A stretch of DNA of 64,000 bases from an uncultured Subdoligranulum sp. (GTDB lineage Bacteria; Bacillota; Clostridia; Oscillospirales; Ruminococcaceae): the NCBI GenBank assembly GCA_945830575.1, contig CALZZE010000015.1, forward strand, positions 1 to 64,000, read 5' to 3'. The notes below the pieces were generated by a model. It did not search any database. It had not been told where the DNA came from and saw only the letters and a list, made by a program, of their open reading frames with translations. The position numbers and the translations under genes are program-made. Positions 1 through 64,000 of the stretch are shown here, one piece after another (positions within the stretch are counted from its first letter, which is position 1; every line of letters begins with the position of its first letter).

Positions 1-20
1 TCTCGCGGAGCAGCTTGTTT

Positions 21-49
21 ATTATATCTCATTCATTTCCGTTTGTCAA
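21..49 (-). promoter_or_regulatory. sigma-A promoter reading out of the left edge of the window
   Basis: Minus strand TTGACA (44-49), 17 bp, TATAAT (21-26). Confidence 0.7.
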
Positions 50-123
50 GAGGAATTTTGAAGTTTTTTGAAAAACTTTTCTGAGGTTTCTTCACAAGCG
101 CTCTGTCGTGCGACAGCTTGATT

Positions 124-152
124 ATATTACCACATCAGAAGCTCTGTGTCAA
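124..152 (-). promoter_or_regulatory. second tandem sigma-A promoter reading left
   Basis: Minus strand TTGACA (147-152), 17 bp, TAATAT (124-129). Confidence 0.6.
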
Positions 153-196
153 TACCCTTTTTCAACTTTTTTCGAGTTTTTCTGTAACCGTCACGC

Positions 197-231
197 AAAA
201 GCGCGTCATGCCGGAGCATGGCGCGCTTTTT
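197..231. terminator. bidirectional intrinsic terminator
   Basis: aaaagcgcgtcatgccggagcatggcgcgcttttt, GC stem flanked by A and T runs. Confidence 0.7.
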
Positions 232-235
232 GTTG

Positions 236-718
236 TCATTGGGCGGCCCGCCGCTCCCAGAGAGTCTCCTGTGCGGAACACAGCTTATCCGCGATGCAGA
301 CAATGGCTGCCTCTCTGGTGCTGGGAATCAGATGGATGGTGAGCGGCCACATATGGCTTTGGATGATATCCCGCTCGGTGTCATTCAGCCGGAAGATCAC
401 ATCCGCGTTGATGCGGGCGATCAGGGGATGCTTGAACCCATGCCAGTGGGTGATGTGTTTTGCTTTATGCCAGTCATACAGGAAGAAATCGTGGAGGAAC
501 GCGCCCCGCACCAGACTGCATTCATCGGCATGCAGGTTCAGCCGCCGGTTGAGCCAAAAACTGGTGCAGGCCACCCTCATGCAATGCTCATAGGTGGAGA
601 TACATCCATGCTGCACAAATTCCCGCATTGCCATGGCGTTGGGGTCGTCCGCATAGCCGCGCAAAATCGCCTGCACGCAGGCCTTTTCGGCGGCCGTCAG
701 CGCAAAGGTCATGGGCAT
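236..718 (-). CDS. HD domain-containing phosphohydrolase-like protein
   Basis: 160 aa ORF; H..C / HDFFLYD / HITHWHGFKHP pattern typical of small HD proteins. Confidence 0.75.
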   Translation of the reverse strand: MPMTFALTAAEKACVQAILRGYADDPNAMAMREFVQHGCISTYEHCMRVACTSFWLNRRLNLHADECSLVRGAFLHDFFLYDWHKAKHITHWHGFKHPLIARINADVIFRLNDTERDIIQSHMWPLTIHLIPSTREAAIVCIADKLCSAQETLWERRAAQ

Positions 719-757
719 CCCCCTTCCTATTATAAATATGCTTCCGGGATGCCGGTT

Positions 758-2332
758 TTATTCCTCTGCACGCACCGTCATCAGGGTGGTTTTCAGGGGA
801 ATCAGCAGCGCCTTCTCGGTGCAGAACCGCCGCACGCCGCCCTTTCGCAGCAGCGCCGGAATGGCGGGCAGCTCGGCGGTGGTGATGCCGTTCAGGTACA
901 CCGGCACATCCCGCGCCTCGGCGGCCCGCACCACGCAGCTCACCAGCCGCAGCACCGCCGTGGTATCCGCCCGGTAGCCCTCATCGTTGCGGGAAAGTCC
1001 GCAGGTATAGCGGGTCAGGTCGTCCACATCAATGGCGAAAAACATCGCCCCGTTTTCCAGAATTTCCTCCGCCATCAGCGCCGCGGAGGGAATGTCCACC
1101 ACGCAGCCAAAGGGCAGATCCTTGCGGAAGGACACGCCCCGGGCCGTCAGTTCCGCCTTGCAGTCCTCCACTTCCGCCATGCAGGCGCGCCAGGCGTCCG
1201 CATCGGGAATCATCGGCAGCAGAACCCGCAGATCGCCTTCGGTGCCCGCCCGGAGCAGCGCGAGGATCTGGGGCCGGCAGAGCATCGCTCCGTCCAGCCG
1301 GCCTTTGATTTCCCGGCTCCAGGGCGCGTCATCGTCCGCGCCGGAGTCCACCGCACGGATGGCCAGCGGCGTGCCCTCCGCCGCCGCCAGCAGCTGCACA
1401 TATCGTTCGTACTGCTGCTGCTCGCTGACCTCCTCCAGAATCACCGATTCGGTACGCACAAGCCCTACGCCTTCCGCACCGCCGCGCAGTCCTTCGGTGA
1501 TATCGCTGGGCGTGGTGAGGGTGCCGGTGGTGAACAGCTTGAAGGGCACCCCGTCGGTGGTGACGCTGGGCATGGCCACCACCGGGTTTTCCTTGTGCTG
1601 CTCCTTCTGGCGGCGCAGAAACGCCCGCTTGCGGTCTGCCTCGGCCAGATGCGACGCCGTGGGTTCCACCACCAGCACGCCGCGCTCGCCGTCCACGATG
1701 GCCCGGTGATCCGCCGCCAGATTGGCAACGCCCTCCCCCAGCTGTGCCACCGCAGGCACCCCCATGCTGCGGGCCAGAATGGCCGCATGACTGGTGGCGC
1801 TGTCCTTCTCGGAGGCAAGGCCGAGGATCATGCGGCGATCCAGCGTGAACAGGTCGCTGGGAAAAAACTGGTCCGCCACCAGAATGCAGGGCTTTGTGAG
1901 ATGCAGATGCCGGCGGGGACGGCCGTCCAGAATATTCACCACCCTGCGGCAGGCATCGCAGACGTCCACGCTGCGCTCCCGGATATAATCGTTGTCCACA
2001 TTTTGCAGGCGGCCCGCAAAAATCTGCTCCGCCCGCTCCACCGCCGCGGCACTGCCCGCACCGGCGGCTATGTAATCGCCAATCTCGTTGGTGAAGGATT
2101 CATCCTCCAGCAGCGCGATCTGGAAGGTGAGAATGTCTGCGTCCTGACCGCGGGCGTGCTGCTGTAATCGGCGCAGCTCGTCCTTGGCCAGCACGATGGC
2201 GGCCTCATACAAGGCCCGTTCCCGGAAAGGGTCCCCCACAATGCGGTGCAGGCCGGTGGTGCCGTGGTCTATTTGGGCCACCGGCCCCACGACAACGCCG
2301 CCCGACGCGGTGATGCCACGAAATTGATACAT
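758..2332 (-). CDS. ptsI: phosphoenolpyruvate--protein phosphotransferase (PTS enzyme I)
   Basis: 524 aa; SHAAILARSMGVPAV active-site region and GVGLVRTE motif; SD aaggagg. Confidence 0.9.
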   Translation of the reverse strand: MYQFRGITASGGVVVGPVAQIDHGTTGLHRIVGDPFRERALYEAAIVLAKDELRRLQQHARGQDADILTFQIALLEDESFTNEIGDYIAAGAGSAAAVERAEQIFAGRLQNVDNDYIRERSVDVCDACRRVVNILDGRPRRHLHLTKPCILVADQFFPSDLFTLDRRMILGLASEKDSATSHAAILARSMGVPAVAQLGEGVANLAADHRAIVDGERGVLVVEPTASHLAEADRKRAFLRRQKEQHKENPVVAMPSVTTDGVPFKLFTTGTLTTPSDITEGLRGGAEGVGLVRTESVILEEVSEQQQYERYVQLLAAAEGTPLAIRAVDSGADDDAPWSREIKGRLDGAMLCRPQILALLRAGTEGDLRVLLPMIPDADAWRACMAEVEDCKAELTARGVSFRKDLPFGCVVDIPSAALMAEEILENGAMFFAIDVDDLTRYTCGLSRNDEGYRADTTAVLRLVSCVVRAAEARDVPVYLNGITTAELPAIPALLRKGGVRRFCTEKALLIPLKTTLMTVRAEE

Positions 2333-2344
2333 GAAGATCCCTCC

Positions 2345-3526
2345 TTAAAAAAGAGAAACCTGAGAAAGTGCTTTGCTCACCAGCGCGGTGACGAAATCCT
2401 CCGACGCTGCGGCGGCCATGGCACGCTCCCCCAACTGACGGCCCCGATCCTCCTCCTGCCCGAACAACGCCGGGTAGCGGTCGGCGGGGTCCTTGTCAAA
2501 GCTGCCCAAAAAGGTCAGCGCCAACGTGCGAGGCGTATAGGCAATGGACGGGTCCACCCCCATGCGCTCGGCGGCGAGCTCCAGCGGGGCCAGCGCGCCG
2601 CGGGTGGGAGCAGTTGGGTCCGGCTCAAATTCCGGCGGGAATTTTGCCAGCTGACGGGCCAGACTTTCCGCCAGTTTCAGCTCCGGCGCAATGGCAGTCA
2701 CCTGCGACAGCACCTCCTGATAGGCCGCGGCAAATTTCCGCAGGAAATCATCGCTATCCGGCAGAATCCCGTAGGCTGTGCCGCCCATGCGGCCAAAGCT
2801 GCGCATGGTGTCAAAGTAGCCCAGCGCAATGTTGCGCGCCGCACGGTCCTTGTCAAAATCCAGCATGGGGCCAAGGCTCCAATGACAGGAAATGATGCGG
2901 GTGGGCAGGCCGGTGTTGTTGGGGCGGGTGATGCCGACGCCGTCAATTTCAATGCCAATCAACTCCTCCGCGCCCAGTTCGGCGGCGAAATCCAACGGCA
3001 TGTTGTCCCGCCAACCGCCGTCAATGTAATCCACGCCGTCAATGCAGCGGGGCCGCAGCGCCGGAAAACAGGCGCTGGAGGCCAGCAGATAGTCCTTGAG
3101 CTGGCCCTGGGGAATATCCTCCATCTGCACACGGACGCTTTCCAGCGTTTCCTTGACGGTCATGACAAGGCCGAACCGGATGGGCGAATGACGGAGCAGC
3201 TCCTCGTCCAGATATTTGTCGATGGTGTCCCCCAGCGGCTCCACATCCAGACCGCCGCTGTCCACCACATCCTTGAAAAAGTCCCGCAGCTCCTGACGGT
3301 CGGCGGATTTCGGCATTTCCAGAACGTTGTGAACATCCATCGAGGTCCACAGCTCCACCGCCTCGTCCAGCTTGCCCATGGTGAACATGGCGCCGTTCAG
3401 GCTGCCCACGCTGGCTCCCGTGATGATGTCCGGCCGCAGCCCCAGCTCCAACAGCGCCTTGTAAGCGCCCACCTGATAACTTCCTTTTGCTCCGCCGCCT
3501 GCCAGAACCAGCCCCAGCTTTCCCAT
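2345..3526 (-). CDS. patatin-like phospholipase family protein
   Basis: GGGAKGSYQVGAY oxyanion motif and GASVGSLNG nucleophile elbow. Confidence 0.88.
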   Translation of the reverse strand: MGKLGLVLAGGGAKGSYQVGAYKALLELGLRPDIITGASVGSLNGAMFTMGKLDEAVELWTSMDVHNVLEMPKSADRQELRDFFKDVVDSGGLDVEPLGDTIDKYLDEELLRHSPIRFGLVMTVKETLESVRVQMEDIPQGQLKDYLLASSACFPALRPRCIDGVDYIDGGWRDNMPLDFAAELGAEELIGIEIDGVGITRPNNTGLPTRIISCHWSLGPMLDFDKDRAARNIALGYFDTMRSFGRMGGTAYGILPDSDDFLRKFAAAYQEVLSQVTAIAPELKLAESLARQLAKFPPEFEPDPTAPTRGALAPLELAAERMGVDPSIAYTPRTLALTFLGSFDKDPADRYPALFGQEEDRGRQLGERAMAAAASEDFVTALVSKALSQVSLF

Positions 3527-3703
3527 GCCCTATCCTCCCTGCTACACAATGTAACACTTGTTGTTTTTCTTATTATATCATTTTCTGATGGCATTTACCA
3601 GTGAGAGAGGGCGCATTTTGCGATTTTTCTTCTAATTACTTGCAACGGGGCCGTCATGCGTGTATGATAGAGGAAAGGTTCAGTACGAAGGAGTTGTTTT
3701 TTT

Positions 3704-4633
3704 ATGAGCGAAAAGCCCATTCTTGTTGTGATGGCCGCCGGCATGGGCAGCCGTTACGGCGGTTTGAAACAGATCGATCCCGTCGGCCCCAGCGGGGAGG
3801 CGATCCTGGATTACAGCCTGTATGACGCGCGCCGCGCCGGATTTGAAACAGTGGTCTTTATCATCAAGCACGAGATCGAGGACGCTTTCAAGGAGGCGGT
3901 GGGCGCCCGCGCCCTGCGCGCCGGGCTGGAGGTCCGTTACGCCTACCAGCAGTTGGAGCTGCTGCCGGAGGGATTCTCTGTGCCGGAGGGACGCCAGAAG
4001 CCCTGGGGCACCGCCCACGCGGTGTTGTCCGCCCGGGAGGCCATCGGAAACGCCCCGTTTGCCGTCATCAATGCAGACGATTATTACGGCCCGGCCGGGT
4101 TCCGGCTGGTGTATGAGTACCTGTCCCAGCCCCATGACACTGATAAGGCCGCGTGGGCGATGGTGGGCTTTCTGCTGGGCAACACGGTCAGCGAGAACGG
4201 CTCGGTGAGCCGGGGCGTCTGCGTGACCGATGCCGCCGGCGACCTTGTGAGCGTCACCGAGCGTACCTGCATCGAGACCTATGAGGGCGGCATCCACTAC
4301 ACCGAGGATGACGGTGCCAGCTGGACCGACCTGCCTGCCGACGCCATCGTGTCCATGAATCTGTGGGGCTTCACCAATGCGTTCCTACAGGAAGCACAGG
4401 CCGGGTTTGCGGCCTTCCTGCAACAAAATCTGCCGGTGAACCCGCTGAAATGCGAGTATTACCTGCCCAGCGTGGTGACCGCCGCGCTGGAGGAGGGCAA
4501 AGCGTCGGTGCATGTGCTGACCAGCACCGACAAATGGTACGGCATCACCTACCGGGAGGACAAGCCCGCGCTGGTGGAGGCGCTGCGCCGCATGAGCGCC
4601 GAGGGCCTGTACCCGCAGGACAAACTGTTCTGA
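3704..4633 (+). CDS. nucleotidyltransferase (NDP-sugar pyrophosphorylase-like)
   Basis: MAAGMGSRYGGLKQ N-terminal signature; upstream TTGCAA-17-TATGAT. Confidence 0.8.
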   Translation: MSEKPILVVMAAGMGSRYGGLKQIDPVGPSGEAILDYSLYDARRAGFETVVFIIKHEIEDAFKEAVGARALRAGLEVRYAYQQLELLPEGFSVPEGRQKPWGTAHAVLSAREAIGNAPFAVINADDYYGPAGFRLVYEYLSQPHDTDKAAWAMVGFLLGNTVSENGSVSRGVCVTDAAGDLVSVTERTCIETYEGGIHYTEDDGASWTDLPADAIVSMNLWGFTNAFLQEAQAGFAAFLQQNLPVNPLKCEYYLPSVVTAALEEGKASVHVLTSTDKWYGITYREDKPALVEALRRMSAEGLYPQDKLF

Positions 4634-4649
4634 TTTTACACAGAGCAAC

Positions 4650-4685
4650 AAAAAATCCGCCGCGCAGCTGCGCGACGGATTTTTT
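4650..4685. terminator. bidirectional terminator between convergent genes
   Basis: aaaaaatccgccgcgcagctgcgcgacggattttttt. Confidence 0.85.
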
Positions 4686-4703
4686 TGCTTTGAACGAGTG
4701 AAA

Positions 4704-5093
4704 TTACTTCAGCTCGACCTTGGCGCCGACCTCTTCCAGCTTCTTCTGGATCTCCTCGGCGTCGGCCTTGGAAGCCTGCTCCTTCAGCTTGGCATCGGGA
4801 GTCTCGACCAGCTTCTTGGCCTCCATCAGGGAAGCGCCGGTGATCTCCTTGACGGCCTTGATGACCTGCATCTTGTTGCCGCCAACATCCTTCAGGATGA
4901 CGTCAAACTCGGTCTTCTCCTCCTCAGCGGGAGCAGCAGCAGCGGCAGCGGCGGGAGCGGCAGCGGCAACAGCGGAAACACCGAACTCCTCGCAGATGGT
5001 GTCAACGAGCTCTTTCAGTTCCAGAACAGTCATAGTCTTGACAGACTCGACAATGGCAGTGATCTTCTCAGAAGCCATGATAAATACCTCCAT
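4704..5093 (-). CDS. rplL: 50S ribosomal protein L7/L12
   Basis: Ala-rich hinge and C-terminal EAKKLVE region. Confidence 0.97.
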
Positions 5094-5157
5094 AATTTTT
5101 ATTGTGTTGTGTTTGTGCGGCGTCTACGCCGCGGCAGGCAGAAACCTCAGGCAGCCA

Positions 5158-5670
5158 TTAAGCAGCCTCTTCCTCCTGCTTGTCGACGATCCCCTGCAGG
5201 GCGACCGCCAGACCGCCAATGATGCCGTTGAGGCTGCCGGCCAGCATGGACAGCAGACCCTCGCGGTTGGGCATGGTGGACAGGCTCTTGACACCGGCGG
5301 CGTCCATGACCTGACCATCGCAGAAGCCACCCTTGACGGTGAAACGCTTGGTCTTATCGGCGTCCGCAAACTTGCACAGGATGCGGGCAGCAGCGGCGGG
5401 GTCCTCAGCAGACAGAGCGATGGCCGTGTCACCCTTGAAGTACTCAGCCAGAGCCTCGTACTGGGTGCCCTTGACCGCCAGACGCAGCATGGTGTTCTTC
5501 ACGACCATGTATTCCACGCCTGCCTCGCGCAGCTCCTTACGCAGCTTGGTGTCGTTCTCAACGCTGATGCCGTTGTAGGCGACCACCACGCCAGCCAGAG
5601 AACCGGCGATCTTCTCGTTCATCTCCTTGACGAACGCCTTCTTGGATTCCAGAATCTTTGCGCTGGGCAT
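5158..5670 (-). CDS. rplJ: 50S ribosomal protein L10
   Basis: Sequence and position before rplL. Confidence 0.97.
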   Translation of the reverse strand: MPSAKILESKKAFVKEMNEKIAGSLAGVVVAYNGISVENDTKLRKELREAGVEYMVVKNTMLRLAVKGTQYEALAEYFKGDTAIALSAEDPAAAARILCKFADADKTKRFTVKGGFCDGQVMDAAGVKSLSTMPNREGLLSMLAGSLNGIIGGLAVALQGIVDKQEEEAA

Positions 5671-5836
5671 TTTACTTTCACCTCGTTCCTATAGACAGGA
5701 TAAGAAAAAGCCTCCCTCCCGGCACACCGGAAAAGAGGCTTTGAAAGCACACACTTACAAAACGCACGTTTCTCGGCAGGCGGCCGGTTGGCCTTATGCT
5801 GAAATCAGCACCTGCTGTCTTAAAAACAGCTTAATT
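5671..5836 (-). ncRNA. ribosomal protein L10 leader (autoregulatory)
   Basis: Long leader between a promoter and rplJ; GCCGAGAAA kink-turn-like segment; terminator aaagcctc...gaggcttttt (5707-5742). Confidence 0.75.
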
Positions 5837-5865
5837 AGTATACCACGGAAACGTGGGTTTGTCAA
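5837..5865 (-). promoter_or_regulatory. rplJL promoter
   Basis: TTGACA (5860-5865), 17 bp, TATACT (5837-5842) on the minus strand. Confidence 0.8.
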
Positions 5866-5894
5866 GAGGGTGTCAGAAAAACGCAGAGTCTTCC

Positions 5895-6587
5895 TTATAC
5901 GCCGTACTTGTTGGTGGCAACGCGGACGCCGGGGCCCATGGTGGTGGCCACAGTGGCGCTCTTGAAGTACTGGCCCTTGGCAGCGGCGGGCTTCGCCTTG
6001 GCGATGGCCTCCAGAACGGTGTTCAGGTTGACCATCAGCTTCTCGGCGCCGAAGGAGGCCTTGCCGATGGGCACATGGATGATGTTCTGCTTGTCCAGAC
6101 GGTACTCGATCTTACCGGCCTTGGCGTCGGTGACAGCCTTGCCAACGTCGGGGGTCACAGTGCCGGCCTTGGGGTTGGGCATCAGACCACGGGGGCCAAG
6201 GATCTTACCCAGACGGCCAACGCGGCCCATCATGTCGGGGGTGGTGACCAGCACATCGAAGTCCAGGTAACCGCCCTGGATCTTGGCGATCAGATCGTCG
6301 TCACCGACCTCCTGCGCGCCGGCAGCCTCAGCGGCCTTGGCGGCGTCGCCCTTGGCGATGGCGATGACGCGGACGTTCTTGCCGGTGCCGTTGGGCAGGA
6401 CCACAGCGCCGCGGACCTGCTGGTCAGCGTGGCGGCTGTCAACACCCAGACGGACATGCAGCTCGACGGTCTCGTCAAACTTGGCGGTGGCAGTCTTGCA
6501 GGCAAGCTCCAGCGCCTCGTTGGGTTCATAAACCTTGCTGCGCTCAATGAGCTTGGCAGCATCCGTATATTTCTTACCGTGTTTCAT
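5895..6587 (-). CDS. rplA: 50S ribosomal protein L1
   Basis: 230 aa; [17 protein letters not shown] signature. Confidence 0.97.
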
Positions 6588-6603
6588 TGTGGCGTTCCTC
6601 CTC

Positions 6604-7029
6604 TCAACCCTCGACGGTCACGCCCATGCTGCGGGCGGTACCCTTGATCATGCTGACGGCAGCCTCGAGAGAAGCGGCGTTCAGGTCGGGCATCTTGGTC
6701 TTGGCGATCTCCTCGGCCTGGGCCAGGGTGATGGAGCCGACCTTGTTCTTGTTGGGAACACCGGAAGCGGTGTCAATGCCGGCGGCCTTCTTGATGAGCA
6801 CGGGAGCCGGCGGGGTCTTGGTGATGAAGGAGAAGGAGCGGTCGGCATACACAGTGATGACGACGGGGATGATCATGCCGATCTGACCCTTGGTGCGCTC
6901 GTTGAACTCCTTGGTGAACGCCATGATGTTGACGCCCTTCTGACCCAGAGCAGGGCCAACAGGGGGCGCGGGAGTCGCCTTGCCGGCGGGAATTTGCAGC
7001 TTGATGTAGCCAGTGATTTTCTGTGCCAT
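6604..7029 (-). CDS. rplK: 50S ribosomal protein L11 (start trimmed to MAQKITGY)
   Basis: [26 protein letters not shown] signature; SD ggaggtg. Confidence 0.96.
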
Positions 7030-7051
7030 AATACTTTGCACCTCCAGAATT

Positions 7052-7088
7052 TGTGGTGAGTTGCGGCCTACGGTGCAGGCCTCCCACG
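7052..7088 (-). ncRNA. candidate L1-binding leader of rplKA
   Basis: Minus strand CCGTGGGAGGCCTGCACCGTAGGCCGCAACTCACCACA resembles the 23S L1-stalk GUGGGAGGC...CCAC pattern. Confidence 0.55.
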
Positions 7089-7159
7089 GGCGCATGACCA
7101 TCACACGCCCTATAAAAACCGACTTGCGGTTCTTACCGGAAATTGTTTTGCTCCTTCAA

Positions 7160-7699
7160 TCAGAGCAGCTTGACCTCGTGCAGCTCCAGCTCGGCGGGCA
7201 GCTCGCGGCCAAACATGGTGATCTTGACGCGCACCTTGCGCGCCGGAATGTCGATCTCCTCCACGGTGCCGACGGAGCCTTCCATCGGACCGGCGGTGAT
7301 CTCCACGGCATCGCCGACCTGATATTCCACCTTCAGGTCGGTGACCACCTCAACGCCCATCTTGGCAACTTCGTCCTCGGTGAGAGGCTCCGGCTTGGAA
7401 TCCGGCCCGACGAAGCCGGTGCAGCCGCGCGTGTTGCGCACGATGTACCAGGTGTTGTCGTTCATGACCATCTTCACAAAGACGTAGCCGGGGTACAGCT
7501 TGTGCTGGACCTCCTTTTCGCCGGTCTTGTTGCCGCGCTTATCGAAGACTTCCTCGATGGCGGTCTCGGTGGGGACCTTTGCATCGCAGATCAGGTCCAG
7601 CATCTGGCGGTTTTCCGCCGTGGTCATCAGGTCCTGCGCGACCTTGTTCTCGTAGCCGGAATAGGTATGCACCACATACCAGCGCGATTCATCAGCCAT
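7160..7699 (-). CDS. nusG: transcription termination/antitermination protein NusG
   Basis: RWYVVHTYSGYENKV N-terminus and a KOW domain. Confidence 0.97.
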   Translation of the reverse strand: MADESRWYVVHTYSGYENKVAQDLMTTAENRQMLDLICDAKVPTETAIEEVFDKRGNKTGEKEVQHKLYPGYVFVKMVMNDNTWYIVRNTRGCTGFVGPDSKPEPLTEDEVAKMGVEVVTDLKVEYQVGDAVEITAGPMEGSVGTVEEIDIPARKVRVKITMFGRELPAELELHEVKLL

Positions 7700-7715
7700 T
7701 GGTTGCCTCCTAAAG

Positions 7716-7991
7716 TCAGGCGCCGATCATCAGCTGAATGACGCCGCCAAAGACCAGATCCAGAAGGATGAGCACCACTGCGGCAATAATCACCACGATG
7801 ATGACGGTGACCGTGTTGGTCTTGACATCCTTCTTGCTGGGCCACACGACCTTTTTCAGCTCGCTCTTGGTATCTTTGAAATACTTGACGATGCGGCCGA
7901 AAAAGCCTTTGACCTTATCAAGGAAAGAAGGCTTTTTGCCCTTCTTGTCCTGCGCCTTGGCGGTGGCCTCGGTTTTCTTGTTCTCAGCCAT
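7716..7991 (-). CDS. secE: preprotein translocase subunit SecE
   Basis: Small protein with one C-terminal TM; ELKKVVWPSKKD motif. Confidence 0.95.
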   Translation of the reverse strand: MAENKKTEATAKAQDKKGKKPSFLDKVKGFFGRIVKYFKDTKSELKKVVWPSKKDVKTNTVTVIIVVIIAAVVLILLDLVFGGVIQLMIGA

Positions 7992-8002
7992 CGGTAAGCT
8001 CC

Positions 8003-8152
8003 TTACTTCGTTTCGCGGTGAACGGTATGCTTTTTGCAGAAACGGCAGTACTTCTTCATCTCCAGGCGGTCAGGATTGTTCTTCTTGTTCTTCTGCTTGT
8101 TGTAGTTGCGCTGCTTGCACTCGGTGCAGGCCAGGGTAATTTTGACAGTCAT
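8003..8152 (-). CDS. rpmG: 50S ribosomal protein L33
   Basis: 49 aa [17 protein letters not shown]...[14 protein letters not shown]. Confidence 0.96.
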
Positions 8153-8251
8153 CGTTCGGCACCTCCATTTAACGGTTTTGTAAGCCTCCCTCGGTGTGCG
8201 GGGCGCCCAAAAAACAGGCATAAAAAATAAACCCGCAAAAGAGGTGATACC

Positions 8252-8280
8252 ACTATATCACATCTTTTACGGGAAGTCAA
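8252..8280 (-). promoter_or_regulatory. rpmG-secE-nusG promoter
   Basis: TTGACT (8275-8280), 17 bp, TATAGT (8252-8257) on the minus strand. Confidence 0.75.
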
Positions 8281-8288
8281 GAACTTTT

Positions 8289-11200
8289 TTACGTCACGTC
8301 GATTTCCGCCGCCAACGCAAAGCTGTAAATGGTCAGCTTTGTCACCGGCACCGGCAGGCGGGGGCCGAAGGCGCGGCGATACAGCCGCAGCTGGGCGGCG
8401 TATTCTTCCTTATAATAGGACGGGTCGGTGCTGCGGTCTGTCTTGTAATCGAGAATTTCGGCGTGGTCGTCAAACACCAGCACAAGGTCTGCGATGCCCT
8501 GCACCAGAACGGGGGCCTCGCTCTGGGTGGCCGCATCCACCGTGCGGGCGGGCAGCGAGGTGATGAAGGGCGCCTCCCGCAGAACCTCTTTTGCGGCACA
8601 GATGCGCTGCCAGACGTGGCCTTCAAAAAACGGGCGTACCCGGTCCAGCTCCAGCTTTTCCGCCAGCGCCGGATTCAGCAGCTGCAGCTGTATCTGGCGC
8701 TCCACCTCGGCGGGCAGGTCCGGCGTTTGGCCGTCAAAGGGAACGCTCTGCAAAAAGGCATGGATGGCGGTGCCCTTTTCCGCGCCGGTCAGCCCCTGCT
8801 TCTGCAGGAAGGCGGGGCGCTGTAGGACGGTTTCCTTCTGCGCGTGGGTCACGGCGGAAACGCTGACCTTGGCGGGGATGGCCGTCAGCTCCGCATCGGG
8901 ATACTGCCAGCGGAACCCCTCCAGCAGGCTTTGCTTCAGCGTTTCATCGGGCAGGGCGGGCGGCGCGGGCGGCGGCGCGGGGGCTTCCTCCGGCGGCGTC
9001 ACCACCCGCAGCGTCAACGGCGCGGCGGTGTCCTTATGGTGGGGCAGCAGCTCGGCGTAGTTCCACAGCTCGGTGCTGCCCGGATGCAGCAGCGCCGCCG
9101 TGAGCAGCCACCCTGCCCAACTTTTCATGCCCTGCATGGCGGCGGGGCCGGTGGCTTCGGCGGCGGCGCAGAGGGCGGGAGTCTTCATCTCGGACTCCGG
9201 CTTTTTGGCGGGCACCGACAAAATCAGCGCGTCCTGTGCCCGGGTAAGCGCCACATACAGCACCCGCATTTCCTCGCTCAAAGTTTCCATCTTAATGGTC
9301 TGGGCCAGCGCGGCGTAGGGCAGCGTTTTGTACCGCTTGGCGGTGCTGCCCGCCCGCAGCTGCAAACCAAGGCCCAGCGTGCGGTGGGCCAGCACCGGGC
9401 GGCTGGTGTCCGCCGTGTTGAACTGGTGGGCGGTGTCCGCCACGAACACCACCGGGAATTCCAGTCCCTTGGAGCGGTGCACCGTCATAATGGACACGCA
9501 GCCCGGGCGGCTTTGGCCGCCGCCGCTCTGGGTCAGGCCACCGCCCTGCTGCGCGGCATCCATGGCCCGGATGAGCGCAGGCAGTCCGGCGCGGCCCGCT
9601 CCGCCTGCCCACGCGGCAAAGCCCAGCAGCTCCTCCCGGCAGCGCGCCCCCTCCGGCATGGCGCCCACCGCGGCCAGATACCCGGTGCGGGCAAACAGTT
9701 CCTCCAAAAGCTGCTCCACCGGCAGGGTGCGAGCCAGACGGCGGTAGTCCGCCAGCGTCTGCAAAAAAGGCGCAAAGCGGGTCTGCCCGCCGTGGAGCAC
9801 CGCGCCGTACAGACTGCCCGCCGGCTGCGCGGCCCGCAGGTGCACCAGATCGTCCACCGTGTAGCCGAACAGCGGGCTGAGCAGCACCGCCGCCAGCGGC
9901 ACATCCTGCGCCGGGTTGTCGATGATGCGCAGCAGCGCCGCAAAGGGGCGGATGTGGGGCGCGTCCAGCAAATCGGCGGCCACATCCGCGTAGGCGGGGA
10001 TGCCGGCAGCCTCCAGCGCGGCGGCGTAGACAGCAAAGCTTCCCCGGCTGCGCAGCAGGATGCAGAAATCCCCGTAGCCCGCCGGGCGGACAGTGCCTTT
10101 TTCCCGCACCGGAAAGCCCTCTTCCACCATCTGCCCGATGTGGGCGGCGATGGCGCGGGCCTCGGCGGCGGTGTCCGCGCCGGGCAGGAAATCCAGCTCG
10201 CACAGACCTTGGTATTCCCCGGGCAGGCCCACCACCAGCCGCTGGCCGTCCCCGTAGGCCACGCCGCCCAGCTGGGGCGAAAAGAAGGTCTCAAAGAAAT
10301 AATTGATGCCCCCGATGACCGCCGGGGCGCTGCGGAAGTTGGCGTCCAGCGCCAGCGAGGAGGGCGCGCCCGCCGGCTGGGGGTAGGCCCCCCACGCCTG
10401 CTGCTTGGCGATGAACACCCCCGGCTCCGCCTGACGGAACCGGTAAATGCTCTGCTTGATGTCCCCCACGAAAAACAGGTTGTCCCCTTTCGGGCTGGCA
10501 AGAGCAAAATAGATAGCGTCCTGCAGCGCGTTGGTGTCCTGATATTCGTCCACCAGCACGGCGCTGTAACGGCGGCTGACGGTGTCGCACAGCGGGGTGC
10601 GGCGGCCGTCCTCGGTCTGGAGCAGCTGCAGAGTCAGATGCTCATAATCCGCGTAGTCCAGCAGTTTTTCCTCCCGCTTGGAGGCAAAAAAGGCGTCCGC
10701 AAACTGCTGGACGGTGCGCACCAGCGCGGCCACCAGCGGCGCGGCGCGGCGGCGGTCCTGCCGGAATTCCTCCGCATTGCAGACGAGGAAATCGCCTTGC
10801 AGCGCGGTGAGCTGTTTCTTGGCCCGGTCCCGCAGCGCGGAGGCCGCCGAGGCCGCCGGGTTGCCCGCCTTGCCGCCCTTGATGCGTCCGGCGGTACGCC
10901 ATGTATCGTTGCCCACCAGCGACAGCGCCTCCACGGCCCTGTCCCAATCGCCGCCCTGCAAAGCCTGACACAAAAGGTTCGCCCGATCCTCATCGTCCTG
11001 CAAAACAGCGGTGTAGGCCCGGTCGGCGGCATCGTCCCGAGCAGCGATGCGGGCGGCGGCCCGCAGAAGGCTCACCGCACCCTGTGCCCGGGTGAGCGCC
11101 GCCTGCAAAAGCGCCTGCCCCCAGCGTGTGGCGGCGGGGTCGGCATCGGTCTGCCACGCTTCGGCAAATTCCCGCAGCGCCTTTTCCGGGTAGGGCAGCG

Positions 11201-11747
11201 CCCGGGTGAAGTTATACACCTCCAGCACCACGCTGCCCGCCGTGTTGTCGGTGCGGTTGCGGTCGTACAAGTCCGCAAAGGCGCGGAAATCCGGGTCGGT
11301 GTAGGCGGTCTCCAGCGTGTCGGCCAGCACCTCCTGCCGGATGCGCTCCAGCGAAGCCTCGTCGGCGGTCTCAAAGTCCGGCGGCACGTCCAGCGCCGAA
11401 AAATGCTGCTGCACAAAATGCAGGCAGAAGGCGTCCACCGTGCCGATGGAGGCCCGTTGCAGGCGCAGCTGCTGGCGGCGCAGGCGCTGGTTGGCCGGAT
11501 CCGCCCGGACGGCGGCGGCCAGACGCTCGGTGATATCCGCCCGCAGCTTGGCCGCGGCGGCGTTGGTGAAGGTCATAATGAGCAGGCTGTCCGCCTCCAC
11601 GGGATGGTCCGGGTCGGTGATGAGGCCCGCCACCCGCTCCACCAGCACACGGGTCTTGCCGGAGCCGGCCGCCGCCGACACCAGCAGGCTGCCGCCCCGG
11701 GCGGAGATGGCCGCCGCCTGCGCGGGGGTGAATTGAATGCCGGACAT
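8289..11747 (-). CDS. addA: ATP-dependent helicase/nuclease subunit A
   Basis: UvrD-like helicase motifs (AAAGSGKTRVLVERV, DEYQDTN) and C-terminal nuclease LDYKTD. Confidence 0.95.
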   Translation of the reverse strand: MSGIQFTPAQAAAISARGGSLLVSAAAGSGKTRVLVERVAGLITDPDHPVEADSLLIMTFTNAAAAKLRADITERLAAAVRADPANQRLRRQQLRLQRASIGTVDAFCLHFVQQHFSALDVPPDFETADEASLERIRQEVLADTLETAYTDPDFRAFADLYDRNRTDNTAGSVVLEVYNFTRALPYPEKALREFAEAWQTDADPAATRWGQALLQAALTRAQGAVSLLRAAARIAARDDAADRAYTAVLQDDEDRANLLCQALQGGDWDRAVEALSLVGNDTWRTAGRIKGGKAGNPAASAASALRDRAKKQLTALQGDFLVCNAEEFRQDRRRAAPLVAALVRTVQQFADAFFASKREEKLLDYADYEHLTLQLLQTEDGRRTPLCDTVSRRYSAVLVDEYQDTNALQDAIYFALASPKGDNLFFVGDIKQSIYRFRQAEPGVFIAKQQAWGAYPQPAGAPSSLALDANFRSAPAVIGGINYFFETFFSPQLGGVAYGDGQRLVVGLPGEYQGLCELDFLPGADTAAEARAIAAHIGQMVEEGFPVREKGTVRPAGYGDFCILLRSRGSFAVYAAALEAAGIPAYADVAADLLDAPHIRPFAALLRIIDNPAQDVPLAAVLLSPLFGYTVDDLVHLRAAQPAGSLYGAVLHGGQTRFAPFLQTLADYRRLARTLPVEQLLEELFARTGYLAAVGAMPEGARCREELLGFAAWAGGAGRAGLPALIRAMDAAQQGGGLTQSGGGQSRPGCVSIMTVHRSKGLEFPVVFVADTAHQFNTADTSRPVLAHRTLGLGLQLRAGSTAKRYKTLPYAALAQTIKMETLSEEMRVLYVALTRAQDALILSVPAKKPESEMKTPALCAAAEATGPAAMQGMKSWAGWLLTAALLHPGSTELWNYAELLPHHKDTAAPLTLRVVTPPEEAPAPPPAPPALPDETLKQSLLEGFRWQYPDAELTAIPAKVSVSAVTHAQKETVLQRPAFLQKQGLTGAEKGTAIHAFLQSVPFDGQTPDLPAEVERQIQLQLLNPALAEKLELDRVRPFFEGHVWQRICAAKEVLREAPFITSLPARTVDAATQSEAPVLVQGIADLVLVFDDHAEILDYKTDRSTDPSYYKEEYAAQLRLYRRAFGPRLPVPVTKLTIYSFALAAEIDVT

Positions 11748-11765
11748 GGCAGGCTCCTTTCTGGT

Positions 11766-14700
11766 TCATTCCTCAAACGGGTCTTCCGATAGTTCGATGC
11801 AGCGTTCGTTTTCTCCGTCACGGTGGCCGCAGACGGCCCGGTAGTCGCAGTATTGGCAGGGGCGTCTGTTCCCGGCGCAAAGGGGCTGCGCCTGCACCTG
11901 CCCGGTGTAGAGATTCTGCGCCATCGCCACCAGCAGTCCGTCCAGATGGTCCCGGATGCGGCCCAGCTTGGCCGGGTCCGCCAGCCGCTTTTTGGCGGTG
12001 AAATGCAGCTTGCCGTTTTTGAAGGTGAGCGGCACATACGCGCCGGTGCCCTTGGTGTCCATGGCCCGGTAGACGCTCTCCTCGTCCAGCAGAAGCCCCT
12101 CCAGCGGGTAGTCCTGCGGGGCGGCCTGCCCTTCCTCGGGGCGGCGGTCGGTCTCCTGCGCCGGGTCTGCCCACAGATACTCCACGCCTGCGGCGGCAGG
12201 ATTCTCAAACAGGGCGCCGCCGTTGCGTTCCAGCGTGAACAGGTACAAAAGCATCTGGCAGTCCTTGCCGCAGTACACTTCCCGCAAATCGAATTTCTTG
12301 GTGCCGGTCTTGTAGTCCACCACACGCAGATACGTTTTATTTTGCAGCGTCATGGTGTCCACCCGGTCCACGGTGCCCACGATGCGCACCGTGTGGCCCA
12401 GCCCGTCCGGCAGCTCCACCGGGGGCACGCCGTCATCGTCGATGCGCAGCTCGTAGGCCGCCGGGCGGAATCCCGACTGCTGGAAATCCCGCCGGATGAA
12501 GGCCAGCAGGCTGACCAGATTGCGGCTGATGCGCTGTAACAGGTATTCCATGCGCTGGCTCTGGCCGGGCAGGCTGGCATCGGCGTATTCCTTCACAAGG
12601 CTGTCCACCAGCGCTTTCAGGTCTTCATCGGACAGCGCGGTAAACGCCCCGCCCTGCCGGGAGAGCGCCTGTTCCAGCACCCAGTGGGTGAGCGTGCCGC
12701 TGATGTTGGGGGCCAGCTCCGCCTTCTGCCGGGGGCTGGCCTTGAGGATGTATTGCAGGAAATAGCCGAAGGGACAATCGCTGTACCGTTCAAATTTGGT
12801 GGGGCTGACCCGCAGCTTGGGGCCAAGCAGTACCTGCAAAGCGGCGGTGTCCTCCACGGTGGCCCCCGCAAAGCCTGCGGCAGCGGCCCGGTGCAGCGCG
12901 GCAAGACTGACATCGCTCTGCTGTTCCAGCGCGGCCAGCACGGCGGCGCGGCAGGGGTCGTCGGCATTCTGCCACAGGCTGCCCAGCAGATCCAGCGCGG
13001 CGGCGGGGGTGCCGCCCAGCTCTTCGGCGGTCAGCCGGGCAGGCGGAACGGCCAGCAGCTCCAGCACCGGCGTGACGGCGGCGCTGGGCGGCAGCTCCTG
13101 CCCGCCGGGCCAGGACAGCCACAGGAACTGCGCCGGGGCGGTGAGGGCCTTGTAAAAGCAGATGCCCTCCCGCAGCACCCGGTTTTCAAAGCAGTCCGGC
13201 AGGTCGGCGCCGTGGTTCATCATCAGGTCCCGGTCGGCGTGGGTCAGCAGGCCGATGTCCCCCGGCGTCTGGGGAAACTCCCCCTCCGCCAGTCCCAGCA
13301 CAAACACCGCGTCCACCTCCGGCAGCCGCATCCGACCCGCCGTGGTGAAGATGACGCTGTCCAGACTTCGGGGGATGTGCCCCATGTCGGTGGTGCGCAG
13401 CAGCAGGGTGAACAGCTCGGCGTAGTCGGCGGGGGGCAGGGGTTCCTCCCCCATCATGCCCGCCAGCTGGTTGAGCAGCTCCATGACGGTGTTCCACTCC
13501 CGCAGCGCCTCCTCGGCGGCGGGCAGCTCGCCCCGGCGGCGCAGGTCGGCGGCGAGGGCGTTGAGGGTCTCCTCCGCGCCAAGGCCCTGCAAAAACAGAT
13601 AGATTTGCCGGGTAGTCTCGGCGGCAGACCTGTTCCGGGCTTTGGCAATGAATTTCTGCGCCCGGCTCACCAGAAACTCCCGCGCCTGTTCCGCCAGCGC
13701 CAGCGTGCGGACGTCCTCATCGGTGGCGCGGTCGCTGTAGCCCGCCGCACTGCGGGTGAAGGGGCCGCGCCATTCCTCCGCTTTGAGGGGCCATGTATAG
13801 GTATAATTTTCCAGTGCGCACTGGGCGTCCTCCGGCAGACTGGTCAGGCCGGTCTTGAGCAGCCGCACCATGGTGCGGGAATTCACGCCGCTGCGCAGAA
13901 TTTCCAGCGCCGCATGCACCGCCCGGGCGGGGGCGGTATGCTCTGGTGTGGTGGGTTCGTCACAGAACAGCGGAATGTTCTGCAGCCGGAACTCATAGCG
14001 CACGGCGGAGCGGTAGCTGTCCGCGCTGCGGCAGATGACCGCCATTTTCCGGTAAGGTGTGCCCGCTCTGGCCCGGGCGCGGATGGCCGCGGCGGCAGCC
14101 TTGGCCTCGTCCTGCCGGGAAGCCGCCGCGTACTGCACAATGTCCGGCGCGGCGGGGTCCACGGTGCGCTCGGGGGTGTAGGCCGGGTCCGCCAGCAGCA
14201 GGTTCAGTTCGGCCAGTGTGCCAGTGTGGCGGCGGTCCTCGGTGAGCAGCGTGGTGTGGGTGTCCACCCCCGCATCCCGGGCCATCCGTTTCAGCAGCGA
14301 TGCCACCCGCCGTCCGCCGCTGAAGGTGCCCATGCCGTCGTCCGGGGCATCGGAATCACAGCAGAGGCTCACCGTCACATCGGTGACGGGCAGCATGGCC
14401 GCCAGCATGGCCCGCTTGGGGGCGTTGAAGGTGTCGAACTCGTCAATGAACACCGCCCGCCCCGCAAACCACGCGGCGTCCAGCGTCTGGGCGGCCCGCT
14501 GCACCCGGTCGCCCGGGTCCATGGCGGTCTGCTGCAAAAGGGCCTCGTAGGCGGCAAAAATCAGCGACAGTTCGCTTAGTTTTTCCCTGTCCGCGCCGGG
14601 CTTGCGGGCAAAGTCCGCCAGCTGTTCCGGCGTGACGCCCGCGCTTTTCAGTTCCTCGATGGTCTGGGCCGCCTTCTCGCAGAACGCCGCCGAGCGCCTC

Positions 14701-15026
14701 TGGCGGCTGTAATACACCACCTTGTCCAGCAGGCTGTCCATGGCGCGGCGCACCAGCATGGCCCGGCCCGCCTCGGTGAGGGTAGGCACCGCCGCGCCGC
14801 CGTACCGGCGCAGCAGCGTTTCAGCCAGCGAGGTGAAGGAATAGCTTTCCACAAACACCGAGCGGCTGTCCCCCAGCGTGCGGTAGAGCATCCCCTCGGT
14901 GGAGGAGGTGAACTGCTCCGGCACGATGAGGATGCTGCGCTGGCCGGCGTCGGCGCGCTGGCGCAGCAGCTCCCGCAGGGTGTGGGATTTCCCGCTCCCC
15001 GACGGGCCAAGCAATAGGTGCAGCAT
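11766..15026 (-). CDS. addB: ATP-dependent helicase/nuclease subunit B (start trimmed to MLHLLLGPSGSGK)
   Basis: Walker A GPSGSGKS; C-terminal cysteines and VVDYKTG nuclease motif; adjacent to addA. Confidence 0.92.
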   Translation of the reverse strand: MLHLLLGPSGSGKSHTLRELLRQRADAGQRSILIVPEQFTSSTEGMLYRTLGDSRSVFVESYSFTSLAETLLRRYGGAAVPTLTEAGRAMLVRRAMDSLLDKVVYYSRQRRSAAFCEKAAQTIEELKSAGVTPEQLADFARKPGADREKLSELSLIFAAYEALLQQTAMDPGDRVQRAAQTLDAAWFAGRAVFIDEFDTFNAPKRAMLAAMLPVTDVTVSLCCDSDAPDDGMGTFSGGRRVASLLKRMARDAGVDTHTTLLTEDRRHTGTLAELNLLLADPAYTPERTVDPAAPDIVQYAAASRQDEAKAAAAAIRARARAGTPYRKMAVICRSADSYRSAVRYEFRLQNIPLFCDEPTTPEHTAPARAVHAALEILRSGVNSRTMVRLLKTGLTSLPEDAQCALENYTYTWPLKAEEWRGPFTRSAAGYSDRATDEDVRTLALAEQAREFLVSRAQKFIAKARNRSAAETTRQIYLFLQGLGAEETLNALAADLRRRGELPAAEEALREWNTVMELLNQLAGMMGEEPLPPADYAELFTLLLRTTDMGHIPRSLDSVIFTTAGRMRLPEVDAVFVLGLAEGEFPQTPGDIGLLTHADRDLMMNHGADLPDCFENRVLREGICFYKALTAPAQFLWLSWPGGQELPPSAAVTPVLELLAVPPARLTAEELGGTPAAALDLLGSLWQNADDPCRAAVLAALEQQSDVSLAALHRAAAAGFAGATVEDTAALQVLLGPKLRVSPTKFERYSDCPFGYFLQYILKASPRQKAELAPNISGTLTHWVLEQALSRQGGAFTALSDEDLKALVDSLVKEYADASLPGQSQRMEYLLQRISRNLVSLLAFIRRDFQQSGFRPAAYELRIDDDGVPPVELPDGLGHTVRIVGTVDRVDTMTLQNKTYLRVVDYKTGTKKFDLREVYCGKDCQMLLYLFTLERNGGALFENPAAAGVEYLWADPAQETDRRPEEGQAAPQDYPLEGLLLDEESVYRAMDTKGTGAYVPLTFKNGKLHFTAKKRLADPAKLGRIRDHLDGLLVAMAQNLYTGQVQAQPLCAGNRRPCQYCDYRAVCGHRDGENERCIELSEDPFEE

Positions 15027-15088
15027 GACGGTTCCCTCCTTTTTCTGAATATTATAACACACCGCCCGGGGATTGAACAGCGGAAATT

Positions 15089-15637
15089 TCAGGCCCCCGT
15101 CAGAGCATCCCACAGCGCCGAGCGAATCTCATATTTACCGAACACCAGCGCGTTTTCCGCCCTGCCGGGGTAGCGGGCCTCGCTGGCGGAAACGCAGAGC
15201 GCCGGGTACAGCACGCAGAACCAGTTGCGGCCCTCCCCCGCCCCCAGCGTCACCCGCAGGGCGGTGTACGCCCCCTCCGGCAACGAAAACCGGCCGTATT
15301 CCCGGGCGGTGAAGTCCTGTTTTTGCAGCTGCACCGTCACATTCTGCCCCTTGGCCGCCAGACGGGCGGTCTGCTCCAGCGCGGGCAGCAGCGCCCGCAG
15401 GCGGGTCTCGGCCTGTTCGCTGGTCTCGCAGCTTTGCAGCGCATCGGCGGCGGTTTGCAGCACCGCGTCCCGCACCGCCAGCTTGCAGAGCTGGTCCTCC
15501 CAGGTATCGCTGTTGGCCACCACATGCAGGCGCAGCGTGTCCTGCCGTACCTGCGCGGCGGTGCCGTGGATGGCCACCGTCAGCAGCAGCGTAAGTAAAA
15601 AGCCAAGGCCGCAGCCAATTTCCAAAGTCTTTCTCAT
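15089..15637 (-). CDS. spoIIR: stage II sporulation protein R
   Basis: LRLHVVANSDTWEDQLCKLAVRDAVL signature. Confidence 0.9.
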   Translation of the reverse strand: MRKTLEIGCGLGFLLTLLLTVAIHGTAAQVRQDTLRLHVVANSDTWEDQLCKLAVRDAVLQTAADALQSCETSEQAETRLRALLPALEQTARLAAKGQNVTVQLQKQDFTAREYGRFSLPEGAYTALRVTLGAGEGRNWFCVLYPALCVSASEARYPGRAENALVFGKYEIRSALWDALTGA

Positions 15638-15682
15638 AAAAAACACCCCTTTCTGCCCAGAGTGTGGACAGCAAAGGGATGT
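15638..15682 (-). terminator. ispE terminator-like hairpin whose 3' arm carries the spoIIR SD
   Basis: ACATCCCTTT(15682-15673) / AAAGGGGTGT(15652-15643), inner CTGTCC/GGGCAG, then TTTTTT and ATG. Confidence 0.75.
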
Positions 15683-15699
15683 TCTATTCCTCCGGGCGT

Positions 15700-16611
15700 T
15701 TACCCGGCAGTTTTTTGCTTTTTGCGGACAAGCGGACGGCCGTGAACCACCCGCGCACCGCCCCGGTCCGGGCGGCACAGGTAGACCTGCCGGTAGCGTT
15801 GGCGCAGCTCCGCAGCGGCCTGCGCGGCTTGTTCCTCCCCGTCAAACAGGCCAAACACCGCCGCGCCGCTGCCGGTCATCTGGCTGGCGATGGCCCCGTG
15901 GGCGTCCAGCAGCTGCCGGATGACGGGGGTCTCCACCGCGCCGGAGCAGTGTTCCAGCGCATTGCCCGCCGCGGCGCAGAGGCCCCGCAGGTCGTCGGCG
16001 CGGATGGCCTGCTCCTGCTGCTCGCAGTCCGGGTGGACGGGGCTGCCCACCACATCGTACTGCTTGAAGGCCTCCGGCGTGGAAACGCCCACGCTGGGCA
16101 TCACCACCACGAACCAGCAGTCCGGGCAGGGGGGCAGCGCTTTGAGGAAATCCCCCACGCCCTGCACCCGGCAGGTGCCGCCCATCAGCGCAAAGGGCAC
16201 ATCCGCCCCGATGGCAGCGCCGATGGCGCACAGTTCACTCATGGACAGCTTTGCGCCGTACAGAGCGTTCAGCCCCACCAGCACACCGGCGGCGTCGGCG
16301 CTGCCGCCCGCCATGCCGGCACGCACCGGCACCCGCTTCTGGATGGTGATATCCACCCCCGCCAGCAGGCCGGTGTACTGAAAGAAGGCCAGCGCCGCCT
16401 TGATGGCGGTGTTTTTGTCGTTGGCAGGCACAAAACTGCCGGGCAGCGTGAGCGTCAGCCCCTCGCTGCGGGTGAGGGTGAGCTTTTCAAACAGATCAAT
16501 GCTCTGCATCACCATATCCAGCGCATGGTATCCGTTGGGCAGCGTGCCCACCACGTCCAGAGACAGGTTCAGCTTGGCGGGGGCCAGCACGGTGACAGAT
16601 TTGTACTGCAT
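15700..16611 (-). CDS. ispE: 4-diphosphocytidyl-2-C-methyl-D-erythritol kinase
   Basis: APAKLNLSLDVVG and PVRAGMAGGSADAAG GHMP motifs. Confidence 0.94.
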   Translation of the reverse strand: MQYKSVTVLAPAKLNLSLDVVGTLPNGYHALDMVMQSIDLFEKLTLTRSEGLTLTLPGSFVPANDKNTAIKAALAFFQYTGLLAGVDITIQKRVPVRAGMAGGSADAAGVLVGLNALYGAKLSMSELCAIGAAIGADVPFALMGGTCRVQGVGDFLKALPPCPDCWFVVVMPSVGVSTPEAFKQYDVVGSPVHPDCEQQEQAIRADDLRGLCAAAGNALEHCSGAVETPVIRQLLDAHGAIASQMTGSGAAVFGLFDGEEQAAQAAAELRQRYRQVYLCRPDRGGARVVHGRPLVRKKQKTAG

Positions 16612-16617
16612 GGTTTT

Positions 16618-17790
16618 TTACCTCCAGCCGTTGTCTTCGAGGAAGGCGCGGATGCGGCGCATGGCGGTCTCCAGATGCTCCACGCTGTATGCGTAGCTGA
16701 TGCGGGCGAAGCCCTCGCCGGAGCTGCCGAAGGCATCGCCCGGCACGATGGCAATTTCCTTTTCATGGAGCAGCCGCTCGCAGAATTCCTCGCTGGTCAG
16801 GCCGCTGATCTGGATGGAGGGGAACACGTAGAACGCGCCCCGCGGCTCGAAGCAGGTCAGGCCCATCTCGTTGAGCGCCTTCACCACATAGCGGCGGCGG
16901 CGGTTGTATTCGTCCCGCATGGTCTCGATGGCGTCATCGCACTGGCGCAGCGCCGTGATGGCGGCGTACTGGCTGGTGGTGGGTGCAGACATGATGCAGC
17001 TTTGATGAATTTTGGTCATCACCTTGATGATGGGCTGCGGCCCCACCGCGTAGCCCAGCCGCCAGCCGGTCATGGCGTAGGATTTGGAGAAGCCGTTCAC
17101 CACGATGGTGCGCTCCCGCATACCGGGCAGACTGGCGATGGACACATGGCGATCCAGCCCATAGGTCAGCTCGGAATAAATCTCATCGGACAGCACCATG
17201 ATATCGGTGCCGCGCAGCACCTCCGCAATGGCCTCCAGGTCGGCAGCGCTCATCACGCCGCCGGTGGGGTTGTTGGGGAAGGGCAGCACCAGCAGCTTGG
17301 TTTTGGGGGTGATGGCCGCCTTCAGCTGGTCGGCAGTGAGGCGGAAGTCATCCTCCGCTTTGGTGGCGATATGCACCGGCACGCCGCCGGTGAGCTGGGT
17401 GATAGGCTCGTAGCAGACAAAGCAGGGCTCCGGGATGATGACCTCATCCCCCGGCTGCACCAGCGCACGGATGCACAGGTCGATGGCCTCGCTGCCGCCC
17501 ACCGTCACCACCACCTCATTCGGCTGGTAGTCCAGCTCAAACCGGCGGGACAGGTAGCGGCAGATTTCCTGCCGCAGCTGCATCAGGCCCGCGTTGGCGG
17601 TGTATTTGGTGCGCCCCTGCTCCAGACTGCGGATGCCCGCATCACGCACCGCCCAGGGGGTCTTGAAGTCCGGCTCGCCCACGCCCAGACTGATGCAATG
17701 GGGCATTTCCGCCGCCATATCGAAAAACCGGCGAATGCCCGAGGGCCGCATCTCCTTGGCGGCGGGGGCCAGAATGGAATCGTAGTTCAT
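16618..17790 (-). CDS. PLP-dependent aminotransferase class I/II
   Basis: SLGVGEPDF and NGFSKSYAMTGWRLGY motifs. Confidence 0.92.
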   Translation of the reverse strand: MNYDSILAPAAKEMRPSGIRRFFDMAAEMPHCISLGVGEPDFKTPWAVRDAGIRSLEQGRTKYTANAGLMQLRQEICRYLSRRFELDYQPNEVVVTVGGSEAIDLCIRALVQPGDEVIIPEPCFVCYEPITQLTGGVPVHIATKAEDDFRLTADQLKAAITPKTKLLVLPFPNNPTGGVMSAADLEAIAEVLRGTDIMVLSDEIYSELTYGLDRHVSIASLPGMRERTIVVNGFSKSYAMTGWRLGYAVGPQPIIKVMTKIHQSCIMSAPTTSQYAAITALRQCDDAIETMRDEYNRRRRYVVKALNEMGLTCFEPRGAFYVFPSIQISGLTSEEFCERLLHEKEIAIVPGDAFGSSGEGFARISYAYSVEHLETAMRRIRAFLEDNGWR

Positions 17791-18269
17791 CACAGGACGG
17801 TACACTCTCTTTCATCGATCTCCTCGGCCTGATACAGCCGGCCGCCCCGCTTATAGGTGCGCAGCACAAAGCTGGTGGCGGTGGACAGCACATCGTCCAG
17901 CGGGCTTAACCGCTTTGCCACAAACAGGGCGATCTCCTGAAAGCTGCGGCCCTTGATGACCACCTGCAGATCGTAGCCGCCGGACATGAGCAGGACGGTG
18001 TCCACCTCCTCGAACCCGGCGATGACATTGGCGATCTCGTCAAAGCCGCGGGATTTGCGGGGAGACACATGCAGTTCAATGACCGCCTCCACCACATTGA
18101 TGCCCGCCTGCTCCCAGTCGATCATGGCTTCATAGCCGCGGATGTAGCCTTTGGCGGCGGCCTCGTCCATCATGGCGGCCACTTCCGCGGGGGTTTTATC
18201 CAGCATAGCGGCGATGTCCTCGATGGGCAGCCGTGCATTTTTTTCCAGAATACGAAGTAACTGTTCCAT
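17790..18269 (-). CDS. Lrp/AsnC family transcriptional regulator
   Basis: N-terminal HTH plus RAM-like domain; stop overlaps the aminotransferase start. Confidence 0.88.
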   Translation of the reverse strand: MEQLLRILEKNARLPIEDIAAMLDKTPAEVAAMMDEAAAKGYIRGYEAMIDWEQAGINVVEAVIELHVSPRKSRGFDEIANVIAGFEEVDTVLLMSGGYDLQVVIKGRSFQEIALFVAKRLSPLDDVLSTATSFVLRTYKRGGRLYQAEEIDERECTVL

Positions 18270-18286
18270 AGCGAATTCCCCTTTGC

Positions 18287-18307
18287 CTATAATTAGGTAT
18301 ATTATAG
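18287..18307. promoter_or_regulatory. operator-like inverted repeat over the lrp-like -10 box
   Basis: CTATAAT-N7-ATTATAG. Confidence 0.5.
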
Positions 18308-18372
18308 CAAAATTCTATGCGGAGAGCAAGAGAGAGTTGCGGGCCGGAGCAGCCGAACTTTTTCGGGAACGG

Positions 18373-18401
18373 TTGCCCTTGCCGGAAATATCTGGTATAA
18401 T
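18373..18401 (+). promoter_or_regulatory. promoter for the ACT/PFL pair
   Basis: TTGCCC-17-TATAAT. Confidence 0.65.
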
Positions 18402-18434
18402 GGAACTGCAACAAAAAAAGAGGAGTGCTGAAGT

Positions 18435-18704
18435 ATGAAAGCTGTCATTACCGTCATCGGGCGGGATACCGTGGGCGTGATTGCGCGGGTGAGCGCCGTG
18501 TGCGCCGAGCTGAACATCAACATTGAGGATGTGACCCAGAGCATTTTGCAGGACATGTTCTGCATGATCATGCTGGTGGATGTGTCCGCCGCCAATGCCG
18601 ACCCCGCCGCCGTGCGCGTCCGCTTTGCCGCTCTTGGCGAAGAAATGGGCATGCAGGTCACGGTGACCCGTCAGGAAGTTTTTGACGCGATGCACAAAAT
18701 TTGA
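18435..18704 (+). CDS. ACT domain protein (UPF0237 type)
   Basis: 89 aa MKAVITVIGRDTVGVIARVSAVCAELNINIEDVTQ. Confidence 0.92.
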   Translation: MKAVITVIGRDTVGVIARVSAVCAELNINIEDVTQSILQDMFCMIMLVDVSAANADPAAVRVRFAALGEEMGMQVTVTRQEVFDAMHKI

Positions 18705-18716
18705 CGGAGGAACGAC

Positions 18717-20084
18717 ATGAAAATTCTGAACAGCGGGGACATCATCGAGACCATCGAGATGCTCACCGCGGAAAATCTGGACGTGCGCACCGTCACCATG
18801 GGCATCAGCCTGCTGGACTGCATCGACCCGGACGGCCGCAAAGCCTGCGAGAAGATTTATAACAAAATCACCCGCTGCGCTGCGAATCTGGTTCCGGTGG
18901 TGGATGGCATCAGCGCTGATTACGGCATCCCCATCGTCAACAAGCGCATCAGCGTGACGCCCATCGCCATGCTGCTGGGCGCGGCCCCCGACGCTGACCC
19001 GGTGTGGTACGCCAAGGCGCTGGACGCCGCCGCCAAAAAGGTGGGGGTCAACTTCATCGGCGGCTTTGGCGCGCTGGTACACAAGGGTTTTTCGGCGGGC
19101 GACCGCCGTCTCATCGACGCGCTGCCCCGGGCGCTGGCCGAGACCGACCTGGTCTGCTCCAGCATCAACATCGGCTCCACCAAGAGCGGCATCAACATGG
19201 ACGCGGTGCGGCTGATGGGTCAGGTGGTGCGGGACACCGCCGAGGCCACCAAGGACAACATGTGCATGGGTGACGCCAAGCTGGTGGTGTTCTGCAACGC
19301 GCCGGAGGACAACCCCTTTATGGCGGGCGCCTTCCACGGCCCCGGCGAGCCGGACTGTGAGATTCATGTGGGCGTTTCCGGCCCCGGCGCGGTGCGCGCC
19401 GCGCTGGCCAAGCTGCCCAAGGACGCCCCCATGGACGAGGTGGCCGAGCTGGTCAAGCGCACCGCCTTCAAGATCACCCGTCTGGGCCAGCTGGTGGCAA
19501 ACCTTGCCAGCGAACAGCTGGGCGTGCCTGCGGGCATCATTGACCTGTCCCTTGCCCCCACCCCCGCCATCGGGGACAGTGTGGCGAACATTCTGGAGGA
19601 GATGGGTCTGGAGCGCTGCGGCTGCTGCGGCACCACCGCCTGCCTGGCACTGCTGAACGACGCGGTGAAAAAGGGCGGCGTGATGGCCTCCAACCATGTG
19701 GGCGGCCTGTCCGGCGCCTTCATCCCGGTGTCGGAGGATGACGGCATGATCCGCGCCGCCGAGTGCGGCAGCCTGACGCTGGAAAAGCTGGAGGCCATGA
19801 CGGCGGTCTGCTCGGTGGGCATCGACATGGTGGTCATCCCCGGCGACACCCCCGCCGAGGTCATCAGCGGTCTCATCGCGGACGAGGCCGCCATCGGCAT
19901 GGTGAACAGCAAGACCACCGCCGTGCGCGTCATCCCGGCCATCGGCCACAAGGCCGGCGATGTGCTGGATTTCGGCGGTCTTTTGGGTCACGCGCCCATC
20001 ATGCCCATCAGCACCTACAGCCCCGCCGTGATGATCTCCCGCGGCGGACGCATCCCCGCCCCCATGCAGGCGCTGAAAAACTGA
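18717..20084 (+). CDS. PFL family protein (UPF0210/DUF711)
   Basis: 455 aa; known conserved pairing with UPF0237. Confidence 0.9.
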
Positions 20085-20090
20085 GAACAG

Positions 20091-20120
20091 GAATATTCCT
20101 CCCCTCTCCCGCCCATACTG
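20091..20120 (+). promoter_or_regulatory. sigma-F/G-like promoter upstream of the DUF378 gene
   Basis: GAATA(20091-20095)-18-CATACTG(20114-20120). Confidence 0.5.
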
Positions 20121-20141
20121 TGCGTGAAAGGGGAGGTTTTT
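20098..20141 (+). terminator. terminator-like hairpin with the downstream gene's SD in its 3' arm
   Basis: CCTCCCCT(20098-20105)/AGGGGAGG(20129-20136), TTTTT, ATG at 20142. Confidence 0.7.
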
Positions 20142-20375
20142 ATGTGTAATTCCTGGTTTCAGAAGCTTCTGCTGCTGCTCGTGATTCTGGGCGGCATCAA
20201 CTGGGGTATTTTCGGCATCTGGGGCTTTGACTGCCTTGGCTGGCTGCTGGGCGGCAGCATGGGCTGGCTGGCCCGCTCGGTGTTTGTGGTGGTGGGGGTG
20301 GCCGCCCTGCTGCTCATCCCCTCGCTGTTCTGCCCCAACCGCGGCGGCGACCGCCGCCCGCCCAACGAACCGTGA
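20142..20375 (+). CDS. DUF378 family small membrane protein
   Basis: LLLLVILGGINWGIFGIWGFD hydrophobic signature. Confidence 0.8.
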   Translation: MCNSWFQKLLLLLVILGGINWGIFGIWGFDCLGWLLGGSMGWLARSVFVVVGVAALLLIPSLFCPNRGGDRRPPNEP

Positions 20376-20382
20376 TCCTATG

Positions 20383-20414
20383 CAAAAAGCCGCTGCCCGG
20401 GCAGCGGCTTTCCT
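20383..20414. terminator. convergent terminator
   Basis: aaaaagccgctgcccgggcagcggcttt. Confidence 0.75.
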
Positions 20415-20415
20415 G

Positions 20416-21576
20416 TTACAATACCGACCTGCGAAGACGCCGGCGGCTGGCGTTGATGCTGACGCTGAGCACCAGTCCCACGCAGAGATACATCATCACC
20501 ACGCTGGAGCCGCCCGCCGAGAAAAACGGCAGCGTCACCCCGATGACCGGCAGCACCTGCAAATTCATGCCCAGATTGATGACGCACTGCAAAAACAGCG
20601 CCGCAAACACCCCCACGCACAGGCTGCGGCCCAGCGCGTCAGGGCTGCGGTAGGCGGTGTACAGCGTGCGCAGGCACAGCGCCAGCAGCAGCGCCAGCAC
20701 CAGCGCGCCGCCCGCAAAGCCCATGGCGTTGGCAAGGTAAGCGAAAATGAAATCATTCCAGGCGTTGGGCACAAAGATATGCTCGCCGGTGAACAGCCCC
20801 TGCCCCGTCAGCCCGCCGGTGCCGATGGCCATGGCGCCCTTGTTCTGCTGGTAGGTGATGTCGGCCAGCGCCGGGTCGTCCGGCGTCAGCACCGCCAAAA
20901 TGCGCTTGAACTGATAGCCCTTCAAAATGCCGGGGCGCAGTTTCATCAGCACCGCGCCGCCGCCCGCGGCGGCCAGAAGCGCTCCGCCCACCAGCCAGTG
21001 GCTCAGCCCCGCGGCGTACAGCATGATGAGCCCCACGCCCAGAAACACCAGCGCGGTGCCGTCGTCCCCCTGAATGTGGATGACCACCGCCGGGGCCAGC
21101 AGATGCACCAACAGCAGCAGCAGATTTTTGGGCTGGTTCACCCGCCCGCGCACCTTGTCCAGATGCAGCGCGAAGGTGAGGATAAAGCTGATTTTTGCCA
21201 GCTCCGCCGGCTGAAAGGTCATGCCGCCCACCCGGTACCAGCTGTAATTGGAGGTGCCGCCCGCATCGTAGCCGATGGTGACGAACCCCGCCCGGAAGTT
21301 GTGCAGGAACAGCGTGGGCAGCACCAGCCCCCACGCCACCACCGCATGGATGGGCCACGCCCGGGCCAGCGCCCGGTAATCCACCGTGGAGAACACCACC
21401 GCCAGCATCAGCCCCAACACACTGGCAATGAACTGCACCGAGGCCTTGTTGTTGCTGCCCAGCTGGGTCTGCCCGATGGACAGCAGCACCACCACACTGA
21501 GCGCCGAACAAACCGCACACAGGCACAGATAGACCAGATCCACACGCCGCAGATACCGGCGCAGCAGGTCGAACAT
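20416..21576 (-). CDS. rodA: FtsW/RodA/SpoVE family protein
   Basis: Multi-TM SEDS protein. Confidence 0.85.
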   Translation of the reverse strand: MFDLLRRYLRRVDLVYLCLCAVCSALSVVVLLSIGQTQLGSNNKASVQFIASVLGLMLAVVFSTVDYRALARAWPIHAVVAWGLVLPTLFLHNFRAGFVTIGYDAGGTSNYSWYRVGGMTFQPAELAKISFILTFALHLDKVRGRVNQPKNLLLLLVHLLAPAVVIHIQGDDGTALVFLGVGLIMLYAAGLSHWLVGGALLAAAGGGAVLMKLRPGILKGYQFKRILAVLTPDDPALADITYQQNKGAMAIGTGGLTGQGLFTGEHIFVPNAWNDFIFAYLANAMGFAGGALVLALLLALCLRTLYTAYRSPDALGRSLCVGVFAALFLQCVINLGMNLQVLPVIGVTLPFFSAGGSSVVMMYLCVGLVLSVSINASRRRLRRSVL

Positions 21577-21652
21577 GGCAGGGTCTCCTTTCCTCACGAA
21601 TGGTTCTATTATAACCCGTCTGCGGAAATTTTTCTACCGTTTGCGGCAAAAT

Positions 21653-21681
21653 TTTACAAACGGGCCAAAATGGTGTATAAT
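21653..21681 (+). promoter_or_regulatory. tsaE operon promoter
   Basis: TTTACA-17-TATAAT. Confidence 0.65.
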
Positions 21682-21712
21682 ACAAGGAACACTTCTAAAG
21701 AGGTATGTGCGG

Positions 21713-22135
21713 ATGGAAGAATTTATGACCCGTTCCCGGGAAGAAACGGTGGCGCTGGGCCGGCAGCTGGCCGGGCGGCTGGCCCCCGGCACGCTGATCG
21801 CCTTCACCGGCGGCCTTGGCGCAGGCAAGACCGCCTTCTGTCAGGGACTGGCCGAGGGCCTGGGCTGCACCGACCCGGTGAGCAGCCCCACCTTTGCCAT
21901 TGTGAACTATTACCGCGGCCCCCGGCCGCTGGCGCACTTTGATTTATACCGCATCCACACCGAGGCAGACCTTGCGGCCGCCGGGTTCTACGATTATCTG
22001 GACATGGGCGCGGTGGTGGCCTGCGAGTGGAGCGAGAATTGCGCTGAGCTGCTGGCACAGGAAAATCCGGTGACGGTGGACATTCAGCGGGTGGATGAGA
22101 ACACCCGGAAAATCACGTTGGGAGGAAGTTTATGA
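21713..22135 (+). CDS. tsaE: tRNA t6A biosynthesis ATPase
   Basis: FTGGLGAGKTAFCQG and SSPTFAIVNYY motifs. Confidence 0.94.
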   Translation: MEEFMTRSREETVALGRQLAGRLAPGTLIAFTGGLGAGKTAFCQGLAEGLGCTDPVSSPTFAIVNYYRGPRPLAHFDLYRIHTEADLAAAGFYDYLDMGAVVACEWSENCAELLAQENPVTVDIQRVDENTRKITLGGSL

Positions 22136-22851
22136 ACCTGTTGGCGGTGGATACCGCGGGCAAGACCGCCGCGGTGGCGCTGATGGCGCAGGACAGACTG
22201 CTGTACGAGGCGCAGCTGAACAACGGCCTGACCCACAGCGAAACGCTGCTGCCCATGATCGACACGGCGCTGCGCTGCGCCGGGCTGGGTATGGAGCAGC
22301 TGGACCTGCTGGCCGTCACCAACGGCCCCGGCAGCTTCACCGGGCTGCGCATCGGGCTGTCGGTGGTGAAGGGGCTGGCCCAGCCCCGGCAGCTGCCCTG
22401 TGTGGGAGTGTCCACGCTGGCGGCGCTGGCTTACGGCTGTACCGGCGAGGGCACCGTCATCGGCGCGCTGGACGCCCGCCGGGGGCAGGTGTACTGGGCG
22501 GCGTTTGACCTTGCCAGCCACGCCCGGCTGACCGACGACGCGGCCGAGCCGGTGGAAAAGCTGGAAAAATTTATAAAAACCTGCAAAAAACCACTTCTTT
22601 TTGTTGGCGATGGCGCAACTTTGTGCTACAATAGGTACGGGCAGGAGCCGGGTGTGGCACCCTGCCCGCCCGCACTGGGCATTTTGCGGGGCGCCGGCGT
22701 GGCGCTGGCCGCCAAGGCCCAGTGGGAACGTGAGGGCGCGGTCTCCCCTGCCCAGCTGCTGCCGGACTATCACCGGCTGAGTCAGGCCGAGCGGGAACGC
22801 GCCGCACGGGAAGAACAAGTACAGAGAGGAAACGGAAATCATGGTATTTGA
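22132..22851 (+). CDS. tsaB: tRNA t6A biosynthesis protein
   Basis: LLAVDTAG / GPGSFTGLRIGLSVVKGLA motifs. Confidence 0.94.
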   Translation: MNLLAVDTAGKTAAVALMAQDRLLYEAQLNNGLTHSETLLPMIDTALRCAGLGMEQLDLLAVTNGPGSFTGLRIGLSVVKGLAQPRQLPCVGVSTLAALAYGCTGEGTVIGALDARRGQVYWAAFDLASHARLTDDAAEPVEKLEKFIKTCKKPLLFVGDGATLCYNRYGQEPGVAPCPPALGILRGAGVALAAKAQWEREGAVSPAQLLPDYHRLSQAERERAAREEQVQRGNGNHGI

Positions 22852-23293
22852 ATCGCCCCTTGCACTGGCTGCCGACCACGGCGGCTTTGAGCTGAAGGAA
22901 TCCCTGAAAAAGCATCTGGAGGCGCGGGGCATCCCCTATCGGGATTTCGGCACCGACAGCGCCGCCAGCGTGGACTACCCCGACTATGCCCTGCCCGCCT
23001 GTCAGGCGGTGGTGCGCGGCGAGTGCTCCGCCGCCATCCTGTGCTGCGGTACCGGCGTGGGCATGTCCATGTGCGCCAACAAGGTAAAGGGCATCCGCGC
23101 CTGCTGCTGCAGCGATGCTTTCAGCGCGGAGTTCACCCGCCGCCACAACAACGCCAACGCCCTGTGCCTAGGCGGCCGCGTGGTGGGCGCCGTCCTTGCC
23201 GAAACGCTGGTGGACCTGTTTGTGGACACCCCCTTTGAGGGTGGCCGCCACCAGAACCGCATCGACAAGATGATGGCCATTGAGACCCTGTAA
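22841..23293 (+). CDS. rpiB: ribose 5-phosphate isomerase B
   Basis: LAADHGGFELKE and CGTGVGMSMCANKVKGIRA motifs. Confidence 0.95.
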   Translation: MVFESPLALAADHGGFELKESLKKHLEARGIPYRDFGTDSAASVDYPDYALPACQAVVRGECSAAILCCGTGVGMSMCANKVKGIRACCCSDAFSAEFTRRHNNANALCLGGRVVGAVLAETLVDLFVDTPFEGGRHQNRIDKMMAIETL

Positions 23294-23331
23294 ATCCGTA
23301 ATCATTATTTCAATATAAAAGGAGTACCACT

Positions 23332-23961
23332 ATGAGCGTTGTCGAAATCGTTGACCATCCCCTCATCCAGCACAAAATCAGCCTGATGCGCGACCGCAAC
23401 ACCGGCACCAAGGAGTTCCGCGATCTGGTGAGCGAAGTCGCCATGCTGCTGTGCTACGAGGCCACCCGCGACCTGCCCACCGAGGAAGTGGAGGTGGAGA
23501 CCCCCATCGCTTTGGCCCACACCAAGGTGCTGGCCGGCCGTAAGCTGGCGCTGGTGCCCATTCTGCGCGCCGGCCTCGGCATGGTGGACGGTATGCTGAA
23601 CCTGATCCCCGCCGCCAAGGTGGGTCACATCGGCCTGTACCGCAACGAGGAAACGCTGGAGCCGGTGGAATACTACTGCAAGCTGCCCAGCGACATTGCA
23701 GAGCGCGAGGTCATCGTGCTGGACCCCATGCTGGCCACCGGCGGTTCCGCCAGTGACGCCATCAACCAAATCAAAAAGCGGGGCGCCAAGCACATCAAGT
23801 TCATCGGCCTCATCGCCGCGCCGGAGGGCCTGAAAGCGCTGCACACCAACCACCCCGATGTGGACATCTACGTGGGCGCGCTGGACGAGAGGCTCAACGA
23901 AGTGGGCTACATCATCCCCGGTCTGGGCGATGCCGGCGACCGCATTTTCGGCACCAAATAA
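23332..23961 (+). CDS. upp: uracil phosphoribosyltransferase
   Basis: [19 protein letters not shown] loop and [14 protein letters not shown]-terminus. Confidence 0.97.
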
Positions 23962-23971
23962 ATAACGTTAC

Positions 23972-24006
23972 AGCGAAAAGAGCCGCCCTGTTGGGGCGGC
24001 TCTTGT
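23972..24006. terminator. convergent terminator
   Basis: aaaagagccgccctgttggggcggctctt. Confidence 0.8.
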
Positions 24007-24020
24007 TGTGTCTTGGGGAT

Positions 24021-25169
24021 TTACAGCAGGCTGCGGTACAGCTCCTTGATCTCCTCCAGGCTGACGTCGCGGGGGTTGCCGGGACGGCAGGCGTCGGCAT
24101 AGGCGGACTCGGACAGGAAGTCCACGTCCTCCTCCTTCAGGATGCCCTTCAGGTTGGCGGGGATGCCCACGTCAGCGGACAGCTGCTTGACAGCGGCGAT
24201 GGCGGCGTCGGCGGCCTCCTCGGCGGTCATGGCGTCGATGCCCGCCACGCCCATGGCCTTGCCAACGGCGCGGTAACGCTCACCGGCCACGGTCTTGTTG
24301 AACTCCAGACCGGTGGGCAGGATGATGGCGCAGGCCACGCCATGGGGGGTGTCATACAGGGCGGACAGGCCGTGCGCCATGGAGTGGACAACACCCAGAC
24401 CCACGTTGGAGAAGCCCATACCGGCAATGTACTGGCCCAGAGCCATGCCCTCACGGCCCTCCGGAGTGTTCTGCACGGCGCCGCGCAGGTTCTCGGAGAT
24501 GAGACGGATGGCCTCCAGATGGAACATGTCGGAAATGGTGCAGTGGCCCTTGGTGATGTAGCCCTCAATGGCGTGGGTCAGTGCGTCCATACCGGTGGCG
24601 GCGGTCAGGCCCTTGGGCATGGAGGCCATCATGTCGGGGTCAACAACAGCCACTTCGGGGATGTCGTTGGTGTCCACGCAGACAAACTTGCGGCGCTTCT
24701 CCACGTCGGTGATGACGTAGTTGATGGTGACCTCGGCAGCGGTACCGGCGGTGGTGGGCACGGCGATGGTGAACACCGCGTGGTTCTTGGTGGGGGCCAC
24801 GCCCTCCAGGCTGCGGACGTCGGCAAACTCAGGGTTGTTGATGATGATGCCGATGGCCTTGGCAGTATCCATGGAGGAGCCGCCGCCGATGGTAACGATG
24901 CAGTCGGCCTCAGCGGCCTTGAAGGCCTCCACACCGTCCTTCACGTTCTGGATGGTGGGGTTGGGCTTGATCTCGCTGTACACCGCGTAGGCAAAGCCGG
25001 CCGCGTCCAGCAGGTCGGTGACCTTCTTGGTGACGCCGAACTTGATGAGGTCGGGGTCAGAGCAGACGAAGGCTTTCTTGTAGCCGCGGCCGGTCAGCTC
25101 GGGAACGATGTTCTCGATGGCGCCATGGCCATGGTAGGAAATGGTGTTGAGTACGATGCGGTCAGCCAT
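24021..25169 (-). CDS. iron-containing alcohol dehydrogenase
   Basis: GGGSSMDTAKA, GMDALTHAIEGY and GVVHSMAHGL motifs. Confidence 0.93.
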   Translation of the reverse strand: MADRIVLNTISYHGHGAIENIVPELTGRGYKKAFVCSDPDLIKFGVTKKVTDLLDAAGFAYAVYSEIKPNPTIQNVKDGVEAFKAAEADCIVTIGGGSSMDTAKAIGIIINNPEFADVRSLEGVAPTKNHAVFTIAVPTTAGTAAEVTINYVITDVEKRRKFVCVDTNDIPEVAVVDPDMMASMPKGLTAATGMDALTHAIEGYITKGHCTISDMFHLEAIRLISENLRGAVQNTPEGREGMALGQYIAGMGFSNVGLGVVHSMAHGLSALYDTPHGVACAIILPTGLEFNKTVAGERYRAVGKAMGVAGIDAMTAEEAADAAIAAVKQLSADVGIPANLKGILKEEDVDFLSESAYADACRPGNPRDVSLEEIKELYRSLL

Positions 25170-25219
25170 AAGTAATCTCTCCTTACAATACAGTTGGGCT
25201 TGTGAACCCTTGTAACTCT

Positions 25220-25248
25220 ATTGTATCTTTTTACAAAGTCCCTGTAAA
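25220..25248 (-). promoter_or_regulatory. ADH promoter with embedded inverted repeat
   Basis: TTTACA-17-TACAAT; TTTACA-N7-TGTAAA overlaps the -35 and spacer. Confidence 0.5.
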
Positions 25249-25353
25249 TGATTATTTTGTGAATTCTCTGTCAACGCATCGCCAAAAATTTCGACTCAAC
25301 TTTGTGCAGTATGCGCAGGGAAATTGTGGTATAATGTCCAAGAGGTGTTTACA

Positions 25354-25767
25354 ATGTGGTTTCTGTATGCTCTCGGCAGCGCAGTCTTCGCAGCGCTGAC
25401 CTCCATTCTGGCAAAAATCGGCATTGAAGGGGTCAACTCCACGCTGGCCACCGCCCTGCGCACCGTGGTGGTGCTGGGCATGAGCTGGGTGATGGTGTTT
25501 GTCTCCGGCGCGCAGAGCGGCCTGCCGGACATTGGCAGACGCAGCTGGCTGTTTCTGGTGTTGTCGGGGCTGGCCACCGGCGCGTCCTGGCTGTGCTACT
25601 ACAAGGCCCTTCAAATTGGCGAGGCCAGCAAGGTGGTGCCGGTGGACAAGCTGAGCGTGGTGTTCACGCTGATTCTGGCCTTTGTGGTGCTGCATGAGCA
25701 GTTCACCGTCAAATCTGCCATCGGCGCGGCGCTCATCACGGCGGGAACGCTGGTGATGGTGCTGTGA
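25354..25767 (+). CDS. EamA/DMT family transporter, single-repeat type
   Basis: About 137 aa, one EamA repeat with PVDKLSVVFTLILAF and LITAGTLVMVL. Confidence 0.85.
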   Translation: MWFLYALGSAVFAALTSILAKIGIEGVNSTLATALRTVVVLGMSWVMVFVSGAQSGLPDIGRRSWLFLVLSGLATGASWLCYYKALQIGEASKVVPVDKLSVVFTLILAFVVLHEQFTVKSAIGAALITAGTLVMVL

Positions 25768-26134
25768 CGGCGTAAAACCCGGCCAGCAGGCGCATCACCA
25801 GCACCACCCAGGTGCAGAGCAGCAGCCAGAGCAGGGTGTATTTGGGGCAGATCAGCCCCGCCAGATTGCCCCATTCCCGGCTGTAATCCCATACCGACAG
25901 GTGCAGCACGCGGGTGCAGAACAGCCCGGCGGCAAATTCCAGACCGGTGACGCCGGCCGCCCCCACAAGGGACGCCCCCGCCAGCGACAGTCCCGGCTGA
26001 TACGCCAGCCACTGCAGCCAACACAGGCAGACCCCGCCCGCCAGAAACATCGTCCAGTGGGTGCCGCCCCGCCAGACGATCTCCAGCGCCGCGTAGGCCG
26101 CGCCGCCCAGCGCGAACAACAACGGATATTCCAT
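25736..26134 (-). CDS. PF06541-like putative ABC-transporter type IV membrane protein
   Basis: Multi-TM 132 aa with VWDYSREWGNLAGLICPKYTLLW; tail overlaps the EamA gene. Confidence 0.65.
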   Translation of the reverse strand: MEYPLLFALGGAAYAALEIVWRGGTHWTMFLAGGVCLCWLQWLAYQPGLSLAGASLVGAAGVTGLEFAAGLFCTRVLHLSVWDYSREWGNLAGLICPKYTLLWLLLCTWVVLVMRLLAGFYAVTAPSPAFPP

Positions 26135-26182
26135 ACAAAAAGCCCCCTGCCATACGGTATGCTGCCAGTATGTGCAGAGGGC
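26135..26182 (-). terminator. pncB terminator-like hairpin with the downstream SD in its 3' arm
   Basis: GCCCTCTGC(26182-26174)/GCAGGGGGC(26150-26142), inner CATAC/GTATG, then TTTTTGT and ATG. Confidence 0.75.
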
Positions 26183-26218
26183 CTGTTTTGTAATCTTTTT
26201 GTGACCGATTGGGAAAAG

Positions 26219-27664
26219 TTACCGGGAAAGTTCTTTCAGCAGCGTGTTGCGGGTATCCCACAGTTTCTGGCTCAAATCCACGTAGTACACATGGGGATTC
26301 TCAAACCGCTTGACCTCGTCCCACAGGGTGCCCACCTGCGCCTTGCAGAACTTTTTAATGTCGTTGAGGTCGGGGCTGATGTACACCCGCTTGCCGTTCT
26401 CGTAGATGGGGGTGGAGATGCAGCGGGCGGTGCAGTTGACATAAGTACGTTCTTTCCAGGTCTCCACCGGGTCAAACAGCGTGATGCCGTGCTTGGTCTC
26501 CACCGCCTCGTCCGCCACCGTGATGAGGTCCGCCATGGCTTTGCCGTCCTCGTCATAGATACGCCACACCTTTTTCAGGCAGGGAATGGTCAGCTTGGCG
26601 GCTGTCTCGGAAATTTTGATTTTGGGGGTGTAGCTGCCGTCCTCCTCCTTGATGGCGGCCAGCTTGTACACGCCGCCGAACACCGGGTCGCTCTTGGCGG
26701 TGATCATGTTCTCGCCGATGCCGAAGCTGTCCACTCTGGCCCCCTGCAAAATCAGGTCGCGCACCAGATACTCGTCCAGAGAGTTGGACGCGCAGATGGT
26801 GCAGTCCGGGTATCCGGCCTCGTCCAGCATTTTGCGGGCCTTTTTGGAGAGGTAGGCAATGTCGCCGGAGTCGATGCGGATGCCCTTGGGACGCTTGCCC
26901 ATGGGCTTGAGCACCTCGTCAAACACCTTGATGGCATCCGGCACGCCCCGTTTCAGCACGTTGTAGGTGTCCACCAACAGCACACAGGCGTCCGGGTACA
27001 GCTCGGCATATTTTTTGAAGGCGTCGTACTGGCTGGGGAACATCTGCACCCAGCTGTGGGCCATGGTGCCGGAGGCCGGGATGCCGAAATCCCGCGCCGC
27101 CATGACGCAGGAGGTGGAGCCGCAGCCGCCGATGTACGCAGCGCGGGCGCCGTAGTAGGCGGCGTCATAGCCTTGGGCGCGGCGGGCGCCGAACTCCATG
27201 ACGGGGCGGCCCTCGGCGGCGCGGACGATGCGGTTGGCCTTGGTGGCAATGAGGCACTGGTGGTTGAAGGTGACCAGCAGCAGCGTTTCCAGCAGTTGGC
27301 ACTCGATGGCGGGGCCTTCCACCGTGACGATGGGCTCATGGGGGAAGATGGGCATGCCCTCCTCGATGGCCCAGATGTTGCAGTGCAGCTGGAACGTGGC
27401 CAGATAGCTGAGGAATCTCTCGTTAAAAACGCCGGTGGAGCGCAGATAGTCAATGTCCTCCTGCGTGAAGGCCAGATTGTCCACCGCCTCGATGAACTGC
27501 TGCAGGCCCGCCATGATGGCGTAGCCGCCGCCGTCCGGCACGCGGCGGAAGAACATGTCAAAGACCGCGATTTTTTCCTCGTAGCCCTCGTCCAGATACC
27601 CGGCAGACATGGTCAGCTCATAAAAATCCGTCATGGTGGTGAGATTGCGTTTTACATCCAACAT
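26219..27664 (-). CDS. pncB: nicotinate phosphoribosyltransferase
   Basis: MTDFYELTMSAGYL N-terminus; EFGARRAQG and RIDSGDIAYLSKKAR motifs. Confidence 0.95.
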   Translation of the reverse strand: MLDVKRNLTTMTDFYELTMSAGYLDEGYEEKIAVFDMFFRRVPDGGGYAIMAGLQQFIEAVDNLAFTQEDIDYLRSTGVFNERFLSYLATFQLHCNIWAIEEGMPIFPHEPIVTVEGPAIECQLLETLLLVTFNHQCLIATKANRIVRAAEGRPVMEFGARRAQGYDAAYYGARAAYIGGCGSTSCVMAARDFGIPASGTMAHSWVQMFPSQYDAFKKYAELYPDACVLLVDTYNVLKRGVPDAIKVFDEVLKPMGKRPKGIRIDSGDIAYLSKKARKMLDEAGYPDCTICASNSLDEYLVRDLILQGARVDSFGIGENMITAKSDPVFGGVYKLAAIKEEDGSYTPKIKISETAAKLTIPCLKKVWRIYDEDGKAMADLITVADEAVETKHGITLFDPVETWKERTYVNCTARCISTPIYENGKRVYISPDLNDIKKFCKAQVGTLWDEVKRFENPHVYYVDLSQKLWDTRNTLLKELSR

Positions 27665-27686
27665 AGCAAAATCCCCTTTCGCCGTT

Positions 27687-28988
27687 TCAGCGGCGTCTTT
27701 TTTGTTTTTTATCAAACACGCCCAGCGCCGCCAGCACCAGCAGGAAGAAGTAGGTGGCCACCACGATCATCGTGAGGATCACCAACACCTTGAAGTAGGT
27801 GCTTTTGAAAAATTCGCTGACACGGGCAATGGTATACAACAGCTGATTGCGGTCCACGTCGCTGCCGGCCAGCAGATCGGTGGAGCCGATAACCGCCCCG
27901 TTGAGGGTGAGGGTGACGGTGCCCACCACATCGCCCTGTTTCACGGGGGCGGTCAGGTGATCCGGCACGTTGAACTGCCGCTGGGTCTGGCTCTGGCCAT
28001 CGGCGCGCAGCAGCGTCATCATGCTGTCCGCCGGGTAGAGCTTGACGGTGTCGGCATCGGTGGAATACACCACCGGAATTTCCGAGATGGGGTCGTTCAC
28101 ATCCAGCGCCGGGGCCACCGTGTAGGTCTTGAACACCCAGTCCATGAGGCTGCCGGTCTCGGTGAGGGCGGGGCGGTTGCTGACGGTGAGCGGCGAGTGC
28201 AGCACCACGCTGATGTAGCTGACGCCGTCCTTGCTGTGCAGCCCCGCAAAGTTCTGCCAGTCCTCCAGACTGCCGGTTTTGCCGCCCTTGCAGTAGCTGC
28301 GGTAATAGTCAGCGCTGGTGGAGTCGATGATTTTCACGGTGGTGATCAGATTGTACGCACTGCTGTGCTTTTCGGCGGCAGGCATCTCATAGCGGGTGGC
28401 CGTGGCGCACTGGGCAAAGGCGTCGTAGCTCATGGCGGCGCGCAGCAGCAGGTAGACGTCCCGGGCGGTGGTGAGGTTGCCCGGGTCCAGCCCGCAGGGG
28501 TCGGTGAAGGTGGTGCCGGTACAGCCCAGCGCGGCGGCCTCGGCGTTCATCATGTCCACAAAGACCGACACATCCCCGCCGCCCATAAAGTCCGCCACAA
28601 TGTAGGCGGCCTCGTTGCCGCTCTGCACCTCCATGGCGTACATCAGACTGCGCAGCGTGTGGGTCTCCCCCTTGCGGATGTCAGCGGTGGAGCCGTTCTT
28701 GCCGTACAGAATGTCATAAATATAGCCCGGCGCGGTGACGGTGACGGTATCCAGCTGGTCCTGATACTGCTTGAGCATCAGAATGATGGTCATCAGCTTG
28801 GTGAGGCTGGCCGCGGCCATGGGCTCCTCGCTGCTTTTCTCGCAGACTACCAGCCCGGTGTCCAGATTCACCACATAATACGCCGTGCCGCTCAGCTCCG
28901 GCGGGACCGGTTCCTCCGCCAGCGCGGGCACCGCCAGCAGAACCGCCAGCAGCAGGACCGCCAGCAGGGCGGACAGTGTTCGTTTCAT
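27687..28988 (-). CDS. D-alanyl-D-alanine carboxypeptidase (PBP5/DacF family)
   Basis: Signal peptide, AAASLTKLMT SxxK motif, KGGKTG motif, C-terminal TM. Confidence 0.9.
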   Translation of the reverse strand: MKRTLSALLAVLLLAVLLAVPALAEEPVPPELSGTAYYVVNLDTGLVVCEKSSEEPMAAASLTKLMTIILMLKQYQDQLDTVTVTAPGYIYDILYGKNGSTADIRKGETHTLRSLMYAMEVQSGNEAAYIVADFMGGGDVSVFVDMMNAEAAALGCTGTTFTDPCGLDPGNLTTARDVYLLLRAAMSYDAFAQCATATRYEMPAAEKHSSAYNLITTVKIIDSTSADYYRSYCKGGKTGSLEDWQNFAGLHSKDGVSYISVVLHSPLTVSNRPALTETGSLMDWVFKTYTVAPALDVNDPISEIPVVYSTDADTVKLYPADSMMTLLRADGQSQTQRQFNVPDHLTAPVKQGDVVGTVTLTLNGAVIGSTDLLAGSDVDRNQLLYTIARVSEFFKSTYFKVLVILTMIVVATYFFLLVLAALGVFDKKQKRRR

Positions 28989-29071
28989 AAGCAGATTCCT
29001 TTGCGTGGGTTTGTGGTATTGCCTTAGTATAGCAGGTTTTGCAGGGAAATAAAAGGGTTTCAGCGGATTTT

Positions 29072-30127
29072 TCACAGCGCAAATGCCTGCCAGCAGCCCT
29101 CCTGTTTGACCCAGAGGGTCTCACCGTCCCATGCCGTTCCGTCATAGGCACAGGGCAGCACCTCCACCCCCTGTTCATTCAGCAGGCCCCAGCGCCCATC
29201 CCGGCACACCACGGCATAACCGTTCACCGCGTCGGCGGCCTGCACCGGGCCTTCGGCGCCCATTTCAAAGGCAAACACCGCATCATACACACAGGGCGTG
29301 ACATCGTTGGTGGTGCGGTTGTAATAACCCCATTTGCCGTCTTTTTTATAGGGCGCGATGGTTTCCTGACGGAAAAAGCCTGCCATGTCCACCGGGTAGT
29401 CTGGAAAAGACGCCCCCGCGTTCTTGCACCAGTAGATGATTCCCTCGCCGGTGTCCTCCGGCCAGACGGGATCACCGTTGCCGCCGCCCTCGCGGCAGTG
29501 ACCGATGGGCAGCGGCTCGCCGAAGGTTTCCCAATCGCTTTCGGTCAATTCCCGCATGGAGCCGCCGGTGGTGTAGGCGCGAAGTGCGCTGAAATCAAAG
29601 GCATGGATATCCCGCCCCGGCGCGTCCAGGTCGTACCAGTAAGAAATCCGGTTCACATCTACCTCGTTGGTGGTAACGCCGCCATGACCCAGCGCCTGCA
29701 ATTCCGCACTGTATCGCTGCACCGCGTCCCAGTCATACGGCTCCGGCGTCCATTGCCAGGCACCCTCCTCCCAGCCGATGTTCTGCACCGGGTCGGCACT
29801 GCGGCAGGGCAGCAGTTCAGTGCCATCGCTGGCAATCAGTCCCCACAAGCCGTCCTTCTCCACTGTGAAGTACCCCGTCACAGCGGTCTGGGGCTGGGTA
29901 GTGTAATCTCCCACCGGGAGAATCTGGTCATACTGCAAAACCGGGGCGTTTTCTACCGGCGTCAGACCTGCCGGGGCCGGATTCGGTGTGGGGGCAGCGG
30001 TCGGCGTGGGCGCGGCGGTAGGTACTGCCGACACAGGAAGAGAAGAGGCACTACCCTGCCCGGCATCGCAGGCGACAAGGGTAAGCGCAAGGGATACCGT
30101 CAAAAATGCCGATACAAACCGTTTCAT
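29072..30127 (-). CDS. WG-repeat lipoprotein of unknown function
   Basis: Lipobox-like LTLVAC and repeated GLWGLI/GKWGYYN/GRWGLLNEQG units. Confidence 0.75.
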   Translation of the reverse strand: MKRFVSAFLTVSLALTLVACDAGQGSASSLPVSAVPTAAPTPTAAPTPNPAPAGLTPVENAPVLQYDQILPVGDYTTQPQTAVTGYFTVEKDGLWGLIASDGTELLPCRSADPVQNIGWEEGAWQWTPEPYDWDAVQRYSAELQALGHGGVTTNEVDVNRISYWYDLDAPGRDIHAFDFSALRAYTTGGSMRELTESDWETFGEPLPIGHCREGGGNGDPVWPEDTGEGIIYWCKNAGASFPDYPVDMAGFFRQETIAPYKKDGKWGYYNRTTNDVTPCVYDAVFAFEMGAEGPVQAADAVNGYAVVCRDGRWGLLNEQGVEVLPCAYDGTAWDGETLWVKQEGCWQAFAL

Positions 30128-30157
30128 ACAAACTCCTTCCCGGTCTCACGGCCAGTT

Positions 30158-32203
30158 TCAGTTCATCGCCCCGGCGGTGGCGAACAGGCGTTCCACCTCG
30201 TCGGACAGCGCCTTGTGGTCTGCCAGCGTGGGGTCAGCGGCCAGCAGGGCTTTGGCCTCCTGCTGGGCCACGTTGAGGGTGCGGGTGTCCTGCACGAGGT
30301 CCGCCATGCGCAGCGTGGGCAGGCCGTGCTGGGCCTCCCCGAAAAAGTCGCCGGGGCCGCGGGTCTCCAAATCGTACTTGGCCACCTCGAACCCGTTGGA
30401 GGTGCGGCAGAGGAAGTGCAGGCGCTGACGCACCGAGTCGTTCTCGTTGTCGGAAATGAGGATGCAGCAGGAATCCGCCGCGCCGCGCCCCACCCGCCCG
30501 CGCAGCTGGTGCAGGGCGGACAGGCCGAACCGCTCGGCGTTCTCGATGACCATGACGGTGGCATTGGGCACATCCACGCCCACCTCAATGACGGTGGTGG
30601 ACACCAGCACATCCAGCGTGCCGGCCTTGAATTCCATCATCACATCGTCTTTTTCTTTGGCTTTCAGTTTGCCGTGGAGCAGCCCCACCCGCCGTCCGGG
30701 CAGCAGCGGGCAGGCGGTCTCGGCGTAATACTGCTTGACCGCCTTCATGCCCGCGTCCACTTCGTTTTCCTCGATGGCCGGGCATACGATGTAGACCTGA
30801 TGCCCCGCGGCAATCTGCTTTTCCAGAAAGCCGTACATGTCCCGCCGTTTTTTGCCGGTGATGAACCATGTTTTGATGGGCTTGCGGCCGGGGGGCAGCT
30901 CGTCCAGAATGGAGATGTCCAGATCCCCGTACATGAGCAGTCCCAGCGTGCGGGGGATGGGCGTGGCGGACATGACCAGCAGGTGCGGACTTTGCGCCTT
31001 GCCCGCCAGCAGGCCCCGCTGGCGCACCCCGAACCGATGCTGCTCGTCCACGATGGCAAGGCCCAGATTCTTGAACTGCACCGCATCGGTGAGCACCGCG
31101 TGGGTGCCCACCACCAGCCCGGCGCGGCCGTCCGCGATGGCGGCCAGTGCCACCCGGCGCTCGGCGGCTTTCATGCCGCCCACCAGCAGCGTCACGTTGA
31201 CGCCGAAAGGCTCCAGACGGTCGGCCAGTGTGGCGGCGTGCTGCCGGGCCAGAATTTCGGTGGGGGCCAGCATGGCGCTCTGCCAGCCGTTCTGGGCGGC
31301 GTACCAGATGGCCGCCGCCGCCACCAGCGTTTTGCCGCTGCCCACATCCCCCTGCAGCAGGCGGTTCATGGGCGTCTGGCCGCACAGGTCGCGGGTGATT
31401 TCCTCCGCTGCGCGCTGCTGCGCCCCTGTGGGAGCGTAGGGCAGGCTGCGCCAGAACGGCCCCAAATCCAGTGCCCGCATGGGGGCGCTGGTCTGGCGGC
31501 GGCCATGGCTGCGCAGCAGGAATATTCCAATTTGTAAAATAAACAGTTCGTCAAAAATCAGCCGTCTGCGGGCGGCGGCCAGCTCCGCCTCGTCCTTGGG
31601 CGCGTGGACCGCCCGCACTGCCTGCCAGCGGGGCGGCATTTTGTATCGGGTCAACAGCTCCGGCGGCAGCGGGTCGGGCAGCTGCTCCACATAGGGCAGC
31701 GCATGCTGTACACAGGTCTGGATACGCCCCGCAGGCAGGCCCTCGGTGGCCGGGTACACCGGCAGCAGCGGACAGGCCGCCACCTGCGCCTCGGTGCGGA
31801 TGAGGGGGTGCAGCAGTTCCCGATGGGTCAGATTGCCCCCCACCCGGCCCTCAAAGTAGTAGGTCTCCCCCATCACCAGCTTGTCCGCAGCGTAGGGCGC
31901 GTTGAACCAGCTCAGCGCCAGCACACCGGTATCGTCCGCCGCCAGCACCCGGTTCATCATGCGGCCGCCCTTGATGCGGCGGGCCGGCTCCTTTTGCAGC
32001 ACGGTGGCTTTGACGCAGCAATCCACATCAAAGGGTGCGCCCACCACAGTGTATGGTTTGGAATAGTCGATGTAGCGTCGGGGAAAGTGCAGCAGCAGGT
32101 CCCGGATGGTGGCGACGCCCAGCTTTTCAAATTTTTTGGCAAAGGCAGGCCCCACGCCTTTCAGGTATTGGATGGGGCTGTCGAGGGTGGGTTGGACCGG
32201 CAC
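30158..32203 (-). CDS. recG: ATP-dependent DNA helicase RecG (GTG start)
   Basis: LLQGDVGSGKT, DEQHRFGVRQR and QLRGRVGR motifs; SD aaaggagg before GTG. Confidence 0.95.
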   Translation of the reverse strand: MPVQPTLDSPIQYLKGVGPAFAKKFEKLGVATIRDLLLHFPRRYIDYSKPYTVVGAPFDVDCCVKATVLQKEPARRIKGGRMMNRVLAADDTGVLALSWFNAPYAADKLVMGETYYFEGRVGGNLTHRELLHPLIRTEAQVAACPLLPVYPATEGLPAGRIQTCVQHALPYVEQLPDPLPPELLTRYKMPPRWQAVRAVHAPKDEAELAAARRRLIFDELFILQIGIFLLRSHGRRQTSAPMRALDLGPFWRSLPYAPTGAQQRAAEEITRDLCGQTPMNRLLQGDVGSGKTLVAAAAIWYAAQNGWQSAMLAPTEILARQHAATLADRLEPFGVNVTLLVGGMKAAERRVALAAIADGRAGLVVGTHAVLTDAVQFKNLGLAIVDEQHRFGVRQRGLLAGKAQSPHLLVMSATPIPRTLGLLMYGDLDISILDELPPGRKPIKTWFITGKKRRDMYGFLEKQIAAGHQVYIVCPAIEENEVDAGMKAVKQYYAETACPLLPGRRVGLLHGKLKAKEKDDVMMEFKAGTLDVLVSTTVIEVGVDVPNATVMVIENAERFGLSALHQLRGRVGRGAADSCCILISDNENDSVRQRLHFLCRTSNGFEVAKYDLETRGPGDFFGEAQHGLPTLRMADLVQDTRTLNVAQQEAKALLAADPTLADHKALSDEVERLFATAGAMN

Positions 32204-32228
32204 GGGAACCTCCTTTCGTTTCCTTACA

Positions 32229-32272
32229 AAAAAGGGACGAACCCGGATTTGCACCAAATTCGTCCTTTTTGT
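32229..32272 (-). terminator. hairpin/terminator upstream of recG
   Basis: Inverted repeat aaaaaagggacgaa...ttcgtcctttttgttt. Confidence 0.65.
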
Positions 32273-32289
32273 TTCGCAGTATCGTGAAA

Positions 32290-33984
32290 TTACTCCACAG
32301 AGATCATGTAGTAATACACCGGCTGGCCGCCCGTGATGTGGCTGACCTCCACATCCTTGCCGCACTTGGCCTGCACCATGGCGGTGGCCTTCTCGGCGTC
32401 CTCCTCGCTCACATCGCAGCCGGAGATCACCGTGATGAACTGGGCGTCCTTCTTCTTGGCCTTCATCTGGCGGGCCAGACGGTAGGTGGCCTTGAGGATA
32501 TCGTTGCCGGTGGCAACGATCTTGCCGTTCTCCAGCGCCATGATCTCGCCCTTGCGGATGGGCTTGCCGTCAAATTCGCTGTCGCGGGCGGCGTAGGTCA
32601 CAAGGCCGGTGGAGACACGGTCCGCCGCCGACATCATGTTGACGGCGTTGTCCTCCGCGCTGGCTTCGGGGTCAAAGTTCAGCATGGCAGTCATGCCCTG
32701 CGGCACCGTGCGGGTGGGCAGCACCATGACCTGACGGTCGGCCAGTTTCTGAGCCTGCTCCGCCGCCATGATGATATTTTTGTTGTTGGGCAGCACGAAC
32801 ACCGTCTTGGCGGGCACGCTCTGGACAGCCGCCAGAATGTCCTCGGTGGCAGGGTTCATGGTCTGGCCGCCGGACACCACCGCGTCCACGCCCAAATCAC
32901 CGAGCACCGTCCGCAGGCCCTCACCGGCGGCCACGGCCACAAAGCCAAATTCCCGCTCCGGGTCCACCGCAGCGTAGGTGAAGGCCTCGCCCGCGGATTT
33001 CTCCTCGGCGGCGGCCTGCTTTTCCAGACCCTTGCCCTGCTTCTGGCGGGCAAGGAACTGCTCGTGCATATTCTCGATCTTGAAATCGGTGAGGTAGCCG
33101 TACTTGATGGCCTCGGACAGCATCATGCCGGGGTCGGAGGTGTGCACATGGCAGTTGGCCACATCCTCGTCCTCGATGACCACCACGGAATCGCCGTTGG
33201 ATTCCAGGAAAGCGCGCAGACGGGTCACGCTGGCGTCCTCATTTTTGTGCAGCAGGAACTGGGTGCAGTAGCCGTTCTTGATATCCTCCACTTTCATCAG
33301 GTCGTCGGCAAAAACGCCCTTGCCGGCGGCGTCGCTGGACACCTTGGGCTTGGCGGTCACCTCGGCGGAGGCAACGATCTCGCCGCCGTCGAACACCTGC
33401 TTCATGCCCTCGAACACCACCATGATGCCCTGACCGCCCGCGTCCACCACGCCGGCCTTTTTCAGCACGGGCAGCTGGTTGGGGGTGTCCTCCAGAGCGG
33501 CCTGACCGGCGGCCATCATCTCGGCCCACAGGCCCTGCTCGTCCATGTCGGTGCAGGCGGCGGCCTTCTCGGCGGCCAGCCGGGTGACGGTGAGGATGGT
33601 GCCCTCGGTGGGCTTCATGACCGCCTTGTAGGCGGCCTCCACGCCCATCTGCAGCGCCGCGGCCAGGTCGGCGGCGGTGGCGGTGGTCTTGCCCTTCAGC
33701 GCCTTGGAAAAGCCGCGGAACAAAAGGCTGGTGATAACGCCGGAGTTACCGCGGGCGCCCCGCAGCATGGCGGAGGCGGCGGTCTTGCTGGCCTCGCCCA
33801 CGGTGCAGCTGTCGGGCAGGGCCTCCAGCTCACGGCGGGCGGCGCCCACCGTCATGCTCATGTTGGTGCCGGTATCGCCATCGGGGACCGGGAACACGTT
33901 CAGCTCGTCCACGCGGGTGCGCTGGTTGGCGATATTGTTCGCGCCGGACAAGATGGCGTCGCGAAGAATTTTACCTGTTACCAT
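32290..33984 (-). CDS. DAK2 domain protein (YloV/FakA-like fatty acid kinase)
   Basis: NVFPVPDGDTGTNM and RGARGNSGVITSLLFRGF motifs. Confidence 0.92.
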   Translation of the reverse strand: MVTGKILRDAILSGANNIANQRTRVDELNVFPVPDGDTGTNMSMTVGAARRELEALPDSCTVGEASKTAASAMLRGARGNSGVITSLLFRGFSKALKGKTTATAADLAAALQMGVEAAYKAVMKPTEGTILTVTRLAAEKAAACTDMDEQGLWAEMMAAGQAALEDTPNQLPVLKKAGVVDAGGQGIMVVFEGMKQVFDGGEIVASAEVTAKPKVSSDAAGKGVFADDLMKVEDIKNGYCTQFLLHKNEDASVTRLRAFLESNGDSVVVIEDEDVANCHVHTSDPGMMLSEAIKYGYLTDFKIENMHEQFLARQKQGKGLEKQAAAEEKSAGEAFTYAAVDPEREFGFVAVAAGEGLRTVLGDLGVDAVVSGGQTMNPATEDILAAVQSVPAKTVFVLPNNKNIIMAAEQAQKLADRQVMVLPTRTVPQGMTAMLNFDPEASAEDNAVNMMSAADRVSTGLVTYAARDSEFDGKPIRKGEIMALENGKIVATGNDILKATYRLARQMKAKKKDAQFITVISGCDVSEEDAEKATAMVQAKCGKDVEVSHITGGQPVYYYMISVE

Positions 33985-33998
33985 TGTTTTTTACTCCT

Positions 33999-34352
33999 TT
34001 ACTCTGCCAAAATGTCATCCACGAAAACGTCGATGCGGGCCACCTTCAGGCCGGTGGCGCACTCCACCTCGTCCTTGACCCGGTGGGTAATGCTCTGGGT
34101 AATGGTGGCAATGTTCAGCCCATACCCCACCTGAATGTGCAGGGTAATGACCAGCTGGCCGCCCTCCTGTGTGACAGTGACGCCCTTTTGCGGCAGGCTG
34201 CCGTTCTGAATGGCGCTGCGCACCGTTTTGACGGTGGGGGTCTGTCCCATGGCGGCGATCCCATAGCACTGCTTTGCGGCCTGCGCGACCAAACCGGAGA
34301 AATAGTCGTTCGTCAGCGAGATATGTCCATAAGGATTCACTTTGGTGATCAT
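33999..34352 (-). CDS. Asp23/Gls24 family envelope stress response protein
   Basis: GHISLTNDYFSGLVAQAAKQCYGI; VNPYG start; paired with the DAK2 gene. Confidence 0.9.
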   Translation of the reverse strand: MITKVNPYGHISLTNDYFSGLVAQAAKQCYGIAAMGQTPTVKTVRSAIQNGSLPQKGVTVTQEGGQLVITLHIQVGYGLNIATITQSITHRVKDEVECATGLKVARIDVFVDDILAE

Positions 34353-34516
34353 CAGCGTTCCTCCTGTCCTATTTTATCATTTAGTATTATACACTGTTTT
34401 TCTTGATTTGAATAGTCTTTTTTGAGAAAAAGCTTTTTTAACATTCCATTCACAAACCTGTCACCCGGTTGGTGTATACTGAACATGACAAAACGGTAAC
34501 AGAAAGGTGCGTTATC

Positions 34517-34921
34517 ATGAATCTGCTGTTCTTCCTGACCCCGAAACAGGATGTGTTATACATTTACGAGGACTTTACGCTGCGCCAGACGCTGGAAAAA
34601 TGGGCCAACCAGCGGTACGCCACCATTCCGGTGCTGCGCCGCAACGGGGAATATCTGGGCACCATGACCGAGGGCGACCTGCTGTGGGGCATCAAGAACA
34701 CCCACGGGCTGGACCTGGAATCCAGCGAGGAGGTGCCCATCTCCAGCTTTGCCCGCCGCCGGGATTACAAGGCGGTGCCGGTGACCACCAGCATGAACGA
34801 GCTGTTTTCCGCTGTGCTGGACCAGAACTTTGTGCCGGTGGTGGATGACCGCAACGTGTTCATCGGCCTTGTGCGGCGGTCCTCGGTGATGCAGTATTTT
34901 TTGAAATCGGTACAAAAATAA
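34517..34921 (+). CDS. CBS domain-containing protein
   Basis: Two CBS motifs over 134 aa. Confidence 0.88.
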   Translation: MNLLFFLTPKQDVLYIYEDFTLRQTLEKWANQRYATIPVLRRNGEYLGTMTEGDLLWGIKNTHGLDLESSEEVPISSFARRRDYKAVPVTTSMNELFSAVLDQNFVPVVDDRNVFIGLVRRSSVMQYFLKSVQK

Positions 34922-34937
34922 CGGGTTTCCGACACCA

Positions 34938-34972
34938 AAATGCGGGCTGTCCATGCAGCCCGCATTTTTTGT
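34938..34972. terminator. convergent terminator
   Basis: aaaatgcgggctgtccatgcagcccgcatttttt. Confidence 0.8.
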
Positions 34973-35965
34973 TCAGCGCTCCTCGCGGAAGTAGGCAAGG
35001 CCCAGATGGGCAGGAGGCTGGTTTTCCTTTTTCTTTCGCAGGGAAACCACAATCAGCACCCCGATGGTGACCACATAGGGCAGCATCTGGATGAGGTCGG
35101 TCATGGCGCTGGACACCGTGATGCCCAGCAGGCTGGGCAGGAACTGGTACAGCCAGTACAGCATGCCGAACAGATACGCGCCCCAGATGGCGTTGAGGGG
35201 TTTCCAGGTGGTGAAGATGACCAGCGCCACAGCCAGCCAGCCCAGCGCCTCGATCTGGTCGGTGGTGGCCCAGATGCCCTGGTTGTAGTCCAGCACATAA
35301 TACAGGCCGCCCAACCCGCAGATGGCCGCCCCCACACAGGTGGCCGCATATTTGTACAGGGTGACGTTGATGCCGGCCGCATCGGCGGTGGCGGGGTTCT
35401 CGCCCACGGCGCGCAGGTTCAGGCCCACGCGGGTGCGGGTGAAAAACCAGTGCAGCACCACGGCCAGCAGCAGCGCCGCATAGGCCAGAAATCCGTAGCT
35501 GAACAGGATCTTGCCCGCGTCCCCCAGCTTGGACAGCACCGGCATCTGGGCCGCAAAGGCCTTGTTGGCCAGCGGCGCGGCGGCGTAGGAGGAGCCGTTG
35601 AGGATGAACACGCCAAAGAAGTTGGCCACGCCCATGCCGAAGGTGGTGAGGGCAAGACCGGTGACGTTCTGGTTGGCCCGCAGCGTAATGGTGAGGAAGG
35701 AATAAATGAGGCCGCCCGCCATGGAGGCCAGCACGGCGCAGACCAGCGCCACCACGATGCAGACAAAGGCGTTGGGACTGGCCGAAAGGGTCTCATAATA
35801 ATAGGCGCTGGCAAAGCCCGCAAAGCCGCCCAGATACATGATGCCGGGCACGCCCAGATTCAGGTTGCCGGATTTTTCGGTGAGGATCTCGCCCAGCGCG
35901 CCATACATGATGATGGTGCCGAAGGGCACGGCGCGCAAAATCCACGCGATCAGACTGCTGTGCAT
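34973..35965 (-). CDS. ABC transporter permease (BMP/nucleoside-type)
   Basis: Multi-TM; LGEILTEKSGNLNLGVPGIMYLGGF. Confidence 0.9.
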   Translation of the reverse strand: MHSSLIAWILRAVPFGTIIMYGALGEILTEKSGNLNLGVPGIMYLGGFAGFASAYYYETLSASPNAFVCIVVALVCAVLASMAGGLIYSFLTITLRANQNVTGLALTTFGMGVANFFGVFILNGSSYAAAPLANKAFAAQMPVLSKLGDAGKILFSYGFLAYAALLLAVVLHWFFTRTRVGLNLRAVGENPATADAAGINVTLYKYAATCVGAAICGLGGLYYVLDYNQGIWATTDQIEALGWLAVALVIFTTWKPLNAIWGAYLFGMLYWLYQFLPSLLGITVSSAMTDLIQMLPYVVTIGVLIVVSLRKKKENQPPAHLGLAYFREER

Positions 35966-35966
35966 A

Positions 35967-37067
35967 TTACCGCTCCTCCTTGTGCATGCCGCGGGGAACC
36001 ACGCGGTAGTTGATGAAGAACTCGCTGCCCAGAATGAAGAACAGGATGACGCCGGTGATGATGTCGGCGGCGTACTGGTTCAGCGAATAGGCGGAGGCGA
36101 TCTCCGATGCGCCGCGCTCCAGAAAGACCAGCAGGAAGGCGATGAGCGCCATGGTAAAGGTGTTGAACTTGGCCAGCCATGCCACGATGATGGCGGTGAA
36201 GCCGCGGCCGCCCGCCGAGGTGGTGGAGATGGTCTGGTCGCGGCCCGCCACGATGAGGAAGCCGCACAGGCCGCAGATGGCGCCGGAGATGAGCATGGTG
36301 CGCACCATGACACGACGCACGTTGATACCGGCATAGCGGGCAGTGTTTTCGCTCTCGCCCACCACGCTGATCTCGTAGCCCTGCTTGGAGTATTTCAGAT
36401 ACGCATACATGGCGAAGGTGAGCACCACCACCACGATGATGTTGATGTTGTACCGCTGGCCCATGAAGACGGGGAACCAGCCCGCCTTGGTGGCCTTGTT
36501 GAGGGTGCCGAGGCTGGAGGCGGAGCCGCGCATAATGTTGGTCATGCAGGCCACGATGGAGGTGGCCACGTAGTTCATCATGAGGGTGAACAGCGTCTCG
36601 TTGGTGTTCCAGCGGGATTTGAACCAGGCCGGGATGACGCCCCACAATGCGCCCGCCGCCAGCGAGGCCCCCGCCATGCAGAGGAACAGCAGCGGCGCGG
36701 GCAGGCTGCTGCCCAGATACACCATCACCAGTGCGGTGGCAAGGCCGCCGATCAGGATCTGGCCTTCACCGCCGCAGTTCCAGAAGCGCATTTTGAAGGC
36801 AGGCGCAAGGCCGATGCCCACGCAGAGCAGCGTGACCAGATCCCGCAGCATCCAGCTGAACCGGGTGGGGTTGGCGAAGGTGCCGCCCCACATGACGCCG
36901 TAGACGGCCAGCGGGTTCAGCCCAGTGACAAAGTAGATGAACATGGCGTCCACCACCAGTGCCAGCAGGATGGCCACGGCACGGACAAGAATTTTTTTCG
37001 GAAGCGTGGCGCCCTCGCGCTTGACGATGCGCACCAGCGGCTCCCGGACAGTCTGGGTGCTGCTCAT
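35967..37067 (-). CDS. ABC transporter permease (BMP/nucleoside-type)
   Basis: CGGEGQILIGGL and GRGFTAIIVAWLAKFN motifs. Confidence 0.9.
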   Translation of the reverse strand: MSSTQTVREPLVRIVKREGATLPKKILVRAVAILLALVVDAMFIYFVTGLNPLAVYGVMWGGTFANPTRFSWMLRDLVTLLCVGIGLAPAFKMRFWNCGGEGQILIGGLATALVMVYLGSSLPAPLLFLCMAGASLAAGALWGVIPAWFKSRWNTNETLFTLMMNYVATSIVACMTNIMRGSASSLGTLNKATKAGWFPVFMGQRYNINIIVVVVLTFAMYAYLKYSKQGYEISVVGESENTARYAGINVRRVMVRTMLISGAICGLCGFLIVAGRDQTISTTSAGGRGFTAIIVAWLAKFNTFTMALIAFLLVFLERGASEIASAYSLNQYAADIITGVILFFILGSEFFINYRVVPRGMHKEER

Positions 37068-38605
37068 ACCCCGGCCTCCTTTACAAGATTGGTCATGCGC
37101 AGGCCGACTTCCTCCTTGGTGGCGGAGCGGCCGTCCAGAATCCCGTTGACCCTGCCGCCGCACAGGATGAGGATGCGGTCGCACAGCTCCAGCAGCACGT
37201 CCAGATCCTCGCCCACGTAGATGACGGCAACGCCCTTTTTCTTCTGCTCGTTCAGCAGACGGTAGATGGTGTAGGAGGTGTTGATGTCCAGACCCCGCAC
37301 CGCATAGGCGGTCATCAGCACGATGGGGTCGGCGGCCAGCTCGCGGCCCACCAGCACCTTCTGCACGTTGCCGCCGGACAGACGGGACACCGGGGTGTTC
37401 AGGCTGGGCGTGACAACGCCCAGTTCCTCCCGGATTTCCTCGGCAAGGTCATGGGGGGCTTTGCGGTCCACGATGGGGGAAACGCCCTTGCCGTAGCTTT
37501 TCAGCATCATGTTGTCGGTCATGCCCATGGAGCCGACCAGCCCCATGCCCAGACGGTCCTCCGGCACGAAGGACAGATGGATGCCCGCCTCCCGGATGGC
37601 CTTGGGGGACTTGCCCACCAGCTCCACGGGGGTGTCGCTGTCCGGCGGGAAGAACTCAATTTTAGCGCCCGGCGCGGCGGTCTGCAAGCCGGCGATGGCC
37701 TCCAGCAGCTCCTTCTGGCCGTTGCCGGAAATGCCCGCAATACCCAGAATCTCGCCGCCGAACACATCAAAATCCGCGTTGTCCAGCACGTGGTTGCCCT
37801 CGGGGCCGACCACCGTCAGGTTGCGGATGGCCAGACGGCGCACCGGGTTTTCCGGCACGGGACGGTCGATGTTCAGAACCACCTTCTCGCCCACCATCAT
37901 TTCGGTGAGGATGCTCTCGGTGGCGTTTTTGGTGGCGATGTCGCCCACGTACTCGCCCTTGCGCAGAATGGCCACCCGGTCGGAGATGGACAGCACCTCA
38001 TGCAGCTTGTGGGTGATGATGATGACCGCCTTGCCGTCCGCCTTCATGTTGCGGATGACCGCGAACAGCCGCTCGGTCTCCTGAGGGGTCAGCACCGCCG
38101 TCGGCTCGTCAAGGATCAGGATATCCGCGCCGCGGTACAGCACCTTGACGATCTCCAGCGTCTGTTTCTGGCTCACCGACATTTCATAGACCTTCTGGTC
38201 CAGATCCAGCGCGAACTGGTACTTTTCGCAGATGGCGCGGGCCTTGTCGTGGACCTTGCGCAGGTCGAATTTTTCGCCCTTGTCCATGGACAGCGCGATG
38301 TTCTCGGTGGCGGTGAACACGTCCACCAGCTTGAAATGCTGATGGATCATGCCGATGCCCAGACCCAGCGCGTCACGGGGGGAACGGATGTCCACCGGCT
38401 GATCGTCCACATAGATCTGGCCGCCGTCCGGGTAGTAGATGCCGGCGATCATGTTCATCAGGGTGGTCTTGCCGCTGCCGTTTTCACCCAGCAGCGCCAA
38501 AATTTCACCGCGGCGGACGTTCAGGGAAACGTCCTTGTTGGCAACGACCTCACCAAAGGTTTTGGTGACCCGTTCCAGCCGGATGGCGTTTTGCGGTTGC
38601 GCCAT
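37064..38605 (-). CDS. ABC transporter ATP-binding protein with two ATPase domains
   Basis: GENGSGKTTLMN, LDEPTAVLTP; second domain LSGGNVQKVLVGREL. Confidence 0.93.
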   Translation of the reverse strand: MAQPQNAIRLERVTKTFGEVVANKDVSLNVRRGEILALLGENGSGKTTLMNMIAGIYYPDGGQIYVDDQPVDIRSPRDALGLGIGMIHQHFKLVDVFTATENIALSMDKGEKFDLRKVHDKARAICEKYQFALDLDQKVYEMSVSQKQTLEIVKVLYRGADILILDEPTAVLTPQETERLFAVIRNMKADGKAVIIITHKLHEVLSISDRVAILRKGEYVGDIATKNATESILTEMMVGEKVVLNIDRPVPENPVRRLAIRNLTVVGPEGNHVLDNADFDVFGGEILGIAGISGNGQKELLEAIAGLQTAAPGAKIEFFPPDSDTPVELVGKSPKAIREAGIHLSFVPEDRLGMGLVGSMGMTDNMMLKSYGKGVSPIVDRKAPHDLAEEIREELGVVTPSLNTPVSRLSGGNVQKVLVGRELAADPIVLMTAYAVRGLDINTSYTIYRLLNEQKKKGVAVIYVGEDLDVLLELCDRILILCGGRVNGILDGRSATKEEVGLRMTNLVKEAGV

Positions 38606-38641
38606 AGTGCCAAACTCCTCCTCACATTCTAAAACCAACAT

Positions 38642-38670
38642 AAGGGAAGCCCGGTTTACGGGCTTCCCTT
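38642..38670 (-). other. intercistronic hairpin between SBP and ATPase genes
   Basis: Perfect 12 bp stem AAGGGAAGCCCG/CGGGCTTCCCTT with no T-run. Confidence 0.75.
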
Positions 38671-38689
38671 GTATGGATTTTGGGGTACC

Positions 38690-40024
38690 TTACGCCACGG
38701 GCTCGGCGTCCTCCACGATGCCATCGATGCGCAGAGCGAAGTAGGGAGCGCTGCGCAGGGTGCTCTCGGAGAAGTAGCCATCGGTGATGGCCTCCTTCGT
38801 CTCGCCCTCGTAGACGGCTACCGGCGTGCCGGTGCTGTAATCGTAGTAGGTCAGATCGATGGGCGCAGAGGTGACGGTCTCGCCGCCCACGGTGAAGGTG
38901 GCGGTGTCGAACACGTGCAGGCTGCCGTCCTTCAGAGCGGCCTCGGCGGCGGCAACGGCCTCAGCGGTGCCCTCGGCGCACTCGGGGCCAAGCTCGGTGA
39001 TGGCAACGGCGCCCTCGGAGTAGCCCTTGGACCAGTCGGTGGGAACAGGCTCGCCGTTCGCAATATCGGAGAAGGCTTCCTTGTAGTAGACGCTCCACAC
39101 GTTGGTGGCGGAGGTCAGAGCGGCGGTGGGAGCGGTGGCCAGCATGTCGATGTTGTAGCCGACGGAGTAGCAGATCTTGCCGCCGTCCTTCAGCTTCTGC
39201 ACGGCAGCGGGGGCACCGGTGGAGTCAGCATGCTGGCCCACGATGACGGCGCCGTTGGCGACCAGAGCCTCAGCGGCAGCGCCCTCCTTGGAGATGTCGA
39301 ACCAGGAGTTGGTGTACATGACCTCCATGGTGACGGTGGGGAACACGCTCTTGACGCCCAGATAGAAGGCGGTGTAGCCGGAAACGACCTCCGCGTAGCT
39401 GAAAGCGCCCACATAGCCGATCTTCACGTTGCCGTCGGCGTCAAAGCTTTCGGGCTGGGTCTCAGGGGTCAGCGTACCGGACTCGGTCAGCTCCTTCAGC
39501 TTGAGGCCGGCCACGACGCCGGAGACATAGCGGCTCTCGTAGACAGAGGTGAAAGCGTTCTTGAAGTTGTCCAGGCCGGAGATGGCGGCGAAGTCACCGG
39601 TCATGGAAACGAAGGTGACATCGGGGTACTTCTCGGCAACCTCGACCATGTAGGTCTGATGGCCGTAGGAGTTGGAGAAGATGGCCTGGCAGCCCTGGCC
39701 GACCAGGTCCTCGGCGGCGTCGGCGCAGTCAGAGCTTTCCTCGACCTTGTACTTCCAGATGATCTGGTCGTCAGACATGCCCAGCTCGGCGGCGGCGGCC
39801 TTGATGCCCTCGATGTGGGCGGCGGAATAGCCCTCGGTCTCGTCACCGACCAGGATCACACCGATCTTCAGGTCGCTGGCGTTGCCGCCCTCAGCGGCGG
39901 CCTCGCCGGTGCTTTCGGTGGACGCGGCAGTGGAAGTGGTGGTGGTGGCAGTGGCGCCGCAGGCAGCCATGCTGAACACCATGGCGCAGGACAGAACAAT
40001 GCCCAGCAGTTTTTTCATGTTCAT
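38690..40024 (-). CDS. BMP family ABC transporter substrate-binding lipoprotein
   Basis: Lipobox SMAACGAT; GVILVGDETEGYSAAHIEG. Confidence 0.93.
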   Translation of the reverse strand: MNMKKLLGIVLSCAMVFSMAACGATATTTTSTAASTESTGEAAAEGGNASDLKIGVILVGDETEGYSAAHIEGIKAAAAELGMSDDQIIWKYKVEESSDCADAAEDLVGQGCQAIFSNSYGHQTYMVEVAEKYPDVTFVSMTGDFAAISGLDNFKNAFTSVYESRYVSGVVAGLKLKELTESGTLTPETQPESFDADGNVKIGYVGAFSYAEVVSGYTAFYLGVKSVFPTVTMEVMYTNSWFDISKEGAAAEALVANGAVIVGQHADSTGAPAAVQKLKDGGKICYSVGYNIDMLATAPTAALTSATNVWSVYYKEAFSDIANGEPVPTDWSKGYSEGAVAITELGPECAEGTAEAVAAAEAALKDGSLHVFDTATFTVGGETVTSAPIDLTYYDYSTGTPVAVYEGETKEAITDGYFSESTLRSAPYFALRIDGIVEDAEPVA

Positions 40025-40250
40025 TTCCCTCCATTAAAATTTTACGGTAAAAAATCAAAAACGGGCTATCCGATCGGGACGAACAGCCTCGTTGATGAAT
40101 CCAACATGGTCTATTTTATCGAAAGAGCGCGGGTTTTGCAATGGTTTTTAATATTTTGTAAAAACTTTGTGTAAGAATGGAAAAAGTTATGCCCATGAGG
40201 GGAAATTCCCGGTCAAAGCGCACAATGAAATCCGTCAAAAGTATGACATT

Positions 40251-41609
40251 TCACGATTCCGGCAGGCTGCGGAAGTAACGCAGCGTCAGCGGCAGGGCGA
40301 TGGCAAACACCACGATGTCCGCCAGCGGGCCGGCCATCTGCACGCCCAGCAGCCCGCAGAACCGGGGCAGGAGCAGCAGCGCCGGGATGTAAAAGGCCAG
40401 CTGGCGGCCGAAAATCAGCACCGTGCTGGTGACGGGTCTGCCCACGATCTGAAACAGAATGTTGGCGCTGTTGGCAAAGTTGGCCAGCGGCAGCGCCACG
40501 CAGATGAGACGCAAAGCGGTGCGCCCCACCTCGATGACCTGCGGGTCGTCCCGGAAAATGCCCACCAGCTGCGGCGCGAAGACAATGCCCACCGCCCCGA
40601 AGGCCACCATGCTGAGCATGCTGACCTTCACGGAAAAGGCAAAGGACGCCCGCACCCGGCGCCAGTCCTGCTTGCCGTAGGCGTAGCCGATGACCGGCTG
40701 GCTGCCCTGGTTCATGCCGTTGGACACCGCGTTGGACAGGTACAGCAGCCGGGCGCAGATGCTCATGGCCGCGATGGCAGCGTCACCCCAGCCGCCCGCC
40801 ACGGTGTTCAGCACCACGTTGGCCAGCATGTTGCAGCAGTGGCGGAACAGCGAGGGTGCGCCGGTGGTGAACAGCAGCCGGTACTGCTCCCACCGGCGGG
40901 CCAGCGTGCGTACATCCAGCTGAACGCGGGTGACGCCCTGCAGATAAAATTGCAGGTTGATGACCCAGGACACCATCTGGCTGAGCATGGTGGCCGCCGC
41001 CGCGCCGGCGATGCCCTAGCCGAACCCGAAGATGAACAGCGGGTCCAGCAGCATGTTCAAAATGCCGCCGGAGATCTGGCCCACCATGCTTTCCCGGCTC
41101 AGCCCCTCCGCCCGCAGGCATTGCCCGAAGGCCATGCTGCACGCCGAGAACGGCCCGCCCAGCAGGATGAAAAAGGCGTACTGTCTGGCATAGGGCAGGA
41201 TGGTCTCGGTGGCGCCCAGCATCCGCAGCAGGGGGTCGCCGCCCGCAAAGCAGACTGCCGCCAGCACCACGCCGAAGGCAAAGCTGAGCACAAAGGAGGT
41301 GTTTGCCATGGTCTGGGCGTCCTGCTCCCGCCGGGCGCCCAGCATGCTTGACACCAGCATGGACGCGCCGGTGCCCACCCAAAAGCCCAGCGCCAGCAGC
41401 ACTATGCTGATGGAAAACACCACGCCCACCGCCGCCGTGGCCGAGGTGCCGATCTGCCCCACGAAAAAGGTATCCGCCAGATTGTAGATGCTGGTGATGA
41501 GGGTGGTGACCATGCTGGGCACCGCCAGCGACAAAATCAGCGGCCCCACCGGGGCGGTGGTCATTTTCAGGTATTGCGCGTCATTTTTCTGAAGTTCTGT
41601 CTGTTCCAT
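40251..41609 (-). pseudogene. MATE family efflux transporter interrupted by one in-frame TAG
   Basis: Two same-frame ORFs separated only by TAG (41016-41018): ...LDPLFIFGFG*GIAGAAATMLSQMVSW... Confidence 0.85.
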
Positions 41610-41611
41610 AA

Positions 41612-41645
41612 CACACCAAAAGCGAGGGCGTTTGCAGCGCCCCCG
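41612..41645 (-). terminator. dnaJ terminator
   Basis: GCGGGGGCG ctgcaaa CGCCCTCGC TTTT on the minus strand. Confidence 0.7.
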
Positions 41646-41651
41646 CATGAA

Positions 41652-42809
41652 TCACATAAAGCGGTCTTTCAGATTTTTGAAAAAGCCCTTGCGTTTCTCG
41701 TAATTTTCGTCCTTGAGGGTGGCCTCAAAGGCTTTCAGCGCGTCACGCTGGGTCTTGGTGAGCTTTTTGGGAATTTCCACGTCCACAATGACGTACTGGT
41801 CTCCCCGGCCCCGGCCGTTGAGATACTGGATGCCCTTGCCGCGCAGCCGGAACTTGGTGCCGCTCTGGGTCCCCTCGGGGATGCGCTGGGACACCTTGCC
41901 GTCCACGGTGGGCACCTCGATCTCATCGCCCAGCACCGCCTGCGAGTAGGTAATGGGCACCCGCACCGTCACATCGTAGCCGTCCCGCTCAAACACCGGG
42001 TCCTGCTTGACGGTGATGTGTACAATGACGTCGCCGGAGGGGCCGCCGTTGCTGCCCGCATCGCCCTGACCGCGCAGCGCGATGTTCTGGTCGTCATCGA
42101 TACCGGCGGGAATTTTCACCTCCAGCGTCTTGCGGGTGCCGGTCTTGCCGGTGCCGCGGCAGGTCTTGCAGGGGTTCTGGATGATGGTGCCGCGCCCGCC
42201 GCAGTGGGGGCAGGGCTGCTGGCTCTGCATCACGCCAAAGGGGGTGCGCTGCTGGGTCACCACATAGCCCCGGCCACCGCAGTCCGGGCAGGTCTGGGGG
42301 CTGGTGCCCTTTTCGCAGCCGCTGCCGCCGCAGTCCGGGCAGGTCTGCTGCCGGTTGATGGTAATTTTCTTGCTGGCGCCGTGGGCGGCCTCCTCGAAGG
42401 TCAGGATCACACTGGCCTGAATGTCGTGGCCCTTGCGGGGGGCGTTGGGGTTGGAGCGTGCGCCGCCCCCAAAGCCGCCGAAGCCGCCGCCGAAAATGTC
42501 CCCGAAGATATCGCCCAGATCCACGCCGCCAAAGCCGCCGCCGAAACCGCCGGGGCCGCCCTGACCCGCGCCGTAGTTGGGATCCACACCGGCAAAGCCG
42601 AACTGGTCATACCGGCGGCGCTTGTCCGGGTCGGACAGCACATCGTTGGCCTCGTTGACTTCCTTGAACTTTTCCTCGGCCTCTTTGTCGCCGGGGTTCA
42701 GGTCGGGGTGGTATTTTTTCGCCAGCTTGCGGTAGGCGCTTTTGATCTCGGCATCGCTGGCGTTCTTGCCAATGCCGAGGACCTCATAATAATCGCGTTT
42801 ATCTGCCAT
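41652..42809 (-). CDS. dnaJ: chaperone protein DnaJ
   Basis: J domain (HPD), Gly/Phe region and four CxxCxGxG zinc motifs. Confidence 0.97.
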
Positions 42810-42813
42810 ACAA

Positions 42814-42872
42814 TCACCCTTGCTTAGCCCACATAAGCCGCCGCCGAAGCTCGGCGGCGGCAACATGGGTGA
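42814..42872 (-). other. structured dnaJ 5' region: 11 bp hairpin plus SD-complementary outer stem
   Basis: GCCGCCGCCGA-agc-TCGGCGGCGGC (42837-42861); TCACCC/GGGTGA (42867-42872 with 42814-42819), the latter part of the dnaJ SD. Confidence 0.5.
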
Positions 42873-42951
42873 ATCTTTCTGCTCTGTTTTCCATCATTGT
42901 CGGCTCCCGCCGACCTTTGCAGAGGAAGCGGGCTCGCTTTTCGCTCCGCCC

Positions 42952-42999
42952 TGTGACGCATCGTGCGCCGCACGATCGCACGTCATAGCCGTGCGGGCG

Positions 43000-43004
<5 letters not shown>
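42952..43004 (-). other. 53 nt three-way-junction palindrome overlapping the dnaK stop
   Basis: Minus strand TGTGACGC-C-CGCACG(gctatga)CGTGCG-ATCGTGC(ggc)GCACGAT-GCGTCACA. Confidence 0.7.
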
Positions 43005-44829
<1,825 letters not shown>

Positions 44830-44905
44830 ATTATATACTCCCTTTCAAAATGTGTGTGGGTGTTTTCCTGTTTTCTATGAATACGGCCTGTGGGCCGGAT
44901 TCCCG

Positions 44906-45502
44906 TTATTCGGCCACGACCACCGTGGCGTGGCGGATGATCTTGTCGCCCAGCTTGTAGCCTTTCTGGAAGACCTGCACCACGGTGCCGCTCTCCTTGC
45001 CCTCCACGGGGACCTGCTGGACGGCGTTCATCAGGTTGGGGTCAAATTCCCTGTCCATGGCCTCAATCTCGCTGATGTTCAGCTTTTCCATGGCCTTGGC
45101 GGCTTTATCCAGCGTCATGGTGACGCCCTTTTTGTAGTTTTCATCGGCGCAGGGAGCGTCGGCGGCCATGTTCAGCGTGTCCAGAATGTCCAGAATCTGC
45201 GTCACGGCAAAGGAGACGCCGTCATTGAATTTCTGGTCGGCCTCCCGGGCGCTGCGCTTGCGGAAGTTGTCGTACTCTGCGGCGGTGCGCAGCAGGCGGT
45301 CGTTCAGCTCCTTGGCCTTGTTCTCGGCGGCCTCCGCCTTGGCCTTGGCGCCCTCCAGCTCCTGCTGGAGCTTTTTGCTGTTTCCGAAAATGCCCTTCTT
45401 TTCTTCCTTCTTCTCCGGGGTTTCGGGGGTTTCCGGGGCCGGTGCAGGCTGTTCGGGGGTCTCGGTCTCGGGGGTGGTGTTTTCCTTCTGTTCGGGGTTC
45501 AT
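44906..45502 (-). CDS. grpE: nucleotide exchange factor GrpE
   Basis: EYDNFRKRSAREADQKF; position before dnaK. Confidence 0.95.
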   Translation of the reverse strand: MNPEQKENTTPETETPEQPAPAPETPETPEKKEEKKGIFGNSKKLQQELEGAKAKAEAAENKAKELNDRLLRTAAEYDNFRKRSAREADQKFNDGVSFAVTQILDILDTLNMAADAPCADENYKKGVTMTLDKAAKAMEKLNISEIEAMDREFDPNLMNAVQQVPVEGKESGTVVQVFQKGYKLGDKIIRHATVVVAE

Positions 45503-45516
45503 GCTGTACCTCCTGT

Positions 45517-46530
45517 TTATGCGCTCTGCCCGGCCATACTGTGGCCCAGCTTGGCGGCGAAGTAATCAAGAACGGGGATGACGCGGCGGTAATCCATGCG
45601 GGTGGAGCCAATGAGCGCCACCGTTCCGGTGAGCCCGCCGCCCGCCAGATACCGCTTGCTGACGATGCAGGCCCCCGGCATGGCCGGGTCGGTATCGGTG
45701 CCCAGCTTGGCGGTGATCTTTCCGCCGTCCGGGGCCAGCAGAGCCAGCGCCTCCCGGCTGTCCGAAAAGACCTCCAGCAGCGTGCCCAGATTCTGGCGGA
45801 CGTCCGGCATCTGTGCCAGATACTGCGCGCCCTCCAGATAGGCCTGCGGCTCGGTGGCGACCAGCGCCTGTGCCGCCAGCACAACGGGTGCCAGACGGCG
45901 TCCCGCCGCCATCACCAGACTGGCGATGAGCATGGGATCCATATCCTGCGGCGCCACGAAGGTCAGCCGACTGTTGAGCAGCTGGGCGATCTGGGTGGCG
46001 TCGGTGCGGGTGAGGCCGGTCTCCACCCTGGCCACCCGTGTGCGCACGCCGCCCGCGCTGGTGACTGCCAGCACTGCCGCGGAGTAGCGCCCCACCTGCA
46101 CCACCTCAAAGTGGGCGATGCATAAGTCGGGAGCCTGCGGGGTGGTGATGGCCGCCGCGCAACCCGCCGCCTCGGCCAAGGCCTGTGCGGCGCTGCGGGC
46201 CAGCTTTTCCGGCTCGATGTCCATCTGGTCGAACATGGCGTCGATCTGCGCCTTGTCGGAGTCCGGCAGGGTGGTCGCGCCCGGCGCGGTGAGCAGATGA
46301 TCCAGATAGTAGCGGTACCCTTCTGCGCTGGGGACCCGTCCCGCGCTGGTGTGGGGCTGTTCCAGAAGGCCCAGCCTTGTCAGCGCCGCCATCTCGTTGC
46401 GCAGCGTAGCGCTGGACACCGCCATGTCAAAATAGCTTGCCAGAAGGCCGGAGCCCACCGGCTCGCCATCGGTGGAGTAGAGCGCCACGATGGCTTCAAG
46501 GATCCGTTGCTTGCGGGCGTCCATGGCCAT
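45517..46530 (-). CDS. hrcA: heat-inducible transcription repressor HrcA (start inferred)
   Basis: GEPVGSGLLASYFDMAVSSATLRNEMAALTRLGLLEQPHTSAGRVPS. Confidence 0.95.
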   Translation of the reverse strand: MAMDARKQRILEAIVALYSTDGEPVGSGLLASYFDMAVSSATLRNEMAALTRLGLLEQPHTSAGRVPSAEGYRYYLDHLLTAPGATTLPDSDKAQIDAMFDQMDIEPEKLARSAAQALAEAAGCAAAITTPQAPDLCIAHFEVVQVGRYSAAVLAVTSAGGVRTRVARVETGLTRTDATQIAQLLNSRLTFVAPQDMDPMLIASLVMAAGRRLAPVVLAAQALVATEPQAYLEGAQYLAQMPDVRQNLGTLLEVFSDSREALALLAPDGGKITAKLGTDTDPAMPGACIVSKRYLAGGGLTGTVALIGSTRMDYRRVIPVLDYFAAKLGHSMAGQSA

Positions 46531-46556
46531 GCTGCTCATCTCCTTCGCGAGTTTGT

Positions 46557-46583
46557 TTAGCACTCTTTGCTCCTGAGTGCTAA
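46557..46583. promoter_or_regulatory. CIRCE element (HrcA operator)
   Basis: TTAGCACTC-N9-GAGTGCTAA, perfect arms. Confidence 0.97.
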
Positions 46584-46587
46584 AACC

Positions 46588-46615
46588 ATTATACCCCAAC
46601 TTTGCCGCCTGTCAA
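46588..46615 (-). promoter_or_regulatory. hrcA operon sigma-A promoter
   Basis: TTGACA-16-TATAAT on the minus strand. Confidence 0.8.
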
Positions 46616-46659
46616 GAGGTTTTTCAAAAATCTTTGCAAGTTTAACATTTTGGACACAA

Positions 46660-46696
46660 AACAGGGGAGCCGCCCCCAAACGGCTCCCCCTGCTCC
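46660..46696 (-). terminator. spoVT terminator
   Basis: GGGGGAGCCG tttggggg CGGCTCCCCTGTTTTG on the minus strand. Confidence 0.75.
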
Positions 46697-47239
46697 TCAC
46701 GCTTCCAGCCAGCGGGCCAGAAAGCTGGCCGCCGTGGCGATGGCGTGGACGGTCTCGGCGGCGGGCGGCGCGTCCTTGTCGGTGCCGGACAGCAGCACCC
46801 CGCCCTCCATATCGCCCCCCGCAATGATGGGCGAGGCGCACAGCAGCCGCCGTTCGCCCCGCTCCAGAACTCTGGCACGGCGGGACGGGTCCGCAGGGGC
46901 CACGTACTGGGTGCGCAGCGCCAGCAGACCCTCCAGCTCAGCGCTGATGGCGCGGCCCAGCAGCTCGCTTTTGCCCTGCCCGGTGGCGGCCACCAGCTTT
47001 TCGCGGTCGCACACCATCACGGGGCGGCCAAGGCTTTTGGTCAGCACCTCGGCGTATACCGTTGCCAGCTGCTCCAATCCCATCATGGGGGAATACTTTT
47101 TGAACACCACTTCCCCGTCGGCGGCGGTATAAATTTCCAGCGCGTCCCCCTGCCGGATGCGCTGGGTGCGGCGGATCTCCTTGGGAATGACCACCCGCCC
47201 CAGCTCGTCAATGCGTCTTACGATTCCTGTGGCTTTCAT
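46697..47239 (-). CDS. spoVT: stage V sporulation protein T
   Basis: MKATGIVRRIDELGRVVIPKEIRRTQRIRQGDALEIYT AbrB-type domain plus GAF-like C-terminus. Confidence 0.92.
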   Translation of the reverse strand: MKATGIVRRIDELGRVVIPKEIRRTQRIRQGDALEIYTAADGEVVFKKYSPMMGLEQLATVYAEVLTKSLGRPVMVCDREKLVAATGQGKSELLGRAISAELEGLLALRTQYVAPADPSRRARVLERGERRLLCASPIIAGGDMEGGVLLSGTDKDAPPAAETVHAIATAASFLARWLEA

Positions 47240-47241
47240 AG

Positions 47242-47294
47242 AAAAAACCTCCGTTTTACAGTCTGCTGTGCTGGTAGCATTTGTAAAACGGAGG
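47242..47294 (-). promoter_or_regulatory. spoVT leader hairpin occluding the SD
   Basis: 13 bp perfect stem CCTCCGTTTTACA/TGTAAAACGGAGG, then TTTTTTCT and ATG. Confidence 0.8.
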
Positions 47295-47304
47295 GGTTTT
47301 ATGC
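47275..47304 (-). promoter_or_regulatory. candidate sigma-G-like spoVT promoter
   Basis: GCATA(47304-47300)-18-AATGCTA(47281-47275). Confidence 0.4.
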
Positions 47305-47314
47305 AGGGTTTTGG

Positions 47315-47343
47315 TTGCGGTCTGCGCAATTTGGCTTTATAAT
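47315..47343 (+). promoter_or_regulatory. NUDIX gene promoter
   Basis: TTGCGG-17-TATAAT. Confidence 0.7.
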
Positions 47344-47364
47344 GGTGGAAAAGGAGGGTCTGCC

Positions 47365-47844
47365 ATGCTGCAAACCACATTGTGCTATCTGGAAAAGGAC
47401 GGGCAGTATCTCATGCTGCACCGGGTCAAAAAGAAAAACGACGTGAACCACGACAAATGGATCGGCGTGGGCGGCAAGTTCGAGCCGGGCGAGGACGCGC
47501 TGGCCTGCGCTTTGCGGGAGGTGCGCGAGGAGACCGGCCTGACGATGCAGTCGCCCCGTTACCGGGGCGTGGTGGATTTCACCTGTGACCCGTGGCCGCC
47601 GGAGCAGATGCATCTGTTCACCTGCACGGAATTTTCCGGCGAACTGACGGACTGCGCCGAGGGCACGCTGGAATGGGTGGACAAGGACAGGGTGTGCGGC
47701 CTGCCCATCTGGGAGGGAGACAAGCTGTTTTTTGAGCTGCTCAACCAAAACGCGCCGTTTTTCCATCTGGAGCTGTTCTACGCGGGGGATACGCTGCGCC
47801 GGGCGGTGCTGGACGGGAAGGAGCTTATCCCCGCAGAGCGCTGA
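47365..47844 (+). CDS. NUDIX hydrolase (8-oxo-dGTP diphosphatase-like)
   Basis: GGKFEPGEDALACALREVREETGL Nudix box. Confidence 0.92.
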   Translation: MLQTTLCYLEKDGQYLMLHRVKKKNDVNHDKWIGVGGKFEPGEDALACALREVREETGLTMQSPRYRGVVDFTCDPWPPEQMHLFTCTEFSGELTDCAEGTLEWVDKDRVCGLPIWEGDKLFFELLNQNAPFFHLELFYAGDTLRRAVLDGKELIPAER

Positions 47845-48529
47845 CTTCCTCCGGGGTCAGTTCCCGCCACTGACCGGGGGCGAGGGAAGTGTCCAGCGCC
47901 ACGCCGCCGATGGACAGCCGGTGCAGGGCGTTGACCCCCGCGCCGTACACGCCGAACATCCGTTTGATCTGGTGGTACACCCCCTGCCGCAGCGTCACCT
48001 TCACCACACAGGGGTCCTCCCCTGCCGGTTCCACCCGGGCGGGGGCCAGCGTCTGGCCGTCCGCCAGCGTGACGCCCGCCGCAAATCCCGCCTGCATTTC
48101 CTGCGTCAGCGGCGTGTCCAGCGTCACCAGATATTCCTTGGGCACGTGGCGGCCGGGGGCCAGCAGGTCATGGGCCAACGCGCCGTCGTCGGTGAGCAGC
48201 ACAAACCCTGTGCTGGTTTTGTCCAGCCGTCCCGCCGGGAACAGCTGCCGCCGGGGAAACGCCGCCGCCACAAGGTCGGTGACGGTGGTATCCCGTTTGT
48301 CCCGGCTGGCGGAGACCACCCCATCCGGCTTATTTAGCATGATATACACAAATTCCGCGTGGGTCAGCGGCGTGCCGCCGCAGGCGACCTGCGCGGTTTT
48401 CTCGTCGATCTGCGCATCCGCCTTTTTGCAGACCGTGCCGCCCACCGTCACCTGTCCCTTGGTGATGCGTTTGCGGCTCTCGCTGCGGGGGATGCCCAGT
48501 GCCTCGGAGAGAAACTTGTCCAGCCGCAT
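47825..48529 (-). CDS. rsuA: 16S rRNA pseudouridine synthase (RsuA family)
   Basis: N-terminal S4 domain; AGRLDKTSTGFVLLTDDG motif. Confidence 0.88.
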   Translation of the reverse strand: MRLDKFLSEALGIPRSESRKRITKGQVTVGGTVCKKADAQIDEKTAQVACGGTPLTHAEFVYIMLNKPDGVVSASRDKRDTTVTDLVAAAFPRRQLFPAGRLDKTSTGFVLLTDDGALAHDLLAPGRHVPKEYLVTLDTPLTQEMQAGFAAGVTLADGQTLAPARVEPAGEDPCVVKVTLRQGVYHQIKRMFGVYGAGVNALHRLSIGGVALDTSLAPGQWRELTPEEVSALRG

Positions 48530-48532
48530 CGC

Positions 48533-49021
48533 TCAGCCCTCCGCCGTGATGGGGGCCGTTTTGCCCCGGGTGAGCCGGATGAGGTCGGCGGGGGCGCACT
48601 CGATCTGGGTGCCGATGCGCCCGCCGGACACCATGATGGTGGGCTTGTCAAGGCAGCTTTCATCGTACACTGTGGCAAACTGCTTTTTCATGCCCACCGG
48701 GCTGCATCCTCCCCGGATGTACCCGGTGACCTTGTTGATGTCCGCCACATGGATCATCGCCACGCTCTTGACCCCCGCCGCTCTGGCGGCCTTTTTTAAG
48801 TCCAGTTCCGCCAGCACCGGCACCACGAACACATAATAATTCCGGTCAGCCCCCTGAGTCACCAGCGTCTTGAACACCTGCGCCGGGTCCTGCCCGGTGA
48901 GCCGCGCCACGCTGGCCCCGTCCACCGCCTGCCCCTCCTCATGGGGGTATTCGTGGGCGGTGTAGGGGATTTTGGCCCGCTCCAACATTCTCATGGCGTT
49001 GGTTTTCGCTTCTTTTGCCAT
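48533..49021 (-). CDS. ybaK: Cys-tRNA(Pro) deacylase YbaK/EbsC family
   Basis: VFKTLVTQGADRNYYVFVVPV and GYIRGGCSPVGMKK motifs. Confidence 0.9.
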   Translation of the reverse strand: MAKEAKTNAMRMLERAKIPYTAHEYPHEEGQAVDGASVARLTGQDPAQVFKTLVTQGADRNYYVFVVPVLAELDLKKAARAAGVKSVAMIHVADINKVTGYIRGGCSPVGMKKQFATVYDESCLDKPTIMVSGGRIGTQIECAPADLIRLTRGKTAPITAEG

Positions 49022-49058
49022 TTTCCGTTCCCTCTTCTGATTTTTTTCGCCAAAGCTC

Positions 49059-49087
49059 TTGACTTTAACGCATTAAAGTGCTAAACT
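49059..49087 (+). promoter_or_regulatory. aroF promoter with operator-like palindrome in the spacer
   Basis: TTGACT-17-TAAACT; ACTTTAA-CGCA-TTAAAGT at 49062-49079. Confidence 0.65.
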
Positions 49088-49137
49088 ATACCTCGTCACT
49101 ACACATCATTTTACCACAAACGAAGGAGAAATCAAGC

Positions 49138-50157
49138 ATGATCGTCGTACTCAAACACAACGCGCCGGAGGAACAGGTTCGCGAGTTCTGCGCCGAACTG
49201 GAGGCCATGGGCCTGCAGATCAACGATTCCAAGGGCAGCGATACCCATATTTTAGGTCTCATCGGTGACACCAAGGCCGTTGCCGAAAGCTGGGTGCTGG
49301 CCAACCCGGTGGTGGACACCTGCCGCCGCGTCAGCGAGCCGTACAAAAAAGCCAACCGCAAGTTCCATCCGGATGACACTGTGGTGGATGTGGGCGGCGT
49401 CAAAATCGGCGGCGGGCATTTTGCCGTGATGGCCGGCCCGTGCAGCGTGGAGTGCGAAAGCCAGATCGTGGAGGTGGCCCAGCGGGTCAAGGCGGCGGGG
49501 GCTTCCCTGCTGCGCGGCGGCGCGTTCAAGCCCCGCACCTCCCCCTACAGCTTTCAGGGTCTGCGTGCCGAGGGCCTCGACCTGATGAACAAGGCCAAGG
49601 CCGTCACCGGGCAGCCCCTCGTCACCGAGTTGATGAACAACGAGCATATCCCGCTGTTCCTTGAGGAAAAGGTGGACATGATTCAAATTGGCGCACGCAA
49701 CATGCAGAACTTTGAACTGCTCAAGGCGGTGGGCCGCACCAATGTGCCGGTGCTGCTCAAGCGCGGGCTTTCCAGCACGCTGGAGGAGCTGGTCATGAGC
49801 GCCGAGTACATTATGGCGGAGGGCAATCCCAACGTGGTGCTCTGCGAGCGGGGCATCCGCACCTTTGAGACCAGCATGCGCAACACGCTGGATCTGGCGG
49901 CGGTGCCCATGCTGAAAAAAATGACCCACCTGCCGGTGGTCATTGACCCCAGCCACGCGGCGGGCATCGCCTTCATGGTGCCCAGCCTGGCGCAGGCGGC
50001 GGTGGCCGTGGGCGCGGACGGGCTGATGATCGAAGTCCACAACAACCCCGCCAAGGCGAAAAGCGACGGCGCCCAGAGCCTGACGCCGGATCAGTTCGAC
50101 GCCCTGATGGCGGTTCTGAAACCGGAAATTGAGTTTTTTGGCAAAAAACTGAACTGA
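49138..50157 (+). CDS. aroF: 3-deoxy-7-phosphoheptulonate synthase
   Basis: AGPCSVE, RGGAFKPRTSPYSFQGL and PVVIDPSHAAG motifs. Confidence 0.95.
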   Translation: MIVVLKHNAPEEQVREFCAELEAMGLQINDSKGSDTHILGLIGDTKAVAESWVLANPVVDTCRRVSEPYKKANRKFHPDDTVVDVGGVKIGGGHFAVMAGPCSVECESQIVEVAQRVKAAGASLLRGGAFKPRTSPYSFQGLRAEGLDLMNKAKAVTGQPLVTELMNNEHIPLFLEEKVDMIQIGARNMQNFELLKAVGRTNVPVLLKRGLSSTLEELVMSAEYIMAEGNPNVVLCERGIRTFETSMRNTLDLAAVPMLKKMTHLPVVIDPSHAAGIAFMVPSLAQAAVAVGADGLMIEVHNNPAKAKSDGAQSLTPDQFDALMAVLKPEIEFFGKKLN

Positions 50158-50169
50158 TACGATGCAGCA

Positions 50170-50200
50170 CTGCCCCGCCGGCCGGCGGGGCAGCTTTTTT
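50170..50200. terminator. convergent terminator
   Basis: ctgccccgccggccggcggggcagctttttt. Confidence 0.85.
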
Positions 50201-50201
50201 G

Positions 50202-51359
50202 TTATCGGGCGGTCTTTTTGTGCAGCGCCTCGGCGGAGACAACCATCACCGCCAGCAGCACCGCCAGATACCAGGGATACAGTGACACCGTGATGTTCTG
50301 CGCCAGCAGGCCGAACAGCGGCGGCATCACCAGCGAGCCCATGTAGGCAAAGGCCATCTGCACGCCGGTCATGGCCATGGACAGCTCCCTGCCGAAGTTG
50401 GCGGGGGTCTCATGGATGACGGCCGGGTAGATGGGCGCACTGCCCAGCCCCAGCAGCACAAGGCCCGCCAGCAGGGTGCCCCGGCCCAGCGGCAGCAGAA
50501 TGAACACCACGCCCGCCGCCATGATGGCCTGTCCCAGACGGATCATCTGGCGGTCGCCCAGTTTCATGGTGATAAAACCGCCCGCAAACCGGCCCGCCAT
50601 GATGCCGGTATAGTACAGGCTGGCCCAGCTGGCCGCCGTTTCCGCGTCAATGCCCCGGGCCAGCACGCAGTAGCTGGCCGCCCACATGCCAGCGGTGGAT
50701 TCCAGCGCGCAGTAGCAGAAAAAGCAGAGCAGCACTTCCCGCACGCCGGGCAGACACAGCAGCTTGGGCAGCGGCAGATGCTGCGGCGTAAAGCCGCCCT
50801 CCTCCGCGGCATCGGAGGGGCATTTCCAGAGCGGCAGGCTGCACACCAGCACCACGGTGAGCGCCGTTTGCAGCAGGCCGATGGTGCGGTAGCCGTTCTG
50901 CCAGCTGCCGCCCGCCAGCGCCCATCCCATGATGACCGGCCCCACGCTGGCGCCCACGCCCCACATGGCGTGCAGCCAGCTCATGTGGCGGCTCTCGTAA
51001 TGCAGCGCAACGTAGTTGTTCAGCGCGGCGTCCACGCTGCCCGCGCCGAGGCCGTAGGGGATGGCCCACAGGCAGAGCTGCCAGAACGCCGTGGAAAAGG
51101 AGAACCCGAACAGCGCTGCGGCGGTGAGCGCCACGCTGCACGCCGTGACCCGGCCGGGGCCGAACCGGGCGGTGAGGCGGTCGCTGGCAAGGCTGGAGGT
51201 GATGGTGCCCAGGCAGATGATGACGGACACCATCCCCGCCCAGGACAGCTGCGCGCCCAGCTGAGGGTACATGGAAGGCCACGCCGCCCCCAGCAGGGAG
51301 TCCGGCAGGCCAAGGCTGATGAAGGCGAGATAAATGATGGGGAGCAAAACCGAAACCAT
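50202..51359 (-). CDS. MFS transporter
   Basis: About 12 TM segments; LGLPDSLLGAAWPSMYPQLGA. Confidence 0.88.
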   Translation of the reverse strand: MVSVLLPIIYLAFISLGLPDSLLGAAWPSMYPQLGAQLSWAGMVSVIICLGTITSSLASDRLTARFGPGRVTACSVALTAAALFGFSFSTAFWQLCLWAIPYGLGAGSVDAALNNYVALHYESRHMSWLHAMWGVGASVGPVIMGWALAGGSWQNGYRTIGLLQTALTVVLVCSLPLWKCPSDAAEEGGFTPQHLPLPKLLCLPGVREVLLCFFCYCALESTAGMWAASYCVLARGIDAETAASWASLYYTGIMAGRFAGGFITMKLGDRQMIRLGQAIMAAGVVFILLPLGRGTLLAGLVLLGLGSAPIYPAVIHETPANFGRELSMAMTGVQMAFAYMGSLVMPPLFGLLAQNITVSLYPWYLAVLLAVMVVSAEALHKKTAR

Positions 51360-51474
51360 AACAGCACCTCTTGCGTTTTGGGTTGGATCATGGTAGTATT
51401 ATATCATCATCAAGCAGGAAAACAATGGAAAATAATCGCATTTTTATAGCATGATTTCACCAAAGGAGACAAAG

Positions 51475-52368
51475 ATGGACTTTCCTGTGTGTTCTGTGCA
51501 GACCGACGCCCTCGGCCGGGAGCTGACCACCCACGGCACGCCGGATTTTCCGGTGGGGGTGTACCGGGACGATCTGGCGGCCACCCCCTCCCCGTGGCAC
51601 TGGCATGAGGAGCTGGAGCTGGTGGTGGTGCGCCGGGGTGCGGCCCTGTGCGCCGCCGGAGCGGAGAAATACACCGTACAGGCCGGGGACGGCGTGTTCG
51701 TCAACGCGGGGGTGCTGCACGGGGACTGGCCCGCCGCCCCCGGCGACTGCCTGCTGAACAGCGTGGTGTTTCATCCCCGGCTGGTGGGCGGCAGCATGGA
51801 CAGCGTGTTCTGGCAGCAGTATCTTCAGCCCCTGATGGCGGACACCGCCCGCAGCACAGCGCTGCTGCGCCGCACGGTGGACTGGCAGTGCGCCGTGCTG
51901 GACGCGCTGGAGGAGGTGCTGGACCAGCTGGCCCGGCGGCAGACAGGGTACGAATTCCGGGTGCGGGAGGCGTTGTCCCGCTGTGTGTTTCTGCTGTACA
52001 CCCACGCCCCGGCGGGGGCCGCGCTGCCCCGCTCCGCCCTGCGCAGCGCCGACCGGAGCAAGACCATGCTGCAATTCATCCACGAGCATTTTGACCAGCC
52101 GGTCTCGGTGCCGCAGATCGCCGCCAGCGCGTCCATCAGCGTGACGGAATGTCTGCGCTGCTTTCGGGACGTGATGGGCACCACGCCCAACCAGTACCTG
52201 CGCCAATACCGCGCCCAGCGGGCGGCGGAGCTGCTGTCCTCCACCAGCCTTCGGGTGGGAGAAATCGCGGCTCAGTGCGGCTTTGCCGACGCCAACTATT
52301 TTGCCCGCTGTTTCCGGCAGGTGTACGGGATGTCCCCGGCGGACTACCGGAAAAAGGGACAGACATAG
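51475..52368 (+). CDS. AraC family transcriptional regulator
   Basis: Cupin-like N-terminus, C-terminal double HTH (IAAQCGFADANYFARCFRQVYGMSPADYR). Confidence 0.93.
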   Translation: MDFPVCSVQTDALGRELTTHGTPDFPVGVYRDDLAATPSPWHWHEELELVVVRRGAALCAAGAEKYTVQAGDGVFVNAGVLHGDWPAAPGDCLLNSVVFHPRLVGGSMDSVFWQQYLQPLMADTARSTALLRRTVDWQCAVLDALEEVLDQLARRQTGYEFRVREALSRCVFLLYTHAPAGAALPRSALRSADRSKTMLQFIHEHFDQPVSVPQIAASASISVTECLRCFRDVMGTTPNQYLRQYRAQRAAELLSSTSLRVGEIAAQCGFADANYFARCFRQVYGMSPADYRKKGQT

Positions 52369-52373
52369 ACAGC

Positions 52374-52411
52374 AAAGACACCCGCAGGGCCTCTGCGGGT
52401 GTCTTTTTGGC
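52374..52411. terminator. convergent terminator
   Basis: aaagacacccgcagggcctctgcgggtgtcttttt. Confidence 0.85.
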
Positions 52412-52426
52412 TGTATCGGGTATTTT

Positions 52427-54085
52427 TCAGCGCAGTACCGCGCCCAGATTGGCGCTGGTGACCTGACGGGCGTAGCGGGCCAGCCAGCCGGTCTTGATGT
52501 TCGGCTCGGGGGCCGCGTAGGCCGCCTTGCGGCGGGCCAGCTCCTCCTCAGAGACCGCCAGGTTGATGGACGCCGCCGGAATATTGATCTCGATGGTGTC
52601 CCCTTCCTCGATGAGGCCGATGGGGCCGCCGGAGGCCGCCTCGGGGCTGACATGACCGATGGCCGCGCCGCGGCTCGCGCCGGAGAACCGGCCGTCGGTG
52701 ATGAGAGCCACCGTGGTGTCCAGCTTCATGCCCGCCAGCGCGCTGGTGGGGTTGAGCATCTCCCGCATACCGGGGCCGCCCTTGGGGCCTTCATAGCGGA
52801 TGACCACCACATCGCCGGGCACGATGCGCCCGTTGTAGATGGCGTCGATGGCCTCCTCCTCGGAGTTGAACACCCGCGCCGGGCCGCTGTGAACCTGCAT
52901 TTCGGGTGCCACGGCGCTGCGCTTGACCACGCAGCCGTCCGGGGCGATGTTGCCCCACAGAATCTGCAGGCCGCCGGTCTCGCTGTACGGGTTCTCGATG
53001 GGGCGGATGGCGTTGGAGTTCTTGTTGACCGCACCCTTGATGTTCTCGCCCAGGGTCTTGCCGGTGACGGTGGGGACTTCCAGATCCAGCAGGCCCTTTT
53101 TGGCCAGCTCCGCCTGCACGGCGGGGATGCCGCCCGCCGCATACAGGTCGGGCATGTGGGTGGGGCCCGCCGGGGCCAGATGGCACAGGTTGGGGGTTTT
53201 GGCGGAAATCTCGTTGAACAGCTTGAGGTCGATGGGGCAGCCCGCCTCGTTGGCGATGGCCAGCAGGTGCAGCACCGTGTTGGTGGAGCAGCCCAGCGCC
53301 ATGTCGCAGGTCAGGGCGTTGCGGATGGAGCGCTCGTTGATGATTCGCCGGGCGGTGACGCCCTTGTTCACCATCTCCATGATGGCCATGCCGGCCTGCT
53401 TGCCCAGCTGCAGGCGCTTGGAGTAGACGGCGGGAATGGTGCCGTTGCCCGGCAGGGCGATGCCGATGGCCTCGCACAGGCAGTTCATGGAGTTGGCGGT
53501 GTACATGCCGGAGCAGGAGCCGCAGGAGGGGCAGCAGTTGCAGGTGCAGTCCTCCAGCTGTTCCTCGGTGATCATGCCCGCCTTGTAGGAGCCAACGGCC
53601 TCGAACATTTTGGAGAGGGACACTTCCTCGGTGCCGAAGGTGCCTGCCAGCATGGGGCCGCCGGAGCAGACCACCGCGGGCACATCCATGCGCACCGCCG
53701 CCATGACCATGCCGGGCACAATTTTATCGCAGTTGGGCACCAGCACCAGACCGTCCAGCTGGTGGGCCATGAACATGGTCTCCACGCTGTCGCAGATGAG
53801 TTCGCGGCTGGCAAGGGAATATTTCATACCGATGTGGCCCATGGCGATGCCGTCGCAGACGCCGATGGCCGGGATGAGGATGGGCGTGCCGCCCGCCATG
53901 CGGACACCCGCCTTGACGGCCTCCGCCAGCTTATCCAGATCCATATGGCCGGGCACGATCTCGCTGTAGGCGCTGACCACGCCGATGAGGGGCTTTTCCA
54001 GTTCCTCCGGCGTGTAGCCCAGCGCGTAGAACAGGCTGCGATTGGGGGCGCGCTCGGGGCCCTTGGTTACGTTATCGCTGCGCAT
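52427..54085 (-). CDS. ilvD: dihydroxy-acid dehydratase
   Basis: [20 protein letters not shown] Fe-S signature. Confidence 0.97.
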
Positions 54086-54098
54086 TGGTGTCTCCTTT

Positions 54099-55124
<1,026 letters not shown>

Positions 55125-55173
55125 TTACTCCTTTTTTATGATGATAATTATAATAAATATAAGGAAAACAAAA

Positions 55174-55755
55174 TCATTTCACGCACTTCTGCTGGAAGGG
55201 CAGCTGTACGGCGCGGATTTCCTGCGGGGGTTTCTGCATGTGGGGATGCTTGCCGCCCCGTTCCAGCGCGGTGACGCCGGTACGGCAAAGCTCTAAAATC
55301 TCGTAGCCGTCGAACATGGTGAGGAAGGCATCGATTTTTTCCGGCTTGCCGGTAAGCTCCAGCACCATGCTGTCCGGCGAAAGGTCGATGATCTTTGCCT
55401 TGTAGATGCTGGCGATTTCCCGCAGTTCGGTGCGGTTGGAGCTATCGCAGGAGATTTTCAGCAGCAGCAACTCCCGCATCAGGCTGTTGTTCTGGTCCAG
55501 TTCAAAGACCTGACGGGTACATTCCAGACGCTCGGTCTGCAAAAGCAGCTGGTTGAGCGCCTGCTCGTCCCCGCCAAAGGTGACGGTGATGCGGCTGATG
55601 GTGGGGTCGTTGGTGGCGGACACCGTCAGGCTGTCGATGTTGAAGCCGCGGCGGCAGAACAGGCTGGAAACCCGCGCCAACACGCCGTTCTGGTTGTCCA
55701 CCAGCAGGCTGATGACCCGGCGCTGGGCCGCAGGCCGGTTTTGTTGTTGGTCCAT
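55174..55755 (-). CDS. ilvN: acetolactate synthase small subunit
   Basis: ACT domain NQNGVLARVSSLFCRRGFNIDSLTV. Confidence 0.95.
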   Translation of the reverse strand: MDQQQNRPAAQRRVISLLVDNQNGVLARVSSLFCRRGFNIDSLTVSATNDPTISRITVTFGGDEQALNQLLLQTERLECTRQVFELDQNNSLMRELLLLKISCDSSNRTELREIASIYKAKIIDLSPDSMVLELTGKPEKIDAFLTMFDGYEILELCRTGVTALERGGKHPHMQKPPQEIRAVQLPFQQKCVK

Positions 55756-55767
55756 GGTGTTTCCTCC

Positions 55768-57432
55768 TTACTTCATGATGATGTCGTTGATGTCGCCGCC
55801 GCCGGGGATCATGGGCAGCACCCGCTCGTCCTTGCCGATGCGGCAGTCGATCCAGCTGGGGCCGGGGTTCTTCATGGCCTCCGCGAACACCGCCTTGAAC
55901 TGCTCCGGCGTTTCGGCCCGGTAGCCCTTGGCGCCGAAGGCCTCCGCCAGCTTGACGAAATCGGTTTTGCGGTGGGGGTCGGTGTTGGAGTAGCGCTTGC
56001 CGTAAAAGCTGGTCTGCCACTGGCGGACCATGCCCAGCACCTGATTGTTGAAGATGACGGTGATGATGGGCAGGTCATAGCTGACGGCGGTGCAGCCCTC
56101 GTTCAGGTTCATGTGGAAGGAGCCGTCGCCGGTTAGCATGACCACCCGCTGGTCGTTGCCCAGCGCCACCTGTGCGCCGATGGCCGCGCCGTAGCCAAAG
56201 CCCATGGTGCCCAGACCGCCGCTGGTGATGAACCCGCGGCTCTTGGTGTGGTGCAGATACTGGGCCGCCCACATCTGGTGCTGGCCCACGTCGGTGACGT
56301 ACACCGCCTCGGGGCCTGCCTGCTCGCAGATCTCCCGGATGATCTGATGGGGTTTCAGCTCGGTGTCGCTGTCCTTGGGCTTGTAGTCGTTTCTCTGCCA
56401 CTGCTCGATCTGCTCCATCCAGCGCATGTGGTAGCGCTGCTCCAGATGGGGCAGGATGGCCTGCAGAATATACGCGGCATCGCCCACAAGGCTTAAATCC
56501 ACCGCCACGTTTTTGCCCAGCTCGCTGGGGTCAATATCGATCTGGATGATTTTGGCCTTGGCGGCGAATTTGTCCGGGTTGAGCGCCACACGGTCGCTGA
56601 ACCGGGTGCCCACCGCCACCACCAAATCCGCCTCGGACACCGCCTTGTTGGCGGTGTAACAGCCGTGCATGCCGATGAGACCCAGATTGTGGGGGTCGCC
56701 GTAATCCAGCACGCCGGTGCCCATGAGGGTGTAGGTGGCGGGCATGTCCGCCTTGTAGACCAGATCCCGCAGCGGCTGGCAGCCTGCGGCACTGCGCACG
56801 CCGCCGCCGAAATACACCACCGGGCGCTGGGCCTCATTGATAAGCTTCGCGGCCTGCCGCACCTGCTCTTCATCGTAGGCAGTGACGGTGCGGATGAGCT
56901 CGGGAGCCTTGTTTTCAAACTCACATACCGCGGCGGTAACGTCCTTGGGGATGTCCACCAGCACGGGGCCTTTGCGGCCGCTCTGGGCGATGCGGAAGGC
57001 GGCGCGCATGGTGTCGGCCAGATCCTCCACGTGGCGCACCGTGAAATTGTGCTTGGTGATGGGCATGGTGATGCCCTCGATGTAGGCCTCCTGGAAGGAA
57101 TCCCGGCCCAGCTGGGTGGTGGGCACGTTGCCAGTGAAAGCCACCATGGGCACGCTGTCCATGTAGGCGGTGGCGATACCGGTGACCAGATTGGTGGCGC
57201 CGGGGCCGCTGGTGGCCAGCACCACGCCGGTGCGGCCGGTGGCCCGGGCGTAGCCGTCCGCCGCGTGGCTGGCGCCCTGTTCGTGGGCGGTGAGGATGTG
57301 GCGCACACGGTCGGAATTGCGGTACAGCTCATCGTACAAATTCAGCACGGCGCCGCCGGGATAGCCGAAGATGGTGTCCACCCCCTGCTCCACCAGCACC
57401 TCCACGAAAATTTGCGAGCCAGTGAGTTTCAT
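55768..57432 (-). CDS. ilvB: acetolactate synthase large subunit
   Basis: ThDP enzyme; FGYPGGAVLNLYDEL and GDGSFHMNLNE motifs. Confidence 0.97.
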   Translation of the reverse strand: MKLTGSQIFVEVLVEQGVDTIFGYPGGAVLNLYDELYRNSDRVRHILTAHEQGASHAADGYARATGRTGVVLATSGPGATNLVTGIATAYMDSVPMVAFTGNVPTTQLGRDSFQEAYIEGITMPITKHNFTVRHVEDLADTMRAAFRIAQSGRKGPVLVDIPKDVTAAVCEFENKAPELIRTVTAYDEEQVRQAAKLINEAQRPVVYFGGGVRSAAGCQPLRDLVYKADMPATYTLMGTGVLDYGDPHNLGLIGMHGCYTANKAVSEADLVVAVGTRFSDRVALNPDKFAAKAKIIQIDIDPSELGKNVAVDLSLVGDAAYILQAILPHLEQRYHMRWMEQIEQWQRNDYKPKDSDTELKPHQIIREICEQAGPEAVYVTDVGQHQMWAAQYLHHTKSRGFITSGGLGTMGFGYGAAIGAQVALGNDQRVVMLTGDGSFHMNLNEGCTAVSYDLPIITVIFNNQVLGMVRQWQTSFYGKRYSNTDPHRKTDFVKLAEAFGAKGYRAETPEQFKAVFAEAMKNPGPSWIDCRIGKDERVLPMIPGGGDINDIIMK

Positions 57433-57464
57433 AGTCTCTCTCCTTCTCCCTTTCTTAACATACC

Positions 57465-57719
57465 AAAAAACAGCCTTTGTCTCCCGTTCCTCAAGAGACA
57501 AAGGCTGTCAAGCGCTCTGCGGTACCACTCTGATTGGGCCATACGGCCCCACTCTGCGGGCCTCCAACAAGGCCCTGCACGGTAACGGGTGCGTCCGTAC
57601 CCGCCTACTTTGCCTTCGGCAGATCTGCTCGGGGACCAGTTCGCGGCGGCGGCCCTGCTGCCTTGCACCATCCGGCAGTTCTCTGGAGGGCGGCGGGAGC
57701 CGTTACTATCTTCCCGTCA
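57465..57719 (-). ncRNA. T-box leader of ilvBNCD
   Basis: AGAGAA...GGATGGTGCAA distal stem I, GAGTGGTACCGC T-box, terminator ACAGCCTTTGTCTC/GAGACAAAGGCTGT + T6. Confidence 0.92.
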
Positions 57720-57740
57720 TCGCATTTCGATATTGGGTTT

Positions 57741-57769
57741 ATGATACTCTTTTTTGCCCGCGATGTCAA
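57741..57769 (-). promoter_or_regulatory. ilv operon promoter
   Basis: TTGACA-17-TATCAT on the minus strand, upstream of the T-box. Confidence 0.8.
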
Positions 57770-57840
57770 GCCGAAACTTGCAACGGCGGCGCGGAAAGAG
57801 TATAATCAGGGGGTAATTTGTCTGTTTGAGGGGGATTTTT

Positions 57841-59013
57841 ATGGAACATACCCAGACCTTGACCCGTCTGGAGGGGCTTGTGGTTTTCCGCGGGCTGCTG
57901 AAAGACCCGGCGGTGGCGGCCATGCGGGAACTGCTGGCCGCGCCGCGGGACGCGTTTGTGAGCCGCGCCGCCGCCTTTGAGGCGGTGCTGTTTGAAAAAA
58001 GCACCAACTGGACCGGCGTCCTGCTGGACGCGATTTTGGAGGATGAGAACATCTGCCTGCGCAAGGCGGGCGGCCGGGACGCGGGGCCTGTGCTGGAGGG
58101 CGCGCTGGCCGGGGAACTGGCCTTTTTGCAGCAGCTGGGCCAGCTGACACTGGACGACCTTGCCGCCGCGCCGGCGTTCCTGCCCCGGTGGGAAATCGAC
58201 CCCGCCGCCGATTATGCCGCCGCCTACGCCGCCCGCCGGGCGGAGGTGAGCCGGAAGGGCTACGGCCCCTTTGCCCGGCACACCATGTTCACGGTGGAGA
58301 ACGGGGCGCTGGTGCCGGTGCGGTATCCCGACCCCCAGCGGCTGAGCGAGCTGCCCGGCTACGAACGGGAGCGGGAGAAGGTCATTGCCAACACCCGCGC
58401 CCTGCTGGAGGGCCGCCCTGCCAACAACGTGCTGCTGTACGGCGACGCGGGCACCGGCAAATCCAGCACCGTGAAGGCCATTGCCAACGAGTTTGCCGCC
58501 GACGGTCTGCGGCTGGTGGAGGTCAAAAAGAACCAGCTGTACCAGCTGCCCGCGCTGATGGACGAGCTTGCCAACAACCCGCTGAAGTTCATCCTGTTTA
58601 TCGATGATCTGAGCTTTACCGCCAACGACGACAACTTTGCCGCGCTGAAAGCCATTCTGGAGGGCAGCGTGGGCGGCCGCAGCCAGAATGTGGTGGTGTA
58701 CGCCACCTCCAACCGGCGGCATCTCATCAAGGAGACCCTCACCGACCGCAGCGGCGATGACATCCACGAGCAGGACACCCGGCAGGAGCTGATGAGTCTG
58801 TCCGCCCGGTTCGGTCTGACGGTGACCTTCCAGCAGCCGGATAAGGAACGGTATGACGCCATTCTTTTGGAGCTTGCCCGGCAGTACAAGGTACAGATGC
58901 CCAGCGACCAGCTGTATGTGAAGGGCGCCGCCTTTGCCCTGCGGGCCGGGGGCCGCAGTCCCCGGGTAGCCAAGCAGTTTATCGAGCTGCTGGCGGCGGG
59001 CGTAAAATTATGA
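57841..59013 (+). CDS. DUF815-type AAA ATP-binding protein
   Basis: LLYGDAGTGKSSTVKAI Walker A, LKFILFIDDLSF Walker B. Confidence 0.88.
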   Translation: MEHTQTLTRLEGLVVFRGLLKDPAVAAMRELLAAPRDAFVSRAAAFEAVLFEKSTNWTGVLLDAILEDENICLRKAGGRDAGPVLEGALAGELAFLQQLGQLTLDDLAAAPAFLPRWEIDPAADYAAAYAARRAEVSRKGYGPFARHTMFTVENGALVPVRYPDPQRLSELPGYEREREKVIANTRALLEGRPANNVLLYGDAGTGKSSTVKAIANEFAADGLRLVEVKKNQLYQLPALMDELANNPLKFILFIDDLSFTANDDNFAALKAILEGSVGGRSQNVVVYATSNRRHLIKETLTDRSGDDIHEQDTRQELMSLSARFGLTVTFQQPDKERYDAILLELARQYKVQMPSDQLYVKGAAFALRAGGRSPRVAKQFIELLAAGVKL

Positions 59014-59051
59014 GAAAACGGGGGGTGCGCGGTGCGCGCCCTTTTTTTATG
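59013..59051. terminator. convergent terminator
   Basis: aaaacggggggtgcgcggtgcgcgccctttttt. Confidence 0.65.
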
Positions 59052-59054
59052 TGC

Positions 59055-60260
59055 TTATGTGCGTTCGCTGACCAGCTTGAAGCCTTCCCGTGTCAGGCAC
59101 TCCTTGATCTCGGCGATCTGCGCCGCGTCACGGGTCTCAAGGCCCAGCTTCAGGAAGCAGCTGGTGATGGTCATGTTGGGGTCGGCCAGATCGTACTGCA
59201 CGCTGACCACGTTGGCCCCGCAGCCCGAAATGATCTCGCTGACGCGGGTCAGCTGGCCGGGCTTGTCCTCCAGCGCGATCATCAGGTTGGTCTTGCGGCC
59301 GCTCATGATCATGCCGCGGGTGATGACCCGGGAGAGGATGTTCACATCGATGTTGCCGCCGGAAATCAGGCACACCGTTTTCTTTCCCTCGATGGGCAGC
59401 TTGCCGAACAGCGCCGCCGCCACGGGGGTAGCGCCCGCGCCCTCGGCCACCAGCTTCTGGTTTTCCATCAGCGCCAGAATCGCCGCTGCGATCTCGTCCT
59501 CGCTGACGGTGACCACATCGTCCACGTATTTTTCCACCAGTTCAAAGGTGTTCACGCCGGGGGTCTTTACCGCGATGCCGTCCGCGAAGGTGTCCACGCT
59601 GTCCAGCGTTTCATAGGTGTGGTCCCGGAAGGCGTTGGCCATGCTGGGCGCGCCCGCCGCCTGTACGCCGTACACCTTCACATCGGGGCGCAGGCTCTTG
59701 ATGGCAAACGCCACGCCGCCGATGAGGCCGCCGCCGCCCACCGGCACGATGACCGCCTCCACATCGGGCAGCTGGTCAAGGATTTCCAGGCCGATGCTCC
59801 CCTGCCCCGCAATGACCTGTTCGTCATCGTAGGGGTGGATGAAGGTCATGCCAGTCTGCTGCTGCAATTCCACCGCCCGGTCGTGGGCGTCATCGTAGGT
59901 GCCGGCCACCAGCTCCACCTTAGCGCCCAGCCGCTTGGTGCTTTCCACCTTCATAATGGGCGCGCCGTCCGGCATGCAGATGAGACTGGGAATCCCCATC
60001 CGGGTGGCGGCCAGCGCCACGCCCTGCGCGTGGTTGCCCGCCGAGCAGGCGATCACGCCCTTGGCCCGCTCCTCCTCGGTGAGCTGGCTGAGTTTGTAGT
60101 ACGCGCCGCGCACCTTAAAGCTGCCGGTGACCTGCAGGTTCTCGGTTTTCAGGTACAGCTCGGTCTTGTCGCTCAGCCGCGGCGCGGCGATGAGGTCTGT
60201 CTGGCGGGCAACGTCTTTGAGCACAAATTTTGCGTGGTAGATCTTGTCCAAAGTGAGCAT
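59055..60260 (-). CDS. ilvA: threonine ammonia-lyase with ACT domain
   Basis: GSFKVRGAYYKL PLP motif, VPVGGGGLIGG, C-terminal ACT. Confidence 0.95.
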   Translation of the reverse strand: MLTLDKIYHAKFVLKDVARQTDLIAAPRLSDKTELYLKTENLQVTGSFKVRGAYYKLSQLTEEERAKGVIACSAGNHAQGVALAATRMGIPSLICMPDGAPIMKVESTKRLGAKVELVAGTYDDAHDRAVELQQQTGMTFIHPYDDEQVIAGQGSIGLEILDQLPDVEAVIVPVGGGGLIGGVAFAIKSLRPDVKVYGVQAAGAPSMANAFRDHTYETLDSVDTFADGIAVKTPGVNTFELVEKYVDDVVTVSEDEIAAAILALMENQKLVAEGAGATPVAAALFGKLPIEGKKTVCLISGGNIDVNILSRVITRGMIMSGRKTNLMIALEDKPGQLTRVSEIISGCGANVVSVQYDLADPNMTITSCFLKLGLETRDAAQIAEIKECLTREGFKLVSERT

Positions 60261-60500
60261 GGGGTACTTCCTCTCTTCTTACATCCTCCCGCCCTCGCGG
60301 CGGGCACTTGTATGATTATAGTTGAAGTTTCCTAATTTGTAAAGTGAAAAAGTTTCATGTATCAAAAGCGCGTAAATATTGCCAATTTTCCCCCGGTATT
60401 TTTGGCACTCTAAACAGTTTCTTGTCCGCCGCAAATCGTGTATAATAGAGGTAAGCGGCCGGAGGTTTTGCTCCGGCGAAACGTATGAAGGGGGATTTCT

Positions 60501-61346
60501 ATGGATATTCGCTACTCCTGCAACCAGCGCGATTTCAAGCGCTACACCACCCAGGAAACCCGCGATGAGTTCCTCATCACCGGCCTGTACAAGGCCGATG
60601 AAGTGGTCGCCGTCTACAGCCATGTGGACCGTATGGTCACGCTGGGCTGCATGCCGGTCCATGAGGAGGTTTCCATCGACAAGGGCATCGATGTGTGGGC
60701 CAACTTCGGCACCAAGTTTTTCCTGGAGCGCCGCGAGATCGGCATCTTCAACATCGGTGACGGCGCCGGCACCATCAAGGCGGACGGCGTAGCCTATCAT
60801 CTGGGCTACAAGGACTGCCTGTACATCACCCAGGGCACCAAAGAGGTGACCTTCTCCAGCGACGATGCGGACAAGCCCGCCAAGTTCTACATGGTCTCCG
60901 CGCCGGCCCACTGCCGCTATGAGACCAAGCTCATCACCATTGCGGACGCCGCCAAGCGGCCTCTGGGCAGTCTGGAGACCTGCAACAAGCGCACCATCAA
61001 CCAGTTCATCCACCCCAGCGTGCTGAAAACCTGCCAGCTGTCCATGGGCATGACTGCGCTGGAGCCGGGCAGCAACTGGAACACCATGCCCAGCCACACC
61101 CACGAGCGCCGCATGGAGATCTACACCTACTTTGAGATCCCCGAGGGACAGGCCGTGTTCCACATGTGCGGCGAACCCACCGAGACCCGCCACATCGTGA
61201 TGCACAATTTTGATGCGGTCATCAGCCCGTCCTGGAGCATCCACAGCGGTGTGGGCACCTCCAATTACACCTTCATCTGGGCCATGGGCGGCGAGAACAT
61301 GGAATTTGATGACATGGACAACATCGCCACCACTGACCTGCGCTGA
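60501..61346 (+). CDS. kduI: 5-dehydro-4-deoxy-D-glucuronate isomerase
   Basis: 281 aa; MDIRYSCNQRDFKRYTTQETRDEFL; followed by kduD. Confidence 0.94.
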   Translation: MDIRYSCNQRDFKRYTTQETRDEFLITGLYKADEVVAVYSHVDRMVTLGCMPVHEEVSIDKGIDVWANFGTKFFLERREIGIFNIGDGAGTIKADGVAYHLGYKDCLYITQGTKEVTFSSDDADKPAKFYMVSAPAHCRYETKLITIADAAKRPLGSLETCNKRTINQFIHPSVLKTCQLSMGMTALEPGSNWNTMPSHTHERRMEIYTYFEIPEGQAVFHMCGEPTETRHIVMHNFDAVISPSWSIHSGVGTSNYTFIWAMGGENMEFDDMDNIATTDLR

Positions 61347-61388
61347 GACAGCCACCCGATTATTTCTAAATATAAGGAGGAACTTCCA

Positions 61389-62198
61389 ATGTCTGTCTGC
61401 ACTCCCAAATCCTTTGACCTGACCGGCAAGGTCGCTCTGGTCACCGGCGCTTCCTACGGCATCGGCTTTGCCATCGCCACCGCGCTGGCCAACAACGGCG
61501 CCACCATCGTTTTCAACGACCTGAAACAGGAACTGGTGGACAAGGGTCTGGCCGCCTATGAGGCCGCCGGCATCAAGGCCCATGGCTACGTCTGCAACGT
61601 CTGCGACGAGGACGCCGTCAACGCCATGGTCGCCAAAATCGCCGAGGAAGTCGGCCCCGTCAACATTCTGGTGAACAACGCCGGCATCATCAAGCGCATC
61701 CCCATGATCGAGATGAAAGCCTCCGAGTTCCGTCAGGTCATCGATGTTGACCTGAACGCGCCTTTCATCGTGGCCAAGGCTGTCATTCCCGGCATGATCG
61801 AGATGGGCGGCGGCAAGATCATCAACATCTGCTCCATGATGTCCGAGTTCGGCCGTGAGACCGTTTCCGCCTACGCTGCTGCCAAGGGCGGCCTGAAGAT
61901 GCTCACCAAGAACATCGCCTCCGAGTACGGCGGATACAACATCCAGTGCAACGGCATCGGCCCCGGCTACATTGCCACCCCGCAGACCGCTCCCCTGCGT
62001 GAGACCCAGCCCGATGGCAGCCGTCATCCCTTCGACCAGTTCATTCTGGCCAAGACCCCGGCCGGCCGCTGGGGCGAGGCCGAGGACCTGGGCGGCCCCG
62101 CCGTGTTCCTGGCCTCCGAGGCTTCCGACTTCGTCAACGGCCTGATCCTGTACGTGGACGGCGGCATCGCTGCCTACATCGGCAAGCAGCCGGGCTGA
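61389..62198 (+). CDS. kduD: 2-dehydro-3-deoxy-D-gluconate 5-dehydrogenase-like SDR (KduD/gluconate 5-dehydrogenase)
   Basis: TGASYGIGFAIA cofactor motif; YAAAKGG active site. Confidence 0.9.
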   Translation: MSVCTPKSFDLTGKVALVTGASYGIGFAIATALANNGATIVFNDLKQELVDKGLAAYEAAGIKAHGYVCNVCDEDAVNAMVAKIAEEVGPVNILVNNAGIIKRIPMIEMKASEFRQVIDVDLNAPFIVAKAVIPGMIEMGGGKIINICSMMSEFGRETVSAYAAAKGGLKMLTKNIASEYGGYNIQCNGIGPGYIATPQTAPLRETQPDGSRHPFDQFILAKTPAGRWGEAEDLGGPAVFLASEASDFVNGLILYVDGGIAAYIGKQPG

Positions 62199-62256
62199 TT
62201 TACGGCAGGTTGATGTTCCTTCTTTGAAAAGAAGGAACCGAAGAAACTTTCAGCAA

Positions 62257-62284
62257 AGGCCCTGCGGCATCCGCCGCAGGGCCT
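62257..62284 (+). terminator. strong hairpin downstream of kduD
   Basis: AGGCCCTGCGG/CCGCAGGGCCT 11 bp stem. Confidence 0.6.
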
Positions 62285-62311
62285 CAGTTTGTCGAAAAAC
62301 CTCAATTTGCG

Positions 62312-62414
62312 TTTGTAGGGGGCGGCGTCCTCGACGCCCCGTGGTGCGTTGCCAAACAAGAAACATCGTTGTAAGGCTGCCTTTCGCGGTCGAGGCATGC
62401 CTCGACCCTACAAA
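62312..62414. repeat. MITE-like/intergenic palindromic element
   Basis: 9 bp terminal inverted repeats TTTGTAGGG...CCCTACAAA; internal GTCGAGGCATGCCTCGAC palindrome and GGCGTC-ctc-GACGCC hairpin. Confidence 0.55.
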
Positions 62415-62461
62415 TGAGGGCAAGGTTTCTCGTGATGATTAGCCTTTTTCATAAGCAACGC

Positions 62462-62496
62462 CCGCCCGGCAGGTACACGCCGGGCGGGCTTTTTGT
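62462..62496. terminator. convergent terminator
   Basis: GCCCGCCCGGC-aggtacac-GCCGGGCGGGC-TTTTT. Confidence 0.85.
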
Positions 62497-62516
62497 ATGG
62501 AGGCTATGATGGAAAA

Positions 62517-63386
62517 TCAATCAATGGTGATGCCCCAGGTATAGGTTTTGGAGGCGCCGGGAGCCAGCTCTTCATGCTTGCCCGGCTCGTTGACGCTGTT
62601 GGCCCAGCCGTTCCACGGCTCCATGCAGACGAAGGACTCCACATCCTGCTGCCACAGCACGCCGTTGCCGAATCCGTCCCCGAAATCCACCGTCACGGTG
62701 TGGCCGCTGACGGCATCGCGGAACACCATGGGGCTTTCCACGCCGGTCATCAGCCGGATGGAATCCGCACTGCCGGGCTTTTTGGTCAGCGTGATCTGCG
62801 CCGGTGCGGCTGGCTGCTCGCCCTTGGCGTTGTCGGAGCAGGTGGCGGCCTTGATATCGAAGGTCACGTTTTCCACCGCGGAAACGCCGAAGTAGGGATG
62901 GAATCCCACGCTGAAGGGCAGCGGCTTGGCTCCGGTGTTCTCCACCGTCAGCGCCAGCTCTGCGCGGGCACCGGCCAGCGTGTAACGCATGGTGAGCAAG
63001 AAGTCAAAGGGATAGACGAACTTCGTCAGGCCGTTGGGGGCCAGCGTCAGCTCGATGACGTCATCGGCGGCGGTCTTGACCTGCCACGGCAGCAGGTCCG
63101 CAAACCCGTGGACTTCCATGGGATAGGGCGTGCCGTCAAAGAGATGCACGCCGCCGTCCGGCTTGCCGCAGCTGGGGAACAGAATGGGCACACCGCACCG
63201 GGGACGGTCGGTGGACTCAAAGTTTTTGTCCCGCAGCCACAGGTACTCCTCGCCGTTTCTGGTGAAGGAGGTGGCCATGCCGCCCTTTTCCGGCGTGACG
63301 GTCAGGGCGTAGGCCCCGTCGGTCAGCGTGATGGTTTTGTACGATACACCGTACTTCTCGTAAGTTCCGTTGGAAACAGTGGACAT
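62517..63386 (-). CDS. aldose 1-epimerase family protein
   Basis: RCGVPILFPSCGK and FSVGFHPYFGVS motifs. Confidence 0.9.
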   Translation of the reverse strand: MSTVSNGTYEKYGVSYKTITLTDGAYALTVTPEKGGMATSFTRNGEEYLWLRDKNFESTDRPRCGVPILFPSCGKPDGGVHLFDGTPYPMEVHGFADLLPWQVKTAADDVIELTLAPNGLTKFVYPFDFLLTMRYTLAGARAELALTVENTGAKPLPFSVGFHPYFGVSAVENVTFDIKAATCSDNAKGEQPAAPAQITLTKKPGSADSIRLMTGVESPMVFRDAVSGHTVTVDFGDGFGNGVLWQQDVESFVCMEPWNGWANSVNEPGKHEELAPGASKTYTWGITID

Positions 63387-63407
63387 CGTGACCCTCCTTT
63401 GCGGGTG

Positions 63408-64000
63408 TTACAGCACCACGCCGTCCTTGAAGATGGAGATTTCCCGGAATCCCTTCACCTCAGCGCAGGTCTTTTTGCCGCCGGCAACCTCCAGCACCAG
63501 ATGATACAGGTCCGCGCCCGCCTCGTCCAGCGTGCGCTCGCCGTCCGCCACCACACCGGCGTTGAAGTCGATCCATGTGGGCTTTTTGGCGGCCAGCTGG
63601 CTGTTGGTGGCGATTTTCAGCGTAGGAGCCGGCGCGCCGAAGGGGGTGCCGCGGCCGGTGGAGAACAAGATCATGTGGGCGCCGGCGGCGGTCAGCGCGG
63701 TGGCGGAGACCAGATCGTTGCCGGGGCCGTACAGCATGTTCAGACCCTTGGTGGTGACCGCATCGCCGTAGCCGATGACGTCCATGATGGGGGCGCTGCC
63801 GCCCTTCTGGACGCAGCCGCAGGACTTGTCCTCCAGCGTGGTGATGCCGCCCTGCTTGTTGCCGGGGCTGGGGTTGTCGTAGACCACCTCGTTGTGGGAG
63901 ATGAAGTAGTTTTTGAAGCCGTTGATCATGCTGACGGCCTTGTCAAACACCTGCTCGTTGACGCAGCGGTCCATGAGGAAGCCCTCCGCGCCGAACATCT
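63408..64000 (-). CDS. uxaA: altronate/galactarate dehydratase, C-terminal part (truncated by window edge)
   Basis: NPSPGNKQGGITTLEDKSCGCVQKGG and FSTGRGTPFGAPAPTLKIATN motifs. Confidence 0.88.
   Translation of the reverse strand, partial: MFGAEGFLMDRCVNEQVFDKAVSMINGFKNYFISHNEVVYDNPSPGNKQGGITTLEDKSCGCVQKGGSAPIMDVIGYGDAVTTKGLNMLYGPGNDLVSATALTAAGAHMILFSTGRGTPFGAPAPTLKIATNSQLAAKKPTWIDFNAGVVADGERTLDEAGADLYHLVLEVAGGKKTCAEVKGFREISIFKDGVVL

Follow-up and report, generated by a model that had tools for sequence, protein, structure and literature searches.

The window, by which we mean the whole 64,000-nucleotide stretch of DNA analyzed here, carries on its minus strand spoVT, with hrcA-grpE downstream of this gene and its terminator and a divergent NUDIX gene on its other side (Table 1). 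This order, NUDIX-spoVT-hrcA-grpE, is conserved across the genus. The NUDIX and spoVT promoters stand back-to-back, and their -35 boxes are ~10 bp apart (window 47300-47320). At window 46560-46615 on the minus strand, the hrcA promoter is a perfect TTGACA-16-TATAAT, and a CIRCE-like repeat, TTAGCACTC-N9-GAGTGCTAA, comes after it. Beyond NUDIX lies the pair ybaK-rsuA, with rsuA ending tail-to-tail with NUDIX, inside the NUDIX 3' end. The minus strand of the spoVT leader reads GCATA AAACC CCTCCGTTTTACA AATGCTACCAGCACAGCAGAC TGTAAAACGGAGG TTTTTT CT ATG and contains an inverted repeat whose arms pair perfectly (13/13 pairs), with the SD inside the 3' arm.

Table 1. Features in and around the spoVT leader, in window coordinates.
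Feature	Position	Strand	Basis or remarks
spoVT, 180 aa, AbrB-type forespore regulator	46700..47239 (ATG 47239-47237)	-	TIGR02851 full length, 164.7 bits, below the curated cut-off of 235.9
Terminator 3' of spoVT, 12-bp stem	46663..46690	-	
T6 tract, between SD and ATG	47247-47242	-	Sequence; candidate terminator tail
3' arm TGTAAAACGGAGG, includes SD GGAGG (47252-47248)	47260-47248	-	Sequence, folding
Loop, 21 nt	47281-47261	-	Sequence; includes the -10 element and, by inference, the start of transcription (~47269-47267)
-10-like element AATGCTA	47281-47275	-	Same promoter comparison as the -35-like element; 18 nt from GCATA
5' arm CCTCCGTTTTACA (anti-SD)	47294-47282	-	Sequence; lies between the -35 and -10 elements of the spoVT promoter; shuffle p ~0.001
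-35-like element GCATA, forespore-type promoter	47304-47300	-	Match in 28/32 congeners, 17-18 nt spacing
NUDIX gene, divergent, likely start ATG 47365	47311..47844	+	Promoter TTGCGG 47315-47320, 17 nt, TATAAT 47338-47343
rsuA-type pseudouridine synthase, co-directional with spoVT	47825..48529	-	Overlaps NUDIX 3' end (47844)
ybaK (Cys-tRNA deacylase), co-directional, immediately upstream of rsuA	48533..49021	-	TIGR00011, 187.2 bits

An earlier note on this DNA had reported the 13-bp perfect stem with its 21-nt loop, the SD in the 3' arm, and TTTTTT CT ATG after it, as well as a GCATA-18-AATGCTA promoter-like pair and a divergent NUDIX gene with its own TTGCGG-17-TATAAT promoter, all of which we recovered in the sequence. 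The A4/T4 runs flanking the arms lengthen the repeat to 19 nt at 89%. Folding of the leader RNA gave a z-score of -4.3, with 0/200 shuffles equally stable. Furthermore, when the promoter segment was shuffled 1000 times with the 3' segment held fixed, none of the shuffled segments paired the SD equally well (0/1000, p ~0.001). Against a background of 325 SD-bearing starts, taken from 464 kb of the same genome, the spoVT SD stem ranked second, the first rank going to an ordinary terminator before a mis-called TTG start. A chance origin of the inverted repeat is unlikely. A covariance-model search of the leader against Rfam 15 returned no family, the top chance match reaching 22.3 bits versus a gathering value of 60. 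As in intrinsic terminators, a U-tract (T6) directly follows the stem; a terminator scan did not pick up the hairpin, whose 21-nt loop compares with a short-loop criterion of 3 to 8 nt.

Promoters of the sigma-F/sigma-G type consist of a GNATA-like -35 element, a spacing of 17 to 18 nt, and a CANNCTA-like -10 element, and the GCATA-18-AATGCTA pair of spoVT fits this pattern. A GNATA-like box and a CANACTA-like box, 17 to 18 nt apart, form a single pattern at the same position in 28 of the 32 congeners compared. The spoVT gene of C. difficile is under sigma-F and sigma-G (PMC3789822; PMC7438776), and the window genome encodes sigE-sigG, spoVAC/AEB, and spoIVA. The spacer of the forespore-type promoter of spoVT is also the 5' arm of the hairpin. 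Judging from the promoter position, the RNA should start 6 to 7 nt past the -10 element, in the loop, and the 5' arm should then be absent from the RNA of spoVT's own promoter. By computation, opening the SD takes 14.0 kcal/mol when the 5' arm is present but 4.9 kcal/mol in an RNA that starts in the loop and lacks it. The earlier proposal that such a start leaves the SD unpaired agrees with this fall in cost, but it goes too far in its wording: folding keeps the SD of the short RNA partly paired in a weak GGTTTTT/GAAAGCC hairpin, which accounts for the residual 4.9 kcal/mol, and "unpaired" is therefore too strong a word.

The same note had held that no co-directional gene lies upstream of spoVT. 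This is wrong, as rsuA and ybaK run in its direction, one gene removed, with no strong terminator between. A search for a strong terminator between rsuA and the spoVT hairpin returned a single weak candidate (47376-47357). Since ybaK-rsuA are co-directional with spoVT and followed by no strong terminator, an antisense transcript could arrive at the spoVT hairpin; read-through from ybaK-rsuA that crosses NUDIX in antisense and reaches this hairpin first is plausible in the window species. Of the species examined, only this one has ybaK-rsuA beside NUDIX. Congeners G003, G008, G009, G017, G022, and G027 carry a good terminator close to where NUDIX ends, after the gene upstream of NUDIX.

The spoVT leaders of 32 congeners were compared, a strong stem being defined by a shuffle p of <=0.003. 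Only three of them showed a strong stem between the SD and the promoter spacer: the window species (G000; 13/13 pairs, p 0.001), G022 (14 pairs, three of them G-U, p 0.001), and G007 (15 pairs, one mismatch, p 0.003). With these three and one borderline case (G012, p=0.008), conservation of the stem across the genus was rejected. In G018 and others, the SD of spoVT pairs with sequence antisense to the SD of NUDIX, which was judged a trivial outcome of having two divergent SDs. The 5' arm begins 26 to 30 nt ahead of the start in all three stem-bearing species, that is, at the same promoter position. These species are not sisters in a tree of SpoVT, HrcA, GrpE, and NUDIX. The stem may be ancestral with many losses, or it may have arisen repeatedly; the shared TTTTACA/TGTAAAA core would favor ancestry.

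Uncompensated drift of the arms among relatives, one of the two outcomes that the earlier note would have counted against its reading, is what most congeners display, whereas G000, G007, and G022 compensate. Three base pairs have changes on both sides across these species. A compensation test found 84.2% of cells paired versus 77.8% in shuffles (4/500), and 20/500 for a second measure, values that come from only three sequences, of related species that are not independent; sliding the arms against each other reduces every compensation measure. When arms were swapped among the three species, the own 5' and 3' arms paired best in each row (-20.4, -15.0, and -15.7 kcal/mol). The same tendency was found over 31 spoVT leaders, where segments from one leader pair better than segments exchanged between leaders (p=0.0012), with relatedness and base composition still contained in this test and in the two before it.

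The three stem-bearing species differ in what surrounds the pairing. The loop measures 21, 32, and 40 nt, and a U-tract follows the stem in G000 and is missing from G007 and G022 (GGGGGATTTC, GGAGGAATGA). Given that only G000 has a U-tract, that loop length varies, and that the SD always lies within the 3' arm (3/3), the feature kept is, to judge from these sequences, the pairing of the SD rather than termination or an operator of fixed spacing. It is unlikely, in our view, that the main role of the hairpin is intrinsic termination of ybaK-rsuA antisense transcription, with an overlap with the SD that merely saves space. Such a terminator would account for the GC-rich stem base followed by T6, for the lack of any other strong structure of terminator type on the minus strand downstream of rsuA, and for T6 and the position of ybaK-rsuA being both peculiar to the window species. 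However, the 21-nt loop is longer than is usual in terminators, SD pairing is retained without a U-tract in the other two stem-bearing species, and all three have the 5' arm placed exactly within the promoter spacer. The earlier assertion that this is not simply the terminator of the previous gene needs correction for the window species, where termination is plausible because of T6 and ending the antisense RNA is a likely second effect of the hairpin.

Complementarity by accident, between a pyrimidine-rich spacer and a purine-rich SD leader in the ancestor of a few lineages, would leave the stem without any function. The absence of the stem from most congeners would suit this explanation, and the TTTTA-type spacer also occurs in stemless species, from which part of the 5' arm would be promoter sequence. 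We nevertheless hold it to be improbable, given shuffle p values of 0.001 to 0.003 in three species, a pyrimidine block (CCTCC/CCTTCC/CCCTT) confined to the stem-bearing species, and own arms that pair better than those of other species. Perfect palindromic arms around the -10 element would also suit an operator in the DNA, bound by a dimeric or tetrameric regulator such as SpoVT itself, but this reading is disfavored by arm spacing that varies from 21 to 32 and 40 nt, by arm sequences that change with compensation, and by a 3' arm that tracks the SD, and we judge it very improbable.

We consider, with moderate confidence, that the spoVT hairpin is probably a promoter-embedded, cis-acting read-through silencer, a reading that draws on the stem, the promoter, the arm position, and the compensation and supposes both transcription from upstream and an effect on translation. 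A long RNA entering from upstream, which in the window genome would most likely be the ybaK-rsuA antisense transcript running through NUDIX, would carry both arms; its CCTCC would pair with the spoVT SD, and spoVT would not be translated. In the window species, the U6 after the hairpin may additionally end this transcript. RNA made by the sigma-F or sigma-G polymerase would start in the loop, lack the 5' arm, and be translatable, the net effect being that SpoVT would be made from its forespore promoter alone. Counting in favor of the silencer, the window species has no strong terminator from rsuA to the hairpin, unlike several congeners, in which one is present where NUDIX ends, and a similar arrangement is predicted at sigG and spoVAC of the same genome. 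Counting against it, the strong stem is restricted to 3/32 congeners, the SD of the short RNA is weakly paired, and G022 has a terminator ahead of NUDIX that makes read-through there less obvious.

Across the genus, a conserved -10-like CCATACT of the sigG leader forms part of a 5' arm, opposite a 3' arm that holds the SD region, and the inner stems vary. Opening the SD is costlier by at least 2 kcal/mol when the RNA includes the -10 element in 25 of 28 sigG leaders, and the two segments of one leader pair better with each other than with those of other leaders (p=0.0002); in the window genome (contig C6), the arrangement is predicted to be similar, with an opening-cost difference of 5.7 kcal/mol. 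The sigG leaders of nearly all congeners look like the same read-through lock. The spoVAC leader of the window genome (contig C38) reads CATACTACCCCC AAA GGGGGTTTTGGTATG, where a -10-like CATACTA and then CCCCC pair with the SD GGGGG and the start codon, at an opening cost of 11.3 versus 1.6 kcal/mol (difference 9.7). Several congeners show the spoVAC pairing in a shifted register (GGCATA/TATGCC, CTAC/GTAG). The median opening-cost difference was 3.6 for sigG (p=0.002) and 2.4 for spoVAC (p=0.005) versus 0.3 for a control formed by the sigma-A NUDIX promoter of the same genomes, a comparison with only 11 control members, inferred sigG and spoVAC starts, and species that are not independent. 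The spoVT leaders as a set showed no difference from this control (p=0.29). A lock of the spoVT architecture is predicted across the genus to be frequent at sigG and to occur in part of the spoVAC leaders. It is possible, though we remain doubtful, that in the forespore genes of the genus as a group the -10 element or spacer of each promoter doubles as its anti-SD, in a regulon-wide check on the origin of the RNA that spoVT, sigG, and spoVAC would exemplify and whose pairing register would have been re-invented between lineages.

Elsewhere in the window genome, ~50 nt after a yihY-like gene on contig C3, an 11-bp stem with a 21-nt loop carries an SD in its 3' arm, followed by TTTTGT-ATG. The 201-codon ORF downstream of it had no match in an NCBIfam search; it presumably resembles a cut-off spore cortex-lytic protein. 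Searches for SASP (PF00269) and the Gpr protease (PF03418) gave no match in the window genome, which is 99.9% complete and has sigE, sigG, spoVA, and spoIVA.

Compartment-specific genes need to be silent when neighboring vegetative operons read through, and a lock that the promoter itself provides would require no extra factor. Interest is added by what seems to be a recurrence of the lock at three forespore genes (spoVT, sigG, and spoVAC) in a single genome, as modeled here. If the lock does recur across forespore genes, it would partly explain how leaky transcription is prevented from setting off forespore programs too early, and it would extend a mechanism that is proven in the case of T4 lysozyme and has been proposed at sigG of B. 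subtilis.

Among known systems, the long early transcripts of T4 gene e (and of soc, 49, and I-TevI) fold the SD or AUG into a helix, while the RNA from the late promoter, which lies within the DNA for the 5' strand, lacks that strand and is translated; the effect, demonstrated by experiment, is ~100-fold (PMC3014915). At spoVT, likewise, the SD is computed to lie in a helix of the long RNA, and its own promoter overlaps the 5' strand. Gene e differs from spoVT in being an experimentally proven early/late switch of a phage, with a late phage sigma factor. In B. subtilis, a hairpin of 20+ bp at sigG (spoIIIG), which cannot form in the RNA of sigG's own promoter, is proposed to keep read-through RNA from being translated (PMC5942855). 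This large hairpin shares with that of spoVT a forespore gene and, as predicted for spoVT, a restriction to read-through RNA. The source of read-through differs, being the sense operon spoIIGA-sigE in B. subtilis sigG and, at spoVT, what would be antisense transcription via a divergent gene, and the possible terminator tail is a feature of spoVT that the large hairpin does not share. A second, small RBS hairpin of B. subtilis sigG forms in the own-promoter RNA and damps expression 2- to 4-fold (PMC5942855); there the SD is paired to the leader, as in spoVT, but the spoVT stem should be unable to form in own-promoter RNA. With intrinsic terminators, the spoVT hairpin has in common the GC-base stem and U6, and it departs from them in its long loop and in a U-tract that the other stem-bearing species have not kept. 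By analogy, the spoVT hairpin most likely works like T4 gene e and the large hairpin of B. subtilis sigG, which are its closest precedents.
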